From Microbacter margulisiae (GTDB lineage Bacteria > Bacteroidota > Bacteroidia > Bacteroidales > Paludibacteraceae): DNA of 64,000 nucleotides. Location of the stretch: assembly GCF_014192515.1 (NCBI RefSeq), contig NZ_JACHYB010000002.1, positions 310,001 to 374,000 of the forward strand, in the 5' to 3' direction. Below the pieces are notes generated by a model, which was not told the DNA's origin, did not search any database, and was given only the letters and a program-made list of their open reading frames with translations. This document shows positions 1 to 64,000 of this stretch, in pieces; position 1 is the stretch's first letter; every line of letters begins with the position of its first letter. The translations under genes were made by a program, and so were the position numbers.

Positions 1-5
1 AGGCT

Positions 6-929
6 ATGTGGAAAGAGTGGTTTTACTTTACAAAAGGGCAAAGAATTGGCATTATCACATTGATATCCATTATTATATGTGTAATGATAGTCGATGCTAT
101 CTTACCTTCTCTCTTCCCAAAGCACCCTCAAGAGACAGATTTATTCAACCAACAAGCTAAAATGTTTTTAGACTCCTTGCAGGTGGAATCAAAAACAAAT
201 CATTACTCAAATATTGGTTATGCTAAATCAGATGATAAAGCTTTATTGCACAGCAAAGAATACTTGCCTTCCCCTATTCTGTTTCAATTTAATCCCAATA
301 CATTAGATTCAATAGGATTTGTTAAATTAGGATTAAAGCCGTACGTAGCCTCCAATATCATAAAATACAGATTGATGGGAGGAAGATTTCACAAACCAAA
401 CGATTTTGCAAAAATTTGGGGAGTCACAGAGGACAAATTCACAGAATTATTGCCATACATCCAGATTCCAGTAGAAGTGGTAGCATCCCAACAAACAAAT
501 GAAGCATATGCTAGTATTAAGAAAAAGGATATTATCTTAGATCTAAACAGTGCAGACACAGCACAATTACAACAGATCTGGGGCGTTGGAAAAGGGTATG
601 CAAAACGTATTGTAGCATATCGAAAACGTCTTGGTGGATATGTTAGCGTAACTCAATTACATGAAATATGGGGAATGACTTCAGAGACGTATGCTCAAAT
701 ATTTCCTCACTTTACAGTTAATACTCTATTAATCAATAAAATTAGGATTAACAAAGCATCTGTCGAACGATTAATGTATCATCCTTATTTAAACTTTACA
801 AAGGCCAAAGCCATCTATGATTTCAGAAGGAATATAAGCCACATCAACAATATTGAAGACCTAAAAAATATTTCGGAACTTGATCCTGCGACATTAACCA
901 AAATTTCCCCTTATCTGTCGTTTGATTGA
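6..929 (+). CDS. Membrane-anchored helix-hairpin-helix (ComEA-like) protein
   Basis: A 307-residue protein with one N-terminal membrane segment (about residues 14-34) followed by a soluble part with three repeats of a ComEA-type helix-hairpin-helix unit (about 85-150, 175-240 and 243-307). The middle repeat shows the classic pattern LDLNSADTAQLQQIWGVGKG followed by A-x-R-I-V-x-Y-R. HhH units of this kind bind DNA without sequence specificity; ComEA is the DNA receptor in competence. No competence genes are visible nearby, so a role in DNA uptake is inference only. The protein differs from short ComEA by its triple repeat, a layout common in Bacteroidetes. ATG start at the window's left edge; its upstream context is not visible. 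Confidence 0.85.
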   Translation: MWKEWFYFTKGQRIGIITLISIIICVMIVDAILPSLFPKHPQETDLFNQQAKMFLDSLQVESKTNHYSNIGYAKSDDKALLHSKEYLPSPILFQFNPNTLDSIGFVKLGLKPYVASNIIKYRLMGGRFHKPNDFAKIWGVTEDKFTELLPYIQIPVEVVASQQTNEAYASIKKKDIILDLNSADTAQLQQIWGVGKGYAKRIVAYRKRLGGYVSVTQLHEIWGMTSETYAQIFPHFTVNTLLINKIRINKASVERLMYHPYLNFTKAKAIYDFRRNISHINNIEDLKNISELDPATLTKISPYLSFD

Positions 930-1040
930 CCCAATTCTTTCATCCGTCATCCAAATTTTTATTTCAATTTGAAGAGATCCATATGACTTCTCTATTACGA
1001 TTTTCTCTCAGTTTAGTTTCGTGTTCGGAAACGAATGGTT

Positions 1041-1069
1041 TATTTATCTAACAATCAGTTAGATAAATA
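1041..1069. repeat. 12-bp perfect inverted repeat upstream of the GH28 gene
   Basis: Arms TATTTATCTAAC (1041-1052) and GTTAGATAAATA (1058-1069) are exact reverse complements around the 5-nt spacer AATCA. It lies 110 nt past the upstream gene and about 45 nt before the putative -7 box of the GH28 gene. It has no T-run after a GC-rich stem, so an operator for a dimeric regulator fits better than a terminator. Function is inference. Confidence 0.6.
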
Positions 1070-1114
1070 TTATAAAAAACATGCATCTTAGGTGTAGTTT
1101 TGGAGAGATTTTGT

Positions 1115-1122
1115 TATTTTTG
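1115..1122 (+). promoter_or_regulatory. Putative -7 element of the GH28 gene
   Basis: TATTTTTG matches the Bacteroidetes -7 consensus TAnnTTTG and lies about 77 nt upstream of the ATG. The nearest TTTTG (1098-1102) is only 12 nt upstream, shorter than the usual 19-21, so the -33 element is uncertain. Confidence 0.4.
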
Positions 1123-1199
1123 TTGCATTATATTTAGAAATAAATATCTCGACTTGGCGATGTATAATTCTCATTTATAAAACCTCAAAAAATCAGTCT

Positions 1200-2828
1200 A
1201 TGAAATGTGTGAAATTGGCTGTCCTTATTATGCTGCTTGTGATTAGTAGAACAACAGTAGCACAAACAACGCAAGAAGAAGTTAATGCTAAGTTGCAAAA
1301 TCTGCCTTTCGCCTCATTCTCTGTTCATGTTCCGACATTTCCCAACAAACAATATAAGGTTACCGATTTTGGTGCTATAGGGGATGCTTTGACCGATTGC
1401 ACAAAAGCTATTAATGAAGCTATTGAAATATGTTCAGAAAAAGGAGGTGGCATAGTTATTATTCCAAGTGGAGTTTACATGACTAGCCAAATAATCATGC
1501 AGAGCAATGTGAATTTGCATCTGAATACTGGAGCAATGATTGTTTTTAGCCCCAATATAAATGATTATCCATTAGTGAGGAATGGATCCGGGTATGGAAT
1601 CAATCCTTTGATTTATGGAACAAAACTGCATAATGTTGCTATTACTGGACGTGGATCCATTGATGGAAATGGTCAATACTGGCGTCCGGTCAAAAAAGAA
1701 AAAATGACTCTTGATCAATGGAATCGTCTAGTTAAAAGTGGAGGTGTAGTAGATGCAAAAGGAATAACGTGGTTTCCTAACCAACAAGCAGCTGAAGGGC
1801 AATCTTATTTGTCAAGTAAGAAGAAAAATGAGTTAACAGAAGCTGATTATCAAAAAGTAAAAGGATTTTTAAGACCAAAAATGCTTAGCTTAGAACATTG
1901 TACAAATGTTCTAATAGAGGGTGTTACATTAAAAAATCCACCTAATTTTAATATGATTATGCGTTCAATTAATGGATTAGTGATTCATGACGTTAAAGTC
2001 ATGGATGATTGGTGGATGCAAAATGGAGATGGGTTAGATTTAGGAAACTGCAAAAACGTATTAATGTTTGATTGTTTTGTTAATTCAGGAGATGATGGTA
2101 TTTGTATGAAATCAAGCCGAACAAAAAATGGAGACTATGGCTTAGAAAACATTGTTATAAAAGATTGTTCTGTGTTTCATGCTCACGGTGGCTTTGTAAT
2201 TGGCAGTAATACAGATGGGAATATGCGTAATATTTACGTCAATAACTGTTCGTATACAGGCACTGATACAGGGCTACGTTTCAAAAGTAACATTGGACGG
2301 GGGGGAGAAGTCGATCATATTTATATTGATTCAATTTTCATGAAAGATATTGCGAACGAAGCTATAATCTTTGATCTCAAATATGACGATAATGCAGCAG
2401 TTAAAAACAAAGGAGCTATTGCTGAACAAGGGTTTGTCCCAGATTTTACTAACATCAATATCAACCATGTTATATGTGATGGTGCCAAAACCGCTTTTTT
2501 GATCAATGGGTCCGGTATATCAATGGTGCATCAGATTACAATCTCGAACTCAATATTCCTGACTGACAAAGGAATCATCTCAACTCTCTCTAACGATATT
2601 ACATTGGATCATTGTAAGTTTTTTGTCAAGAAAAAGCCTTCGATGATACTAGATCACTCTCAGAATTGGACTTTGAATCATTGTTCATTTCATCAAGGGA
2701 AAGGGATTGTGATGCGTCTGGTCAGCCCGGCTACCACAAAAATTATGCTGCATAATACTCTCATTCAACCAAGCGAGATTGAATATGGAGATGGTGCAAA
2801 ATCAGACATCGTATCTATTACCCAATAA
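1200..2828 (+). CDS. Secreted glycoside hydrolase family 28 (polygalacturonase-like)
   Basis: A 542-residue protein with a Sec signal peptide (about 1-21, ending VAQ) and a parallel beta-helix fold typical of GH28 pectin hydrolases. The family's active-site blocks are present: N-G-D (N275, D277, where most members have N-x-D), the G-D-D block (D298, D299), H329 in HGGFVIGS, and R360/K362 in GLRFKS, equivalent to the RIK motif. Expected reaction: hydrolysis of alpha-1,4-galacturonosyl or rhamnogalacturonan linkages in pectin, probably in the periplasm. An insertion of about 50 residues (about 165-225) is common in Bacteroidetes members. It stands alone, with no SusC/SusD pair nearby. Exact substrate cannot be read from sequence. 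Confidence 0.9.
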   Translation: MKCVKLAVLIMLLVISRTTVAQTTQEEVNAKLQNLPFASFSVHVPTFPNKQYKVTDFGAIGDALTDCTKAINEAIEICSEKGGGIVIIPSGVYMTSQIIMQSNVNLHLNTGAMIVFSPNINDYPLVRNGSGYGINPLIYGTKLHNVAITGRGSIDGNGQYWRPVKKEKMTLDQWNRLVKSGGVVDAKGITWFPNQQAAEGQSYLSSKKKNELTEADYQKVKGFLRPKMLSLEHCTNVLIEGVTLKNPPNFNMIMRSINGLVIHDVKVMDDWWMQNGDGLDLGNCKNVLMFDCFVNSGDDGICMKSSRTKNGDYGLENIVIKDCSVFHAHGGFVIGSNTDGNMRNIYVNNCSYTGTDTGLRFKSNIGRGGEVDHIYIDSIFMKDIANEAIIFDLKYDDNAAVKNKGAIAEQGFVPDFTNININHVICDGAKTAFLINGSGISMVHQITISNSIFLTDKGIISTLSNDITLDHCKFFVKKKPSMILDHSQNWTLNHCSFHQGKGIVMRLVSPATTKIMLHNTLIQPSEIEYGDGAKSDIVSITQ

Positions 2829-2922
2829 GTAACAATGTTATTTTTCAGGAAACCTACATGTAATTCCATTGCATATGAGCTTCTTTTTTATGTCGCTTCC
2901 CGCGTAACGGATGTCGAAGCTT

Positions 2923-2953
2923 TTTGCGTATTGCTGCAATATGCGTATCTTTG
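2923..2953 (+). promoter_or_regulatory. era promoter
   Basis: TTTG (2923-2926), 19-nt spacer, TATCTTTG (2946-2953): a full match to the Bacteroidetes sigma-A consensus TTTG-N19-TAnnTTTG. Predicted transcription start near 2960, about 40 nt before the era ATG. Confidence 0.8.
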
Positions 2954-2998
2954 CAAGAAGTGTTAGAAATAATACATTTATAGCCAAGTTAAATCAGC

Positions 2999-3895
2999 AT
3001 GCATAAAGCCGGATTTGTTAATATTGTTGGTAATCCAAATGTAGGAAAATCAACGCTCATGAATGCTTTGGTTGGAGAACGAATTTCCATTATTACGTCG
3101 AAAGCCCAAACTACACGCCATCGTATTATGGGAATTGTCAATGGAGATGATTTCCAAATTGTTTACTCAGATACTCCAGGCGTTTTAAAACCACATTACA
3201 AGTTGCAACAATCTATGTTGCAATTTTCTCAATCTGCACTTTCGGATGCAGACATTGTCTTGTATGTGACGGATGTGATGGATTCCAGTGAGAAAAACAT
3301 TGACTTTATTGAGTTGGTCAAGAAGCAAGCTAATAACTATAAAATAGTTTTGGCAATAAACAAGATTGATTTAATTAATGAATCCGAGCTGATCAGATTG
3401 GTAGAACATTGGCATAGCATCATTCCGCAAGCAGAAATTATTCCTATTTCTGCAATTCAACAATTCAATTTAGACCTATTACTTAAGCGAATTAAAGAGT
3501 TGTTGCCAGAATCTCCTCCTTTCTTTGAAAAAGATGCATTAACGGATAAACCAGAACGATTTTTTGTTACAGAAATTGTCCGAGAAAAAATCTTATTGAA
3601 TTACGAAAAGGAAATCCCTTATTCTGTTGAGGTTGTCGTAGAAGCTTTCAAAGAAGAGACAAAATTAATCCGGATTAATGCTGTAATTTACGTAGAACGT
3701 GAATCTCAGAAAGGGATTATAATTGGGCATCAGGGAAAGGCTTTGAAAAAGATAGGAATAGAAGCCCGCCAAGAATTAGAAGCTTTTTTTGACAAGCAAG
3801 TCTTTATCGAATTATTTATCAAGGTAGAAAAGGATTGGCGTAATCGGGCTCATTCACTTCGTAATTTTGGATACACACCTCCTTCTTTAGATTAA
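2999..3895 (+). CDS. era: GTPase Era
   Basis: Era is an essential GTPase that binds 16S rRNA and acts in 30S subunit maturation. At 298 residues it has the usual length. The G1 loop GNPNVGKST is at 11-19, G3 DTPG at 58-61, G4 NKID near 121-124 and a G5 SA follows. The C-terminal KH domain carries GHQGKALKKIG near 243-253. A consensus promoter lies directly upstream and a perfect hairpin follows the stop codon, so the gene looks monocistronic. It converges on the tmRNA gene. Confidence 0.98.
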   Translation: MHKAGFVNIVGNPNVGKSTLMNALVGERISIITSKAQTTRHRIMGIVNGDDFQIVYSDTPGVLKPHYKLQQSMLQFSQSALSDADIVLYVTDVMDSSEKNIDFIELVKKQANNYKIVLAINKIDLINESELIRLVEHWHSIIPQAEIIPISAIQQFNLDLLLKRIKELLPESPPFFEKDALTDKPERFFVTEIVREKILLNYEKEIPYSVEVVVEAFKEETKLIRINAVIYVERESQKGIIIGHQGKALKKIGIEARQELEAFFDKQVFIELFIKVEKDWRNRAHSLRNFGYTPPSLD

Positions 3896-3920
3896 GCAAT
3901 TTCATATCTTTATAATTATA

Positions 3921-3950
3921 AAAGCAGGTAATCAAATGATTACCTGCTTT
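3921..3950. terminator. Bidirectional terminator between era and ssrA
   Basis: A 13-bp perfect stem AAAGCAGGTAATC / GATTACCTGCTTT with a 4-nt loop. It sits between the 3' end of era (plus) and the 3' end of the tmRNA (minus), with A/T flanks on both sides, so it can end both transcripts. Confidence 0.85.
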
Positions 3951-3954
3951 TATG

Positions 3955-4348
3955 TGGAGCCGGCGGGAGTCGAACCCGCGTCCAAACGAGGAAGCAATAA
4001 GCTTTCTACATGTTTATTTTCGCTTAAATTTTCGAGTATTAGTAAGGCCGAAACTACCAACGTATACCTTATCCTTTTTTGCTTCATTTAGTACACAAGG
4101 CTGTACCAAACTATTCTCGATTTAACTGCACCTCTTTATCAAATAGCCTCGAGACTACGGCATTTGAGAGATGTCTCGTCCCCTCATCTTGAGGGGATTA
4201 AGCTATGATCTACTATTCTTCAATCAAGCAGCAAGAGCGTAATTATTTTCGCCAGATATAGTTTGAGTATCGATATTTACGAGCAGATTACACAGCGCTC
4301 GACATGCTTACTTACCTCTTCTACCCGCTGTCAAAACCAGACGACCCC
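3955..4348 (-). ncRNA. ssrA: tmRNA (ssrA)
   Basis: Transfer-messenger RNA for trans-translation, 394 nt. The 5' strand GGGGTCG (ending at 4348) pairs over seven bases, with two G-U pairs, with the 3' strand CGGCTCC, followed by discriminator A at 3955; CCA is not encoded. The T-arm GCGGG-TTCGACT-CCCGC precedes it. The tag frame (4224-4253 on the minus strand) encodes GENNYALAA then TGA, the typical Bacteroidetes degradation tag; the first alanine comes from the charged tmRNA. The conserved 5' block TCTGGTTTTGACAGCGGGTA is also present. Confidence 0.97.
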
Positions 4349-4351
4349 TTT

Positions 4352-4386
4352 CAAAGATCTTTATTCATATATCGCTTTATCAAAAA
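4352..4386 (-). promoter_or_regulatory. ssrA promoter
   Basis: On the minus strand, TTTTTG (4381-4386), 21-nt spacer and GATCTTTG (4352-4359) stand immediately before the tmRNA 5' end. The first base of the -7 box is G rather than T. Confidence 0.6.
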
Positions 4387-4417
4387 GTATGCCAAGCTCA
4401 AGAATCAGTTTTGCTGA

Positions 4418-5950
4418 CTATTTGGCATAACTCACGGATCGGGTTTCTCTGATAACTGTAATTTTTACTTGTCCAGGATAAGTCATTTCGTCCTGAATCT
4501 TTTTTGCAATGTCAAATGACAGTGTTTCAACTGCTTTGTCATCTACTTTATCTGCACCAACAATAACCCGCAATTCACGTCCAGCTTGAATAGCGTATGT
4601 CTTTTGAACGCCTGGATATGAAAGAGCCAAATTTTCAAGATCATTCAATCGTTTGATATAAGCTTCTACAATCTCGCGTCGAGCCCCAGGCCGCGCTCCG
4701 GATATAGCATCACAAACTTGTACAATTGGAGCTAAAAGCGTTGTCATTTCAACTTCTTCATGGTGAGAACCAATAGCATTGCAAATATCTGTCTTTTCTT
4801 TATATTGCTCCGCTAGCTTCATTCCAAGCAAAGCGTGTGGAAGTTCTGGTTCTTCGTCTGGAACTTTTCCAATATCATGCAATAATCCTGCCCGTTTTGC
4901 TTTTTTGGGATTTAACCCTAATTCAGCTGCCATAACCGCACACAGGTTTGCTGTTTCTCTCGAATGTTGCAAAAGATTTTGTCCATACGAGGAACGATAT
5001 TTCATTTTACCAACCATTCTGATTAGCTCAGGATGTAATCCATGAATTCCTAAATCAATTGTTGTCCGCTTGCCAGTTTCAATAATTTCTTCTTCAACCT
5101 GCTTTTTAACTTTGGCTACCACTTCCTCAATCCGTGCCGGGTGGATACGTCCATCGGCCACTAATTGATGTAAAGCTAATCGTGCAATTTCTCTGCGAAC
5201 AGGATCAAATGCTGACAAAACAATAGCCTCAGGAGTATCATCCACAATAATTTCCACTCCAGTAGCTGCCTCTAATGCTCTGATGTTCCTTCCTTCTCTC
5301 CCAATAATGCGTCCTTTGATTTCATCAGATTCTATATTAAATACAGTAACTGCATTTTCAATAGCTGTTTCTGTCGCAACGCGTTGTATGGTTTGAATAA
5401 TAATACGCTTAGCTTCCTTGTTAGCATTCATTTTTGCTTCTTCCATGATCTCATTGATATAAGACATGGCTTCTGTTTTAGCTTCATCTTTTAGCGATTC
5501 AATCAACTTTTCTTTAGCTTGTTCTGCTGATAATGCAGAGATAGCTTCTAATTGTTGTAATTCTTTTCGATGCAGAGCTTCCAATTCTTTCTTTTTATGT
5601 TCGATCAACTCAACTTGTGCATCTAGATTTTCTTTTGATGAATCAAGCTCTGCATTTTTGCGTTGTAATTCATTTTGTTTCTGATTGATATTCAACTCCC
5701 TTTGCTGTAATCGCGTTTCATTTTGTTGTAGTTTTGCATTACGTGCTGCGACTTCTTTTTCGTATTCAGCGCGGAGATTAACAAATTGTTCTTTGGCCTC
5801 AAGTAGTTTATTTTTCTTTATTACTTCCGCCTCTGCTTCTGCTTCTTGGAGCATTTTTTTTGTTCTGCTATTTAGCAGATTATGCATCACGAACCAAGTA
5901 ACAGCGGCTGTGCCAATTATACAAAGAATTATGATCAATATTGTACTCAT
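4418..5950 (-). CDS. rny: Ribonuclease Y
   Basis: Membrane-anchored endoribonuclease that starts mRNA decay. The 510 residues show the standard order: N-terminal membrane helix (about 3-21), a long charged coiled coil (about 25-190), a KH domain (about 205-265, containing [18 protein letters not shown]), and an HD phosphohydrolase domain (about 330-425) with QHSRET and LLHDIGK supplying metal ligands. It follows zapA by 103 nt on the same strand, a neighbourhood I recall as common in Bacteroidetes. Cotranscription with the upstream coiled-coil gene and zapA is likely. Confidence 0.97.
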
Positions 5951-6053
5951 ATGATTTTGACTATATTAATTAAAAAAAGCATTACTCCATTGTCAAGGAT
6001 GACAAAGGATAATGCAGGAAATATACGTTTCTGGTAAGAATAAAGATTAATAA

Positions 6054-6344
6054 TCAAACCTTTAGAGCTTGCTCTAAAGCTTTATCCAATAGCTTCAATT
6101 TTTCAACTATAGGATCTACATCTTCTTGATATTTTTCACGTTCGCTTGTTACCGCAAAATGATACGCTGCCAAAATCAAAATAGTTTCATAAGGTAAACC
6201 TGGATGCCGATGTTGATAGAAATCCAGTTTCTCTTTTAAGGCCTTGGCAGCATCCCGATATAAGATTTCTTCATCCCTTTTGATATTAAGGGGGAATCGA
6301 TATCCCGCAACCTGGACCGTTATTTGAAAAGTTGCCTCTTCCAT
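6054..6344 (-). CDS. zapA: Cell division protein ZapA
   Basis: A 96-residue ZapA-family protein. ZapA binds FtsZ and stabilises the division ring. The N-terminal part (VAGYRFPLNIKRDEEILYRDAAKALKEKL in pattern) is the ZapA head domain, followed by the dimerising helix. It begins 3 nt after the stop of the preceding coiled-coil gene, so the two are translationally close and almost surely cotranscribed, with rny downstream. Confidence 0.85.
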   Translation of the reverse strand: MEEATFQITVQVAGYRFPLNIKRDEEILYRDAAKALKEKLDFYQHRHPGLPYETILILAAYHFAVTSEREKYQEDVDPIVEKLKLLDKALEQALKV

Positions 6345-6347
6345 TAA

Positions 6348-6641
6348 TTATTGATTCAGCAAATCAAGACATTTATCTATTTCTCTTACCAAATGGGAAA
6401 TTCGACGATGAGCAGCTTCGCGGTCAGCCGAATTTCCAGAAAGTATTTGAACCATTTTAAGATCTTCGTAGTCAGTACGAAGTTCTAAAATAGTTTTGTG
6501 CGCCTGCATCACCTCTTCTTGTCTTTGTTGCAATTCCTCTTCAAGTTTACGATTTCTATCTTTTTCTTGTGTATACAATTGCAACAAAGTCTGCAACTTT
6601 TTTTCAAAGCCATCTATCAGAAGTTGATGTCTATTTGTCAT
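6348..6641 (-). CDS. Small coiled-coil protein upstream of zapA
   Basis: A 97-residue, highly charged, almost wholly helical protein with heptad-like spacing (about residues 10-65: Q-L-Y-T-Q-E-K-D-R-N-R-K-L-E-E-E-L) and no membrane segment. I do not recognise a named family. Its place 3 nt before zapA suggests a division-ring partner, in the manner of the ZapB coiled coil that binds ZapA in gammaproteobacteria. That is an inference from context, not from homology. Confidence 0.7.
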   Translation of the reverse strand: MTNRHQLLIDGFEKKLQTLLQLYTQEKDRNRKLEEELQQRQEEVMQAHKTILELRTDYEDLKMVQILSGNSADREAAHRRISHLVREIDKCLDLLNQ

Positions 6642-6660
6642 CTTGATAAAAAAACATTGT

Positions 6661-6690
6661 CAAAGATAGCATGAAATTATCAATGCGCAA
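6661..6690 (-). promoter_or_regulatory. Promoter of the zapA-rny operon
   Basis: On the minus strand TTG (6688-6690), 19-nt spacer, TATCTTTG (6661-6668), about 20 nt before the ATG of the coiled-coil gene. Confidence 0.65.
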
Positions 6691-6756
6691 TATTTGTGCC
6701 TCATTTTTTAGCAAAATGACTCCTTCGGGTCGAGATTAAACATCTTAGCATAACAA

Positions 6757-6798
6757 AAAGCAAGAATCTACCTGTATAACAGATATAATTCTTGCTTT
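6757..6798 (-). terminator. Terminator of the CoA-transferase gene
   Basis: An 11-bp stem AAAGCAAGAAT / ATTCTTGCTTT (6757-6767 and 6788-6798) followed on the minus strand by a T-run. It lies 22 nt past the stop of the acetyl-CoA hydrolase/transferase gene. Confidence 0.75.
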
Positions 6799-6820
6799 GT
6801 ATTATTAGAAAAATCGAATT

Positions 6821-8134
6821 TTAATATTTTGTTACGAAACGAAAATGTGATCCGAATCGTTCAAAAGCAGCTTTTTCCAAAGATTCTCTATGATCTGGAT
6901 GTGCTACACTTATAACCAATTTTGCTCGTTCTTGTAAAGTTTTTCCATATAAATTCACTGCACCATATTCTGTTACAAACCAATGAATATGATTACGCGT
7001 AGTGACTACACCTGCTCCTGCGGCTAATGTTGGTGCAATTTTGCTCACTCCTTTATTTGTTACGGATGGCATTGCAATAATAGCTTTCCCTCCTTTTGAA
7101 CGCGAAGCGCCATAAACAAAATCAATTTGCCCCCCAACGCCTGAAAAGAACTTAGTTCCTAATGAATCTGCGCAGACCTGTCCTGTTAAATCAACTTGTA
7201 AAGCAGAATTAATTGCCGTAGTTTTAGGGTTTTGAGAAATGATAAATGGATCATTCGTGTAGCCTACATCCATCATCAGTACTTGAGGATTATTATGGAT
7301 AAAATCATACACCTCTTGAGACCCCATAAGAAAAGTGGAAACCATCTTCCCTTTATCTACTCCTTTGTTGGCCCCATTGATAACACCTTGCTCAACTAAA
7401 GGAAGCACACCATCAGCAAACATTTCTGTGTGAATACCCAGATTTTTGTGATTACCTAATTGAGCTAATACTGCATTCGGAATAGAACCTATTCCCATTT
7501 GTAAGCATGCACCATCTTCGATAAGTTCTGCGCAATGCATTCCAATAGCAGTTTCTATTTCATTGGGGATGCTAAAATGACTTTTCACAAGAGGGGTATC
7601 ATCTTCTACAAAAATATCAATCAAACTCATGGAAATCATGGCCTGTCCGAATGCACGAGGAACATTCTTGTTCACTACTGCAATCACATAATCTGCTGTT
7701 TCAACAGCTGCTAAGGTGGCATCTACTGATGTCCCCAGTGATACAAAACCGTGTTCATCAGGGGGACAAACCTGAATCATTGCCACGTTACATTTAATGT
7801 AGCCGTCACGATATAATCGTTGTGTTTCACTTAAAAAAATAGGAATATAATCTGCAAATCCACTTTGAACAGCAGGACGCACATTGCTACCTACAAAAAA
7901 AGCATCATGTTGAAAAACGCCTTCATATTTAGTATCAGTATATGGAGCCGGACCCTCAGTATGTAAATGATGAATATGTACATCATGTAATTCTCCCGCG
8001 TCACCACGTGCACACATAGCATGTACTAAACATTGCGGTACACTTGCAACACTACTCAAATGAACATGATCTCCTGATTTGATTACTTTGACAGCCTCTT
8101 CAGGCGTAACTGCATGATAGGTTTTGATCGACAT
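6821..8134 (-). CDS. Acetyl-CoA hydrolase/CoA-transferase family protein
   Basis: A 437-residue class I CoA-transferase of the acetyl-CoA hydrolase/4-hydroxybutyrate CoA-transferase group. Recognisable blocks are LQMGIGSIPNAVL, GIHTEMFADG (holding the glutamate that forms the CoA thioester in this family), FLMGSQEVYDFI and GGQIDFVYGASRSKGG. These enzymes move CoA between acetate and butyrate, 4-hydroxybutyrate, succinate or propionate. Relatives in Porphyromonas serve acetate/butyrate fermentation. The exact acyl pair cannot be assigned here. It has its own terminator and a -7-like TACCTTTG on the minus strand at 8216-8223, so it looks monocistronic. Confidence 0.9.
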   Translation of the reverse strand: MSIKTYHAVTPEEAVKVIKSGDHVHLSSVASVPQCLVHAMCARGDAGELHDVHIHHLHTEGPAPYTDTKYEGVFQHDAFFVGSNVRPAVQSGFADYIPIFLSETQRLYRDGYIKCNVAMIQVCPPDEHGFVSLGTSVDATLAAVETADYVIAVVNKNVPRAFGQAMISMSLIDIFVEDDTPLVKSHFSIPNEIETAIGMHCAELIEDGACLQMGIGSIPNAVLAQLGNHKNLGIHTEMFADGVLPLVEQGVINGANKGVDKGKMVSTFLMGSQEVYDFIHNNPQVLMMDVGYTNDPFIISQNPKTTAINSALQVDLTGQVCADSLGTKFFSGVGGQIDFVYGASRSKGGKAIIAMPSVTNKGVSKIAPTLAAGAGVVTTRNHIHWFVTEYGAVNLYGKTLQERAKLVISVAHPDHRESLEKAAFERFGSHFRFVTKY

Positions 8135-8215
8135 GAATGTAACTTTTTGTTTGTGTTTGGAAATAAGGCATTTATCACTCAGCAGAACTTAAGTTTAGAT
8201 TAAAGTTTGCGAGTG

Positions 8216-8223
8216 CAAAGGTA
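8216..8223 (-). promoter_or_regulatory. Putative -7 element of the CoA-transferase gene
   Basis: TACCTTTG on the minus strand, about 80 nt upstream of the ATG at 8134. No clear -33 element at the usual distance. Confidence 0.45.
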
Positions 8224-8294
8224 CGATTCTTTCAGCAAGTTACGTATAAATATCCCTTTCTGACAACGTTTTTTTGCATATTTTTTTCTCTATT

Positions 8295-9140
8295 TCAGCC
8301 TTGGGCTAATCTCTTCAACAAGCTAATTTCTTCTGCCCAACGGGATTCATCAGGAGTTTCCAAAATAATAGGAATATTATCAAAGCGAGGATCTTTCATA
8401 AAATGGCTAAAAAAATTCATACCTAAAAATCCATCTCCTATATTAGCATGACGATCAACATGCGTACCCAATTCTTTTTTTGAATCATTTAAATGGATAC
8501 TTTTCAGATAAGAAAATCCGACAATGTGGTCAAAAGATTCCCAGACCTGTTCATATCTTTTTTCTTCACGAAGATCATATCCGGCAGTAAATGCGTGGCA
8601 AGTATCTATACATACTCCTACACGAGATTTATCTTCAACTTGGGCAATAATATCCGCGAGGTGTTGAAAGTCAAATCCAATATTACTGCCTTGTCCAGCT
8701 GTATTTTCAATAACAGCAATGACTCCCTTCGTCTTAGACAAAGTCTCGTTAATTGACTCTGCAACCAACGACAAGCATTGTGCCACTGGAATCTGATTTA
8801 AATGTGAACCAGGATGGAAATTAAGAAGCTGCAATCCAAGTAATTCACAACGTTGCATTTCATCTAAAAAAGCAGCTCTTGATTTTAGTAATGCATCATG
8901 CTCTGGATGTCCCAGATTAATCAAATAACTATCATGAGGCAGAATCTTATCCAAAGAAAAATTATTTTGAATGCATTGTTCCCTAAACTTGCTAATACTT
9001 TGTTCTGTCAATGGGGACGCAGCCCATTGGCGTTGGTTTTTCGTAAACAAAGCAAATGCATTTGCACCAATGCTGGCTGCATTAATAGGCGCATTTTCAA
9101 CTCCGCCTGATGCACTAACGTGCGCTCCTATAAATTTCAT
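8295..9140 (-). CDS. nfo: Deoxyribonuclease IV (endonuclease IV)
   Basis: AP endonuclease of base-excision repair, cutting 5' of abasic sites; a TIM barrel with three Zn ions. The 281-residue protein begins with [10 protein letters not shown] and carries the metal-ligand blocks [56 protein letters not shown] and IILETP. Length equals that of E. coli Nfo. A consensus promoter lies about 90 nt upstream. Divergent from the Lrp-type regulator. Confidence 0.98.
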
Positions 9141-9229
9141 ACATGCAATTTTTTAAGTTTATCAAAGCTGTCTATCCACTGTAGCAGTGAACCTACATCT
9201 GCTTTGAAATAATTCAATTTCTTATTTTA

Positions 9230-9262
9230 CAAAGATACACTAGGAGTATACAAAAACCCAAA
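9230..9262 (-). promoter_or_regulatory. nfo promoter
   Basis: On the minus strand TTTG (9259-9262), 21-nt spacer, TATCTTTG (9230-9237). Confidence 0.6.
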
Positions 9263-9363
9263 GTTTGCTGCATTAGAATAAATGGCACAAAAGTAAAATT
9301 TCAAAAATAGGTACTTTCTAAAAAAAAAACATTGGAATGTATAAGATATATTTTCTTTTTGCG

Positions 9364-9371
9364 TACCTTTG
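9364..9371 (+). promoter_or_regulatory. -7 element of the Lrp-type regulator gene
   Basis: TACCTTTG, 20 nt before the ATG at 9392. Because the transcript would start near 9378, the more upstream in-frame ATG at 9332 would not be transcribed; this decides the start. Confidence 0.6.
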
Positions 9372-9391
9372 TACACTTTTTGAAAACAGTT

Positions 9392-9862
9392 ATGGAAAAG
9401 ATTGACGAACTTGATCGGAAAATATTAGGAATCATTACTCAAAATGCGCGTACGCCATTTAAAGACGTAGCTGAAGAATGCGGCGTTTCAAGGGCTGCGA
9501 TTCATCAACGTGTTCAACGCCTAATAGAGTTGAAAATTATTACTGGTTCAGGCTATTACGTTGATCCACGAGCTTTGGGATACCAAATTTGTGCTTATAT
9601 TGGTATCACACTGGAAAAAGGCTCTATGTATAAGGAAGTTGTTCTAGAACTAGAAAAGATTGCTGAAATTGTAGAATGCACCTATACCTTAGGACCATAC
9701 TCTGTGTTAATTAAAATATATGCTAAAAACACTGAGCATCTATTTCAGTTGTTGAATAATAAAATTCAGGAAATTAGCGGTATCGTAGCCACTGAGACAT
9801 TAACGGCCCTTGATCAACGTATCCTCAGGCAAATTCCCGTTCAGCCTTCTGCAGAAGAATAA
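9392..9862 (+). CDS. Lrp/AsnC-family transcriptional regulator
   Basis: A 156-residue regulator starting MEKIDELDRKILGII, the typical Lrp opening. An N-terminal winged helix-turn-helix (about 5-55, with FKDVAEECGVSRAAIHQRVQRL) precedes an alpha/beta RAM domain for effector binding and oligomerisation (about 65-150). Such proteins respond to amino acids or other small ligands. The longer reading frame from 9332 adds 20 hydrophobic residues unlike the family and begins upstream of the promoter, so I use 9392. The regulated genes are unknown. No paired operon; a 450-nt gap follows. Confidence 0.92.
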   Translation: MEKIDELDRKILGIITQNARTPFKDVAEECGVSRAAIHQRVQRLIELKIITGSGYYVDPRALGYQICAYIGITLEKGSMYKEVVLELEKIAEIVECTYTLGPYSVLIKIYAKNTEHLFQLLNNKIQEISGIVATETLTALDQRILRQIPVQPSAEE

Positions 9863-10315
9863 ACAAATTTTTTCTTGGTTGGTGTGGTGGCAATACTAAA
9901 AATGTCCCTCATCTAATTTTTATATAAAATCTGTTCTGTATGGTTTGGATGTACAAAATAGGATACAGATCAAATTAAATATTAAGTTACTATCACATTG
10001 GGAATTACATCCAGATCATAATGTAGTCACACATAAGCAAGCATTTGAAATGATATTTTCGTAAACCCACAAAACCATAATCTAAAAAAACATAAGATAC
10101 TGGACAAATTAATCATCAAACACTATCTTTGTTTTGTATGATTATGGTATAAAAATATCACAAATAACATTGCTTCGCATTTTTCTTACATGATCATACA
10201 CAATATATGAATTCTGAGGAATACCGAGAAAGATAATACTATTATCTACAAATGTAATTCTCATGGACTTTAATTTCCATTTCTTTTAGTGTACCGTCAC
10301 AATTAACAAAAGTAC
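9863..10315. other. Intergenic region, no gene seen
   Basis: About 450 nt without a credible ORF or RNA. One possible -7 box, TATCTTTG at 10124-10131, points to the outer-membrane barrel gene about 190 nt downstream, but no -33 element is evident. No clear terminator for the regulator gene. Confidence 0.5.
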
Positions 10316-11044
10316 ATGAAAAAAATATGCTTTTTAATTTTTATGCTTTTAGTGGGGGCACAAAGTGCTATAAAAGCACAATTTTATATACCATATAATG
10401 CAAATGAAGCTTATTTTTCACTAGGAATTGGACCCGGATATCTGTATGGAGATGCTGCAGCACAAAACGTATCATCGACAGATCATACACTGACGGATTT
10501 TGCTCCAGTCAACATTGGGCTTTCCATCAGCCTTGACTACACAAAATACTGGACTCCAGGACTATCTTATGACATATCCCTTCTATATTCGCATTTTAAA
10601 GGGAATGAAAATCAATCACATTTATCTTATCGAGGATATGCTTTCGAATCTCATTTAGGAGAGTTGTCTGCAAAAATTCAATTTGGCCCCCTTTCTTTTA
10701 TCGAAAAAGAAAGTATGTTACTAGATCCGTATTTTATCTTAGGAGCAGGAATCGTTGGAGCGTACGTTCCATCATGGAGTTTCGCAAAAGACACAAATCG
10801 TCCTGATGGAACAGATCACCTAAAACATAGCATCTTAGGTTTATCTATGATAGGAGGAGTGGGATTAAAATTTCCCATCTCCCCATCTTTAACTGGTCGC
10901 TTAGAATTAACGCTACATCCAACTACCACGGACTATTTGGATGGATTTCATCCTAAAAGCTCAAAAAATAATGACTTCTTTGTAGTTGGCCTTGTAAAAA
11001 TCAGCTATCAGCTATTCAAATATCAAAATGAACGATACGATTAG
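10316..11044 (+). CDS. Outer-membrane beta-barrel protein, function unknown
   Basis: A 242-residue exported protein with a signal peptide (about 1-22, ending IKA-Q). Alternating aromatic and polar residues recur in strand-length blocks ([52 protein letters not shown]), and the chain ends in hydrophobic strands, as in small 8- to 10-stranded barrels. I cannot name a function. Its stop overlaps the stop of the convergent purC by 4 nt. Confidence 0.75.
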
Positions 11045-12006
11045 TTCTTCTTCAAAGGATGTGATAACAAGAATTGATCAATATTGCCTTTGATACGTTG
11101 CACAATGCTTGTTGATTCTTCCTTTATGAAAGATATTCCAATGATATGTTCGTATAATTCAATGTAACGATCACTAATTTGAGAAATCACAGATTCCGTC
11201 ATTTCAGGGACAGTTTCTCCTGTTTTGCCGTGAAAGCCATTATCCATAAGCCATTCACGTACAAATTCTTTAGATAGCTGTTTCTGAGGTAATCCTTTTT
11301 CAAATCGTTCATGATATCCTTCTGAATAGAAATAACGTGATGAATCCGGAGTATGGACTTCATCAATTAAGTATATTTTATCTTCATGTTTACCAAACTC
11401 ATACTTGGTATCTACTAAAATCAAACCACGTTTAGCTGCAATCCCGCTTCCTCTGGCAAATAAATCTAAAGCATATTTTTCAAGTAAAGCATATTCATCC
11501 GGGGCAACTAATCCTAAACGCAATATTTCTTCTTTAGAAATATCTTCATCATGATTCCCTTGTTCAGCTTTTGTTGTCGGGGTAATAATGGGATGTGGCA
11601 ATTGTTCATTTTCTCGTAGTCCTTCAGGCAATGCAACGCCACAAATAGCGCGCGCTCCATTCTTATAGGCTCTCCAGGCGCTCCCACATAGATATCCACG
11701 TACAATCATTTCGACAGGATAGGCATCACAACGAAGTCCCACTGTCACCATCGGATCTGGAGTAGCCATTTTCCAATTCGGACAGATATCAGAAGTAGCA
11801 TCCAAAAAATCTGCAGCTATCTGATTCAATATCTGCCCTTTATATGGTATTCCTTTCGGTAAAATAACGTCAAACGCCGAAATACGATCAGTTGCGACCA
11901 TCACCAATAAGTCTTGGCTAATAGTGTATACATCACGGACTTTCCCATGATAAACATGTGTTAAATCAGGAAAAGCAAAATCGGTTGAAACTACAGGTTG
12001 TTGCAT
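11041..12006 (-). CDS. purC: Phosphoribosylaminoimidazole-succinocarboxamide synthase
   Basis: SAICAR synthetase of purine synthesis, condensing CAIR with aspartate using ATP. The 321-residue protein has [54 protein letters not shown] and [14 protein letters not shown], covering nucleotide and substrate sites. At 321 residues it is longer than the E. coli type (about 237) and matches the longer form found in Bacteroidetes and yeast. It follows korB by 39 nt, so it may be cotranscribed with korAB even though the pathways are unrelated. Confidence 0.97.
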
Positions 12007-12045
12007 AACAATCTAAATTATAGGTTTATAAATAACAACATACTA

Positions 12046-13056
12046 CTAAATTTCCCATGAATCGATGCTATCTAACAAATCTTCAAATGTTTTGATTCTC
12101 GATTTAGACTGCACCTCATGTATTTGATTCACCAAAGCATCATCGTAAGTCGATTCTTCAACATTACGAATAACTCCCATTGCAATTGGGAGGTCCGGCG
12201 CACTCATAGCTGCCAGTTTCTGATGCAATACAAAATCCTGCGTGGTTGCATCATGGATTAAAACATCTTTTGCAGACACTCCACGGCCGCCTAATGACAC
12301 AGCTTTGAGATTAAAACCCTCCAAAGTTAAGCCTTTTTCCTTGTTTTTTCCAAACAACATTGGCTCTCCATGCTTTAAAAAGATAACATTTTCAGCCCGG
12401 AGTTCTTTTGTGCTAATCATTTTATAAGCACCATCATTAAAAATCACACAGTTTTGCAACACTTCTACGACTGAAGTTCCATGATGTTTGGCAGCAGCAA
12501 CCATAGTTTCAACAGAAGTCGGAATATCTACATCTACAGTACGCGCAAAAAAGGTTCCTCCTGCACCAAAAATCAGCTCTGCTGGCTTAAATGGGCGTTC
12601 GATCGTTCCATAAGGCGATGATTTGGTAATCATTCCCTTAGGGGATGTAGGAGAAAATTGTCCTTTAGTTAATCCGTATATTTCATTATTGTGTAAAACA
12701 ATATTGATATCAATGTTTCTCCGCAAAGCATGAATAAAATGATTCCCACCTATAGCCAGACAATCTCCATCACCAGTAAATTGCCACACTGACAGAGCTG
12801 GATTGGCTACCTTCACTCCTGTAGCAATGGCAGTAGCCCGCCCGTGAATGGTATGAAAACCATAGGTATTCATATAATATGACAACCGGGATGAACACCC
12901 GATACCGGAGATAACCGCGGTGTTTGCCGGACTAACCCCTACTTCAGCCAATGCCTTATAGATGGCATTCAGAATAGCAAAATTTCCGCAACCTGGACAC
13001 CAACGTACATATTGGTCACTTTTAAAATCTTGCGGGATATAAGTTGGATTTGGCAT
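12046..13056 (-). CDS. korB: 2-oxoacid:ferredoxin oxidoreductase, beta subunit
   Basis: Thiamine-diphosphate-binding subunit of a two-subunit 2-oxoacid (likely 2-oxoglutarate) ferredoxin oxidoreductase, 336 residues. It has the cysteine block WCPGCGNF near the N-terminus, GIGCSSRL, and the TPP/Mg motif GDGDCLAIGGNHFIHALRRN...NNEIYGLTKGQ. The pair KorA-KorB makes succinyl-CoA plus reduced ferredoxin from 2-oxoglutarate, or runs in reverse. Downstream of korA by 78 nt. Assignment to 2-oxoglutarate rests on subunit type and the adjacent 2-oxoglutarate-forming genes. Confidence 0.92.
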   Translation of the reverse strand: MPNPTYIPQDFKSDQYVRWCPGCGNFAILNAIYKALAEVGVSPANTAVISGIGCSSRLSYYMNTYGFHTIHGRATAIATGVKVANPALSVWQFTGDGDCLAIGGNHFIHALRRNIDINIVLHNNEIYGLTKGQFSPTSPKGMITKSSPYGTIERPFKPAELIFGAGGTFFARTVDVDIPTSVETMVAAAKHHGTSVVEVLQNCVIFNDGAYKMISTKELRAENVIFLKHGEPMLFGKNKEKGLTLEGFNLKAVSLGGRGVSAKDVLIHDATTQDFVLHQKLAAMSAPDLPIAMGVIRNVEESTYDDALVNQIHEVQSKSRIKTFEDLLDSIDSWEI

Positions 13057-13134
13057 GATGACAAAGACTTAAATTAAAATCTGATAATCTATCTGATCTA
13101 AACGATTCAATCCTTATAAAAGCAATTTTTTATT

Positions 13135-14976
13135 TTAACATAACCCGGATACAAACGCCATCAATTCATCTACTTCAAACGGTTGTCCTTGTACCTTGTT
13201 ATATTGTTGAAATGTTAGACCTTCTAATTGTGAGCGTAAATAAGATGCAAACTGACCACCATTCAACTCACACACAATAATCTTTGAATAATGGGATAAA
13301 ACGTCATACGTATTCTTTGGCAAGGGCATAATGTAATTAAAATGAGCCAAAGCAACTCGTTTTCCTGCATCAATCAATTCATCTACTGCAGTACTAAGAT
13401 GCCCATAAGTACTCCCCCAACCTACCAATAAAACATCTGCATTTTGATCTCCATAAATAGAAAGATCAGGAATATAATCGGCTATTTTTTCTATTTTCGC
13501 ACGACGTAAATCCACCATTTTCTGATGGTTCATCGGGTCGGTCGAAATTTCACCGGATACATCATTTTTTTCTAACCCTCCGATACGATGCATGAATCCT
13601 TCTGTACCGGGAACCATCCAGTATCTGTTAAGTTTTTCTGAATCACGCATATATGGACTCCATTCATCTGCCGACATCGGAGCCCTGGGTGCCACAATTT
13701 CAGGAAAATTACTCAACGAAGGTAATTTCCACAAAGCTGTCCCATTGGCAATAAAACCATCCGTTAAAAGAATAACAGGCGTTACATGCTCAACAGCAAT
13801 CTTGGCAGCCATGTACGCATAATTGAAACAATTATCGGGTGTGCTGGCAGCCATCACAACAAGAGGACTTTCTCCATTACGTCCATAAAGCGCCTGTAAT
13901 AAATCTGCCTGTTCCGTTTTTGTTGGCAATCCGGTCGACGGACCGCCTCGCTGTACATCTACAATAACTAAAGGCAATTCAGCCATAACAGCTAATCCTA
14001 TGGCTTCGCTTTTCAATGCTAAACCTGGTCCTGACGTGGAAGTCACAGCTAAATTCCCTGCAAAACTTGCTCCAATAGCCGTTGAAATACCTGCAATCTC
14101 ATCTTCTGACTGAATCACCCGTACGCCAAGATCCTTACGAGCAGTCAGTTCATGCATAATATCCGATGCTGGCGTTATAGGATAGCTTCCCAAAAACAAT
14201 TGTAAACCTGCTTTTTGTGCAGCAGCCATCAAGCCATAAGCCACAGCTTTATTTCCATTAATGCTGGTATAACGACCTTTTTCAATATGTGATTTAACGA
14301 TTCGATAGGTAGATACAGCCACATGAAGATTATTGCCGTAGTTAAAGCCATCCACCAACGCTTTTATATTAGCACGTAAGACCTCCGGCTTTTTGGAAAA
14401 TTTCTTCATCAAAAATTCCTGCGCTTTTTCAATTGGACGATTAAAGAGCCAGCAAATCAATCCCAAAGCAAACATATTTTTAGAGCGCAATCCTAGTTTA
14501 TTATCTACCGCAATGCCCTCCATACTTCGTTTGGTCATGTCAGTCAAAGGGATTCCAAGTAATTGAATATCTAGAAGTTCTAGCTCTGAAAATGGATTGT
14601 CGGTTTTAAAAGCTGCCTTCTGTAAACCGGAAGCTGTAAAAGCGTTTTCATCATATATGATAACGCCTCCAGGTTTAACTTCCTTGGCATTCATTTTAAG
14701 TGCTGCGGGGTTCATTGACACAAGAACATCAACTTTGTCCCCGGGAGTCATCACCTTTTCTGACCCTAAGTGAACCTGAAAACCAGAAACGCCGCCTAGT
14801 GTACCTTGTGGAGCCCGAATCTCGGCCGGATAATCAGGGAAGGTTGAGATTTCATTTCCCAATATAGCAGAAAGATTAGAAAACAGGGTTCCTGTTAGTT
14901 GCATTCCATCTCCAGAATCTCCTGAAAATCGGATGACAACATGCTCCAATTCGATTATTTTATTTGACTTTGTCAT
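13135..14976 (-). CDS. korA: 2-oxoacid:ferredoxin oxidoreductase, fused gamma-alpha subunit
   Basis: A 613-residue subunit. The N-terminal gamma-type domain (about 10-190) opens with FSGDSGDGMQLTG and contains EIRAPQGTLGGVSGFQVH. The alpha domain (about 225-613) contains LFLGSYPITPASDIMHEL, the pyrimidine-binding glutamate block QSEDEIAGISTAIGAS, TSGPGLALKSEAIGLAV and RGGPSTGLPTKTEQADL. This gamma-alpha fusion with a separate beta subunit is the KorAB layout. It heads a probable korA-korB-purC unit and is separated from gltA by a terminator, so it is transcribed separately from the TCA genes just upstream. Confidence 0.93.
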   Translation of the reverse strand: MTKSNKIIELEHVVIRFSGDSGDGMQLTGTLFSNLSAILGNEISTFPDYPAEIRAPQGTLGGVSGFQVHLGSEKVMTPGDKVDVLVSMNPAALKMNAKEVKPGGVIIYDENAFTASGLQKAAFKTDNPFSELELLDIQLLGIPLTDMTKRSMEGIAVDNKLGLRSKNMFALGLICWLFNRPIEKAQEFLMKKFSKKPEVLRANIKALVDGFNYGNNLHVAVSTYRIVKSHIEKGRYTSINGNKAVAYGLMAAAQKAGLQLFLGSYPITPASDIMHELTARKDLGVRVIQSEDEIAGISTAIGASFAGNLAVTSTSGPGLALKSEAIGLAVMAELPLVIVDVQRGGPSTGLPTKTEQADLLQALYGRNGESPLVVMAASTPDNCFNYAYMAAKIAVEHVTPVILLTDGFIANGTALWKLPSLSNFPEIVAPRAPMSADEWSPYMRDSEKLNRYWMVPGTEGFMHRIGGLEKNDVSGEISTDPMNHQKMVDLRRAKIEKIADYIPDLSIYGDQNADVLLVGWGSTYGHLSTAVDELIDAGKRVALAHFNYIMPLPKNTYDVLSHYSKIIVCELNGGQFASYLRSQLEGLTFQQYNKVQGQPFEVDELMAFVSGLC

Positions 14977-15056
14977 AAGTAAAAAACCTTATTATAAAGC
15001 GTAAATAACTTACAAACAGAATTTTAATTGTTTTTTTAGCACAAATATCCGAGGTG

Positions 15057-15064
15057 CAAAGTTA
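15057..15064 (-). promoter_or_regulatory. Putative -7 element of korAB
   Basis: TAACTTTG on the minus strand, about 80 nt before the korA ATG and just downstream of the gltA terminator. -33 element not clear. Confidence 0.45.
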
Positions 15065-15110
15065 CATTTTTTTTGCAAAAAACAGACTCTGGCTAATTTA
15101 TTCTCAAAAA

Positions 15111-15144
15111 AAAACTGATTGAAATCAGCCTCTCAATCAGTTTT
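15111..15144 (-). terminator. Terminator at the end of the gltB-gltA block
   Basis: A 12-bp stem AAAACTGATTGA / TCAATCAGTTTT with a 10-nt loop, followed on the minus strand by nine T. It begins 18 nt past the gltA stop codon. Confidence 0.85.
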
Positions 15145-15161
15145 TTGTATCTTAAATCAAA

Positions 15162-16517
15162 TCATCTTTTATTCAAAGGTAAATACTGCTTTCGATCGCT
15201 TACATTTTTATATGCCGGTCGGATAATCCGCTTACTTTCAAAATTGAGTTCTTCAATACGATGGGCCATCCAGCCAGCAATGCGTGCCATTGCAAAAATT
15301 GGAGTAAACACTTCACGAGGTAAACCGATCATTTCGTAAACAAATCCGGAATAAAAGTCGACATTGGCACAAACTTGCTTATTAACATTCAACCCTTTGA
15401 ATTCCATAAAAGTTTCAATGGCTAATTTCTCCAATAGCTCAAGAAACTCAAACTCTTGGTCTCTTCCTTTCTCATGAGCTAAATCACGGGCCATATCGCG
15501 CAAAATTACAGCACGGGGATCGGATATCGTATATACAGCATGCCCTATTCCATAAATCAAGCCTTTTCTGTTATATACCTCTTTCTTTAATATTTTCAAT
15601 AAATAGGATTTAATCTCCTGCTCATCAGACCAATTATGAATAGCACCTTTTAAATGATTAAACATATCCATCACCTGAAGATTAGCTCCCCCATGCAAAG
15701 GCCCTTTCAAAGAGCCGATAGCAGCTGCTACGGACGAATAAGTATCTGTACCTGATGAACTGGTAACTCGAATGGTGAATGTTGAGTTATTTCCACCACC
15801 ATGTTCTGCATGCAATACCAAAGCCATATCCAGTACTCTGGCATCCAATTCAGTATAATGATCCTGCCCTTTCAGCATATAAAGGAAATTTTCGGCAATC
15901 GATAAATTATCTTTGGGGTGGCGAATAGCTAACGTTTGCCCGTGATAATTATGCCGCATACTGTGATACGCATATGCTATGATAGTCGGAAACTTAGCAA
16001 TTAAAGAGACTGCTTGCTTCATCAGGTTTTCTGGAGAAATATCATCAGCATTGTCGTCAAATGTGTACATAATCATTACAGAACGTGCCAGGATATTCAT
16101 AATATCATGACCCTGCAGCTGCAAAATACTGAACTTGGATAACTCTTCAATGGAACGTTGTTCCGATATTAGAGTATTGAATGTTTTTAGTTCATCTGGA
16201 GATGGTAAATACCCTGCAAGCAGCAAAAAAACAGTTTCTTCAAATCCGAAACGTTTTTCCTGATCAATGGACGTTGCAATTTCCTCAACATCGATACCAC
16301 GATAAATCAATTTACCCGGAATAGCTTTTAGGGCAGCACCTTCCTGCCGTTCATATCCAACAACATCTCCGATTGTTGTTAATCCAACCAACACCCCGGA
16401 ATGATCCTCGTTGCGCAACCCTCTTTTTACATTGTATTTTGTAAACAACTCCGTATCAATGTGGCTGGTTACCTTAATTGATTCCGTCAATTTCTGAATT
16501 AATTCATCTGTGTTCAT
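15162..16517 (-). CDS. gltA: Citrate synthase
   Basis: Condenses acetyl-CoA and oxaloacetate to citrate. I start at the ATG at 16517 (MNTDELIQKL), giving 451 residues; the longer frame to 16565 adds 16 residues unlike the family. Catalytic blocks: LHGGAN (first His), GIGHAVYTISDPRA (second His) and NVDFYSGFVYEMIGLP (Asp), with HAEHGGGNNSTFTIRVTSS before them. It is the last gene of the acn-icd-gltA set, 143 nt after icd, and is followed by a strong terminator. Confidence 0.96.
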   Translation of the reverse strand: MNTDELIQKLTESIKVTSHIDTELFTKYNVKRGLRNEDHSGVLVGLTTIGDVVGYERQEGAALKAIPGKLIYRGIDVEEIATSIDQEKRFGFEETVFLLLAGYLPSPDELKTFNTLISEQRSIEELSKFSILQLQGHDIMNILARSVMIMYTFDDNADDISPENLMKQAVSLIAKFPTIIAYAYHSMRHNYHGQTLAIRHPKDNLSIAENFLYMLKGQDHYTELDARVLDMALVLHAEHGGGNNSTFTIRVTSSSGTDTYSSVAAAIGSLKGPLHGGANLQVMDMFNHLKGAIHNWSDEQEIKSYLLKILKKEVYNRKGLIYGIGHAVYTISDPRAVILRDMARDLAHEKGRDQEFEFLELLEKLAIETFMEFKGLNVNKQVCANVDFYSGFVYEMIGLPREVFTPIFAMARIAGWMAHRIEELNFESKRIIRPAYKNVSDRKQYLPLNKR

Positions 16518-16660
16518 AATCGTATAAAATTGCCCAAATGAGGTATAACACAATGTTCTGTGCAACTCATTAATGGATTATAACTTGCTGTTTTCTAAAC
16601 AATTTCATCAAAGCAAAAACATGTTGCAGTGTTCTCTTAGTCCTGTATCAACAGACTGGT

Positions 16661-17929
16661 TCAAAATGCCGACTCTATTTTTGCTAGCATGGCATCTGCA
16701 TATGCAGGGGTTGTAAGTAATGTAGCATGTTCAGTTTGCGAATATAAATCTGCCGTCATTTTACCTTCCGCCATCAAAGCTTCCAAAGCATTTTCAATTA
16801 ATTTGCCTGCCTCGGTCCATCCAAGATAATCCAACATCATAACACCAGAAAGCAATAACGACGAAGGATTTGCTTTTCCTGTTCCTGCAATGTCAGGAGC
16901 AGTTCCATGAGTTGCTTCAAAAATGGCATGCCCACTATCATAATTAATATTGGCTCCGGGGGCAATTCCAATACCTCCAACACAGGCTGCCAGTTGATCG
17001 GAAATATAATCACCGTTCAAATTCATAGTTGCTATAACCGAATGATCTTCAGGATGAAGTAGTGATTCCTGCAAAAATGCGTCTGTAATTACGTCCTTAA
17101 TAATTATTTTGCCCTGAGTTTTAGCGTTTTCAAAAGCCTCATCCGCTGCCCTTTTCCCATCTCTCTTTTTGATTTCCAAATAAGTAGGCCAGCAAAAAAC
17201 GGCATCTCCAAATTCATTCGCAGCAATTTGATAACCCCAGTTTTTAAATGCACCTTCCGTATATTTCATAATGTTTCCCTTATGCACCAAAGTAACGGAA
17301 GGCAAATGATTGGTTATCGCATAATGTATTGCAGAACGTACCAATCGTTCAGAACCATCTTTTGATATCGGCTTTACTCCAAATGCACTGCTCTCTGGAA
17401 ACCGAACTTTCGAAATGCCCATTTCATCAGTCAAAAAATGGCGGAAAATATCTGTTTCTGGTTTTCCAAGCTCAAATTCAATACCGGCATAAATATCTTC
17501 AGTATTTTCTCGAAAAATCACCATCTTTACATTTTCAGGATGCTTTACCGGAGCAGGCACTCCTTTGAACCAGCGTACCGGACGCAGACAAACAAACAGA
17601 TCAAGAGTTTGACGTAAAGCTACGTTCAATGAACGTATACCTCCTCCAATAGGAGTGGTTAAAGGCCCTTTAATACCAATGCGATAGGTCTGGAAAGCCT
17701 TTAAAGTATCATTTGGCAGCCATGTCCCGGTTTGATTAAATGCCTTCTCTCCAGCCAGAACTTCTTTCCATTCTATATGACGCTTACCGTTATATGCCTT
17801 TCGTACAGCAGCATCCATCACTTGCTTTGCAGCTGTCCATATCTCAGGCCCAATGCCATCTCCCTCAATATAGGGAATGGTAGGATTATCCGGGGTTTGT
17901 ATTTGGTGATTGGTAAAAGTAATTTCCAT
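16661..17929 (-). CDS. icd: Isocitrate dehydrogenase (NADP type)
   Basis: Oxidatively decarboxylates isocitrate to 2-oxoglutarate. The 422-residue protein resembles E. coli Icd in length and motifs: [14 protein letters not shown], the isocitrate loop [17 protein letters not shown] (holding the serine that AceK phosphorylates in E. coli), [13 protein letters not shown], and the nucleotide region [12 protein letters not shown] followed by [13 protein letters not shown]. The gap to acn is 35 nt. No aceK is visible. Confidence 0.97.
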
Positions 17930-17964
17930 CGACTACAGCATGTTGTATAACAAAAAATATCCAC

Positions 17965-20229
17965 TTAAGCTTCAGTAGCAGTTTCTGATTTTAACTTGTT
18001 CAAAGCACTGCCCGCCTTGAACCAATCAATCTGTTCCTGATTGTATGTATGAACAGCACGAAACTTATCTGATGTTCCGTCTTTATGATGCAAACGAACA
18101 TACAAAGTCTGCGTTGGAGTAAATTCAGACAGCCCCAAAACATCTATTGTGTCGTTTTCTTGTACTTTATCATAGTCGGTAGCATTAGCAAACGTAATCG
18201 CCAGCACACCTTGTTTCTTTAGATTTGTCTCATGAATACGGGCAAACGATTTAGCCAGAATGACTTTTACGCCCAGATAACGGGGCTCCATCGCAGCATG
18301 TTCTCGTGAAGAACCTTCTCCATAATTATCTTCTGCCACCACAATTGACGATAAGTCTTTGATTTTCAATGCGCCTGCTACTGAAGAAACATGATCATAT
18401 TCACCATTTAATGGATTCAATACATGATTGGTTTTCCCATTAAAAGAATTGACAGCTCCCATCAACAGATTCTTGGAAATATTGGCCAAATGACCTCTGA
18501 ATCGTAACCATTCTCCTGCCATCGAAATGTGATCGGTAGTGCACTTCCCTTGCGTTTTAATCAACAAACGTAACCCAAGCAAGTCATTGCCATCCCATGA
18601 ATCAAATGGTTGCAATATTTGCAGGCGTTGAGAATCCGGATGAATTTCAACCGAGACAGCATCTCCCTCATCAGAAGGCAGTAAGCATCCTTTATCTACC
18701 TGCTGAAAACCGTTTTCCGGCAATTCGCTGCCAATAGGTTCTACCAAACGCATCGAATTACCATTCTGATCTTTCAGCGAATCTGTCATTGGATTGAACG
18801 TCAAACGGCCAGCCAATGTTAAAGCAGTCACCAGCACAGGTGAAGTGACAAAATGATATGTATTGGGGTTTCCATCGGCACGTTTTGCAAAATTACGATT
18901 AAACGATGAAACGATAGAATTCTTCTTCTCAGGTTCATTGGTCTGGCGTTTCCACTGTCCGATACAAGGGCCACAGGCATTAGCCATAATTACACCTCCA
19001 AATTGTTCAAAAGGAGCCAACAAACCATCACGTTCAGCCGTAGCCCGTACTTGCTCAGAACCCGGCGAAACAATAAATTGAGCAGCGGTCTTAAGATTGG
19101 CTTGCATAGCCTGTCGTGCCACTGAAGCTGCCCGTGACAGATCTTCATAGGATGAATTGGTACACGAACCTATCAATCCTACCTCGACCTCTTCCGGATA
19201 ACCTTTCTCCTTTACAATACGTACAAATTCAGAAATAGGATGTGCGGCATCCGGAGTAAAGGGTCCGTTAATATAGGGTTCTAATTGATTTAAGTCAATT
19301 TCTATCACCTGATCATAAAATTGCTCGGGTGAGTGCAAAACAGCATCATCAGCTTTCAATTCGGAAGCAATAGCTTTAGCAGCTTCAGCAATACCTTGAC
19401 GTTGGGTAGCTTTCAGAAAATCCGCCGTTTTTTCATCAAATGGGAATATAGAAGTAGTCGCTCCTACTTCTGCCCCCATATTACAAATGGTAGCTCTTCC
19501 TGTTGTTGACAGCGAGGCAACACCGTCTCCAAAATATTCCAAAATTGCATTGGTAGCACCTTTTACTGTCAGAATACCCGCTAATTTCAAAATTACATCT
19601 TTGGGAGAAACCCACCCGTTTAATTTCCCGGTCAGCTTTACGCCGATAATTTGTGGCATTTTCAACTCCCACGGCATCCCAACCATCACATCAACGGCAT
19701 CCGCGCCCCCAACGCCAATAGCAATCATTCCCAACCCGCCTGCGTTAGGGGTATGCGAATCCGTTCCCACCATCATAGCTCCTGGCATGGCATAATTTTC
19801 CAGTACCACCTGATGAATAATCCCTGCTCCCGGCTGCCAAAAATCAATGCCATATTTTTGACAAACCTGTAAAAGAAAATGATACACCTCATCGTTGCTG
19901 CTTAATGCTTGCGGCAAATCTACTGATGCTCCCGCTTTTGCCGTAATCAAATGATCGCAATGCACTGATGAAGGAACAGCTGTGCGTCGTTTCCCGGCAT
20001 TCATAAATTGCAACAAAGCCATTTGTGCCGTAGCATCTTGCATAGCGACACGGTCAGGCAAAAAAGTTGCATAATCGATGCCCCGCCGAAACAACGGAGC
20101 TCCTTCCGCGCTGAGATGCACATATAAAACCTTTTCCGCCAACGTCAAGGGACGCTGTACTTCAGTACGTACTTTTTCCAGACGTTGCTTGAACTGTTGA
20201 TAAAAAAGATCGAAATTATCTATTTTCAT
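17965..20229 (-). CDS. acn: Aconitate hydratase (mitochondrial type)
   Basis: Interconverts citrate and isocitrate with a [4Fe-4S] cluster. The 754-residue protein has the cluster cysteines in [11 protein letters not shown] and [11 protein letters not shown], the substrate block [20 protein letters not shown], and [11 protein letters not shown]. Its length and sequence fit the mitochondrial-like aconitase reported in Bacteroides fragilis rather than AcnA (about 890) or AcnB. The order acn-icd-gltA also matches Bacteroides. 53 nt downstream of gltD on the same strand. Confidence 0.96.
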
Positions 20230-20282
20230 TCCATTTCACTTAAAGACCTGACAAATAAAGATTTCAAAGGCGTTATGCATCA

Positions 20283-21701
20283 TCATTTCCTAAGAAAACG
20301 ATCAATATCAATTGCAGCATCACGGCCTGATGCTATGGCGCGAACTACTAAAGAAGCCCCCATAGCTGCATCCCCTACAGCAAAGACCTTATCCACACTG
20401 GTGTGGTAGGCGTTATCAATAGCAACATTCTTTCGTTGCGTCAATTCTACACCAAGTTCTTGCAATAAGCCTTCGTAAACAGGGTTAACAAATCCCATCG
20501 AGAGTAATACCAATTCCGCTTTAATCACTTCTTTTTTCCCTGTCCGTGTCATGGTCATGCGCCCTTCGGCGTCTTTTGCCCATTCTACCTCTTCTATTTC
20601 AGCGCCGGTTACTTTTCCGTCTTCTCCGATAAATTTAACCGTATCCAAATTCCAGCGACGAACGCAACCCTCCTCATGAGATGAAGAGGTCTTAAGAACC
20701 ATTGGATAAAGTGGCCATGGTGTATCTGGATTTTTATTTGCCGGCGGCTTTGGTAATATTTCAATTTGAGTAACACTGGAAGCTTTCTGACGAATAGAAG
20801 TTCCTACACAATCGGATCCGGTATCTCCACCACCAATCACCAGTACATTTTTCCCTTTAGCGGAAATCATAGCTGACTCGGCAATTGTCTCTCCGGCAAT
20901 AATCCGGTTTTGCATTTGTAAAAATTCTAAAGCAAAATAAACTCCTTTCAATTCACGTCCAGGCACATTCAAATTACGCGGAACTCCCGACCCGATAGCA
21001 ATACATACTGCATCATATTCCTTCAAAAGATCTTTAGCAGAAATATCAATACCAACATTAACCGAAGTCCTGAACGCAACTCCCTCGGCTTGCATCAGAT
21101 CTAGTCGACGATCTATCACTTGTTTATGCAACTTAAAATCAGGAATACCAAACCGCAACAAACCTCCTATTGCTTCGTCCTTTTCAAACACAGTCACCGA
21201 ATGACCCTTATGATTCAAACGGTTTGCACAAGCTAAGCCTGCAGGGCCTGAGCCAATAACGGCAACTTTCTTTCCCGTACGCACGGATGGCATTACAGGT
21301 TTAATAAATCCTTGTAAAAATGCTTGTTCAGCAACGGCAGCTTCATTTTCACGAATCGTTACCGGTTCTTCATGCAACTTCAACACACATGACTTTTCGC
21401 AGGGAGCAGGGCAAATACGACCTGTAAATTCCGGAAAATCATTTGTGGTTGACAATATCTTATAGGCATCAAACCATTTCCCTTTGTAAGCTAAATCTTG
21501 CCATTCAGGCATCTTATTATTTAGCGGACAAGCCCAGTGACAAAATGGTATGCCACAATCCATACAACGCGAAGCTTGCAGTTTACGATCCTCTATATTA
21601 AGCGTCTGCTCTACTTCAGAGAAATCATACACACGTTCATCTACAGGACGGTAACCTGCTTCTTTACGCATGATGGTCATAAATGCTTTTGGATTTCCCA
21701 T
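20283..21701 (-). CDS. gltD: Glutamate synthase, small (NADPH) subunit
   Basis: FAD flavoprotein that passes electrons from NADPH to GltB. The 472 residues include the N-terminal Fe-S cysteine cluster CMDCGIPFCHWACPLNNKMP and later CPAPCEKSC, an FAD site VAVIGSGPAGLACANRL (about 148-164), and an NAD(P)H site NVLVIGGGDTGSDCVG (about 290-305). A C-terminal VFAVGDAAMGASLVV completes the FAD domain. 73 nt after gltB; acn follows after 53 nt with no terminator between. Confidence 0.97.
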   Translation of the reverse strand: MGNPKAFMTIMRKEAGYRPVDERVYDFSEVEQTLNIEDRKLQASRCMDCGIPFCHWACPLNNKMPEWQDLAYKGKWFDAYKILSTTNDFPEFTGRICPAPCEKSCVLKLHEEPVTIRENEAAVAEQAFLQGFIKPVMPSVRTGKKVAVIGSGPAGLACANRLNHKGHSVTVFEKDEAIGGLLRFGIPDFKLHKQVIDRRLDLMQAEGVAFRTSVNVGIDISAKDLLKEYDAVCIAIGSGVPRNLNVPGRELKGVYFALEFLQMQNRIIAGETIAESAMISAKGKNVLVIGGGDTGSDCVGTSIRQKASSVTQIEILPKPPANKNPDTPWPLYPMVLKTSSSHEEGCVRRWNLDTVKFIGEDGKVTGAEIEEVEWAKDAEGRMTMTRTGKKEVIKAELVLLSMGFVNPVYEGLLQELGVELTQRKNVAIDNAYHTSVDKVFAVGDAAMGASLVVRAIASGRDAAIDIDRFLRK

Positions 21702-21774
21702 ATCTTTTATTTCCTTATTTTTGAAGTTTCAAATTCCCTGGTGTTTGCCTTCTGTAACATAATCAGGGCCCTAA

Positions 21775-24700
21775 TTAATAATCACGTTCAACATTGGCAA
21801 TTTTTGCTTCTAAAGCAGCCAGGCGTTGAGCATGCAAAACTTTCTTATATTCAATCGGCATAACTTTAATGAATTGAGTAACCGAATGTTCCCAGTCTGT
21901 CAACAGTTCTTTACCTATGGCGCTGTCAGTGTAGCGAACATGGTTTTCGATCAGTTCGGTCAGCTCTTTTATATCCAGCACATCTTCAACCAACGATAAT
22001 TCTACCATTTCCATGTTGCAGAAATAATCAAATGTATTATCTGGATCCCATACATAGGCCATACCTCCGCTCATCCCTGCAGCAAAATTGCGGCCTACAG
22101 AGCCTAAAACAACCGTACGGCCACCTGTCATATATTCGCAGCAATGGTCACCTGCTCCTTCTACAACAGCTACGGCTCCACTATTGCGGACACAAAAACG
22201 TTCTCCTACCCTACCACTGATATAAACCTCACCACTGGTAGCCCCATAAAGCAATGTATTACCAGCAATAATATTCTCGTTCGACTTAAAGGTTGTCCCT
22301 ACCGGCGGCACCACAATAACACGGCCTCCCGACAATCCTTTTCCTAAATAGTCATTCGCATCTCCTTCAAGACGGAACGTTAGCCCTTTAACCAGGAATG
22401 CGCCAAAGCTTTGTCCGGCAGATCCGGTGAAATTCATATTGATTGTTCCTTCAGGTAATCCGGCTTCACCGGTATGCTCCGCAATCTTACCGGATAACAT
22501 TGCCCCTACGGCACGATCGGTGTTATGAATCGGATATTTCAATAGAACGGGCATTGCTGATTCAAGTGCAGTTTTAGTGGCTTTAATCAGTTGCAGATCC
22601 AACACGTCAGTAATCTTATGCTTTTGATCCACTACCTTTCTTACTGCATAACGATCAGCCTCAGCCGGACGGTAAAGGATTTGAGATAAATCCACTTTCC
22701 CAATCTTTGTATCTTTGGGATATGATTTTGCTTCAATAAGATCAGAACGGCCAATGATATCATCCAGTTTTGTGAAACCCATTTGGGCCAAATGTTCCCG
22801 TACCTCTTCAGCAAGGAAATTGAAGAAATTAACCAGATATTCATAGCGGCCTACGAAGTGTTGACGCAGCTTTTCATCCTGAGTAGCTACTCCCATTGGA
22901 CAGGTATTCAAATGACATTTACGCATCAATACGCAACCTAATACAATCAGGGCACTGGTAGCAAAACCAAATTCTTCGGCACCTAACAAAGCCATCATCA
23001 CAATATCACGTCCGGTCTTGATTTGACCATCTGTTTGCAAGCGTATATTTCCCCGTAAGTTATTTAACACCAAAGTTTGTTGGGTTTCAGCAAGCCCAAG
23101 CTCTGCCGGTAACCCAGCATGACGGATAGAACTCATCGGACTTGCTCCGGTTCCTCCTTCACAACCACTGATCAGGATCATATCTGCTTTTGCTTTCACA
23201 ACTCCGGCAGCAATCGTCCCGACACCTGACTCAGCTACCAGCTTAACGCTGATGCGGGCTTTCGGATTTACATTTTTCAAATCGAAAATCAATTGAGCTA
23301 AATCCTCAATAGAATAAATATCATGATGCGGTGGCGGTGAAATCAACGAAATGCCAGGAATGGAGTGTCGTGTTTTAGCAATCATCTCATCTACCTTGAA
23401 ACCAGGCAACTGACCTCCTTCTCCCGGTTTAGCTCCCTGAGCAATTTTAATCTGGATCTCATCAGCATTGATCAAATAATGCGTCGTTACACCAAAGCGC
23501 CCCGAAGCAACCTGTTTAATGGCGCTTCGTGCCGAAGTCCCGTCAGGACGCGGAATAAAACGGACAGGATCTTCTCCTCCTTCTCCCGTATTACTCTTTC
23601 CTCCGATCGTATTCATAGCAAGAGCCAAAGCTTCGTGTGCTTCCCTGCTGATTGATCCGAACGACATAGCGCCGGTTACAAACCGTTTCGTAATCTCTGA
23701 AGCCGGCTCAACCAGAGAAATATCAATTGGATTGCGCTTATAACTCATTAGGTCACGCAAAAAGATTGGAGAAGCTTTTCCATCAACCAATTGGGTATAT
23801 TCTTTGAATTTCTTATAGCTGCCCAGCCGGGTAGCTAACTGAAGCTTTGAAATCGTTTCCGGATTCCAGGCATGTACCTCACCATTCACTCGGAATGCAT
23901 AATTTCCATAGCCTTCCAGAATTTTATCATTCGGGTCTAGTTCAAAGCCCTTGCTGTGTGCTTTAAGTATTTCCTCTGTAATATCACTTAGATCAGCACC
24001 TTCAATCTTTGAATGCATTCCTCTGAAATATTTCTGCAGGAACGCATTGGATAAGCCAAGTGCTTCAAAAATTTTAGCTCCATTATAACTCTTTATGGTA
24101 GAGATCCCCATCTTCGACATAATCTTTAGTAGCCCCTTATGAATGCCTTTAAGATAATGTTTCTCGGCGGTCTCAAAATCAAGCTGAATCTCTTTTCGTG
24201 CAACCAGATCATTAAGCACGGCAAAGGCCATGTATGGATTGACTCCACTCGCACCGAAGCCTACCAGCAAAGCAATATGCATAGTTTCATATGCTTCAGC
24301 CGTTTCCACAATCAATGCAATCTGTGCACGTTTACATTTATCATTCAGATATTTATGTACAGCCGATAAAGCCAGCAATGAAGGAATAGGTGCCTTTTCT
24401 GCTGTAACACCCTTATCGGTCAATATTACGTAGTTATAACCTTCATCAACAGCCTTTTCTGCACTTTTACAAAGCTCTTCAATCGCGGCTTCCATACCGG
24501 CAGCGCCTTCCGCTACCGGGAATAACATAGGAAGGGATTTTGTGGTAAACCCTTTATATTTCAGGTTACATAGAATATCAAGTTCAGTATTCGTCAATAC
24601 CGGTACCGGCAGGCGAACTACCTTGCAGTGTTCCGGTGACGGATGCAAAATATTTCCACCAATAGATCCAATGTAGTTAATGGTTGACATAACCAACTCT

Positions 24701-26331
24701 TCGCGAATCGGATCGATGGCAGGATTGGTTACCTGGGCAAATTGCTGCCGAAAATAGGTAAACAACCGTTGAGGTTGAGAGGACAACACAGCTGGTGGAA
24801 TATCGTTACCCATAGAGCTGGTAGGCTCTGCTCCCGACAAGCCCATCGGAATCATAATCCGCTCAATATCCTCTTTATTATAGCCGAATACACGCAATAA
24901 AGTATCATAATTATCAACAGTATGCTTTACTTGTCTACCTGACGATAAACTACCTAAAACAACCCGGTTCTTTTCCAACCATTCTCGGTATGGATAGGCT
25001 GAAGCTAATTGCTCCTTCAATTCCCCATCAGAATATAGGATACCCTTTTCGGTATCTACCATTAACATTTTACCTGGACGTAACCTCCCTTTTTCCTTAA
25101 TCTGGGAAGCGTCAATAGGCAATACTCCGGTTTCCGAAGCAATGACCATCATATCATTTTTAGTGATCAGGTAACGTGCCGGCCTCAATCCATTCCTGTC
25201 AAGCATACCGCCGGCATACTGACCATCCGAAAATATGATTGTAGCAGGGCCATCCCATGGCTCCATAAAAATACTGTGATATTCATAAAAGGCTTTTAGA
25301 TCAGCCGAAATCGGGTTTTTATCGTTAAAACTTTCAGGAATAAGCATGGCTAAAGCGTGAGGAATACTCATCCCGCTCATAACGAAAAATTCAAGTACAT
25401 TATCCAGTGTAGCACTGTCGCTCATGCCGGGTTGCACAATCGGGTCAAGTTCGTCCATTGAGCACAACAGTTCGGGATTCAATACACTTTTACGTGAACG
25501 CATCCAGCTACGGTTTCCCCTAATAGTATTAATTTCACCATTGTGTCCCAACAAACGGAAAGGCTGTGCAAGCGACCATGTAGGGAACGTATTGGTTGAA
25601 AAACGGGAATGTACCAATGCTAATGCGCTGGTAAAATATGGACTTGTCAAATCAGGGAAATAACTGCGCAACTGTATCGATGAAAGCATCCCTTTATAAA
25701 TCAACTTCTTGGTTGATAAGCTGACAATATAAAATTGATCCTTATCTTTCAAATCGGATCCCAATACCTCATTCTCAACACGCTTACGAATCATATATAG
25801 TTTACGCTCCAAAAGATTCGAATCATCGCAACCAACGATAAACAATTGTTTGATCTCAGGCTCAGCTGCCAAAGCGACATCACCCAGCACATCCCTGTCA
25901 ACAGGGACATTACGGATGGTAAGTATTGACAATCCCTCTTTTTCAACCTGTTTTTTCAGTATCGAGATAAAAATCTGTTGTTGCAACTCCTCCTTAGGCA
26001 TAAAACATAACCCTGTACCATATTTACCTTTTTCTGGCACAGGAATGCCTTGAAGCAATATAAACTCATGGGGTATCTGTACCAGAATGCCCGCGCCGTC
26101 TCCGGTTTTGTTATCTGCACCTTCTGCTCCGCGGTGCATCATGTGCTCTAGCACCTGTAAACCGTTTTCGACAATATCATGAGATTTCCCGCCTTTGATG
26201 TTAACCACCAATCCTACACCACAACCATCACGCTCGTTGTCCGGATCGTACAATCCCTGTACCGGCGGAAAAGCAAAAGAATTTCTACTTACTTGTTTCA
26301 TATTATTATCATTATTCATCCCTGTTGTCAT
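21775..26331 (-). CDS. gltB: Glutamate synthase, large subunit
   Basis: Makes two glutamates from glutamine and 2-oxoglutarate. Domain order: N-terminal glutaminase with nucleophilic cysteine in ERDGCGVGLV, central domain, FMN-binding synthase domain (about 800-1200) with the [3Fe-4S] motif GCVLMRKCHLNTCPMGVAT, and a C-terminal GXGXG beta-helix domain with GGRVIVVPP and GGMAYVWDPD. I choose ATG 26331, preceded by GAGGAGAG; the longer frame to 26346 opens with TTG. ATGs at 26319 and 26301 are also possible, and 26301 would put the cysteine near residue 27. First gene of the likely gltB-gltD-acn-icd-gltA unit. Confidence 0.96.
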   Translation of the reverse strand: MTTGMNNDNNMKQVSRNSFAFPPVQGLYDPDNERDGCGVGLVVNIKGGKSHDIVENGLQVLEHMMHRGAEGADNKTGDGAGILVQIPHEFILLQGIPVPEKGKYGTGLCFMPKEELQQQIFISILKKQVEKEGLSILTIRNVPVDRDVLGDVALAAEPEIKQLFIVGCDDSNLLERKLYMIRKRVENEVLGSDLKDKDQFYIVSLSTKKLIYKGMLSSIQLRSYFPDLTSPYFTSALALVHSRFSTNTFPTWSLAQPFRLLGHNGEINTIRGNRSWMRSRKSVLNPELLCSMDELDPIVQPGMSDSATLDNVLEFFVMSGMSIPHALAMLIPESFNDKNPISADLKAFYEYHSIFMEPWDGPATIIFSDGQYAGGMLDRNGLRPARYLITKNDMMVIASETGVLPIDASQIKEKGRLRPGKMLMVDTEKGILYSDGELKEQLASAYPYREWLEKNRVVLGSLSSGRQVKHTVDNYDTLLRVFGYNKEDIERIMIPMGLSGAEPTSSMGNDIPPAVLSSQPQRLFTYFRQQFAQVTNPAIDPIREELVMSTINYIGSIGGNILHPSPEHCKVVRLPVPVLTNTELDILCNLKYKGFTTKSLPMLFPVAEGAAGMEAAIEELCKSAEKAVDEGYNYVILTDKGVTAEKAPIPSLLALSAVHKYLNDKCKRAQIALIVETAEAYETMHIALLVGFGASGVNPYMAFAVLNDLVARKEIQLDFETAEKHYLKGIHKGLLKIMSKMGISTIKSYNGAKIFEALGLSNAFLQKYFRGMHSKIEGADLSDITEEILKAHSKGFELDPNDKILEGYGNYAFRVNGEVHAWNPETISKLQLATRLGSYKKFKEYTQLVDGKASPIFLRDLMSYKRNPIDISLVEPASEITKRFVTGAMSFGSISREAHEALALAMNTIGGKSNTGEGGEDPVRFIPRPDGTSARSAIKQVASGRFGVTTHYLINADEIQIKIAQGAKPGEGGQLPGFKVDEMIAKTRHSIPGISLISPPPHHDIYSIEDLAQLIFDLKNVNPKARISVKLVAESGVGTIAAGVVKAKADMILISGCEGGTGASPMSSIRHAGLPAELGLAETQQTLVLNNLRGNIRLQTDGQIKTGRDIVMMALLGAEEFGFATSALIVLGCVLMRKCHLNTCPMGVATQDEKLRQHFVGRYEYLVNFFNFLAEEVREHLAQMGFTKLDDIIGRSDLIEAKSYPKDTKIGKVDLSQILYRPAEADRYAVRKVVDQKHKITDVLDLQLIKATKTALESAMPVLLKYPIHNTDRAVGAMLSGKIAEHTGEAGLPEGTINMNFTGSAGQSFGAFLVKGLTFRLEGDANDYLGKGLSGGRVIVVPPVGTTFKSNENIIAGNTLLYGATSGEVYISGRVGERFCVRNSGAVAVVEGAGDHCCEYMTGGRTVVLGSVGRNFAAGMSGGMAYVWDPDNTFDYFCNMEMVELSLVEDVLDIKELTELIENHVRYTDSAIGKELLTDWEHSVTQFIKVMPIEYKKVLHAQRLAALEAKIANVERDY

Positions 26332-26452
26332 AGCTCTCCTCGTCAAACTTCAAAATATTCTTACAGGAGCACTTCTTTCTGTCATTCTCATCAAATGACA
26401 TGATTTCTATATCAGAAATATCAAATCGTTACTATTTCGAGCTTTGAAGCTA

Positions 26453-26484
26453 CAAATATCCGCATTTTTTGCCTTAAAACAAAA
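26453..26484 (-). promoter_or_regulatory. Proximal gltB promoter candidate
   Basis: On the minus strand TTTTG (26480-26484), 19-nt spacer, GATATTTG (26453-26460), about 120 nt before the gltB ATG. First -7 base is G, as in the ssrA promoter. Confidence 0.45.
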
Positions 26485-26543
26485 TTATTGCTCAAAATAT
26501 AGCCGATTTTATGAAAAGACTTGATCTGTTGAGAATAAAAATA

Positions 26544-26551
26544 CAAAGATA
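26544..26551 (-). promoter_or_regulatory. Distal gltB -7 element candidate
   Basis: TATCTTTG on the minus strand, about 215 nt upstream of the gltB ATG; perfect -7 box but no clear -33 element. Confidence 0.4.
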
Positions 26552-27146
26552 ATCAATACGCTGATATTCTATCATTATACTGCAATAGAAAGAATCCGGG
26601 GTACCACCACATTACAATATATTTAATATAAACATATTACACCGCACAAAAATGCAAGAATATACATTAAATCAGATTAAGAGCACACTAATACTTCTTC
26701 TTATCAAAAATGTTAATGCATATAAACAATTCATTTGGTATATATATACAAATAATCAGCTATTTGCACCGTTCCATCACAACATTCACCCCCAAAACAT
26801 AGAATGCTCAATTCATTATCAAAATAAAATTTCAAGATATACCCATTTAGTAATTCCGCAGCCAAAACAGAATCGATTTAACTATCATGTTTTATGTTAT
26901 ATACATATGATATTCCTTAGATATACCATATATATCCCATACATATACCTTAGATATCCTATAATAAAAATAATATGGAATAAGATTGTATTATCTAAGT
27001 AATATTAATGTATTAATTATGTCGCCAATGTTCATGCAGATATAACAACAAGCAAAAAAAATACAGGGAGATTTAATATCTACTTGGGATGTATCTCAGT
27101 AAAACAAAAAATCGATGATATGTAAAAAACCATAACTTTAAATGAT

Positions 27147-27154
27147 TACCTTTG
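27147..27154 (+). promoter_or_regulatory. Putative -7 element of the glycan cluster
   Basis: TACCTTTG, about 158 nt before the first gene of the cluster, implying a leader of about 150 nt. No clear -33 element. Confidence 0.45.
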
Positions 27155-27311
27155 CTCAAAGCTTAACCCAGGGACGAGAGAATCTCAATGTATATTTCTA
27201 AAAGATGCATGAATAGATGGAGCCTTTCAGCCTAAATCACAGTATCAATAAACGACTGTTATCTGGAAGTATATAAAATTATCAGGTTTCAAGTCAATAA
27301 ACACGTTGAGA

Positions 27312-28235
27312 ATGAAGGTACTTATTGTTTGCAGCAAAACAAATGGGAAAATAGCTCCTTTTATAACCGAACAGGTCGAGAGCTTACAGCCTTTCAACCT
27401 TTCTTTTGATTACTTTTTTATCGAAAACAAAGGAATCAAAGGCTATTTACAGGCATTTTTTGCACTGAAGCAAACTATCAAAAAAGGGGAGCCAACACTC
27501 ATTCATGCACATTATGGCTTGTCCGGTTTGTTAGCGAATTTACAACGGCGGATACCAGTAGTGACTACATACCACGGAAGCGACATCAACAACCCCAAAG
27601 TGAAATGCTTTTCCAAAATTGCAATTCGTCTTTCCCAATACAACATTTTTGTATCAGAACAATTGGCGTTAAAGATCAGGTATAGAAGTTGTTTTTTAGT
27701 AATTCCATGCGGAGTTAATCTTTCGCTATTTTATCCCGTTGAAAAACAACTGGCAAGACAGGCATTAGGATGGGATACCAGAGCAAAATATATTCTTTTT
27801 GCCGGCAATCCTGAAGACAAGGTCAAAAATTTTACCTTAGCGCAGCAAGCTACAGAAACATTGGAGAATGTGTATCTAATACCGTTGGTTAATTATCGCC
27901 GCGAAGAAGTAAATTTGTTAATGAACGCTGCCGATGTTGCCCTTATGACATCAATAACAGAAGGCTCCCCCCAATTTATTAAAGAAGCCATGGCATGCAA
28001 CTGTCCCATTGTTTCAACTGACGTGGGAGACGTGAACAATCTCATTTCAACAACTGATGGTTGCTTCATTACATCTTTCGATAAAGAGGCTGTCGTTCAT
28101 AGCATTAAAGCAGCACTAGACTTTTCATCTACTGGAAAGCGGACGGACGGACGCCTAAAAATTCAGGGCCAAGGAATAGATTTGGCAACTGTTGCTTCCC
28201 GAATCAATGCCATATATCAACTTTTTGCCCAATGA
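27312..28235 (+). CDS. Glycosyltransferase family 4
   Basis: About 307 residues from ATG 27312 (MKVLIVCSKTNGKIAPF); the frame opens two codons earlier with TTG. GT-B fold retaining transferase: an N-terminal acceptor domain with HAHYGLSGLLANL and TYHGSDIN, and a C-terminal donor domain with ILFAGNPEDKVKN and the E-x7-E block TEGSPQFIKEAMACNCPIV that binds the nucleotide sugar. It is short for GT4 (usually 350-400). It overlaps the next gene by 4 nt (ATGA), so the two are coupled. Probably adds a sugar to a cell-surface glycan; donor and acceptor unknown. Confidence 0.88.
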   Translation: MKVLIVCSKTNGKIAPFITEQVESLQPFNLSFDYFFIENKGIKGYLQAFFALKQTIKKGEPTLIHAHYGLSGLLANLQRRIPVVTTYHGSDINNPKVKCFSKIAIRLSQYNIFVSEQLALKIRYRSCFLVIPCGVNLSLFYPVEKQLARQALGWDTRAKYILFAGNPEDKVKNFTLAQQATETLENVYLIPLVNYRREEVNLLMNAADVALMTSITEGSPQFIKEAMACNCPIVSTDVGDVNNLISTTDGCFITSFDKEAVVHSIKAALDFSSTGKRTDGRLKIQGQGIDLATVASRINAIYQLFAQ

Positions 28236-29260
28236 ATCATCCCAATTCTTCTTATATCATACGAACTTCTATACATGATATTGATCGTGATCAATGGACA
28301 ATGTTCGTAAACACTCATCCGCAAGGCAATTTTTTTCATACACCTGATTATGTAGATCTATATCAGGATATAAAAGGCTACAAATCATACGTAGTTTCGG
28401 CATATAACAGCAATTTACAAATGGTCGGCATATTGGTAGCGATCCGCCAAACGGTTTATAATGGCCTGTTGGGATATCTTACTTCACGCGCCATTGTTGT
28501 CGGGGGACCACTTATAGACGCCCAACATCCAGATGTCGCAGAATTGTTATTAAAAAGCTATTGCAAAAAAATAAGACATCGCGCCGTTTATACGCAGTTT
28601 CGGAACCAATTTGACATGTCTCCATTTCAACAGGCGTTCCAACAGGTTAGTGCACGTTTTGAAGAGCATCTAAATATTCTCATTGATTTAACCAACTCAG
28701 AAGAAACGCTTTGGAAGGAGGTTTATCCGCAACGGCGTAACAAAATCAGGCAAGCCCTGAAACAGCAAGTCGAAGTCAGAGAATTAAAAACGGATCAGGA
28801 AAGAGAGGAATCTTGGAAAATACTGCGAGCAGTATATGAACGGGAAAAGCTTCCTTTGGCAAAAAAAACAGTATTCGAAAAAGCTTTTAAAATACTGGTT
28901 CCTAAAGGAATGCTAAAAATTTATGGCGCTTTTTACCAGCAGCAACTCATTGGCACCCGTTACCTGTTTGCTTATAAAACGCAGATTTTCGACTGGTATG
29001 CAGGAAGTTATCAAAAATTTTATTCTGTACGCCCAAATGACCTCCTTCCCTGGGAAATTTTTCTGCGATGCAAGGACGAAGGCTTTACAACGTTTGATTT
29101 TGGTGGCGCTGGCAATCCCAATATACCGTATGGCGTTCGTGATTACAAAATTCGCTATGGTGGCACGCTAGTCAATTTCGGACGCTATGAAATTGCTCAT
29201 AATAACGCTATATTTGCACTCATGCAAAACGCTTTCCGATTCTGGCAAAAATTACGATAA
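28232..29260 (+). CDS. FemAB-like aminoacyl/acyl transferase (GNAT fold)
   Basis: A 342-residue protein of the FemAB/GNAT group. The C-terminal half shows the family pattern: an Arg-rich helix (YPQRRNKIRQALKQ), a strand with YGAFYQQQLIGTRYLFAY, DWYAGSYQKF, and FDFGGAGNPNIPYGVRDYKIRYGGTLVNFGRYE. Family members transfer amino acids from aminoacyl-tRNA to lipid II, or acyl groups to glycans. In a glycan cluster a role in decorating a sugar is likely, but the group moved cannot be read. Start codon overlaps the previous stop by 4 nt. Confidence 0.8.
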   Translation: MNHPNSSYIIRTSIHDIDRDQWTMFVNTHPQGNFFHTPDYVDLYQDIKGYKSYVVSAYNSNLQMVGILVAIRQTVYNGLLGYLTSRAIVVGGPLIDAQHPDVAELLLKSYCKKIRHRAVYTQFRNQFDMSPFQQAFQQVSARFEEHLNILIDLTNSEETLWKEVYPQRRNKIRQALKQQVEVRELKTDQEREESWKILRAVYEREKLPLAKKTVFEKAFKILVPKGMLKIYGAFYQQQLIGTRYLFAYKTQIFDWYAGSYQKFYSVRPNDLLPWEIFLRCKDEGFTTFDFGGAGNPNIPYGVRDYKIRYGGTLVNFGRYEIAHNNAIFALMQNAFRFWQKLR

Positions 29261-29276
29261 ACACCTGACTAGGAGT

Positions 29277-30371
29277 ATGAACATTTTGATTGATATTTGC
29301 CACCCCAGCCACGTTCATTTATTCAAGCATTCCATTCGCCTCCTTCAACAGGATGGACACAACGTGATTGTCACCGTTAAAGATATCCCTGTTGCCAAAC
29401 AGCTTTTAGAGCAGGAACATATTGACTACCTTTCTTTAGAAGGAACAAAACGCGACTCATTACTTGGCAAAGGGTTAATACAATTAAAATACAATTACTT
29501 ACTAACGAGAATAGCCAGAAGGTATCATATTGACATTGGTATTGGTTCGTCTGTCACAGTGGCCCAAATAGCCAAGTTGAATGGATTTCCATCCCTTTTC
29601 TTTGATGATGATGATGACTTTGTAGAGCCTTTAACCGTACGCTTTGCCCATTCTTTTGCGTCCGTCATCCTTTCACCAAAACCATTGGAAGCCCACAGAA
29701 AAAAACGGCCAGCCATTTTTTATCAGGGCAGCCATGAGTTGGCATATTTACATCCCAACCGTTTTCGACCGGATCCTTCAGTAATGCAATCCATCGGATT
29801 ACAGGTGGATGAACCTTTCTTCGTTATGCGTTTCAATGCATTTAAAGCGCATCATGACGGGAATGTACAGGGCCTTACGCTGGAACAAAAATTGGATTTG
29901 ATCAATATTCTTGCTCCCCACGGCAAAGTTCTGATTACAACCGAACGAAATATTGAACCGGAACTTGCCCCATATCAGATGAAAATATCACCTGACAAGG
30001 TACATCATCTGCTTTATTATGCAACCCTTTTTGTAGGCGACAGTCAAACTATGACTTCTGAAGCTGCTATTTTAGGAACGCCGGCCTTCAGATGTAATTC
30101 ATTAGTAGGACAATTAGCTGTTATTGAAGAATTGGAAAATCGCTATAATCTCGCCTATGGATTTACCACTGATCATTTTACACAAATGACAGAGACTATT
30201 CGTCAGTTGCTAGATAATTCCAATCTAAAAAAGGAATGGCACACAAAAAGAGAGTATTATCTTACTGATAAAATAGATGTTACTGCTTTTCTGGTATGGT
30301 TTATAGAGCACTATCCCAAAAGCAAACAAATTGTTTTAGACGATCCTTCATTTCCACTATCTTTTCGTTAA
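29277..30371 (+). CDS. DUF354 family protein (GT-B-like)
   Basis: A 364-residue DUF354 protein starting MNILIDICHPSHVHLFKHSI, with AGGAG 2 nt upstream; the longer frame from 29187 overlaps the previous gene and is rejected. DUF354 proteins resemble UDP-GlcNAc 2-epimerases and GT-B transferases. Visible blocks are GIGSSVTVAQIAKLNGFPSLFFDDDDDFVEPL and, in the second half, LLYYATLFVGDSQTMTSEAAILGTPAFRCNS, which resembles the nucleotide-sugar side of the epimerase fold. Third gene of the glycan cluster, 16 nt after the FemAB-like gene. Confidence 0.82.
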   Translation: MNILIDICHPSHVHLFKHSIRLLQQDGHNVIVTVKDIPVAKQLLEQEHIDYLSLEGTKRDSLLGKGLIQLKYNYLLTRIARRYHIDIGIGSSVTVAQIAKLNGFPSLFFDDDDDFVEPLTVRFAHSFASVILSPKPLEAHRKKRPAIFYQGSHELAYLHPNRFRPDPSVMQSIGLQVDEPFFVMRFNAFKAHHDGNVQGLTLEQKLDLINILAPHGKVLITTERNIEPELAPYQMKISPDKVHHLLYYATLFVGDSQTMTSEAAILGTPAFRCNSLVGQLAVIEELENRYNLAYGFTTDHFTQMTETIRQLLDNSNLKKEWHTKREYYLTDKIDVTAFLVWFIEHYPKSKQIVLDDPSFPLSFR

Positions 30372-30386
30372 ACTACTTTTGTCGCC

Positions 30387-31139
30387 ATGGACTTTACTTA
30401 CAAGAAATACCAGGAGCTGCTGATCTCTTTGAAAGAAAAGGAATATGATTTTCGCACTTTTGAATCATTCTGTCAAGGGAATAACCCAAATCGCTTTGTG
30501 ATATTACGTCATGATGTGGATGCACGGCCACAGCATTCTTTGCAGGTTGCCAAAATTGAATATTCATTGGAGATTCCGGCAAGCTATTATTTTCGTATTG
30601 TACCTAAGAGTAATCATCCGGAAATTATTAAACAAATTGTTGCTCTGGGACATGAAATCGGGTATCATTATGAAGATCTGACTCTCGCCAAGGGAGATTC
30701 CGTACAAGCTATTGATCTGTTCAAAGAACATTTAGAATATTTTCGTCAGTTTTATCCGGTAACCACCATTTGTATGCATGGTAGTCCTATGTCAAGTTAC
30801 GACAACCGTGAAATTTGGAATTCATACAATTATAAAGAATGGAATCTCATTGGCGAGCCTTATTTTGACATTGATTTTCAAGAAGTTGCATACATAACAG
30901 ATACCGGACGAAAATGGAATGATCTACAAAGTAACCGAAGAGACAAAGTGGCTACCTCTCGTCACTTCCAATATAGAACGACAAATGACTTAATAGAAGC
31001 ACTTCTAAAAGGTTATTTGCCTGAAAAAATAATGATTACAACACATCCGCAACGTTGGACAGACAATGGAATAAAATGGACTCAGGAACTTGTACTTCAG
31101 TCTATCAAAAACCAGATAAAAAAACGCATGATCAGATAA
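30387..31139 (+). CDS. Polysaccharide deacetylase-like protein
   Basis: A 250-residue cytosolic protein (no signal peptide) with features of the NodB/carbohydrate esterase 4 fold: RHDVDARPQHSLQVAKIE (metal-binding H-D-V-D), ASYYFRIVPKSNHPE, LGHEIGYHYEDL and the late TTHPQRWTDNG. Expected reaction is removal of an N-acetyl group from an amino sugar. The usual H-x3-H metal motif appears only in altered form, so activity is uncertain. 15 nt after the DUF354 gene, the last member of the four-gene cluster. Confidence 0.82.
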   Translation: MDFTYKKYQELLISLKEKEYDFRTFESFCQGNNPNRFVILRHDVDARPQHSLQVAKIEYSLEIPASYYFRIVPKSNHPEIIKQIVALGHEIGYHYEDLTLAKGDSVQAIDLFKEHLEYFRQFYPVTTICMHGSPMSSYDNREIWNSYNYKEWNLIGEPYFDIDFQEVAYITDTGRKWNDLQSNRRDKVATSRHFQYRTTNDLIEALLKGYLPEKIMITTHPQRWTDNGIKWTQELVLQSIKNQIKKRMIR

Positions 31140-31233
31140 AATTCAGATTATTGCATAACAAAAATTTTTTAGTTTCGTTTTTGGAGAATAAAAAGTAAAT
31201 TCGCATCCTTTTTCTCTAAAAATAATACCCGTT

Positions 31234-31449
31234 ATGAACTACATAGATTATCTTGGTTATGCGGCTTCTACAGCCATTGTGATTTCTTTTATTCTTAAAA
31301 ACGTAAACAGCATCCGAATCATTAATAGTATTGGCTGTTTGTTATTTGTGACTTATGGTATTTTATTACCAAGCATCCCCGTGATTATTGCAAACGGAGC
31401 GGTTATTATTATCAATATGTATCATCTTTTTCAACATCATAAATCATGA
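31234..31449 (+). CDS. Small membrane protein (YgjV-like)
   Basis: A 71-residue protein made almost wholly of three membrane segments (about 5-22, 27-45, 48-66), resembling half of a YgjV- or SemiSWEET-type protein ([24 protein letters not shown]...[10 protein letters not shown]). Its stop overlaps the proA start by 4 nt (ATGA), so it is translationally coupled to proA. Function unknown; transport of a small solute is possible. Confidence 0.75.
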
Positions 31450-32699
31450 ATACCTTATCCTTGATTTTAGCTCAGGCCAAAACAGCAAAGCATAGTCTGA
31501 ATAGGCTAGACGATGGAACAATCCGTCAGGTTTTAGTGTCAGTTGCTATTGAAACTGTCAAGCAAACCAACGCTCTTTTGGATGCCAACCAAAAGGATTT
31601 AAACAAGATGGATAAAAGCGATCCCAAATATGATCGGTTAAAACTCACTGAAGCACGCATAAAAGCTATTGCTCAGGACATGCAAAATGTTGCTGAGCTA
31701 CCTTCCCCTGTCAATGAAGTTCTTTTAGAGCGAAAGCTATCTAATGGACTAATATTGAAAAAAATAAGTGTCCCATTTGGCATCATTGGAATTATTTATG
31801 AAGCAAGACCAAATGTCAGCTTTGACGTATTCTCATTATGCTTGAAATCAGGCAACGTGTGTCTTTTAAAAGGTGGTTCAGACGCTCAATACTCGAACAC
31901 AGCTATAGTAACATTAATACAAACCGTTTTAGAAACCTTTAATATTGATCCTCATGTTATTAGTCTGTTGTCGCCGGAAAGAGAAAGCACTCTTGAGTTG
32001 CTTCACGCAGTAGGAAAAGTAGATTTGATTATTCCGCGGGGCAGTCAGGGATTAATTGAATTTGTTCGCGATAATGCCCGCGTACCCATTATTGAGACGG
32101 GAGCAGGTATTTGTCATACCTATTTCGACGAATATGGAGATGTTACAAAAGGAGCCTCAATCATCAACAATGCAAAAACTCGTCGTGTAAGTGTATGCAA
32201 CGCATTGGACTGTGCTATCATTCACCGTAGCCGTTTAGCAGATCTTCCAAGACTTGTGTCAGCATTAGCATTATCCAACGTAATTATTTATGCGGATGAG
32301 CCAGCATTTGAGGTGTTACAGGCAAATTACCCTGAGCATTTACTACAAAAAGCTACAGAGGCTTCTTATGGAACCGAATTTTTAGATTACAAAATAGCTA
32401 TAAAGACAGTCGGTTCTATTGATGAAGCACTTTTGCATATAGATCATTATAGTTCCAAGCACAGTGAAGCTATTATTAGTGAAAACGAAGAACGGATTGC
32501 TTTATTTCAACAACAGGTAGATGCAGCCTGCGTATATGCCAATAGTTCAACAGCATTTACAGATGGTGCACAATTCGGAATGGGAGCTGAAATAGGAATC
32601 AGTACGCAAAAACTGCATGCCCGTGGACCTATGGCGTTACAGGAAATGACAACCTACAAATGGCTGATTTCAGGTAACGGCCAAACCCGACCGAAGTAA
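31446..32699 (+). CDS. proA: Glutamate-5-semialdehyde dehydrogenase
   Basis: Gamma-glutamyl phosphate reductase, second step of proline synthesis, using NADPH. The 417 residues match the family length. Blocks: [55 protein letters not shown], the catalytic cysteine in [15 protein letters not shown], and the C-terminal [28 protein letters not shown]. proB is not next to it. Followed by a hairpin terminator shared with the convergent DUF4293 gene. Confidence 0.97.
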
Positions 32700-32723
32700 G
32701 CTGCTCTCCAATATATACAAAAA

Positions 32724-32762
32724 CATCGCTTTGTCTGATGATGAAACAAAGCGATGCTTTTT
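32724..32762. terminator. Bidirectional terminator between proA and the DUF4293 gene
   Basis: An 11-bp stem CATCGCTTTGT / ACAAAGCGATG (32724-32734, 32746-32756) followed by C-T5 on the plus strand; on the minus strand a T5 run also follows, so it can end both convergent units. Confidence 0.8.
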
Positions 32763-32784
32763 ATTCTCAATCAAGCTTCTTTGA

Positions 32785-33249
32785 TCATCTCAACCTATTC
32801 AGAGAACGAATTAAAGCTTCGTCTTTATTAATCGCTCTGATAGCCAAGAACGTAAGAATCATATTAATAATCTGGAAAATAAATGCATAATGATATATCC
32901 AATGAGAAGAGGTTGCAAGTTGTTGATCGGCAAACCATAAGGTAATAATTACAATAACATAGTAAGCATCCATTAACAAGAAGTTGATATACGACAAAAC
33001 CAGTTGTAATCTTCTACGTTTAAACAAAAAGATAGTTCCCAAAGCAATAACTGGAATTAAAATGTTTACTAAAGACAAGGCCCATGTTGACGAATGTAAA
33101 GCATCAATCGGAGGAGTTGCTACAAAACCTCGACACGACAAATCAAATACGTTAGCCGGCGTTACAATAGTGGCAATAGGCAAAAAAAACGTTACTGCTG
33201 ACAATATTGCGACTAACAACAAATAAACTGTTTGAATACGTTGAATCAT
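32785..33249 (-). CDS. DUF4293 family membrane protein
   Basis: A 154-residue protein with four predicted membrane segments (about 8-26, 55-75, 85-106, 120-142). It begins MIQRIQTVYLLLVAILSA, which is characteristic of DUF4293, a Bacteroidetes-specific family of unknown function. It lies 20 nt after the wbpB-like gene on the same strand and may be read from the same operon. Confidence 0.85.
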   Translation of the reverse strand: MIQRIQTVYLLLVAILSAVTFFLPIATIVTPANVFDLSCRGFVATPPIDALHSSTWALSLVNILIPVIALGTIFLFKRRRLQLVLSYINFLLMDAYYVIVIITLWFADQQLATSSHWIYHYAFIFQIINMILTFLAIRAINKDEALIRSLNRLR

Positions 33250-33269
33250 ATTTATTGTGGATTTTCAAA

Positions 33270-34307
33270 TTATTTCTTCTTCTTTTTCCAGTGCTGATCT
33301 CTAACATGATAGATTCTTTCGATAATTTCAGTCACTTTCATACCTTCAAGTAAATTAGTTGTAATAGAACCACTTCCTGAAAGTTTTTCTATCACATTTT
33401 GGATAATATAATGATGATTTTGGGCCGAACCTTTATACAAGCCATAATCATTAGGTGGATTAGACGCAGGCAATTCAGGCATTACATAATCTTTTACATG
33501 ACAATAAGTTACTTCGTTCATATATTGACCAGCAACCCGAACAGTTCCTTGTGAACCTATGATAGTAATGCTGCTTTCATAATTTTTATCCCAAATAGCC
33601 GTTGAGTAGTTCAAAACGCCCATGCCACCTTTGACAAAATCAAAAGTTACCACACCACTATCTTCAAAATCAGTCAACTGACTATGATTGAAATCTTTGA
33701 AATTGCCATGAATATTGGTTATATCTCCAAAAAGCCAATACATGATATCAATAAAATGAGAAAATTGAGTAAACAACGTACCTCCGTCTAGTTTTTCATC
33801 ACCGTGCCAATTGCCAGCTTTGTAATAATTTTCATCTCTATTCCAGTAACAATTAATTTGCACCATAAATATTTCACCAAGACTCTTCTTGAATACAAGA
33901 TCCTTTAACCATACTGCAGGTGGTGAATATCGATTTTGCATCACACAAAATACGTCTCTCGACATTGACAATGAAGTATATAAAATACGTTCAGCATCAG
34001 AACGCGTTAAAGCAATAGGCTTTTCAAGAACAACGTGATATCCGTTTTCCAAAGCTTGAATAGCATATTCTGCATGATACACGTTTGGCGTACAAATATT
34101 AACCACATCAATATCCAAATGAGCATCAAATAATTCCTCAATAGAAGAAAAAAAACGTTCCTGCAAATTACCCAATCCTAACTGATCCTTGGATAAAATA
34201 TCACAGACAGCGATTAATTCTGCATCTGGATTAAGACGAATCATTTCAGCATGTCGTTTCCCGATATGCCCCAGACCCACTACGGCAAATTTTATTTTAC
34301 AGCTCAT
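33270..34307 (-). CDS. wbpB: Gfo/Idh/MocA oxidoreductase, WbpB-like
   Basis: A 345-residue NAD-dependent sugar dehydrogenase: Rossmann motif VVGLGHIGKRHAEMI, VNICTPNVYHAEYAIQAL, and the family's catalytic EKPIAL, followed by DGGTLFTQFSHFIDIMYWLFGD. With the adjacent acetyltransferase and aminotransferase it matches the WbpB-WbpD-WbpE (WlbA-B-C) set, where this enzyme oxidises C3 of UDP-GlcNAc-uronic acid. Start overlaps the wbpD-like stop by 4 nt. The substrate is inferred from this grouping. Confidence 0.85.
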   Translation of the reverse strand: MSCKIKFAVVGLGHIGKRHAEMIRLNPDAELIAVCDILSKDQLGLGNLQERFFSSIEELFDAHLDIDVVNICTPNVYHAEYAIQALENGYHVVLEKPIALTRSDAERILYTSLSMSRDVFCVMQNRYSPPAVWLKDLVFKKSLGEIFMVQINCYWNRDENYYKAGNWHGDEKLDGGTLFTQFSHFIDIMYWLFGDITNIHGNFKDFNHSQLTDFEDSGVVTFDFVKGGMGVLNYSTAIWDKNYESSITIIGSQGTVRVAGQYMNEVTYCHVKDYVMPELPASNPPNDYGLYKGSAQNHHYIIQNVIEKLSGSGSITTNLLEGMKVTEIIERIYHVRDQHWKKKKK

Positions 34308-34885
34308 TTTGAAATAATTAATTTAGTAACATATTGATCTTGTAATTGATACTTATCACCGGTAGCAGAACAGGCAGCAAAACCCTGTTCATCAAAATGC
34401 AATCTTATGCCATAAGCACTGATCCAACCGATTTGACGTGCAGGATTTCCTACAACCAATGCATAAGGTTTCACGTCTTTTGTTACGACAGCTCCGGCTC
34501 CGATCATGGCATATTCTCCTATATGAATTCCGCACACAATTGTTGCATTAGCTCCTATCGATGCACCCCGGTGGACATATGTTGTTTTAAACTCATTTTT
34601 ACGATTAACAGTACTTCGTGGATTCAAGACATTGGTAAAAACCATCGACGGGCCTAAAAAAACATCATTTTCACAAATTACACCCGAATAGATTGATACA
34701 TTGTTTTGTACCTTTACATTGTCCCCTAATATCACATCTGGTGAAATTACCACATTCTGACCAATATTGCAATTGTCTCCAATTGTACATTGTGCCATTA
34801 TATGTGTAAAATGCCAGATTTTAGTACCATTGCCAATCGTACAAGGCAAATCAATCACAACTGTTTCATGTGCAAAATAGGACAT
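34304..34885 (-). CDS. wbpD: Left-handed beta-helix N-acetyltransferase, WbpD-like
   Basis: A 193-residue hexapeptide-repeat acetyltransferase (repeats throughout about 15-150, for example IGNGTKIWHFTHI, IGDNCNIGQNVVI and IGEYAMIGAGAVVTKDV). WbpD/WlbB enzymes acetylate the 3-amino group of UDP-GlcNAc(3NH2)A. It sits between the aminotransferase and the dehydrogenase of the same pathway, overlapping the latter by 4 nt. Confidence 0.87.
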   Translation of the reverse strand: MSYFAHETVVIDLPCTIGNGTKIWHFTHIMAQCTIGDNCNIGQNVVISPDVILGDNVKVQNNVSIYSGVICENDVFLGPSMVFTNVLNPRSTVNRKNEFKTTYVHRGASIGANATIVCGIHIGEYAMIGAGAVVTKDVKPYALVVGNPARQIGWISAYGIRLHFDEQGFAACSATGDKYQLQDQYVTKLIISK

Positions 34886-34896
34886 TGAATAATGCT

Positions 34897-36024
34897 TTAT
34901 TGTAAAACTAACTTAAGTGAATTGATGATATACTGTAACTGTTCCTCATCTAATTCGGTATGCATAGGCAAAGAAAGTACCTGTTGCGACAATTGTTCTG
35001 CCACCGGAAAATCCCCTGACTTATATCCCAGATAAGCATAAGCCTTTTGCAAATGAATTGGAATAGGATAATACACCATTGTTGGCACATTTTTCTGAGC
35101 CATTGCGATTTGCACTGCATTGCGATCAATATGATGTAATTTTAAAGTATATTGATGGAAAGCATGCGTTGACTTCAATTGATGAACAGGCGGAGAGGCC
35201 CTTTCACAACCAGCTAATGCCTGATCATAAAACTGGGCAGCCTGCTGCCGTGCCAAAATGTATAGATCAAGATATTTTAATTTCACATCTAGTACAGCAG
35301 CTTGTAAACTATCCAAACGAGAGTTAACACCAACTCTGTCATGATGATATCGAACCTCCATCCCATGATTTGCAATTGAACGGATCGTATCAGCTAATGC
35401 ATCGTCATTCGTAAAAAGAGCACCTCCATCACCAAAACATCCCAGATTTTTAGAAGGGAAAAACGATGTACAACCTACGGTTCCCATACAACCCGTTGAA
35501 CAACTTAGTCCATTAGTGAATGTATAAATTGAGCCCATTGACTGACATGCATCTTCCACTAAAAACAATTGAAATTCGTCTGCAATATTTTTCAAAGCCT
35601 CCATATCTGCATGCTGACCAAATAAATGTACGGGTAAAATTGCTTTTGTTTTTTTTGTTATTGCCTTACGCACAGCCTCTGGCGACATGCAAAAAGTCTC
35701 AGAATCAACATCTACCAAAACAGGTGTCAATCCCAATAAAGCAATAACTTCAACTGTTGCAATAAATGTAAAAGTTGGTGTAATCACCTCATCCCCTTTT
35801 TGAAGGCCAAGAGCCATAAGTGCAATTTGTAATGCATCAGTTCCATTTCCAACTGGAATAACATGCTTCACATGCAAATATTTTTCTAAATTGCGCTGAA
35901 ATATGGTAACTTTTTCGCCTCTGATGAATGTTGCTGAATCAAGTACCTGTTGCATTTGTACATTGATTTCATCGTGTATCTTATCGTATTGACTCTTTAA
36001 GTCAACCATTTGTATTGGACGCAT
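34897..36024 (-). CDS. wbpE: PLP sugar aminotransferase, WbpE-like
   Basis: DegT/DnrJ/EryC1-family aminotransferase, about 375 residues from ATG 36024 (MRPIQMVDLKSQY), the usual opening; the longer frame overlaps the upstream gene. Blocks: GNGTDALQIALMALGLQKGDEVITPTFTF, VEDACQSMG, and the PLP lysine in SFFPSKNLGCFGDGGAL, then RLDSLQAAVLDVKL. WbpE makes the 3-amino sugar that WbpD acetylates. 11 nt before the wbpD-like gene. Confidence 0.9.
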   Translation of the reverse strand: MRPIQMVDLKSQYDKIHDEINVQMQQVLDSATFIRGEKVTIFQRNLEKYLHVKHVIPVGNGTDALQIALMALGLQKGDEVITPTFTFIATVEVIALLGLTPVLVDVDSETFCMSPEAVRKAITKKTKAILPVHLFGQHADMEALKNIADEFQLFLVEDACQSMGSIYTFTNGLSCSTGCMGTVGCTSFFPSKNLGCFGDGGALFTNDDALADTIRSIANHGMEVRYHHDRVGVNSRLDSLQAAVLDVKLKYLDLYILARQQAAQFYDQALAGCERASPPVHQLKSTHAFHQYTLKLHHIDRNAVQIAMAQKNVPTMVYYPIPIHLQKAYAYLGYKSGDFPVAEQLSQQVLSLPMHTELDEEQLQYIINSLKLVLQ

Positions 36025-36046
36025 GTTTTTGTACATCAAAATGAAG

Positions 36047-37810
36047 TTATATTCCAACTTTCAGTCCAAAGGTAATAGTTAATTTTTTACCTTGCAAGAA
36101 CAACGGAGTGTACATATCCAAATACCCTTGTGCATTAGTGCGATATTCACCAGGACCTATCGGATCAGTTGGTGTATAACCTGTTATATTACTATAATCA
36201 GCTTCAAAAGTCAGAAGTACATTATTTGCTATTTCGTAATTAGCACTCAATGAAAGAGTTTTGTTTTGCCAGACTTTATCTTTCATAAAAGGCTGAGACA
36301 AAATATCATCTGCTAACGCATGAACATAATCATATTCATTACCATGTACAGCATCCGTATATGATCCCTGTAAAAGCAATCCACAAATAGGTTTATATTG
36401 CGCTGCTAAATAAATTTCCTGTGCATTGTCCCACAAATAACTTCCTAAAGTATATCCTCCTGATGTAAAATCGAGGCTTGGAATAAAATGTTTGTATGTC
36501 AGTGCATAGTTACGGGTAAATTCGCCAATAAAAGAAAAATCGCTAAACGGATAATCACTTAATTCACCTCCGATTTTCCATGAAATCGGATTTTTTTGCG
36601 GATTTGAAGGGCTTAATCTGGCAACAGAAAATTCATCAATGTACGTAGATAAGAAAAGATGTAAATGACGAATATTACGAGAGCTAAAATTAAAGAACAT
36701 CTGCGAATTCTGATTTTCAGAACCCATTGTCAATGAATGATCCATTGATTTATAAAAAGCCAATGGAATTAAGTATGCCGGTTGTATAGAACGCTCAGAA
36801 TAAATGATTGAATTACCAAAAGAAAGATAAAGTTCCCGCGTTGGACGGAAAGTAATCATATTAGCAGCAATAAATTTATTTTTATAGCGATATTCTTTCT
36901 GTCCTGTGTTATACATGTAATAATCAGTCGAATCCAACACATCAGAAGTAAGCCAACCATGAAAATAGTTTAACTCGAACCAAGGTACCGGCTTTATATT
37001 GAAAGCAATAAAAGGGAATGAAGGAGAATTCCCTGATAAAATATTCGATCCATGGTAATTGTCTCCCCATTCGATATAATCTTTTGCCAAGCCAACATTT
37101 CCCCATCCCCACGAATAATATATTCCGCCACGCATTTCGCTATAATCAGCTCCTGCATTAATGCCTCCATTATGCAACTTGTATGCTGCACCTGGGAAAA
37201 GCGTTAAATAAGAAGGAATCCGCATTAACGTGTCACGGCCTGTATAAGGGCTTGTCTGTTTCGCAAATAATTGTTCTCCTTTCGACAACAATTGTCCAAT
37301 CTGCGAATTATCACGTAAGCTGGCATATACAGTCAGATGTTTCCCAAATGTTCCCTGAAAATCAGCCCCGATGGTACGCGTACTTACAGAAGCGCTATTA
37401 TTATGTATCCACTCGTCACCAATGATCGGTGTTATACGGATACGCATGGAGTCAGTACGATAAAATACTCCGGGAGGCCATAAGGAAACATCCGTTTTGG
37501 AATTTTCAACAATATCCCAATTTTGGGGTAACGTATCTCGCTCTAACGCGTAATCATTAAGATAAAAAATCACTTCTTTACGCTGACGCTTAGTTAATTG
37601 CGATGATTTTCGCTCTATTTCTTCTAATTTTTGAGCAATAAAATGCCTGCTGTAAGGCTTAACTGCTGTATTAATCGAAATTACGCCATTGTTTGCCATT
37701 TCATCTAAGAAGTCATAGACCGTTGTATAACGAATATCTTCCGGAATATATTGACTAAAAAGAGGTAAAGTCACAGCAAAGAACAAGAACAAGAACAAAT
37801 GTCTTTTCAT
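36047..37810 (-). CDS. Wzi-like outer-membrane capsule assembly protein
   Basis: A 587-residue exported protein with a signal peptide (about 1-19, FSQ). A short helical N-terminal part (YDFLDEMANNGVISINTAVKPYSRHFIAQKL) precedes a long beta-barrel, the pattern of the Wzi capsule-assembly family common in Bacteroidetes. Repeated strands include GGIYYSWGWGNVGLAKDYIEWGDNYHG. Wzi anchors or orders surface polysaccharide at the outer membrane. Between the sugar transferase and the WbpE-like gene on the same strand. Confidence 0.85.
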   Translation of the reverse strand: MKRHLFLFLFFAVTLPLFSQYIPEDIRYTTVYDFLDEMANNGVISINTAVKPYSRHFIAQKLEEIERKSSQLTKRQRKEVIFYLNDYALERDTLPQNWDIVENSKTDVSLWPPGVFYRTDSMRIRITPIIGDEWIHNNSASVSTRTIGADFQGTFGKHLTVYASLRDNSQIGQLLSKGEQLFAKQTSPYTGRDTLMRIPSYLTLFPGAAYKLHNGGINAGADYSEMRGGIYYSWGWGNVGLAKDYIEWGDNYHGSNILSGNSPSFPFIAFNIKPVPWFELNYFHGWLTSDVLDSTDYYMYNTGQKEYRYKNKFIAANMITFRPTRELYLSFGNSIIYSERSIQPAYLIPLAFYKSMDHSLTMGSENQNSQMFFNFSSRNIRHLHLFLSTYIDEFSVARLSPSNPQKNPISWKIGGELSDYPFSDFSFIGEFTRNYALTYKHFIPSLDFTSGGYTLGSYLWDNAQEIYLAAQYKPICGLLLQGSYTDAVHGNEYDYVHALADDILSQPFMKDKVWQNKTLSLSANYEIANNVLLTFEADYSNITGYTPTDPIGPGEYRTNAQGYLDMYTPLFLQGKKLTITFGLKVGI

Positions 37811-37858
37811 AAAATAATTTTTATCATGAAAGAATAATCAAAGCTTTAGACATAAAGG

Positions 37859-39406
37859 CTACCGACTTCTTGCCTGCCCAAAAATAATACGATAAATGAT
37901 TTTAAAAAAATAACGCACGTCAGTAATAAAGGTACCATGTTTTTCACACGCATCCAAATAACGCTTCTCTGAAGCCTGAATCTCATTTAATGTTTTTGGC
38001 ATGTCTGCATAGTATGGGGGTAGTAATCCAGGACGATGACGCAGCCGCTGCGTTTGTATATCAGAAGAATAAAGGTTGAAATAATGCTCGCTCAACGGAC
38101 GAACTCCAACCAACTTCAAATCTCTCTTCAAAAAATTTGCCATCATGGGAAGCTCATCTAACCAATAGCGACGCAAAAAACGTCCTAATGTAGTAATTCG
38201 AATGTCTGTATTAAACTTTCCACTTTCATGCAATTGATGATGTTTATAAATGTAATCCTGTAAATATTCCGAATATGGATGCATCGTACGTAATTTGTAT
38301 ACGGTAATGATTTTTCCATCCTTCCCTAAACGCTTTAGTTTTATAATAGAACTATAATTCAGCACTTCATCTCGTTGAGGCACTTTATTCTTGTGCGCAA
38401 CTACATAAGTAAGTCCTTTTATTTTTCGCTGACTAATAACCTCAAATCCAGAATAATACAATCGGCCAAAAACTTCGGCCTTTGACAGAACACGATTAGT
38501 TCCATTCGTAATCCAAAAATAAAATTCCCGAGTCAGGTTTAATTTTGGGCCTATCCTTCTCAAAAGAAAATCAAACCCATAATGTAAATAGTTGTCCAGC
38601 GAAGGATGTCCTCCTAAAATTCTCCGTTTCCGCTGACTTTTTGTTTCAAAACAAGCAATAAAAATACCACCAACCGGCAATTTATCATTTACTGCAGCAA
38701 AAAAAGCATTTATTTCACGAATTTCATTTATGACCTTAAAATCCACTATAGAAGAATAACGGCCTCCATATATTTTCTCAATATTAAAACGGGAAGCTGT
38801 TTCAATATAAAGAGTTGAAGAAACAAATGGACAGATATTTATCCGAAGAAAATCCAGTAATCGAGTCCCCCCTGCTTTTCTAATCAATATTTCCAATGTC
38901 TCTATAGATTCAGCATTTAAAGGATGTGATGGGTATTCATTAATTGCGGGAGTGTTGGTATTTGGTAAAACAACAGACACCTCCACCAACTGAGCTTCTC
39001 CAAAAGCATAAATCAAAGAAATCAGAATTAATTCGCATCCCAAACAACTACAAGAAAGCACCAATAAAAAACTAACCGAATAGTGCAAGTCAAGAAACAA
39101 CAACACTAATCCAATTCCAACGGTTGACGCAAAAAAATCAGACTTAAAACATTGATCCACAAATGTTCCAATAGATCGTTTCCGGAAAGAAAGATATTTT
39201 TTAAAAGAGACTCCCAGTAATATCCAGATAATCTGGTATATTAAAAATGGCCAAATATATTTCTTTATAGGGTTCGAATTTGCAAAAGGGAATACGCCAA
39301 TAACAAAAAAGAAAACGATAAAATTGACTCCAAAATTAACCAGAATATAAATAGTCTGAGGATTATTAAAGCCAGCTCTCTCCTTGTTTAATTTTTTTAT
39401 TTTCAT
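37859..39406 (-). CDS. Polyprenyl glycosylphosphotransferase-type sugar transferase, unusual architecture
   Basis: A 515-residue protein in three parts. (1) Four membrane segments (about 20-42, 48-70, 92-112, 113-135). (2) A soluble middle (about 155-345) resembling the second half of a SAM methyltransferase fold (LPVGGIFIACFETKSQRKRRI, LSKAEVFGRLYYSGFEVISQ). (3) A C-terminal bacterial sugar transferase domain (about 355-515) with VYKLRTMHPYSEY, RYWLDELPMMANFL and DLKLVGVRPLSEHY. The C-terminal part lacks the hydrophobic re-entrant helix that normally precedes the YKFRTM block, and VGPRP is VGVRP. Likely loads the first sugar phosphate on undecaprenyl phosphate; heads the wbp-like operon. Confidence 0.8.
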   Translation of the reverse strand: MKIKKLNKERAGFNNPQTIYILVNFGVNFIVFFFVIGVFPFANSNPIKKYIWPFLIYQIIWILLGVSFKKYLSFRKRSIGTFVDQCFKSDFFASTVGIGLVLLFLDLHYSVSFLLVLSCSCLGCELILISLIYAFGEAQLVEVSVVLPNTNTPAINEYPSHPLNAESIETLEILIRKAGGTRLLDFLRINICPFVSSTLYIETASRFNIEKIYGGRYSSIVDFKVINEIREINAFFAAVNDKLPVGGIFIACFETKSQRKRRILGGHPSLDNYLHYGFDFLLRRIGPKLNLTREFYFWITNGTNRVLSKAEVFGRLYYSGFEVISQRKIKGLTYVVAHKNKVPQRDEVLNYSSIIKLKRLGKDGKIITVYKLRTMHPYSEYLQDYIYKHHQLHESGKFNTDIRITTLGRFLRRYWLDELPMMANFLKRDLKLVGVRPLSEHYFNLYSSDIQTQRLRHRPGLLPPYYADMPKTLNEIQASEKRYLDACEKHGTFITDVRYFFKIIYRIIFGQARSR

Positions 39407-39565
39407 ATTGAAAATAATTTACATATTACCAACAAGATATGTACAATAATATATATTTTATTCTTTCACAACTAGCATTATCAAAACCGAAAGGTACATT
39501 TTACTAATAAAAAACAATCATATCTAAATCCTCCTATTGACTTACAGAAAGAATAAACTCCAATA

Positions 39566-39595
39566 CAAAGATAAAAGATTTTATTATGAGTGCAA
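39566..39595 (-). promoter_or_regulatory. Promoter of the sugar transferase-Wzi-wbp operon
   Basis: On the minus strand TTG (39593-39595), 19-nt spacer, TATCTTTG (39566-39573). The leader to the first ATG at 39406 is about 150 nt. Confidence 0.65.
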
Positions 39596-39723
39596 CACAA
39601 AAAAAGAGCAAGCTTTGAATTTATTTATTATTTATCGTTTAGTGGATAGTTTTTTTTATAATATAAAAAACAGAAGATCCCTACAATATACTACCAATGA
39701 ATACTGACCTGACAAAAATTCTC

Positions 39724-39731
39724 TATATTTG
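39724..39731 (+). promoter_or_regulatory. Putative -7 element of the histidine kinase gene
   Basis: TATATTTG fits TAnnTTTG and lies about 100 nt upstream of the ATG; no clear -33 element. Confidence 0.35.
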
Positions 39732-39829
39732 TTCTCGGAATAGACACTTCCTGCTCCTGCACAATGATCTTGCTATTTGAATTCTCAGGATCATAAAAGC
39801 ATAATGTAGGAGAAGATCTAAAAAATTAC

Positions 39830-40978
39830 ATGTCAACAAAACCATTTCATCTTCGGCTTATATTCATTACTATTGCATCAATCATTGCGTTAGTATCACT
39901 TTTTTTCACTAATAGGTTAATAAACCAATTGGCAAATGAAGAACGCCAGAAAATTGAGATTTGGGCGGAAGCGACTCGGCTGGTCGCTCACTCTGAAGGA
40001 GAAACGGACTTAACCCTTATCATGCATGTGCTCGAAGGAAACACAACTATTCCAGTTGTTATGGTTGATAGCCACGACAATTTTATCACTTCTCGTAATA
40101 TCCACGAGCCTAAAAAACATATCCAAGCCTTTCGTAAAGCAACCATTCAACGACTAAAATTTAAACATCCACCGATAGAAATTGACATTGACCCTAATAC
40201 CAAACAATTTATCTATTATGATGATTCATTATTAATCAAAGAATTAGCATATTTTCCATATATTCAATTAGGAGTTATTGCTTTATTTATACTTGTTTCT
40301 TTTTGGGCATTTTCAGGCACCAAAAAAGCAGAGCAAAATCAGGTATGGGTGGGATTATCAAAAGAGACGGCACATCAACTCGGAACCCCCATTTCCTCTT
40401 TAATGGCTTGGATAGAACTTTTGAAAGCCAAATATTCAGAAGATGCTTTACTACCTGAAATGGAAAAAGATATCAGACGGTTGAAAACCATCGCCGAACG
40501 ATTTTCAAAGATTGGATCCAGACCAGAGTTGATTGCTGTCCCTATCATTGATGCACTGGGAGGAGCCATCACTTATATGCGAAATCGAATATCCAATAAA
40601 GTAACCATTGAAATACAACAAAATATTCCCGAAACGGCAGAAGCATTCATAAACATACCTCTATTTGAATGGGTTATTGAAAACCTTTGCAAAAATGCTA
40701 TTGACGCAATGGACGGTAGTGGCAAAATAACCATTACTCTTAACGAAAATAATCGCCATTATCTCATAGATGTTCAAGACACGGGCAAGGGAATGGCTAA
40801 ACGTCTTTTCAAAACCATTTTCACACCAGGCTTCACCACGAAAAAAAGAGGATGGGGCTTAGGATTGTCTTTAGCAAAACGCATTATTGAAGAATATCAT
40901 AACGGAAAAATTTACGTAAAACAATCAGAAATAAATCATGGCACTGTCTTTCGCATTGCCTTACGAAAAACAAACTAA
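39830..40978 (+). CDS. Sensor histidine kinase
   Basis: A 382-residue membrane kinase. Two membrane segments (about 10-28 and 137-157) bracket a small periplasmic sensor domain of about 105 residues. The H-box is KETAHQLGTPISSL with H182; then N-box NLCKNAIDAM, G1 DTGKGM, F-box FTPGFTTKK and G2 GWGLGLSLAKRI. No response regulator is adjacent, so it is an orphan here. dapB follows after 12 nt and may be cotranscribed. The signal it senses is unknown. Confidence 0.93.
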   Translation: MSTKPFHLRLIFITIASIIALVSLFFTNRLINQLANEERQKIEIWAEATRLVAHSEGETDLTLIMHVLEGNTTIPVVMVDSHDNFITSRNIHEPKKHIQAFRKATIQRLKFKHPPIEIDIDPNTKQFIYYDDSLLIKELAYFPYIQLGVIALFILVSFWAFSGTKKAEQNQVWVGLSKETAHQLGTPISSLMAWIELLKAKYSEDALLPEMEKDIRRLKTIAERFSKIGSRPELIAVPIIDALGGAITYMRNRISNKVTIEIQQNIPETAEAFINIPLFEWVIENLCKNAIDAMDGSGKITITLNENNRHYLIDVQDTGKGMAKRLFKTIFTPGFTTKKRGWGLGLSLAKRIIEEYHNGKIYVKQSEINHGTVFRIALRKTN

Positions 40979-40990
40979 ACACAAAAAATC

Positions 40991-41710
40991 ATGAATATCG
41001 CATTAATCGGGTATGGAAAAATGGGGCATGAAATTGAACAAATAGCTATCCAGAGAGGACATCAAATTGTTGCCAGAATAGATCTAACAACCAATGACAC
41101 CTTCGAATCACCAGCTTTTTGTAGTGCAAATGTAGCAATCGAATTTACACGCCCGGACGCTGCAATAAACAACATTCGCAAGTGTTTTGAAGCAGGTGTT
41201 CCAGTAGTCTGTGGCACTACAGGCTGGGCCAATCAATTATCGACAATACGGAAAGAAATGGAGACCACCAATGGAACTCTATTCTGGGCTTCAAACTTTA
41301 GTTTGGGAGTCAATCTGTTTTTTGCACTTAATCGTTATCTGGCAAAACTGATGAATCCATTCAACGATTATAATATCAGCATGATCGAAGTACATCATAC
41401 GCAGAAATTGGATGCCCCAAGCGGGACAGCAATTACATTAGCAGAATCGATCATTGAGGAGCTAGACAGGAAAAGCAAATGGGTAAAAGATATTCAACAA
41501 CAACCCGACGAATTAGCTATTGCATCAATTCGGGAAGGGAATGTGCTTGGCATTCACGAAATAATTTATGAATCGGAAATGGATACCATCAGCATTAAAC
41601 ACGATGCAAAAAGTCGGCGCGGATTTGCCTTAGGTGCCGTTTTAGCAGCTGAATTTACCTATAATAAAAAGGGATTTCTGGGGATGAACGACCTGTTAGC
41701 CTTTTTGTAA
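40991..41710 (+). CDS. dapB: 4-hydroxy-tetrahydrodipicolinate reductase
   Basis: Lysine/diaminopimelate pathway enzyme reducing HTPA with NAD(P)H. The 239-residue protein has the Rossmann motif IGYGKMGHEIEQIA, VVCGTTGW, the active-site EVHHTQKLDAPSGTA and the C-terminal SRRGFALGAVLAAEF. It is a little shorter than E. coli DapB (273), as in other Bacteroidetes. 12 nt after the histidine kinase gene. Confidence 0.96.
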   Translation: MNIALIGYGKMGHEIEQIAIQRGHQIVARIDLTTNDTFESPAFCSANVAIEFTRPDAAINNIRKCFEAGVPVVCGTTGWANQLSTIRKEMETTNGTLFWASNFSLGVNLFFALNRYLAKLMNPFNDYNISMIEVHHTQKLDAPSGTAITLAESIIEELDRKSKWVKDIQQQPDELAIASIREGNVLGIHEIIYESEMDTISIKHDAKSRRGFALGAVLAAEFTYNKKGFLGMNDLLAFL

Positions 41711-41762
41711 GAAGATGTTTTGCTATAAAGGTAGGATAATCTCAAAAAATACATACTAAACA

Positions 41763-41794
41763 TTTGTACAATTCGAACATTTGCCTTACCTTTG
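41763..41794 (+). promoter_or_regulatory. tRNA-Arg promoter
   Basis: TTTG (41763-41766), 20-nt spacer, TACCTTTG (41787-41794), 15 nt before the tRNA 5' end. Confidence 0.8.
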
Positions 41795-41809
41795 CAGTCG
41801 CAAAAGCGA

Positions 41810-41883
41810 GGCCCCGTGGCTCAACTGAATAGAGCATCTGACTACGGATCAGAAGGTTACAGGTTTGAATCCTGTCGGGGTCA
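41810..41883 (+). tRNA. tRNA-Arg (anticodon ACG)
   Basis: 74 nt, full cloverleaf. Acceptor GGCCCCG / CGGGGTC with one G-U pair, D-arm GCTC/GAGC, anticodon stem TCTGA/TCAGA with loop CTACGGA (anticodon ACG, positions 34-36; A34 is expected to be changed to inosine), T-arm ACAGG-TTTGAAT-CCTGT, discriminator A. CCA not encoded. Confidence 0.97.
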
Positions 41884-41887
41884 CTTT

Positions 41888-41926
41888 AAGAAAGCTTCAA
41901 CGTTCATAATACGCTGAAGCTTTCTT
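41888..41926 (+). terminator. tRNA-Arg terminator
   Basis: A 12-bp stem AAGAAAGCTTCA / TGAAGCTTTCTT directly after the tRNA, followed by a T-rich stretch. Confidence 0.75.
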
Positions 41927-42078
41927 GTTATTCTCCTCTGCTAAAAATTTTTCAAATACGTAAACATTCAAACCTATCAGCAAAATTTCCCATTATCTTT
42001 GTTTTTTATTTTACAAGTTTAATTCTCCGGAAATCAAATTAGAACTTGCAGTCTTAATGCTAACTAATCAATATCAAA

Positions 42079-43140
42079 ATGAAAGAAAAACTTTTCCGGC
42101 TTTCTTTGAGAAGCATTGTTGTATTCGGTATTATCATTTTTATATCTCCGGTTTTCAATAGCATAAAAGCACAATTTGTCAGAGGAGCAGACATAGGCTG
42201 GCTACAACAAATGGAAGCCACAGGCTACAAATTCTATGATTCTGATGGTATACAAAAGAATTGCTTGCAAATCTTGAAAAATCATGGCATCAATACTGTC
42301 CGGCTCAGGGTTTGGGTGAATCCATCCAACGATCCACGTTCAGGACATTGTAGTACAGCAGATGTGGTAGAAATGGCATTGCGGGCAAAAAAAATGGGGA
42401 TGCAAATTCTAATTGATTTCCATTATAGCGACTCATGGGCAGATCCTCAAAAACAAAATAAACCTGCGGCATGGACTCATGATCCTTTTCCAAAATTAGT
42501 GCAGGACGTATTTCATTTCACATATCACGTATTAGATACCTTAAAATCAGTTGGTATTGTTCCGCAATGGGTTCAAGTTGGAAATGAGATTACAAACGGA
42601 ATGCTGTGGCCTGATGGGAGCACCAACAACTGGCCTCAATTAGCTCAATTATTGAATGCAGGATATAAAGCGACAAAAAAAGCAGATCCTGGCACACAAG
42701 TAATCATTCATCTGGATCAAGGGAACAACAATAAGCGTTTCAGAACATTTTTCGATAACGCAAAAAAATACAATGTGCATTATGACATCATTGGCGCATC
42801 ATATTATCCATTTTGGTTGGGAACAGATTACACGGCAACTATTAATGACTTGGGGAACAACTTAGATGATATGGTAAAGAGATATGGAAAAGATGTTATG
42901 GTAGTTGAGGTCGGTGGGCAAGCTGATCATGTTCAAAACACGTACAATATGCTGAAAGCAGTTATCAAAAAGGTAAAAGAGGTGCCTGATCACAAAGGGC
43001 TGGGGGTAATTTATTGGGAACCTGAAGGTGCCCAAAACTGGAGTGGATATGCTTTGAGTTGCTGGGGTAATGACGGAAAACCGACTAAAGCACTGGATGC
43101 TTTCATACCAGAAAAGGTAAAACATAAATCCTCAAAATAA
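42079..43140 (+). CDS. Secreted glycoside hydrolase family 53 (endo-beta-1,4-galactanase)
   Basis: A 353-residue exported TIM-barrel enzyme with a signal peptide (about 1-31, ending KAQ). GH53 features: FVRGADIGWLQQMEATGYKF, NTVRLRVWVNPSND, ILIDFHYSDSWADPQKQNKPAAW, acid/base glutamate E170 in QVGNEITNG, ASYYPFW and nucleophile E277 in VVEVGG. Cleaves beta-1,4-galactan side chains of pectin (rhamnogalacturonan I), which fits the GH28 enzyme at the other side of the window. No SusCD pair is adjacent. Confidence 0.93.
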   Translation: MKEKLFRLSLRSIVVFGIIIFISPVFNSIKAQFVRGADIGWLQQMEATGYKFYDSDGIQKNCLQILKNHGINTVRLRVWVNPSNDPRSGHCSTADVVEMALRAKKMGMQILIDFHYSDSWADPQKQNKPAAWTHDPFPKLVQDVFHFTYHVLDTLKSVGIVPQWVQVGNEITNGMLWPDGSTNNWPQLAQLLNAGYKATKKADPGTQVIIHLDQGNNNKRFRTFFDNAKKYNVHYDIIGASYYPFWLGTDYTATINDLGNNLDDMVKRYGKDVMVVEVGGQADHVQNTYNMLKAVIKKVKEVPDHKGLGVIYWEPEGAQNWSGYALSCWGNDGKPTKALDAFIPEKVKHKSSK

Positions 43141-43234
43141 ACATGTTGCATATCTACTTTGGGTATCATGCCACAACCGCCACGGCTTATTGAAACGATC
43201 TTTACCATCAATACTTGAAAAAAGAATATTTTTG

Positions 43235-43266
43235 TTTTGGCAATCTGGGATTTTTCTCTACCTTTG
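43235..43266 (+). promoter_or_regulatory. tRNA-Phe promoter
   Basis: TTTTG (43235-43239), 19-nt spacer, TACCTTTG (43259-43266), 18 nt before the tRNA. Confidence 0.8.
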
Positions 43267-43284
43267 CATCCGCAAAATAACGAT

Positions 43285-43357
43285 GGTACCATAGCTCAGT
43301 TGGTAGAGCAAAGGACTGAAAATCCTTGTGTCCCCGGTTCGATTCCTGGTGGTACCA
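43285..43357 (+). tRNA. tRNA-Phe (anticodon GAA)
   Basis: 73 nt. Acceptor GGTACCA/TGGTACC, D-arm GCTC/GAGC, anticodon stem AAGGA/TCCTT with loop CTGAAAA (anticodon GAA), T-arm CCCGG-TTCGATT-CCTGG with one C-T mismatch in the middle of the stem, discriminator A, CCA not encoded. Confidence 0.96.
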
Positions 43358-43363
43358 CACCAC

Positions 43364-43398
43364 AAAAGCGGAAATGTCTAAAGATGTTTTCGCTTTTT
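43364..43398 (+). terminator. tRNA-Phe terminator
   Basis: Stem AAAAGCGGAAA / TTTTCGCTTTT (one G-T pair) followed by a T-rich stretch, 7 nt after the tRNA and 24 nt before the U32 peptidase ATG. Confidence 0.65.
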
Positions 43399-43421
43399 AC
43401 TTTATATAAAAATGGTCAATC

Positions 43422-45305
43422 ATGTCTCTCATTGATTTTCAATCCAAGCGTGAAATCGAACTTCTTTCTCCTGCAAAAACGGCCGATATAGGCATTGAAG
43501 CTATTAATCATGGAGCTGACGCTGTATATATAGGGGCTCCACACTTTAGCGCACGTGCTGCTGCCGGGAATTCAATTGCTGATATCACCAGATTAATCAA
43601 TTACGCCCACAGGTTCCGCGCAAAAGTATACATTGCGCTTAATACGATTTTAACCAATGCAGAATTACAGCTTGCAGAAAGCATCATTTGGCAACTATAC
43701 GAAGCTGGTGCTGATGCATTAATTGTCCAGGACATGGGATTGCTGGAGCTTTCATTACCTCCCATTGCACTGCATGCTAGCACACAAACAGATAATCGAT
43801 CGCTCGATAAAATCAAATTTTTAGAAAATACCGGATTCTCTCAAATCGTATTAGCGCGTGAATTATCACTGGAACAAATAAAGCTTATCACGTCGCAAAC
43901 ATCTGCAAAAATTGAATGTTTTGTGCATGGAGCCTTGTGCGTTTCATACAGTGGTCAATGCTATGCAAGTCAAGCACTACGAGGTCGAAGTGCAAACCGG
44001 GGCGAGTGTGCTCAATTATGTCGCCTACCCTATCAATTGGAAGATGGGAACGGAAAAATATTAAGTAGCCAAAAACATTTTCTATCCCTGAAAGATCTCA
44101 ATCTGTCTGCATATTTAGCTGAAATGATGGATGTTGGCGTTTCTTCTTTCAAAATCGAAGGGAGGCTTAAGGAGATGAGTTATGTAAAAAATATAACGGC
44201 ATTTTACCGCAAAAAACTTGATCAATTGTTGATGAGATCAGATCGTTATGTAAAAAGCTCATTGGGGAATGTCAAATTTTCCTTTGACCCAGACCCCGAA
44301 CGCACGTTTTATAGAGGAGCAACTGATTATTTTTTACATCAGCGCAAAACACAGATGGTTCAACTACAAACGCCAAAGTCGATAGGACAACAACTAGGCA
44401 CAGTAAGAAAACAGGGAAAAGGGACATTAACCGTTAACACAAAATACGACTTGCATAACGGGGATGGACTTTGCTTTGTTTCTTCAGATGGCACTTTAAC
44501 CGGCTTCCGGGTTAATCGCATTGAAAATGATCTCATTTTTCCATTTAAAATGCCGGATATAAAACCGGGGACAACACTTTACCGTAATTTCGACCAAGCT
44601 TTTGAAGATCAGCTTGCCAAACCATCTGCTGAAAGAAAAATTCCACTTCGGCTATCTTTTTCCGATACAGAAGATGGATTTAATATAAATGCGAACATCG
44701 ACAGAATGGAGCCATTCGCTTTTCATTTTTCATACGATAAAGAACTGTCTAAAAACGGCATAGAAATAACTCAACAAAACATTATTAAGCAATTAGGCAA
44801 GTTAGGCGACTCTGTTTTTACGTTAGAAAAGATAGATATTACACTATCAAATGCCTGGTTTATTCCATCCTCGGTATTAACGGTCTGGCGCCGTACTATG
44901 GTGGAACAACTGGAACAAACAATACATCATTTACTCAAACCGGATAATACAAAAAAGAATAACAACCTCCATCCCGCTCTATTTCCTCAATCAAGACTTA
45001 CTTATTTAGGAAATGTGGCAAATGACAAAGCACGTACATTCTATCTATCACATGGCGTGACATCCATCGAACCCGCATTGGAATCCGGCGGGACATTATC
45101 ATCCGATAGTCCGGTGATGACCACAAAGTATTGCTTAAAATATGAAATGGGATGGTGTCCAAGACAACAACCGGATACCATCCCACAAGAACCTTTATTT
45201 TTACAAGGAGCTCACGATCGTTTGCAACTTCATTTCAATTGTGCAGCCTGCGAAATGCAGATAATCATTGCCAATAAAAAGCAGAACTGCAAACCCCGTA
45301 ATTAG
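43422..45305 (+). CDS. Peptidase U32 family protein
   Basis: A 627-residue U32-family protein. N-terminal barrel (about 10-330): IELLSPAKTADIGIEAINHGADAVYIGAPHFSAR, ALNTILTNAELQLAE, ALIVQDMGLLEL, and the conserved cysteine cluster with CFVHGALCVSYSGQCYAS, NRGECAQLCRLPY. The C-terminal 290 residues end in a further cysteine pair (FNCAACEMQI). Named peptidases, many U32 members instead act in RNA hydroxylation (E. coli RlhA, TrhP); this one has the long RlhA-like layout. Function beyond the family is not assignable. Its stop overlaps the stop of the convergent tyrA by 4 nt. Confidence 0.9.
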   Translation: MSLIDFQSKREIELLSPAKTADIGIEAINHGADAVYIGAPHFSARAAAGNSIADITRLINYAHRFRAKVYIALNTILTNAELQLAESIIWQLYEAGADALIVQDMGLLELSLPPIALHASTQTDNRSLDKIKFLENTGFSQIVLARELSLEQIKLITSQTSAKIECFVHGALCVSYSGQCYASQALRGRSANRGECAQLCRLPYQLEDGNGKILSSQKHFLSLKDLNLSAYLAEMMDVGVSSFKIEGRLKEMSYVKNITAFYRKKLDQLLMRSDRYVKSSLGNVKFSFDPDPERTFYRGATDYFLHQRKTQMVQLQTPKSIGQQLGTVRKQGKGTLTVNTKYDLHNGDGLCFVSSDGTLTGFRVNRIENDLIFPFKMPDIKPGTTLYRNFDQAFEDQLAKPSAERKIPLRLSFSDTEDGFNINANIDRMEPFAFHFSYDKELSKNGIEITQQNIIKQLGKLGDSVFTLEKIDITLSNAWFIPSSVLTVWRRTMVEQLEQTIHHLLKPDNTKKNNNLHPALFPQSRLTYLGNVANDKARTFYLSHGVTSIEPALESGGTLSSDSPVMTTKYCLKYEMGWCPRQQPDTIPQEPLFLQGAHDRLQLHFNCAACEMQIIIANKKQNCKPRN

Positions 45306-46075
45306 GCTATATTCTCCCTGATTTTCTGTAAAAAAGCCTGCATCTTTTTCGAATCCTTCTTCTCGATTATTGTCAACAACTCACTTAATTGATCTCTGAT
45401 GTTAACCAGCTGCTGAGGAGTATATGGATTAAACAAAATTTCAGTTAATAAATAATCATCTTCGGAGAGCAATCCATGTGCAATATTTAAATGGCGTTTA
45501 AAAGTAGTCCCCGGAGCCTCCTGATGTTTCATAACGGCTCCAAAAATTAACGTAGAAGCAAATGGAATAGCTAGGGAATAAGCGGTAGTTTGATCGTGCT
45601 CCTGAAATGAATATTCAAAAATCGACAGTTTCAACGAACCATATAGCTCCCTGAAAAACAGTTTTCCCTGAGGATCTGATTCTGCAATAATAATAGCGCT
45701 TTGGGAAGACAAATCACTTAAACTTGCAAATGTAGGGCCAAACATAGGATGAGTAGACACGAAACGAAATCCACTATTGGCATAAAAATCAGGAAGTCCT
45801 GTTTTGACCGAAGCGATATCAGACAACAAACATTCTTTGGACAAAAACGGGATGACATCCCGGAAAGCTTTTAACGTATGTTTGATGGTGACTGCATTGA
45901 TTACAAGCTCAGGATCAAACGAGCTAACTTCCTCAAGTTGAGACATGCGGATCGTGTTATAGACAAAACGCAAACGCTTAGGATCTGCATCATAAAGAGC
46001 GACTTCATGCTGAAAACTTAATACATCAGCAAAAAAAGAACCCATTTTGCCCGCTCCAAGAATTAGAATACGCAT
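45302..46075 (-). CDS. tyrA: Prephenate dehydrogenase
   Basis: Converts prephenate to 4-hydroxyphenylpyruvate for tyrosine. The 257 residues have a Rossmann site ILGAGKMGSFFADVL, LLSDIASVKTGL, STHPMFGPTFASL (substrate His block) and a helical C-terminal domain. At 257 residues it is at the short end of the family, with no ACT domain, so feedback by tyrosine through ACT is absent. Last gene of the pheA-tyrA operon, 21 nt after the DAHP synthase-chorismate mutase gene. Confidence 0.92.
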   Translation of the reverse strand: MRILILGAGKMGSFFADVLSFQHEVALYDADPKRLRFVYNTIRMSQLEEVSSFDPELVINAVTIKHTLKAFRDVIPFLSKECLLSDIASVKTGLPDFYANSGFRFVSTHPMFGPTFASLSDLSSQSAIIIAESDPQGKLFFRELYGSLKLSIFEYSFQEHDQTTAYSLAIPFASTLIFGAVMKHQEAPGTTFKRHLNIAHGLLSEDDYLLTEILFNPYTPQQLVNIRDQLSELLTIIEKKDSKKMQAFLQKIRENIA

Positions 46076-46096
46076 AATTTCTATTTTTGATATGGA

Positions 46097-47164
46097 TTAT
46101 TCACTCTTGTTCATTAATTCCAATTGCACGCGCACTGACTCTTCATGAATTGCCTCGAGAATATTTTTCATAAATTCGCCATTAATACCAATCGATTGAG
46201 CCTGACTTATCCGATTATGCAAAATCTCATCATAACGTACAGTTTGTAAAACCGGCATGCCATGTTCCTTCTTGTAAGTCCCGATTTCACGGGACACGCG
46301 AAAACGCTTTGCCAACACTTCTAATAACTGATTGTCCAGGTCATCGATTTGATGGCGTAAAACAGATAAATCTTCGGTAGTTTGATTCATTTTACGAACC
46401 ACCAGGTGTTGAAGGATATGTTCCAGCACATCAGGCGTAATTTGTTGGTTTTTATCACTCCATGCTTCGTCAGGATTGCAATGCGATTCTATAATTAGTC
46501 CTTCAAATTGCAAATCAAGCGCTTGTTGTGAAATCGAGGCAATTAATTCGCGACGCCCTCCGATATGACTAGGATCACAAATAATTGGCATTTCAGGCAT
46601 CCGGCGACGTAACTCGATAGGAATATGCCATTGTGGAATATTGCGATATACTGATTTATCATACGTACTAAATCCACGATGAATGACAGCAAGACGACGA
46701 ATTCCGGCATTATATACTCGTTCGATAGCACCAATCCACAAATCCACATCAGGATTTACAGGATTCTTTATTAAGACCGGAACATCAACACCTTCTAACA
46801 CATCGGCAATTTCCTGAACTGCAAAAGGATTAGCCGTCGTACGAGCGCCAATCCATAAAATATCAATGCCATATTTTAATGCCTCATATACATGTTTTGC
46901 CGTAGCTACCTCAATAGCCGTCAACATGCCTGTCTCCTGTTTCACACGTTTCAACCATGGCAGCCCAACACTACCAACACCCTCAAAACCGCCAGGTTTT
47001 GTACGTGGTTTCCAAATACCGGCCCGAAAGATTTGAATTCCTTTATCGGCCAACTGATGAGCCGTAGTTAATGTCTGTTCTTCAGTTTCAGCACTACACG
47101 GACCTGCTATTACCAAAGGCCTGGATTCCTCTGTCATAGGTTCAAAAATCGGTTTCAATTCCAT
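46097..47164 (-). CDS. Bifunctional DAHP synthase/chorismate mutase
   Basis: A 355-residue fusion. The N-terminal type I-beta DAHP synthase domain (about 1-255) shows VIAGPCSAETEEQ, FRAGIWKPRTKPGGFEGVG, IGARTTANPFAVQEIAD, KNPVNPD and ICDPSHIGGRRE. The C-terminal AroQ-type chorismate mutase domain (about 265-350) shows LSVLRHQIDDLDNQLLEVLAKRF and SREIGTYKKEHG. It thus catalyses the first committed shikimate step and the branch step to prephenate. In related Bacteroidetes fusions the mutase domain also confers feedback by prephenate. 27 nt after the aminotransferase gene. Confidence 0.95.
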   Translation of the reverse strand: MELKPIFEPMTEESRPLVIAGPCSAETEEQTLTTAHQLADKGIQIFRAGIWKPRTKPGGFEGVGSVGLPWLKRVKQETGMLTAIEVATAKHVYEALKYGIDILWIGARTTANPFAVQEIADVLEGVDVPVLIKNPVNPDVDLWIGAIERVYNAGIRRLAVIHRGFSTYDKSVYRNIPQWHIPIELRRRMPEMPIICDPSHIGGRRELIASISQQALDLQFEGLIIESHCNPDEAWSDKNQQITPDVLEHILQHLVVRKMNQTTEDLSVLRHQIDDLDNQLLEVLAKRFRVSREIGTYKKEHGMPVLQTVRYDEILHNRISQAQSIGINGEFMKNILEAIHEESVRVQLELMNKSE

Positions 47165-47191
47165 ATGCTTATATTTTTAGATGATTACTAG

Positions 47192-48379
47192 CTATAATTT
47201 AGATTTATTTCGTTTCAAATTCTGAATCCGTACCAATGCTTCTGCAAGTTTTTCTTCCGGGCTGCAAAGCGAGATGCGAATATAATTAGCCCCTTTGCTG
47301 CCAAAGATAAATCCAGGCGTTACAAAGACATTTGCTCCATAAAGGATTTCATCTGCCAATTCACCTGCATCTGCATAGCAGCCGGAGATTTTTCCCCATA
47401 AAAACATCCCCACTTGCTCGGGGTCATATGTACATTCAAGTGACTTCATAATTTCTTCTGCAATTACTCTACGTTTAGCATAGACATCGTAATTTTTTGC
47501 CTCATGCCATTCAGGAGTATTATGCAATGCTTCCACAGCAGCCACTTGCAACGGACGAAACATTCCGGAATCAATATTACTCTTCACTCGTAAAATCCAG
47601 TCGATAAATTGTGCGTTAGCAGCAACCATGCCGATGCGCCAACCCGACATGTTATGCGATTTACTCATGGAATTCAGTTCAATGCAGATATCCTTTGCTC
47701 CTTCGCTTGATAAAATACTCAAATGTTTTTTGTTCAGGATAAAACTATATGGATTATCATTACAAATCACGATGTGATGTTTCATTCCAAAAGCAACCAA
47801 CTTGTCAAACAATTCACGGTTTGCACCAGCGCCGGTAGGCATATTGGGATAATTTACCCACATCAGTTTTACATGGGATAAATCCATCTTTTCCAAAGCA
47901 TCAAAATCAGGTTGCCAATGATTATTCTCATCCAGATCATAGGGAATCACATTGGCTTCAACTAATTTACTGACAGAAGTGTAGGTCGGATAACCCGGAT
48001 TTGGGACTAAAACTCCGTCGCCGGGATTAAGAAAAGCCAGTGAAATATGCAAAATACCCTCTTTTGATCCCATCAAAGGCAAGATTTCATTGACAGGATT
48101 CAACATTACATTAAACCATGTTTTATACCATTCTGCAAATGACTCTCTCAATTCGGGAATACCATTATAACTTTGGTATCCATGCACGTCTGGTTTCTCC
48201 GCTTCGTTCTTCAATGCTTTAATCGTAGCCTCGGATGGAGGTAAATCAGGCATGCCAATACCAAGGCTAATAACATTTTTCCCTTCACGATTCATTTGAG
48301 CAATTTCTCTCAATTTCGTCGAGAAATAGTATTCGCTGACAGTATTTAGACGATTTGCCGGTTTGATATCTTGAAACAT
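47192..48379 (-). CDS. Class I/II aminotransferase (probable aromatic)
   Basis: A 395-residue PLP fold-type I aminotransferase. Blocks: ISLGIGMPDLPPSEATIKAL, YQSYNGIPELRESFAEWY, VNYPNMPTGAGA, NDNPYSF and the PLP lysine in NSMSKSHNMSGWRIGM. It resembles LL-diaminopimelate and aspartate/aromatic aminotransferases. Placed between pheA and the DAHP synthase fusion, it very likely transaminates phenylpyruvate and hydroxyphenylpyruvate (or prephenate). Substrate is inferred from the operon. 53 nt after pheA. Confidence 0.9.
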   Translation of the reverse strand: MFQDIKPANRLNTVSEYYFSTKLREIAQMNREGKNVISLGIGMPDLPPSEATIKALKNEAEKPDVHGYQSYNGIPELRESFAEWYKTWFNVMLNPVNEILPLMGSKEGILHISLAFLNPGDGVLVPNPGYPTYTSVSKLVEANVIPYDLDENNHWQPDFDALEKMDLSHVKLMWVNYPNMPTGAGANRELFDKLVAFGMKHHIVICNDNPYSFILNKKHLSILSSEGAKDICIELNSMSKSHNMSGWRIGMVAANAQFIDWILRVKSNIDSGMFRPLQVAAVEALHNTPEWHEAKNYDVYAKRRVIAEEIMKSLECTYDPEQVGMFLWGKISGCYADAGELADEILYGANVFVTPGFIFGSKGANYIRISLCSPEEKLAEALVRIQNLKRNKSKL

Positions 48380-48432
48380 AATAATTTAGTTATGATATTA
48401 TTAAAATTGAAATCTCGAGCAACATTCTATCA

Positions 48433-49275
48433 TCAAACGGTTTGTACTCCCTCTTTGTATTCACCCAAGATGCGTAATTTTTGGGTTAATGGCAAAATAG
48501 CATCAAGCGATTGGCGATAACGCACATAATCAGTATATGTAATATCAATATAAAACAAATACTCCCACTCCTGCCCTACCACGGGAAGTGATTGAATCTT
48601 CGTCAAATTAATATTGTAAAATGACAAAATAGTCAACACTTTAGAGAGGCTGCCTTCTTCGTGTGGCAAAGAAAAAACCAACGAAGCCTTGTCTCTTGGC
48701 AGATCAACATTTAACTTATCTCTCATCAGTTCATTACCAACTACCAAAAAACGGGTATAATTATGTTTATTCGTTTCAATTTCTTCCGCTAAGATTTCCA
48801 ATCCGAAAAGTTCAGCAGCATAACGGCTACAAATGGCAGCTTGCCGTTTAGCATGATGTTTTGCAATCCGCAAACCTTCAGCAGCAGTATCTTCAGCCTC
48901 AATAAGCTGAATAGATGGATATTGAAGAAAAAATTCTTCACATTGCATCAAAGCCATATAATGAGAATGCACCTCATGAATATCTTTCAGTGTTTGACCG
49001 GGCAAAGCCACTAAATTATGCTGGATACGTAACTTTTGTTCTCCTAAAATGGTCAGGTTACTTTCACGCAGCAGACCATAGTTTGGCAACAAACTGCCTG
49101 CAATGGTATTTTCAATAGCTACCATACCGACCATCAAACTATCATTGGCCAGATTAGCAAACAATTCCTTGAATGTATTACAAGGCACTATTTCAATTTT
49201 TTCTTCTCCAAAATAATAATGTGCTGCAATGTCGTGAAACGAACCGACAATTCCTTGAATGGCTACTTTTATCAT
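48433..49275 (-). CDS. pheA: Prephenate dehydratase
   Basis: Makes phenylpyruvate from prephenate. The 280-residue protein has the dehydratase domain (about 1-180; IQGIVGSFHDIAAHYYF, VAIENTIAGSLLPNY, SHYMALMQCEEFF, and the catalytic TRF in NKHNYTRFLVVG) and a C-terminal ACT domain (about 195-270; KASLVFSLPHEEGSLSKVLTIL, ESLP-like SLPVVGQEWEYLFYIDI) for phenylalanine feedback. First gene of the four-gene aromatic operon. Directly upstream lie a leader peptide rich in Phe/Tyr codons and a terminator, so transcription is probably controlled by attenuation as well. Confidence 0.96.
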   Translation of the reverse strand: MIKVAIQGIVGSFHDIAAHYYFGEEKIEIVPCNTFKELFANLANDSLMVGMVAIENTIAGSLLPNYGLLRESNLTILGEQKLRIQHNLVALPGQTLKDIHEVHSHYMALMQCEEFFLQYPSIQLIEAEDTAAEGLRIAKHHAKRQAAICSRYAAELFGLEILAEEIETNKHNYTRFLVVGNELMRDKLNVDLPRDKASLVFSLPHEEGSLSKVLTILSFYNINLTKIQSLPVVGQEWEYLFYIDITYTDYVRYRQSLDAILPLTQKLRILGEYKEGVQTV

Positions 49276-49288
49276 GATTATTCTTATT

Positions 49289-49321
49289 AAAAAAAAAATC
49301 CCGCCTGAAATAGCGGGATTT
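49289..49321 (-). terminator. Attenuator terminator upstream of pheA
   Basis: On the minus strand, a 9-bp stem AAATCCCGC / GCGGGATTT with an 8-nt loop followed by an unbroken run of ten T, ending about 14 nt before the pheA ATG. The flanking genes are divergent (pheA minus, kbl plus), so no gene ends here; a terminator in this place can only act on the pheA leader transcript. Confidence 0.9.
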
Positions 49322-49352
49322 TTATGTACAACCTAAAATTGATTACTTATGG

Positions 49353-49427
49353 TTAAGGCAACAAACTCCCGCTTTTACTCTGGCTAAAGTAAAAGTAAAA
49401 AAAGAAATATGCAAAAGTTTGAGCCAT
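49353..49427 (-). CDS. Phe/Tyr-rich leader peptide of the pheA operon
   Basis: A 24-codon ORF (ATG at 49427, TAA at 49353-49355) in the 5' leader of pheA. Residues 5-14 read FAYFFFYFYF: six Phe and three Tyr in ten codons. The remaining residues are ordinary (Ser, Lys, Gly, Leu). It starts about 20 nt after the predicted transcription start and ends 32 nt before the terminator stem. Codons 18-20 (49367-49373, AGCGGGA on the minus strand) are complementary to TCCCGCT in the terminator 5' arm (49312-49318). By analogy with E. coli pheL it senses charged tRNA-Phe and tRNA-Tyr through ribosome stalling. Confidence 0.85.
   Translation of the reverse strand: MAQTFAYFFFYFYFSQSKSGSLLP
49367..49373 (-). 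promoter_or_regulatory. Antiterminator segment inside the leader ORF
   Basis: AGCGGGA on the minus strand can pair with TCCCGCT (49312-49318), the 5' arm of the pheA attenuator; after one mismatch three further A-T pairs can form. A ribosome stalled in the Phe/Tyr run would leave it free; a ribosome reaching the stop codon would cover or lie next to it. Confidence 0.7.
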
Positions 49428-49453
49428 AATTTGAATCGTTATTTTTTCTGATG

Positions 49454-49484
49454 CAAAAGTAATGGTTTATTATAAAAACACCAA
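49454..49484 (-). promoter_or_regulatory. Promoter of the pheA operon
   Basis: On the minus strand TTG (49482-49484), 20-nt spacer, TACTTTTG (49454-49461). Predicted start near 49447, giving a leader of about 170 nt that holds the leader peptide and attenuator. Confidence 0.75.
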
Positions 49485-49619
49485 GAAAAAATGAAAATAT
49501 TTTTTCTCTGGGCCTATTTCGTGAAATTTGTTTGTTTTGCTCAATTTACCTGCGAACAAAAACGGTTGAAAATGTGAGAGAAACTACAAAAACAAGGGAT
49601 AATGTACACCATTCTATCG

Positions 49620-49627
49620 TAAATTTG
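49620..49627 (+). promoter_or_regulatory. Putative -7 element of kbl
   Basis: TAAATTTG, 26 nt before the kbl ATG; no clear -33 element. Confidence 0.4.
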
Positions 49628-49653
49628 CATGCCAAGTCAAAACACAAATTACC

Positions 49654-50844
49654 ATGTATACAAAATTTCAAGAACATCTACGGCATGAACTTTCAGGGAT
49701 TCAAGCTGCCGGGTTGTACAAAAACGAAAGAGTCATTGAATCACCTCAGGGAGCTGAAATAGAAGTAAACGGACAAAAAGTGCTTAACTTTTGTGCCAAC
49801 AATTATCTGGGATTAGCCAACAACCCTATCCTTATCGAGGCTGCAAAACATGCCTTGGATACACGTGGGTATGGAATGTCTTCCGTTCGTTTTATCTGCG
49901 GAACACAAGATTTACATAAGCAACTGGAGGAAAAAATCGCTTCTTTTTTCGGAACGGAAGACACCATTTTATACGCTGCCTGTTTCGACGCCAACGGTGG
50001 CCTGTTTGAACCGTTGCTTACGGAAGAAGACGCTATCATTTCCGATGCTTTGAATCATGCATCCATTATTGACGGTGTACGTTTGTGCAAAGCGCAGCGG
50101 TTTCGTTATGCCAATGCAGACATGAACGACTTGGAAAAACAGTTACTGGCAGCACAATCAGCCCGTTTCCGCCTGATCGTAACCGATGGCGTCTTCTCTA
50201 TGGATGGCAATGTAGCTCCATTAGACAAAATCTATGCCCTGGCCGAACGTTATGGAGCCATGGTAATGGTGGATGAATCCCATTCGGCAGGTGTTGTGGG
50301 AACGACTGGAAGAGGAATTACAGAGCGTTTTAACCTTCGCGGTAAAATTGAACTCATCACCGGCACATTAGGAAAGGCATTCGGAGGAGCTATCGGGGGA
50401 TTTACCACCGGACGGAAAGAAATCATCGATATACTTCGGCAACGCTCCCGTCCTTATCTTTTTTCCAATTCACTACCTCCCATGGTGGTAGCCGCAGGCA
50501 TCCGAATGTTTGAGATGATGGATGAAACCAACCAGTTACAAGATAAACTGCATCAAAACACCGACTATTTCCTTACTCGAATGAAGGCCGCCGGATTTGA
50601 TATTAAGCCAACAGAATCGGCCATTTGTGCCATCATGCTTTATGATGCACGATTGTCGCAGGAAGTGGCAGCCCGTTTGCTAACCGAAGGAATTTACGTA
50701 ACCGGATTTTATTACCCTGTTGTACCCCAGGGACAGGCACGCATCCGGGTTCAAATTTCCGCTGCTCATGAAAAGGAACATCTTGATAAATGTATTGGTG
50801 CATTTACCAAAGTAGCACTGGAAATGGGAATCATAAAAAAATAA
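49654..50844 (+). CDS. kbl: Glycine C-acetyltransferase (2-amino-3-ketobutyrate CoA ligase)
   Basis: Cleaves 2-amino-3-ketobutyrate with CoA to glycine and acetyl-CoA, second step of threonine breakdown. The 396 residues equal E. coli Kbl in length. Blocks: NYLGLANNPILIEAAK, GYGMSSVRFICGTQDLHKQLE, VDESHSAGVVG and the PLP lysine K241 in GTLGKAFGGAIGGF. tdh, the first step, follows on the same strand. Confidence 0.97.
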   Translation: MYTKFQEHLRHELSGIQAAGLYKNERVIESPQGAEIEVNGQKVLNFCANNYLGLANNPILIEAAKHALDTRGYGMSSVRFICGTQDLHKQLEEKIASFFGTEDTILYAACFDANGGLFEPLLTEEDAIISDALNHASIIDGVRLCKAQRFRYANADMNDLEKQLLAAQSARFRLIVTDGVFSMDGNVAPLDKIYALAERYGAMVMVDESHSAGVVGTTGRGITERFNLRGKIELITGTLGKAFGGAIGGFTTGRKEIIDILRQRSRPYLFSNSLPPMVVAAGIRMFEMMDETNQLQDKLHQNTDYFLTRMKAAGFDIKPTESAICAIMLYDARLSQEVAARLLTEGIYVTGFYYPVVPQGQARIRVQISAAHEKEHLDKCIGAFTKVALEMGIIKK

Positions 50845-51102
50845 ACGCAGGAGAAAATCGGATTTTGGACATACATGAAACAGAATAATGTGATATGAAA
50901 CCAGGATGTGGAGATTTGAAGGTGGAAAGGACTCAGCAGACAACAAACAGCAGGTGGTAGAGAATAACATATAATTCATTATATTATTAGATTTTCTGTT
51001 ACCTGCCATCTTATAAGTCATTTCTTCCTCACCTTCTGATCTTTGTTAACTTACTACTGTTCAATCATATCCTAAATACTCATAAAGATAAATTATAAAC
51101 AT
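50845..51102 (+). other. kbl-tdh intergenic region
   Basis: 258 nt with no ORF that I trust. A possible -7 box GATCTTTG at 51038-51045 (G in the first position, as in the ssrA promoter) suggests that tdh may have its own promoter. Confidence 0.4.
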
Positions 51103-52131
51103 ATGAAAGCACTCGTAAAGCTTCGTCCCGAAAAAGGGATCTGGATGGAAGATGTTCCCCTGCCGCATGTAGGCATCAATGATGTGTTGATTAAAATCAA
51201 GAAAACAGCCATTTGCGGTACTGATTTACACATTTACAAATGGGACGAATGGTCGCAAAACACCATTAAAACGCCCATGACAATTGGGCACGAGTATGTG
51301 GGAGAAGTGGTAGAAATGGGCAAAGGAGTAAAAAATATTCATATCGGTGACCGCGTGACAGGAGAAGGACATATAGCATGCGGACATTGCAGGAACTGTC
51401 GTCGTGGAAAGCTTCATGTTTGTGAAAACTCTGTTGGCGTAGGTGTTAACCGGGATGGCGCTTTTGCCGAATACCTCTCGTTGCCGGCTGAGAATGTCGT
51501 ACATCTCGATTCCCGCATTTCCGATGAGATGGCTGCTATTATGGATCCGTTTGGAAATGCAACCCATGCCGCCTTATCGTTTCCTCTCATTGGAGAAGAT
51601 GTGCTCATCACCGGTGCAGGTCTGATCGGGACAATGGCAACCGCTATTTGTCGATTTGCCGGAGCCAGATACATTGTAGTCAGTGATTTGAATGATTACC
51701 GGCTGGAGATTGCAAAAAAAATGGGAGCAACCCTCACGATTAATCCTCAAAAGGGAGAAACTATTGAACAGGCAATCCATCAACTTCACATGCATGGATT
51801 CGATATCGGACTGGAAATGTCCGGATCGCCTGCTGCTTTTGAGGAGATGATCGAAAACATGTACAACGGTTCGAAAATTTCATTGTTGGGGATTTTACCC
51901 GGTTCTACACTGATCCGCTGGGATAAAGTCATTTTCAAAGCACTGACATTAAAAGGTATTTACGGGCGCGAAATGTGGGAGACATGGTACCAGATGGAAC
52001 AAATGCTTATCTCAGGCATTGACCTCACTCCCGTAATCACGCACCGCTTCCCGATCGATGATTTCCAAAAAGGATTTGATGTTATGGAGAGCGGACAATG
52101 CGGGAAAGTAATCCTGAATTGGGAAAAGTAA
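51103..52131 (+). CDS. tdh: L-threonine 3-dehydrogenase
   Basis: Zn-dependent medium-chain dehydrogenase oxidising L-threonine to 2-amino-3-ketobutyrate with NAD. The 342-residue protein matches E. coli Tdh: catalytic Zn ligands C38 (ICGTDLHIY), H63-E64 (GHEYVGEV), structural Zn cysteines in [15 protein letters not shown], and Rossmann [16 protein letters not shown]. Works with the upstream kbl. Followed by a long inverted repeat. Confidence 0.97.
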
Positions 52132-52448
52132 TCTCATTCAGTACAATTTGTTTTTCTTGTTTTTGATACTTGGCCGACAGCTAAAATGATTTATCAGCTC
52201 CGAAAATCAAGGTTAGTGTCGGCCAATATTGTTTTATTCCACCATTACACCGCATAACTCACACTGTACCAATTCTTCATTCCATATCATTTTTGGCATG
52301 CCGATATCGTATCCGCAACAAAATGATGTATATTTGTCTTAAATCCTATAAACTTAGAATGATAGGTTTATGCAAAAACAAACTCTTTCATTATAAACAA
52401 ATGGAGAGTCTTTCTTATTCATGTTGAAAAAAAGAACCAATATCAAAT
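52132..52448. other. Intergenic region after tdh
   Basis: About 317 nt with one long stem-loop (52170-52226, listed) and otherwise no recognisable gene, RNA or clear promoter for the TonB receptor. Confidence 0.5.
52170..52226 (+). terminator. Probable tdh terminator, long stem-loop
   Basis: Perfect 10-bp GC-rich arms TTGGCCGACA (52170-52179) and TGTCGGCCAA (52217-52226); the 37-nt loop has an inner AGCT/AGCT pairing. A T-rich stretch (TATTGTTTTATT) follows. Loop length is large for an intrinsic terminator. Confidence 0.5.
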
Positions 52449-54767
52449 ATGATACGATACGTACTCTGGATTTTTTGTTTTATAATTTTCATTCATCCCA
52501 AAGCCCATTCTCAAAAACATTATACTATTAGCGGATTTGTGACTGATGCCGAAACCGGAGAAAGTTTAATCGGAGCCATTATTACCGTTCAAGAAATGCG
52601 AAATATGGGTACTGTATCCAATTCATATGGATTTTATTCCCTCACTCTTCCCGCTGGAAATTATCAAATTACAGTTCAATATATTGGATATGCATCTCAT
52701 ATTCAACAAATAAGATTAACAAATTCAACCAAAGCAAATATTTTCTTGACCCCAAAATCAAATGCATTGCAAGAAGTGATAGTTACTAATCATCGCACAA
52801 ATGAAAATATCATTATACCTCAAATGGGTATGCAAAAAATCAACACAAAAAAGACAAGATCTATTCCCGTATTGTTCGGGGAACAGGATATCATGAAAAC
52901 CATTCAACTATTACCAGGAGTTGAAGCAACAGGAGATGGAGGTAGTCAATTTAACGTAAGAGGGGGATCACCAGGGCAAAATCTAATTTTATTGGATGAA
53001 GCCCCAATTTACAACGCTTCTCACTTAATGGGTTTTTTCTCTGTATTTAATTCTGATGCTATCAAAAATGTAACGGTTTATAAAGGAAATGAACCGGCAG
53101 AATATGGAGGAAGATTAGCCTCAGTAGTTGATTTGCAGATGGATGATGGTGATAATAAAAATTTTCGGATAAGCGGTGGCATTGGTTTGATATCATCACG
53201 GGTCACAATTCAGGGGCCGATTGTAAAAAATAAGGGATCATTCATTATTTCAGCAAGGCGCACCTACGCTGATATGTTTCTTAAACTGTCGAAAGACACA
53301 ACTCTAAATCAATCAAGGCTATACTTTTATGATATTAACGCTAAAGCAAATTATGCAATCGATGATAAAAATCATATTTACCTATCTGGATATCTTGGGA
53401 GAGATGCTTTAGGGTTAGCGAATATCTTTGGCATTAACTGGGGCAATAAAACCATCACTTTACGATGGAATCATTTATTTTCCGACAAGATATTTACAAA
53501 TACTGATTTGATTTTCAGCAACTATGATTACAAAATTAATTTAGATAACGGAGAAGATAACAATATTATTTCACGAATTCAGGATTACAATTTCAAACAA
53601 GATTATCAATATTATATTAGTGAGAGATCAACATTAAGATTCGGGATACAATCTACATATCATAATATCGTTCCGGGCATCATCACATCAACGGCACAAT
53701 CCTGCATGCAAAATCTTTCAAACAAACATGCGTTAGAAAGTGCACTGTACTTTTCTCATAAATATACCTTTAATCAAAATATATCCATAGAATATGGCAT
53801 TAGAGCAAGTGTATTCAATTTATTTGGACCTGGAAACTTCTACTCATACGATACTAATGGAAACATAACTGATACTATTTGTTACAATTCTGCTCAAATT
53901 GTAAAATCTTATTTCAACATTGAACCACGCGCGACATTAAATTATATCATTAGCAAAAGCAGCTCGATGAAGGCAGCGTATGCCCGCAATACCCAGAATC
54001 TGCATCTGCTATCCAATTCAACATCCAGTGATCCTATTGATTTATGGATACCGAGCAGTAATAATGTAAAACCCGAAATTTCCGATCAGGTTTCATTGGG
54101 TTATTATCATAATATGCAACAAAATCAATATGAATTTTCGGCTGAGGTCTATTACAAAAAACTTCAGAATCAAATCGATTATCGGGATGGAGCTCAATTA
54201 AATTTTAACGAAAACGTTGAATCACAACTTTTATATGGAAAAGGTAGAGCATATGGACTGGAAATATTCTTAAAGAAAAGAACAGGCAAATTCAATGGGT
54301 GGATAAGTTATACGCTTTCCAGAAGTGAGAATAAATTTGATGCAATCAATAATGGTCGGTATTTCCCAACAACACAGGATCGTACACATAACATAAACAT
54401 TGTAGGAATATACAATCTCAACAAAAAATGGACATTGTCGGCCACATGGATCTATGAGACAGGTAATGCAGTGACATTCCCTAGTGGCAAATATCAGATT
54501 GACGCAGCAACCATGTTTTACTATTCCAATCGCAATGCCAATCGAATGCCTGCGTACAGTAGGCTTGATTTAGGGGCAACATGGATAGCAAAGAAAACCA
54601 ATAAATTTCAATCCAGCTGGACCTTTTCCATTTACAATGCTTATGGCAGAAATAATCCATATATAATCCGATTCGAAAATGACAAGACTGATCCGACGAA
54701 AACAGATGCCGTACAAACAACATTGTTTAAGTTTGTTCCTTCCGTATCATATAACTTTAGATTTTAG
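52449..54767 (+). CDS. TonB-dependent outer-membrane receptor
   Basis: A 772-residue receptor with a signal peptide (about 1-21, HSQ), a carboxypeptidase-regulatory-like domain (about 25-110; ISGFVTDAETGESLIGAII), a plug (about 115-235; LPGVEATGDGGSQFNVRGGSPGQNLILLDEAPIYNASHL) and a 22-strand barrel ending in the outer-membrane signal VPSVSYNFRF. It is smaller than SusC proteins (about 1000) and paired with a DUF4249 lipoprotein, a recurrent Bacteroidetes combination of unknown cargo. The neighbouring periplasmic binding lipoprotein hints at metal-chelate or corrinoid uptake (inference). Confidence 0.9.
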   Translation: MIRYVLWIFCFIIFIHPKAHSQKHYTISGFVTDAETGESLIGAIITVQEMRNMGTVSNSYGFYSLTLPAGNYQITVQYIGYASHIQQIRLTNSTKANIFLTPKSNALQEVIVTNHRTNENIIIPQMGMQKINTKKTRSIPVLFGEQDIMKTIQLLPGVEATGDGGSQFNVRGGSPGQNLILLDEAPIYNASHLMGFFSVFNSDAIKNVTVYKGNEPAEYGGRLASVVDLQMDDGDNKNFRISGGIGLISSRVTIQGPIVKNKGSFIISARRTYADMFLKLSKDTTLNQSRLYFYDINAKANYAIDDKNHIYLSGYLGRDALGLANIFGINWGNKTITLRWNHLFSDKIFTNTDLIFSNYDYKINLDNGEDNNIISRIQDYNFKQDYQYYISERSTLRFGIQSTYHNIVPGIITSTAQSCMQNLSNKHALESALYFSHKYTFNQNISIEYGIRASVFNLFGPGNFYSYDTNGNITDTICYNSAQIVKSYFNIEPRATLNYIISKSSSMKAAYARNTQNLHLLSNSTSSDPIDLWIPSSNNVKPEISDQVSLGYYHNMQQNQYEFSAEVYYKKLQNQIDYRDGAQLNFNENVESQLLYGKGRAYGLEIFLKKRTGKFNGWISYTLSRSENKFDAINNGRYFPTTQDRTHNINIVGIYNLNKKWTLSATWIYETGNAVTFPSGKYQIDAATMFYYSNRNANRMPAYSRLDLGATWIAKKTNKFQSSWTFSIYNAYGRNNPYIIRFENDKTDPTKTDAVQTTLFKFVPSVSYNFRF

Positions 54768-54771
54768 AGCA

Positions 54772-55551
54772 ATGAATATCCATAAAATAATCCATTTATT
54801 TCTTTTATTTTTAGCCGGTATATTGATCTCATGCCAGCAAGTAATTGATTTAAAGCTAAACACATCATCATCCCAAATAGTGATCCAAGGAAATATATAC
54901 GATCTTACTGTACCAGATACTGTACACATTTCACAATCGGTAAATTTCGATTCAACCAATGTATTTCCAGCTGTGTCAGGTGCTATCGTAACTATAAATG
55001 ATAATATCGGCAATACAGATTCTCTTAAAGAAATTTTCCCGGGCACATATATTACTTCATTCATCAAAGGCATTCCGGGAAATACATACACGCTTCAAGT
55101 AGAAATTAAAGGGAAACGCTATTCTGCCACCTCAACCATGCCCTATCCTGTAGCAATCGATTCTGTATATTTTGAAAAGAGTATAATTGAGAATGACAAG
55201 CAAATTGCAGTAGAGTTCACAGATCCAGCTAATATTGAAAACTTTTATCGTATTATCGAATTCGTCAACCAAGGACAGTTAGACAATTTTTTTGTAACCA
55301 GCGATCAACTGAATGACGGAGGAAAAATAATTTATCGAATATGGAATGATAACCAAAGATTAACCTCAGGAAAAAACATCACCATTTGGCTGGAATCTAT
55401 CGACGAAAATATGTATAATTATTTTCGGGCAGCTGCCTCTAACGGAAGGCAAATTATTGCACCCGCCAATCCGGTTTCCAACATCAGCAATGGAGCATTA
55501 GGATATTTCAGCGCATGCTCAATCCGTAATAAAAGAATCGTAGTTCCCTGA
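54772..55551 (+). CDS. DUF4249 lipoprotein
   Basis: 259 residues from ATG 54772, 5 nt after the receptor gene; the longer frame from 54679 overlaps the receptor and is rejected. A lipoprotein signal ends in the lipobox GILISC (Cys at about 21), then VIDLKLNTSSSQIVIQGNIYD, the typical DUF4249 opening. The C-terminal GYFSACSIRNKRIVV is also typical. It is presumably the surface partner of the receptor. Its last 33 nt overlap the 3' end of the convergent C_GCAxxG_C_C gene. Confidence 0.85.
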   Translation: MNIHKIIHLFLLFLAGILISCQQVIDLKLNTSSSQIVIQGNIYDLTVPDTVHISQSVNFDSTNVFPAVSGAIVTINDNIGNTDSLKEIFPGTYITSFIKGIPGNTYTLQVEIKGKRYSATSTMPYPVAIDSVYFEKSIIENDKQIAVEFTDPANIENFYRIIEFVNQGQLDNFFVTSDQLNDGGKIIYRIWNDNQRLTSGKNITIWLESIDENMYNYFRAAASNGRQIIAPANPVSNISNGALGYFSACSIRNKRIVVP

Positions 55552-56016
55552 TGCATTCATCAGTTCTTTGCCCACGATTACAGCAGCTGCTTCCACAAAA
55601 CGGGCACAAGGTCTCGAAGCATAATAATCAGCAGTTCGATCAGAAGGCACATGTGATTCATGATGTTTGATCGCCAGTAAATCACGACAAATAATTGTAC
55701 CAAATTGATCTTTAAAGGCATTTGCAGTTCGTTGCACGGCAGCATAATTGGCAGTTTTCGTAACTTTTTGATGTGGATCAACTGCAGAATAATGCAATCC
55801 TAAAATCATAAATATTCCACTGACTGCACCACAGACCTCGCGCAACCGCCCCATACCGCCACCAAAAGAGCCAGATAAGCGTTTAGTCAATTCCACATCC
55901 ACATCAAAAACATCGGCATAAGTCATAAACACAGCTTGTGCACAATTATAACCTGCGATAAAATTAGCTACTGCCTGACGTTTTCGTTGTTCAACATCAA
56001 TATCTATTTTTGCCAT
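55519..56016 (-). CDS. C_GCAxxG_C_C family protein
   Basis: A 165-residue protein of the C_GCAxxG_C_C family, thought to be redox- or metal-related. Conserved cysteines: GYNCAQAV near the N-terminus, FGGGMGRLREVCGAVSGIFM in the middle, then IICRDLL and RPCARFVEAA. It starts directly after the stop of the binding-protein gene with no gap, so both are one unit. Shares 33 nt at its 3' end with the opposite DUF4249 gene. Function is not established. Confidence 0.85.
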   Translation of the reverse strand: MAKIDIDVEQRKRQAVANFIAGYNCAQAVFMTYADVFDVDVELTKRLSGSFGGGMGRLREVCGAVSGIFMILGLHYSAVDPHQKVTKTANYAAVQRTANAFKDQFGTIICRDLLAIKHHESHVPSDRTADYYASRPCARFVEAAAVIVGKELMNASGNYDSFITD

Positions 56017-57207
56017 TTATTCCTTTAACTTTAATACATATATCAACGGTTGATGGGGCAATAAAGCCGGATGCAAAACCCGAATATAATCTCGCAGTAA
56101 TATATCAGGATGTATCACCCCACTTTCCCAAAAGTCGTTGCCCCCCAACGAAGTTGTTCTGCCGTTTAAACTATATACTTCCTTATTTCTAAATGCTTTA
56201 AATAATTGATAACGAGGATCGCTATTTTGAAGAGTAGTTAAACTGTTGGACGAACAATTCAACCATACATCAGCATCTTTAAAATACTCCAGCGCTTGCT
56301 CAAAATTCAGAGGAATACTTCCAGTCGTCGTGTCATTACTAAAGTAATAATTACATTTAGCATCAGCCAAAAATTGTCCCATATAACCTGTCCCACTTGG
56401 AACATACCACGTTCCCTTAAAATTATTTCCCACCAATACCGTCGGAGTGTGTTGTGCTTTATGTGCCAATTGCTTCAATGCCATATAATTCTTTGTCAAT
56501 GAATTAAAAATAGAGTCTGCCATATGCCCTTTTTGAAAAAATGCAGCTATAAATTTAATCCATTCTGCTCTCCCCAACGGGGTTGATTCCATCCACTCAT
56601 TTTCATAAACAATTGGAACCCCCGCTTGGATTAGTTGATCAGCTGCAACGTTTACTTGGTTATAATTCGTCATAAGCACTAATTGCGGATGCAATTTCAG
56701 GATTTTCTCAATATTCAAATGCAAAGGGTCACCCAAATCAATCATTTTCCCTTGTAAACTCAGCTGTTGAAAAGCAGAGCTATACACCAACTCCGGTGAA
56801 GCCATACCAGTAAGAGCAGATAACTGATGTAAAGCTTCCAAAAAAGCTATATGTGTACACGAAGTCGCAGCTAAAGAATGCACAGGAACAAGAATAGTTG
56901 ATCGGGCATCAGGAGTATGAATGTCACGACGGGATACAAGATAATATACAGCCTCAATCTCACTTTTCCTCCAAGGATTAAACACTGTCAACCGGGTGTA
57001 GTTTGAAAAATAATCGATAGCAAAACCGTGAGCATATTGAATCACAGCAGAAGAGTCAGATTGAGAGGATTCTGCAGATGATGGACCAGAATGTGAATGA
57101 CATGAAATAAATAAAATGGCTATGAAAACTAGCCAGACAGGAGCTTTTGAATAAGCCAAAACAGTATCAACAAATCGCCTTCCCATAGTAAATGCAAAAG
57201 TAGCCAT
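56017..57207 (-). CDS. TroA-like periplasmic substrate-binding lipoprotein
   Basis: About 396 residues; ATG at 57207 or 57186. A hydrophobic stretch ends in LFISC, a lipobox, so it is a lipoprotein. The mature part fits class III ABC binding proteins for siderophores, haem or cobalamin (BtuF/FepB type): VPVHSLAATSCTHIAFLEAL, NIEKILKLHPQLVLM, LIQAGVPIVYENEWME, TPLGRAEWIKFIAAFFQK, and LNCSSNSLTTLQNSD. No permease or ATPase gene is next to it. A minus-strand TACTTTTG overlaps the first ATG, which slightly favours 57186. Cargo unknown. Confidence 0.85.
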   Translation of the reverse strand: MATFAFTMGRRFVDTVLAYSKAPVWLVFIAILFISCHSHSGPSSAESSQSDSSAVIQYAHGFAIDYFSNYTRLTVFNPWRKSEIEAVYYLVSRRDIHTPDARSTILVPVHSLAATSCTHIAFLEALHQLSALTGMASPELVYSSAFQQLSLQGKMIDLGDPLHLNIEKILKLHPQLVLMTNYNQVNVAADQLIQAGVPIVYENEWMESTPLGRAEWIKFIAAFFQKGHMADSIFNSLTKNYMALKQLAHKAQHTPTVLVGNNFKGTWYVPSGTGYMGQFLADAKCNYYFSNDTTTGSIPLNFEQALEYFKDADVWLNCSSNSLTTLQNSDPRYQLFKAFRNKEVYSLNGRTTSLGGNDFWESGVIHPDILLRDYIRVLHPALLPHQPLIYVLKLKE

Positions 57208-57278
57208 AATTCATCAAACAGAAAGAAAAATTCAGCTTAAGGCCTCAATAAAAGACAACGAATAATTGAAAAAAATCA

Positions 57279-57286
57279 TACCTTTG
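57279..57286 (+). promoter_or_regulatory. -7 element of thyA
   Basis: TACCTTTG with a predicted transcription start near 57293. It makes the in-frame ATG at 57294 almost leaderless and supports the ATG at 57369 as the real start. Confidence 0.5.
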
Positions 57287-57368
57287 TAAAAAAATGAATG
57301 AACCAACTATTATTCGCAATCAATTGCCTATAAAAGAGTTGTGGAATAATCAATTCATAATCATCCTC

Positions 57369-58163
57369 ATGCAACAATATCTTGATTTACTGCAGCATGT
57401 ACTCAACGAAGGAGTTCACAAAGAAGACCGTACAGGGACAGGCACGTTAAGCGTTTTTGGCTATCAAATGAGATTTCGATTAGATGAAGGATTCCCTTTA
57501 CTCACTACAAAAAAACTACATACAAAGTCAATTATACATGAGCTACTGTGGTTTTTACAGGGAAGTACAAATGTGCATTATTTGCAGGAGAATGGTGTGA
57601 AAATTTGGAACGAATGGGCTGATGAACAAGGTGAGTTAGGCCCGATCTATGGATATCAATGGCGTTCATGGCCTGATTATGACGGAGGACATATCGATCA
57701 GATCAGCCAAGCTATTGAGATGATCAAGCATAATCCTGATTCACGCCGTATTATTGTAAGCGCTTGGAATGTAGCAGATTTACCTAAGATGCACTTGCCG
57801 CCTTGTCACGCTTTTTTTCAATTTTATGTAGCCAACGGAAAATTAAGTTTGCAGCTATATCAACGAAGCGCTGACATCTTTCTTGGGGTGCCTTTCAACA
57901 TAGCTTCCTACGCTTTATTACTGGAAATGATGGCACAGGTGACTGGTCTGAAAGCTGGAGAATTTGTACATACATTAGGAGATGCTCATATTTACACAAA
58001 TCACCTGGATCAAGTCAAATTACAGCTTACACGCGAACCCCGCCCTTTACCAAGATTAAAAATAAATTCAGCCAAAACAAATATGTTCGATTTTGTTTTT
58101 GAAGACATTACCATTGAAAATTACAATCCTCATCCTCATATTAAAGGGGATATTGCAGTTTGA
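57369..58163 (+). CDS. thyA: Thymidylate synthase
   Basis: Methylates dUMP to dTMP with methylene-tetrahydrofolate. From ATG 57369 ([12 protein letters not shown]) it has 264 residues, the same as E. coli ThyA, and the catalytic cysteine falls at C146 in [11 protein letters not shown]. Other blocks: [63 protein letters not shown] and DAHIYTNH. The 25 extra residues of the longer frame do not belong to the family. dihydrofolate reductase is not adjacent. Confidence 0.97.
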
Positions 58164-58223
58164 AAATTATTTTTGACAGGTTTCAGACTATAATATATCA
58201 ATTCTTCAATAAAAACATTCAAT

Positions 58224-58937
58224 ATGAAAATATCTACTTCTCTGATGGGTATAAAAAAGCAAATTCCCAATTCTATCACAAGTGGCAATTTGTTTGCAGG
58301 ATGCATTGCAACATACGCCGGATTTGATGGACAATATGATGTTGCTGCTTTGTTTATCATCATTGCAGCTATACTTGATTTTTTTGACGGTTTTGCCGCC
58401 CGCATGCTTCATGCTTATTCGCCTATGGGTAAAGAACTCGATTCGTTAGCTGATGTTGTCAGTTTCGGAGTAGCACCATCGGCAATGGTATTTTCGGTAA
58501 TGTCTGACACATTTCCGGTCCAGTGGCATTTTCTCAGCTTTGCAGCTTTCTTTATTGCTGTTTTTTCTGCATTACGGTTGGCAAAATTCAACCTTGACGA
58601 ACGACAAGGAAGTATATTTATAGGATTGCCCACGCCAGCAAATGCCATTTTCTGGGCATCTTTCGTTGTAGCTTCAAGCAACTTATTTACTTCTTTGCAT
58701 TGGAAATTTTTTTTGGTGCTGATTGCTGTATTTTGTTACCTCCTTCTAGCCGAGATTCCCATGTTTTCTTTAAAAATGAAAAGTTGGAAATGGAAGGATA
58801 ACCGCACTCGATACATTTATCTCATTCTGGCTTCTCTAATTCTCATTAGTTCACGCTTTAACGCCGGAGCTTTATCTATTATCATTGTCCTCTATATTGC
58901 ATTCTCAATAGTAGCCTTTTACCGAAAAAAACAATAA
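58224..58937 (+). CDS. pssA: CDP-diacylglycerol-serine O-phosphatidyltransferase
   Basis: Makes phosphatidylserine, precursor of phosphatidylethanolamine. A 237-residue membrane protein with the CDP-alcohol phosphatidyltransferase motif D-G-x2-A-R-x8-G-x3-D-x3-D, here DGFAARMLHAYSPMGKELDS followed by LAD. About seven membrane segments. Follows thyA by 60 nt on the same strand. Confidence 0.93.
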   Translation: MKISTSLMGIKKQIPNSITSGNLFAGCIATYAGFDGQYDVAALFIIIAAILDFFDGFAARMLHAYSPMGKELDSLADVVSFGVAPSAMVFSVMSDTFPVQWHFLSFAAFFIAVFSALRLAKFNLDERQGSIFIGLPTPANAIFWASFVVASSNLFTSLHWKFFLVLIAVFCYLLLAEIPMFSLKMKSWKWKDNRTRYIYLILASLILISSRFNAGALSIIIVLYIAFSIVAFYRKKQ

Positions 58938-58938
58938 A

Positions 58939-58974
58939 ACCTTATTGTAATAAATCGATTCAATAGGGCTTCGT
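58939..58974 (+). terminator. Possible pssA terminator
   Basis: Stem CCTTATTG / CAATAGGG (one T-G pair, 58939-58946 and 58960-58967) followed a few bases later by a run of T, just after the pssA stop. Confidence 0.45.
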
Positions 58975-59051
58975 TTTTTTAAAAATAAATTGTACTTTTA
59001 ACGCCGCAATCAAGCTACATTCTTCATCAATAATTATAAACTAAAATCTCT

Positions 59052-60332
59052 ATGAACACAAAACAAAAAAGTTATGCATTGCCAATAGCAATGATGTTTG
59101 CGCTCTTTTTTATGATTTCGTTTGTGACCGGATTTCCTAATCCGCTAGGAGTCATAGTTCGGCACCAATTTGGTGCATCCAATTTTCTATCTTCGTTAGG
59201 CAACGCTGCCAATTTCATCGCTTATGCTTTCATGGGAATCCCAGCAGGTATATTATTGGAAAAAGTTGGATACAAAAAAACCGCTTTATTAGCTATTATT
59301 GTTGGATTTACTGGCGTTGCCATTCAATTTATATCCGGCCAGATAGGAAGTTTCTTCGTTTACCTAATGGGTGCTTTCATCTCCGGATTTTCGATGTGTA
59401 TGCTGAATACAGTTGTTAATCCCATGCTGAATACGCTTGGTGGCGGAGGAAAAAAAGGGAATCAATTAATCCAGTTTGGAGGATCCATTAATTCTATTGG
59501 AGCGACTATTGTTCCAGTTCTTGTTGGATATTTAATTGGAAATGTTGCTACAGCTACCATTAAAGATGCAAATCCAGCACTATTTATTGCGATGGGTATC
59601 TTTGCTTTGGCCTTCTTTGTATTATTTTTTGTTGATATTCCCGAGCCACACATGATAAACAAGAAAGAAAAAAAGCAACCCAACCAGCATAGCGCGCTGT
59701 CATTTCGTCATTTTATTTTAGGAATCATCGCTATATTCGTGTATGTTGGAGTTGAAGTCGGAATTCCCAATACAACTAATTTGTTTATGACCAGTTCCGG
59801 AGATGGTGGCTTAAACATTAGTGCTATTATTGCCGGAACAGTTGTTGGTACTTACTGGTTCTTAATGTTGATTGGTCGATTGACAGGAGCTTCAATGGGC
59901 GCAAAGATATCCTCAAGAGCTATGCTTGCATTCGCAGCTTCATTAGCAATCATATTTTTATTAATTGCTATTTTCAGCCCTGTCACAACAACGGTAAAAA
60001 TGCCGGTATTCCGTTCTGACATCTCATTTGGACTTGCTGAAGTACCTATCAGTGTAATGTTTTTAATTTTGGTAGGAATATGTACTTCTGTAATGTGGGG
60101 AAGCATTTTTAATCTCGCCGTGGAAGGATTAGGAAAATACACCGCCATGGCTTCCGGTATTTTTATGGTTATGGTATGTGGAGGAGGTATTTTGCCGATG
60201 ATACAAGGATTTATAGCTGATAAATTTGGATATATCTCTAGTTATTGGGTCATTGTTGTCGGAGTCGCTTACATTCTTTTCTTTGCACTGATAGGAAGTA
60301 AAAACGTAAATAAAGATATACCAGTTGAATAA
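59052..60332 (+). CDS. Sugar MFS transporter (FucP-like)
   Basis: A 426-residue major facilitator protein with about 12 membrane segments. The N-terminal half shows FFMISFVTGFPNPLGVIVRHQFGASN and MGIPAGILLEKVGYKKTALLAI (motif A); a charged cytoplasmic loop (about 195-212) separates the halves. It resembles FHS/FucP-type sugar:H+ symporters common in Bacteroidetes. The ROK kinase gene follows (20 nt after the stop), so the pair imports and phosphorylates a hexose, probably glucose. Confidence 0.88.
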   Translation: MNTKQKSYALPIAMMFALFFMISFVTGFPNPLGVIVRHQFGASNFLSSLGNAANFIAYAFMGIPAGILLEKVGYKKTALLAIIVGFTGVAIQFISGQIGSFFVYLMGAFISGFSMCMLNTVVNPMLNTLGGGGKKGNQLIQFGGSINSIGATIVPVLVGYLIGNVATATIKDANPALFIAMGIFALAFFVLFFVDIPEPHMINKKEKKQPNQHSALSFRHFILGIIAIFVYVGVEVGIPNTTNLFMTSSGDGGLNISAIIAGTVVGTYWFLMLIGRLTGASMGAKISSRAMLAFAASLAIIFLLIAIFSPVTTTVKMPVFRSDISFGLAEVPISVMFLILVGICTSVMWGSIFNLAVEGLGKYTAMASGIFMVMVCGGGILPMIQGFIADKFGYISSYWVIVVGVAYILFFALIGSKNVNKDIPVE

Positions 60333-60351
60333 ATCAATAAATCATTTTATC

Positions 60352-61314
60352 ATGGATAAACCTTATGTTATAGGAATTGATATGGGCGGTACAAACACTG
60401 CATGTGGTATTGTAGATGCTCGCGGAGAAGTTTTACGCAGAGGTGCAATACAAACGCAAAAGTATACCGAAGCTGATCAATATATAAATGAATTACACAA
60501 AGCATTAATGCCGCTTATTGAAGAAGTAGGAGGCATCGATAAAATCAAGGGCATTGGAATGGGTGCTCCAAACGGCAATTATTATACTGGCAATGTAGAA
60601 TTTGCCCCTAATCTACCGTGGAAAGGAGTTATTCCATTTGCAGGGATGCTACATGCAAAATTTGGAGTTCCTGCAGCCTTAACAAATGATGCTAACGCCG
60701 CAGCAATTGGAGAAATGACCTATGGAGCTGCACGTGGCATGAAAGATTTTATCATGATTACGTTAGGAACCGGCGTCGGCAGCGGTATTGTAGTAAATGG
60801 GCAATTAGTGTATGGACATGATGGTTTTGCTGGAGAATTAGGGCATACAACTATCGTACGTAATAATGGCCGCCAATGCGGATGTGGCAAGACGGGTTGT
60901 CTTGAAACATATACTTCGGCAACAGGTGTTGCCCGCACTGCACGTGAAATGCTGGATATCAAAAAAGAAGATAGCCTTTTGCGGAATATTCCGGTAGAAA
61001 GCATTACATCAAAAGATGTGTATGAAGCTGCTATCAAAGAGGATGCTATTGCAAAAGAGATCTTTGAATATACTGGTCGTATGTTGGGAGAAGCATTTGC
61101 TGATTTTGTAGCCTTTAGCGCACCTCAGGCAATTGTAATTTTCGGAGGATTGTCAAAAGCTGGAGACCTCATCATGAATCCAATTCGTGAACATATGGAA
61201 AAAAATCTCTTGCCAATCTGGAAAGGGAAAATCCAACTTCTTTTCTCCGCATTAAATGAGGCTGACGCTGCCATCTTGGGAGCTAGCGCTTTAGCTTGGG
61301 AATTAAAAAACTAA
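60352..61314 (+). CDS. ROK family sugar kinase (glucokinase-like)
   Basis: 320 residues from ATG 60352 (MDKPYVIGIDMGGTNTACGI). ATP site GIDMGGTNT at the N-terminus, LTNDANAAAIGEMTYGA, ITLGTGVGSGIVVNG, GFAGELGHTTI (catalytic region) and the zinc motif CGCGKTGCLETYTSATGV, all typical of ROK sugar kinases. Substrate likely glucose from context with the sugar transporter. The frame from 60325 overlaps the transporter stop and adds nine residues; I prefer 60352. Confidence 0.93.
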   Translation: MDKPYVIGIDMGGTNTACGIVDARGEVLRRGAIQTQKYTEADQYINELHKALMPLIEEVGGIDKIKGIGMGAPNGNYYTGNVEFAPNLPWKGVIPFAGMLHAKFGVPAALTNDANAAAIGEMTYGAARGMKDFIMITLGTGVGSGIVVNGQLVYGHDGFAGELGHTTIVRNNGRQCGCGKTGCLETYTSATGVARTAREMLDIKKEDSLLRNIPVESITSKDVYEAAIKEDAIAKEIFEYTGRMLGEAFADFVAFSAPQAIVIFGGLSKAGDLIMNPIREHMEKNLLPIWKGKIQLLFSALNEADAAILGASALAWELKN

Positions 61315-61333
61315 TGTTGTTTATAAAGTAATC

Positions 61334-61369
61334 AAACAGTCTGTAAGCACATAAGCTTACAGGCTGTTT
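61334..61369 (+). terminator. Terminator after the ROK kinase gene
   Basis: A 15-bp stem AAACAGTCTGTAAGC / GCTTACAGGCTGTTT (one T-G pair) with a 6-nt loop, followed by a T-rich stretch. Confidence 0.75.
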
Positions 61370-61395
61370 CCGTTTATTCCTTTGTATTTATACCA

Positions 61396-61719
61396 ATGAA
61401 ACAGGACAATCGATTATCATGGGCTATTATTCTGATTTTTTTTGGTTTATTGTTTTTGGGAGAACATTTAAATATCTTTCCTGCATTTGTCCGTAATTTT
61501 CTGTTTGACTTTCGAAACTATCCTTTTTATGCAGGAATCATTTTTTTACTAACCAATAAAAATCATGCTATCGGCATCATTTTACTTATTATCGGAATTT
61601 TATTCCGACTATCAGATATCATTCGTTTTACTCAAAATATTTCAGAATATATCTGGCCAAGTCTCTTAATAATAGCCGGAGTAGTGCTTCTTATAGGAGC
61701 AAAACACAGGAAAAGATAA
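61396..61719 (+). CDS. Small membrane protein (LiaF/LiaI-like region)
   Basis: A 107-residue protein with about four short membrane segments (about 9-26, 40-54, 56-70, 83-100). The pattern LSWAIILIFFGLLFLGEHLNIFP and SLLIIAGVVLLIGAK near the end resembles the LiaI/LiaF-like transmembrane region seen in many small membrane proteins. Function unknown. 8 nt before the DUF2520 gene, so likely cotranscribed. Confidence 0.75.
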   Translation: MKQDNRLSWAIILIFFGLLFLGEHLNIFPAFVRNFLFDFRNYPFYAGIIFLLTNKNHAIGIILLIIGILFRLSDIIRFTQNISEYIWPSLLIIAGVVLLIGAKHRKR

Positions 61720-61727
61720 ATATTGCC

Positions 61728-62504
61728 ATGAATATAGTATGTATAGGGGCAGGAAATGTTGGCTGGCATTTGGCAAGTCATTTGGCAGAAGCTGACTTTA
61801 CGATATCGCAGGTCGTAAGTAGGACTATGGATCATGCACATAAGTTGGGACAACTGGTCAATGCACCATATACAACAAGCATGTCGGAAGTTTTTCCTGG
61901 TGCAGATATATACCTTTATGCAGTACCCGACCATCAATTATCGTCTGTTATAGCTCAGAATCCTATTAAAACAGGAATTCATTGCCATACGGCAGGCAGT
62001 TTATCGATGGATATTTTCGCAGAACATGTAGAAAACTACGGAGTATTTTATCCTTTACAAACGTTCTCAAAGCAAAAACAAGTTGATTTTCATGACATTC
62101 CAATCCTAATTGAAGCCAATAACAAACACAATCTGCATCTTCTGCAGAAAATGGCTTCGCATTTAAGTAATAATATTTTGCTGACTACCTTTCAGCAACG
62201 TCAACAACTACATCTTGCAGCAGTTTTTGCCTGCAATTTTAGTAATAATCTTTTTACTATTGCTGATCAACTACTGAAGGGAGCAAACCTACCTTTTGAT
62301 CTTTTATTGCCTTTAATACGTGAAACTGTAGAAAAAGCTGCTATTCTCACTCCTGAAACTGCTCAAACCGGACCTGCTGCCCGTAAAGATACGGATGTCA
62401 TAGAAATGCATCTGACAATGCTGGAAAACGACAAACAATTGCAAACACTGTATCGTTTACTTACTGACAATATTTTAAAAAATAAGGCTACCGTTAGCAA
62501 GTAG
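61728..62504 (+). CDS. Rossmann-fold and DUF2520 domain protein
   Basis: A 258-residue protein: N-terminal NAD(P)-binding Rossmann domain (about 1-130; IVCIGAGNVGWHLASHL, YLYAVPDHQL, HTAGSLSMDIF) and C-terminal DUF2520 helical domain (about 135-255; QQLHLAAVFACNFSNNLF, TGPAARKDTDVIEMHL). It resembles ketopantoate reductase- or F420-linked reductase-like enzymes; substrate unknown. Its stop overlaps the stop of dnaE by 11 nt. Confidence 0.88.
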   Translation: MNIVCIGAGNVGWHLASHLAEADFTISQVVSRTMDHAHKLGQLVNAPYTTSMSEVFPGADIYLYAVPDHQLSSVIAQNPIKTGIHCHTAGSLSMDIFAEHVENYGVFYPLQTFSKQKQVDFHDIPILIEANNKHNLHLLQKMASHLSNNILLTTFQQRQQLHLAAVFACNFSNNLFTIADQLLKGANLPFDLLLPLIRETVEKAAILTPETAQTGPAARKDTDVIEMHLTMLENDKQLQTLYRLLTDNILKNKATVSK

Positions 62505-64000
62505 CACTATCTCTATTGATAGAAAATGACAGGATTTCTTCGCCTTGTTTTTCTTCCAGAAAGTTAATCAACGATTTAGAAATAGAAATTAAAATTTGTC
62601 GTGCAAACAGCTTCACTTTTGTATGTGATGCTTCATCGTACACGACAAAATAGAGTTTGGTTTTTCCAGTAGCATTTTCTGTGGACAATGCTTTGATATC
62701 ATCAATTAAATCTTCTGTCAGTTTATTGATTTCTATCTTAATGCACAGTGAAGTCAATAAAGTATCCTCTTCAACGAATGCCGGCAATAATGCAATTCTC
62801 TTTACTTTAAATTCATATATAATTGGTTGCGAAGCATCTCGCGGACGACTATTCTTCCAATCAGCACCACGTTCCTGCACAATTCCCCAGATTAAAACGA
62901 ATAAATTGGGAATCATGAATTTACTGAATTCAACAAAATCATTTTGGAAAAGCATAATCCGGTAAGCCCCGCTATAATCTTCTATGGTAAGCGAACCAAA
63001 TGGACGTCCATTTTTTGTCATTCCCTGTTGAGTTGCCGTCACAATACCACCAGCAATAATTTCCTTCCCCTTTAAAGTCTCCAGGTCATTAAGGGCTGCC
63101 ATTTGTGTATTACATCCGTAGCGCAGTTCCAGTTCATACTTATCAAGTGGATGAGCAGATAAATATATTCCCACATACTCACGCTCCTTGTTCAATCGTT
63201 CCAGAGAAGCCCATTGCGGAGCAAACGGAATAGAAGGCTTAGCTACGGCAACTTCTTCAAAACCACCAAACAATGAATTTGATGCATTGGTTTTATCATT
63301 CTGAACCTTATTGCCATAACGAATTAGCGAATCAATGGCTTGTTCATCTTTATCATTTTGTACGAAAAACTGTTCACGGCTCACATCCCCTAAAGCATCA
63401 AATCCACCGGCTAGCACTAAGCTTTCTATCGCTTTTCGATTACAGGCATTCAGGTTAATCCGTTCAAAAAAATCAAACGTCGACCGATATGCTCCATTCT
63501 TCTCACGTTCATTTACAATGGCATCAACAGCGCCTTCTCCCACTCCTTTTACACCTCCCAGTCCAAAACGAATAGCTCCTTTCTTGTTCACCACAAAATG
63601 TAGGCGGCTTTCATTCACATCCGGGCCTAATACTTCAATTTTCATGGAACGACATTCATCCATGAATTTTGCTATTTCCGTGATAGAATCTTTATTTCGG
63701 GTTAAGTTCGCTGCCATAAATTCGGCAGGATAGTTTGCTTTCAAATAAGCCGTTTGATAAGCAACCCATGAATAACATGTAGCATGAGATTTATTGAACG
63801 CATACGACGCAAAAGATTCCCAATCATCCCATATCTTCAGGATAATATTTTCATCATGACCATTCTTCTTGCAGCCATCAATAAACTTAACTTTAAGGGA
63901 AGCCATTTTATCTTTCAGCTTCTTACCCATGGCCTTACGCAACTCATCACTTTGTCCACGGGTAAATCCAGCCAAAAGACGCGAAAGTAACATTACTTGC
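62494..64000 (-). CDS. dnaE: DNA polymerase III alpha subunit (partial, 3' part)
   Basis: C-terminal about 500 residues of the replicative polymerase; the rest lies beyond the right edge. The frame runs past the internal ATG at 63993 to the window end (preceding codons Q-V). Visible: the fingers block GFTRGQSDELRKAMGKKL, FNKSHATCYSWVAYQTAYLKANYPAEFMAANL, VNESRLHFV, the helix-hairpin-helix region FGLGGVKGVGEGAVDAI, and an OB-fold (about 320-400; IIAGGIVTATQQGMTKNGRPFGSLTIEDYSG). The N-terminal PHP domain and the catalytic aspartates are outside the window. Confidence 0.97.
   Translation of the reverse strand, partial: QVMLLSRLLAGFTRGQSDELRKAMGKKLKDKMASLKVKFIDGCKKNGHDENIILKIWDDWESFASYAFNKSHATCYSWVAYQTAYLKANYPAEFMAANLTRNKDSITEIAKFMDECRSMKIEVLGPDVNESRLHFVVNKKGAIRFGLGGVKGVGEGAVDAIVNEREKNGAYRSTFDFFERINLNACNRKAIESLVLAGGFDALGDVSREQFFVQNDKDEQAIDSLIRYGNKVQNDKTNASNSLFGGFEEVAVAKPSIPFAPQWASLERLNKEREYVGIYLSAHPLDKYELELRYGCNTQMAALNDLETLKGKEIIAGGIVTATQQGMTKNGRPFGSLTIEDYSGAYRIMLFQNDFVEFSKFMIPNLFVLIWGIVQERGADWKNSRPRDASQPIIYEFKVKRIALLPAFVEEDTLLTSLCIKIEINKLTEDLIDDIKALSTENATGKTKLYFVVYDEASHTKVKLFARQILISISKSLINFLEEKQGEEILSFSINRDSATC

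Follow-up and report, generated by a model that had tools for sequence, protein, structure and literature searches.

In the 64,000-nucleotide stretch of Microbacter margulisiae DNA analyzed here (the window), the minus strand upstream of pheA carries what is very probably (about 0.93) a ribosome-mediated transcription attenuator of the pheL/trpL type that senses shortage of Phe or Tyr. The first-pass annotation had proposed that the pheA operon is preceded at this site by a complete leader-peptide attenuator for Phe and Tyr, and conservation and covariation in relatives strongly support this proposal. Read along the minus strand, a predicted promoter is followed by a 24-codon leader open reading frame (ORF), an antiterminator strand, a terminator with ten T and pheA. 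Each position assigned earlier to the TTG, the TACTTTTG box, the ORF, AGCGGGA (49373-49367), TCCCGCT (49318-49312), the ten T and the pheA ATG is correct. The features of the leader and of the operon are the following:

49454-49484, minus strand: predicted promoter (sequence match), with TTG at 49484-49482, a 20-nt spacer and the TAnnTTTG box TACTTTTG at 49461-49454
49411-49430, minus strand: segment 1, leader start region to codon 6, in which CAAACTTTTGC (49421-49411) pairs with GCGGGAGTTTG (fold)
49353-49427, minus strand: leader peptide ORF, 24 codons plus TAA, MAQTFAYFFFYFYFSQSKSGSLLP (ORF reading; kept in relatives)
49386-49415, minus strand: regulatory codons 5-14, FAYFFFYFYF (sequence), proposed sensor of charged tRNA-Phe and tRNA-Tyr
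49373-49394, minus strand: inner 1:2 hairpin, TTTTACTTT-AGCC-AGAGTAAAA, formed by the last aromatic codons and the codons just after them (fold, alignment)
49362-49374, minus strand: segment 2, antiterminator 5' strand AAGCGGGAGTTTG, inside the ORF, 11 nt past the last aromatic codon (covariation with segment 3)
49312-49323, minus strand: segment 3, terminator 5' arm AAAAATCCCGCT, common to the antiterminator (folding and covariation)
49294-49305, minus strand: segment 4, terminator 3' arm GGCGGGATTTTT (folding and alignment)
49289-49298, minus strand: run of ten T ending the intrinsic terminator (sequence)
48433-49275, minus strand: pheA, prephenate dehydratase, first structural gene (ATG at 49275; PF00800)
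47192-48379, minus strand: class I/II aminotransferase (PF00155), putatively an aromatic aminotransferase, the substrate being suggested by its position
46097-47164, minus strand: DAHP synthase fused to chorismate mutase (PF00793 and PF01817)
45302-46075, minus strand: tyrA, prephenate dehydrogenase (PF02153)

The four structural genes had been said to serve the synthesis of Phe and Tyr, and the Pfam families of the encoded proteins agree: judged by protein family, the products of the operon are the amino acids of the regulatory codons. The region carries a short ORF, predicted to be translated, with a cluster of codons for the products of the pathway. At least eight F or Y in 10 residues occur at a single place in the six frames of the window, the leader, and a TWY x 8 pattern had one match in the whole 3.56-Mb genome, again the leader (two matches for the reversed control pattern). 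The flanking gene, at 49654-50844 (+), is divergent from pheA, as previously described. The divergent neighbors occupy 49654-52131 (+); the first encodes a class I/II aminotransferase-fold protein (Pfam) that we take to resemble glycine C-acetyltransferase (kbl) and the next is presumably a zinc dehydrogenase resembling threonine dehydrogenase (tdh).

Conservation of the leader

Upstream regions of pheA were gathered from named genomes and through searches at the level of the genus, the family, the class and the phylum. The family search had 101 matching genomes, of which 78 were used; the class search contributed 50 out of 53, and the phylum search supplied 13 more class genomes. The 80 named loci were the best of 165 and are biased to close relatives, the nearest of which by PheA are Paludibacter metagenome-assembled genomes (85% and 84% identity). 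Going by such names and by established taxonomy, the class is Bacteroidia. One locus (L224) had no match in the tblastn check of orientation. From 222 class loci we set aside four with less than 200 nt upstream and 10 whose 200-nt upstream duplicated that of another locus, and kept near-identical ones, which left 208. The 208 represent the PheA genes findable with the window's protein and do not give the share of the whole class that has a leader; the class search with the PheA query matched 53 of 198 genomes and left 145 without a match.

We called a leader when the 420 nt upstream contained an ORF of 8-62 codons with at least six aromatic residues in eight. Aligning the pheA upstreams of relatives in search of short ORFs with Phe/Tyr runs had been suggested as a check, and such ORFs are conserved: of the 208 distinct upstreams from the class, 179 have an aromatic-run leader, whereas dinucleotide shuffles predict 2.8 and the reverse complement has 7. 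Relaxing the criterion to five aromatic residues in eight raised the count to 188, and the full unit (leader, terminator and significant antiterminator) was found in 170. Neither leader nor full unit was present in the 28 pheA upstreams examined outside the class, which were the best-scoring of 95 matching genomes and included 12 from one family.

Twenty of the 208 class upstreams lacked a leader even at five of eight. L117, L124, L129, L130, L134, L135, L138, L140, L155, L211, L216, L231, L240, L242 and L243 are among the leaderless loci, and in some of them (L117, L134, L135 and L138) pheA closely follows another gene. At L006, the leader peptide is identical to that of L005, though it lies 114 nt further upstream of pheA, and no full unit was called.

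Competing RNA structures

The terminator hairpin (49323-49294) has 12 bp, a 6-nt loop and a folding energy of -16.2 kcal/mol; the 9-bp stem reported earlier omitted A-U pairs. It places an intrinsic terminator between the leader and the first structural gene, and by itself is unremarkable (one found vs. 1.4 expected from shuffles of that 1.2 kb). The antiterminator was tested by pairing the stretch from the last aromatic codon to the hairpin with the 5' arm of the hairpin, with 100 shuffles per p value, in 198 leader-terminator units from 183 loci that formed 131 clusters at 75% identity. A few visibly wrong ORF-hairpin pairs (e.g., one row each in L003, L114 and L193; p 0.8, 0.53 and 0.45) and the ORF of L097, which is probably frame-shifted (p 0.39), were kept in all counts. 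The antiterminator duplex beat the shuffles at p<=0.05 in 115 of the 131 clusters and at p<=0.01 in 98 (mean z -3.8); 16 clusters failed.

The antiterminator strand and the terminator arm also match each other specifically. Antiterminator energies averaged -14.30 kcal/mol with a unit's own arm vs. -9.92 with swapped arms (sd 0.21 in 2000 permutations; z -21), and a perfect Watson-Crick match over seven bases was seen in 54 of 101 cases, against 16.2 expected with swapped arms. The three strands co-vary in the 115 passing clusters: the third core position forms 88 G-C and 25 A-U antiterminator pairs, and C-G, U-G, G-C and U-A are all found at the fourth. Judged on a 29-row alignment (A1), 97.0% of the antiterminator cells are paired vs. 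90.8% in shuffles (reached by 0/500), double-change cells number 17 vs. 4.2 expected (0/500), and pairing falls to 26-47% when the antiterminator is shifted by one to three columns. Two other counts from A1 were less distinctive: the number of double-change pairs was reached by 20/500 shuffles, and further pair types (5 vs. 7.2 expected) were below the shuffles (500/500). The terminator is 98.3% paired in the same alignment vs. 96.2% in shuffles (0/500). Compensatory changes in the pairing of 49312-49318 with 49367-49373, suggested earlier as a check, are seen as covariation in relatives, and the 2:3 antiterminator, exclusive with the 3:4 terminator, has covariation behind it.

A third structure emerged when the leader was folded alone. 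CAAACTTTTGC (49421-49411) pairs with GCGGGAGTTTG (49372-49362, in segment 2) and stacks on the TTTTACTTT-AGCC-AGAGTAAAA hairpin (49394-49373), with a total of -21.1 kcal/mol. The earlier description of only two competing structures, a design simpler than that of Escherichia coli pheL, had missed this 1:2 hairpin, which overlaps leader codons and would act as a protector. The figures for 1:2 pairing, as well as those for spacing and promoter given below, are restricted to the 115 clusters already passing the antiterminator test. Partner swapping shows the pairing to be specific (own -12.06 vs. swapped -8.20 kcal/mol; z -17; best of 5000 permutations -9.05). The 1:2 fold sequesters at least half of the antiterminator strand in 103 of the 115 clusters. 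When the fold includes the 22 nt after the antiterminator strand, its mean z is -2.9 and 77/115 clusters are below -2; ended at the end of that strand it is weak (median z about -1; 30/115 below -2). The column count in A1 is weaker as well, in a region that aligns with gaps: 86.7% paired vs. 84.5% in shuffles (0/500), with double-change pairs reached by 60/500 shuffles, pair types by 274/500 and double-change cells by 5/500.

In the energy model, blocking everything upstream of 49376, as a ribosome on codon 14 would, makes the antiterminator the best structure as far as the end of segment 3 (-19.1 kcal/mol). When no ribosome is present, the best structure for the same stretch is 1:2 (-24.9 kcal/mol) and the full leader folds as 1:2 plus terminator. 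Blocking 49385-49350, as a ribosome at the stop codon would, lets the terminator form.

The antiterminator strand starts at a median of 9 nt after the last aromatic codon (interquartile range 8-11; sd 2.5), as compared to a median of 20 (sd 16.7) for the best duplex in shuffled segments. The spacing is similar whether the strand starts inside the ORF (71 clusters, median 10) or from the stop codon onwards (44 clusters, median 9). Among the reference points compared, the antiterminator core keeps its steadiest distance to the last aromatic codon (sd 2.9 in 112 clusters); the sd is 5.7 for the start codon, 6.0 for the first aromatic codon, 8.6 for the terminator and 12.4 for the stop codon. Toeprint data place the leading edge of a ribosome approximately nine nucleotides beyond the codon in its A site. 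We therefore infer that a ribosome stalled on the last aromatic codon reaches to about the beginning of the antiterminator.

Both F and Y are present in the run in 114 of the 115 passing clusters, and the runs contain 583 F, 460 Y and 24 W, besides 144 other residues; ATG is the start codon of 113 of the 115 leaders. The interchange of F and Y in the runs speaks for sensing of tRNA charging at the level of codons over a fixed peptide. L192 is the sole passing leader with Phe but without Tyr in the run (FCFFFFFFF), and the leaders of L119, L120 and L132 include Trp among their aromatic codons (TYFWFYP). Four leader peptides had no match at E<=1 in Pfam and NCBIfam.

Promoter-like elements precede the leader in most of the passing clusters. 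The available text of PMC9723704 quotes TAnnTTTG as the -7 consensus. In 95 of these 115 clusters, vs. 6.4 expected from base shuffles, this motif lies no more than 90 nt before the leader start; it occurs in 2/115 of the control stretches after the aromatic run. A TTG stands 18-22 nt before it in 77/115 (0.4 expected from base shuffles). These matches suggest that the transcript begins just upstream of the leader.

Proposed mechanism and alternative explanations

In the model that we favor, transcription would start just past the TACTTTTG box, with a ribosome trailing RNA polymerase into the leader ORF. Under-charged tRNA-Phe or tRNA-Tyr would stall this ribosome somewhere in codons 5-14, where it would disrupt segment 1. 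Segment 2 would then be left free because it starts about 9-11 nt past the last aromatic codon, approximately at the leading edge of the stalled ribosome. Pairing of segment 2 with segment 3 would prevent the terminator from forming and allow transcription of pheA, the aminotransferase, the DAHP synthase-chorismate mutase and tyrA. With both tRNAs charged, the ribosome would cover segment 2, 3:4 would form and transcription would stop at the T run. If the leader were not translated, the 1:2 hairpin would hold segment 2 and transcription would terminate too.

The RNA structures described would equally serve any leader that stalls ribosomes at this position, and the nascent aromatic chain could, in principle, arrest the ribosome itself, perhaps by binding free Phe or Tyr. 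Known arrest peptides depend on specific residues. The leader sequence is not kept in this manner, with F and Y interchanging, W in some leaders and runs of varying length, which makes an arrest peptide quite improbable. Still less probable is that the U-rich run is kept for 1:2 pairing alone, the peptide being a by-product and the switch between terminator and antiterminator being moved by a protein, small RNA or metabolite. The run does pair with the A/G-rich stretch that follows it; however, pairing does not account for an in-frame ORF of aromatic codons in 179/208 upstreams, nor for a core placed more steadily relative to the last aromatic codon (sd 2.9) than relative to the terminator (8.6) or the stop codon (12.4). 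Further, no riboswitch or T-box family reached the gathering score here. As for a chance combination of low-complexity, AT-rich DNA with an ordinary terminator, the stretch is indeed AT-rich and terminator-like sites arise by chance (1.4 expected in 1.2 kb), yet the conservation and covariation in relatives and the single occurrence of the aromatic run in the genome refute this explanation, to which we give a negligible likelihood. The element is real and is found widely among the class members examined, and there is a high probability that it works as a leader-peptide attenuator of the pheL kind answering to two amino acids.

On a broader scale, we lean towards viewing these leaders as an old Bacteroidia attenuator family, absent from Rfam, in which one leader would work as an OR gate (Phe or Tyr shortage) over both branches of the pathway. 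Selection may have placed the antiterminator at the leading edge of the ribosome (about 9 nt past the last aromatic codon), with the stop codon free to shift from before it to after it. Tandem duplication in some lineages, partly with own pairings, would have produced two Phe/Tyr checkpoints, and the pheL layout may have been reached independently of the proteobacteria. Such a family would provide a testable rule for the control of Phe and Tyr synthesis in many Bacteroidia, including relatives of Bacteroides and Prevotella. It also suggests that attenuation by leader peptides, in its classical form, is common in a class for which the papers found only hint at it. The 131 clusters offer natural variants with which to measure the precision needed in placing the stalled ribosome. 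A new RNA family could be built from the set because no Rfam model reaches its gathering score and the four leaders have no match in Pfam or NCBIfam.

Relation to known attenuators

The first-pass annotation noted that the Rfam Phe leader is a gammaproteobacterial family and regarded the attenuator as undescribed in this phylum. The remark on Rfam holds: no family matched at gathering score here or at the element in 15 relatives. Phe_leader (RF01859) scored 21.0 bits vs. a gathering score of 55, over 49344-49290 only, and had no match in the 15 relatives. The scan for T-box or other cis-regulatory families yielded sub-threshold scores only (e.g., Trp_leader, 23.9 bits vs. 41; GcvB, 25.6 vs. 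42), and the two hits among the relatives were both Flavo-1 elsewhere in L137.

The likeness to the pheL-pheA leader of E. coli (RF01859) is in the layout. Both have four segments, a leader rich in Phe codons, a 1:2 hairpin that uses leader codons and a G+C-rich terminator just before pheA. The same pipeline applied to E. coli pheL returned the antiterminator strand TGGGAGGCGTTT, a 1:2 helix of TCGCATTCT with AGAATGCGA and the terminator 5' arm AAGGCCTCCC, the same layout, which also contradicts the idea of a simpler design. The antiterminator strand starts 7 nt after the last aromatic codon (Phe) in pheL and 11 nt in the window; it follows the stop codon in pheL, whereas it lies inside the ORF in the window. 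Unlike pheL, the window leader reads Tyr besides Phe, and the type of promoter differs. The operon in the window comprises both branches, from pheA to tyrA, whereas tyrA and aroF of E. coli are on the strand opposite pheA. Going by its name, the Leu/phe leader (RF01743) is presumably another case of one leader for two amino acids; it concerns a different pair in a different phylum and had no match in the window. It is listed for Lactococcus lactis in a table in the available text of PMC2864571.

The claim of novelty did not stand for the attenuator as such. In 2005, the operon pheA>hisHb>aroAI-beta-aroQ>tyrA of Bacteroides thetaiotaomicron was listed with a putative attenuator in front of it, taken from Merino's website (PMC1173090, Table 7). 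The gene order is the same and the organism related, and it is probably the same element, predicted at that time for one species. The listing is as putative only; the available text describes no leader peptide, Phe/Tyr codons or conservation, and the main text does not contain the word "leader". A structured 5' element of pheA without an Rfam family has also been reported in Flavobacteriaceae, in Flavobacterium psychrophilum (PMC9723704). The available part of that work infers leader-peptide attenuation before amino-acid operons, gives no peptide or pairing for pheA and refers, for conservation, to other genera of Flavobacteriaceae.

Other reports are more distant. The uORFC-13-1 motif upstream of aroF, an aromatic-pathway gene, has a Phe-codon uORF beside a terminator, with attenuation proposed (PMC8632094); it differs by description, with at least one Phe codon, 24 representatives and no Tyr mentioned in the available text. 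Small ORFs in long 5' UTRs of B. thetaiotaomicron are reminiscent of leader peptides in the available portion of PMC7366714, from whose main text pheA is absent, and leader genes in general, with counts for Bacteroidetes, are treated in PMC4833913 as far as its text is available. We saw no description of the Phe/Tyr leader peptide among the papers that searches of the open-licence PMC library brought up; Vitreschak et al. (2004) and Lopatovskaya et al. (2010) may cover part of it. Within the reach of these searches, what is new comprises the leader peptide with its Phe and Tyr codons, the four-segment structure, the breadth, the spacing rule and the tandem copies.

Tandem units and other leaders

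Six loci (L013, L028, L204, L206, L248 and L250) have two complete units in series before pheA, each of them having a leader, a terminator and a significant antiterminator of its own. L204, L206, L248 and L250 are closely alike and the tandem arrangement represents approximately three independent cases. Pairing averages -14.1 kcal/mol within units vs. -9.9 across units, and the antiterminator-terminator cores of the two units are partly different and self-matching (L204, L206, L248, L250, L028 and L013). Independence is incomplete in L028, where the second unit pairs slightly better with the arm of the first (-12.4 vs. -11.0). Six further loci have two leader-terminator pairs of which one antiterminator fails at p 0.05: L185 (0.15), L118 (0.76), L128 (0.07), L220 (0.09), L225 (0.14) and L011 (0.09).

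A limited search of the same genome for a sister His leader (CAY x 5) gave nine partly overlapping matches at four places and no leader. One place is the start of a 304-codon ORF, one is within a 33-codon ORF without an ATG start, one is in no short ORF that we found and one reads His only in a different frame of a 235-codon ORF. No His-rich short ORF (four in eight) was seen in the 3.5 kb around hisG. The scan of the window for other leader-plus-terminator pairs produced four further hits, none of which we find convincing; one is an opposite-strand ORF using the same palindromic hairpin. Rfam also located in the window a tmRNA gene at 3952-4348 (-) and two tRNA genes at 41810-41883 (+) and 43285-43357 (+).
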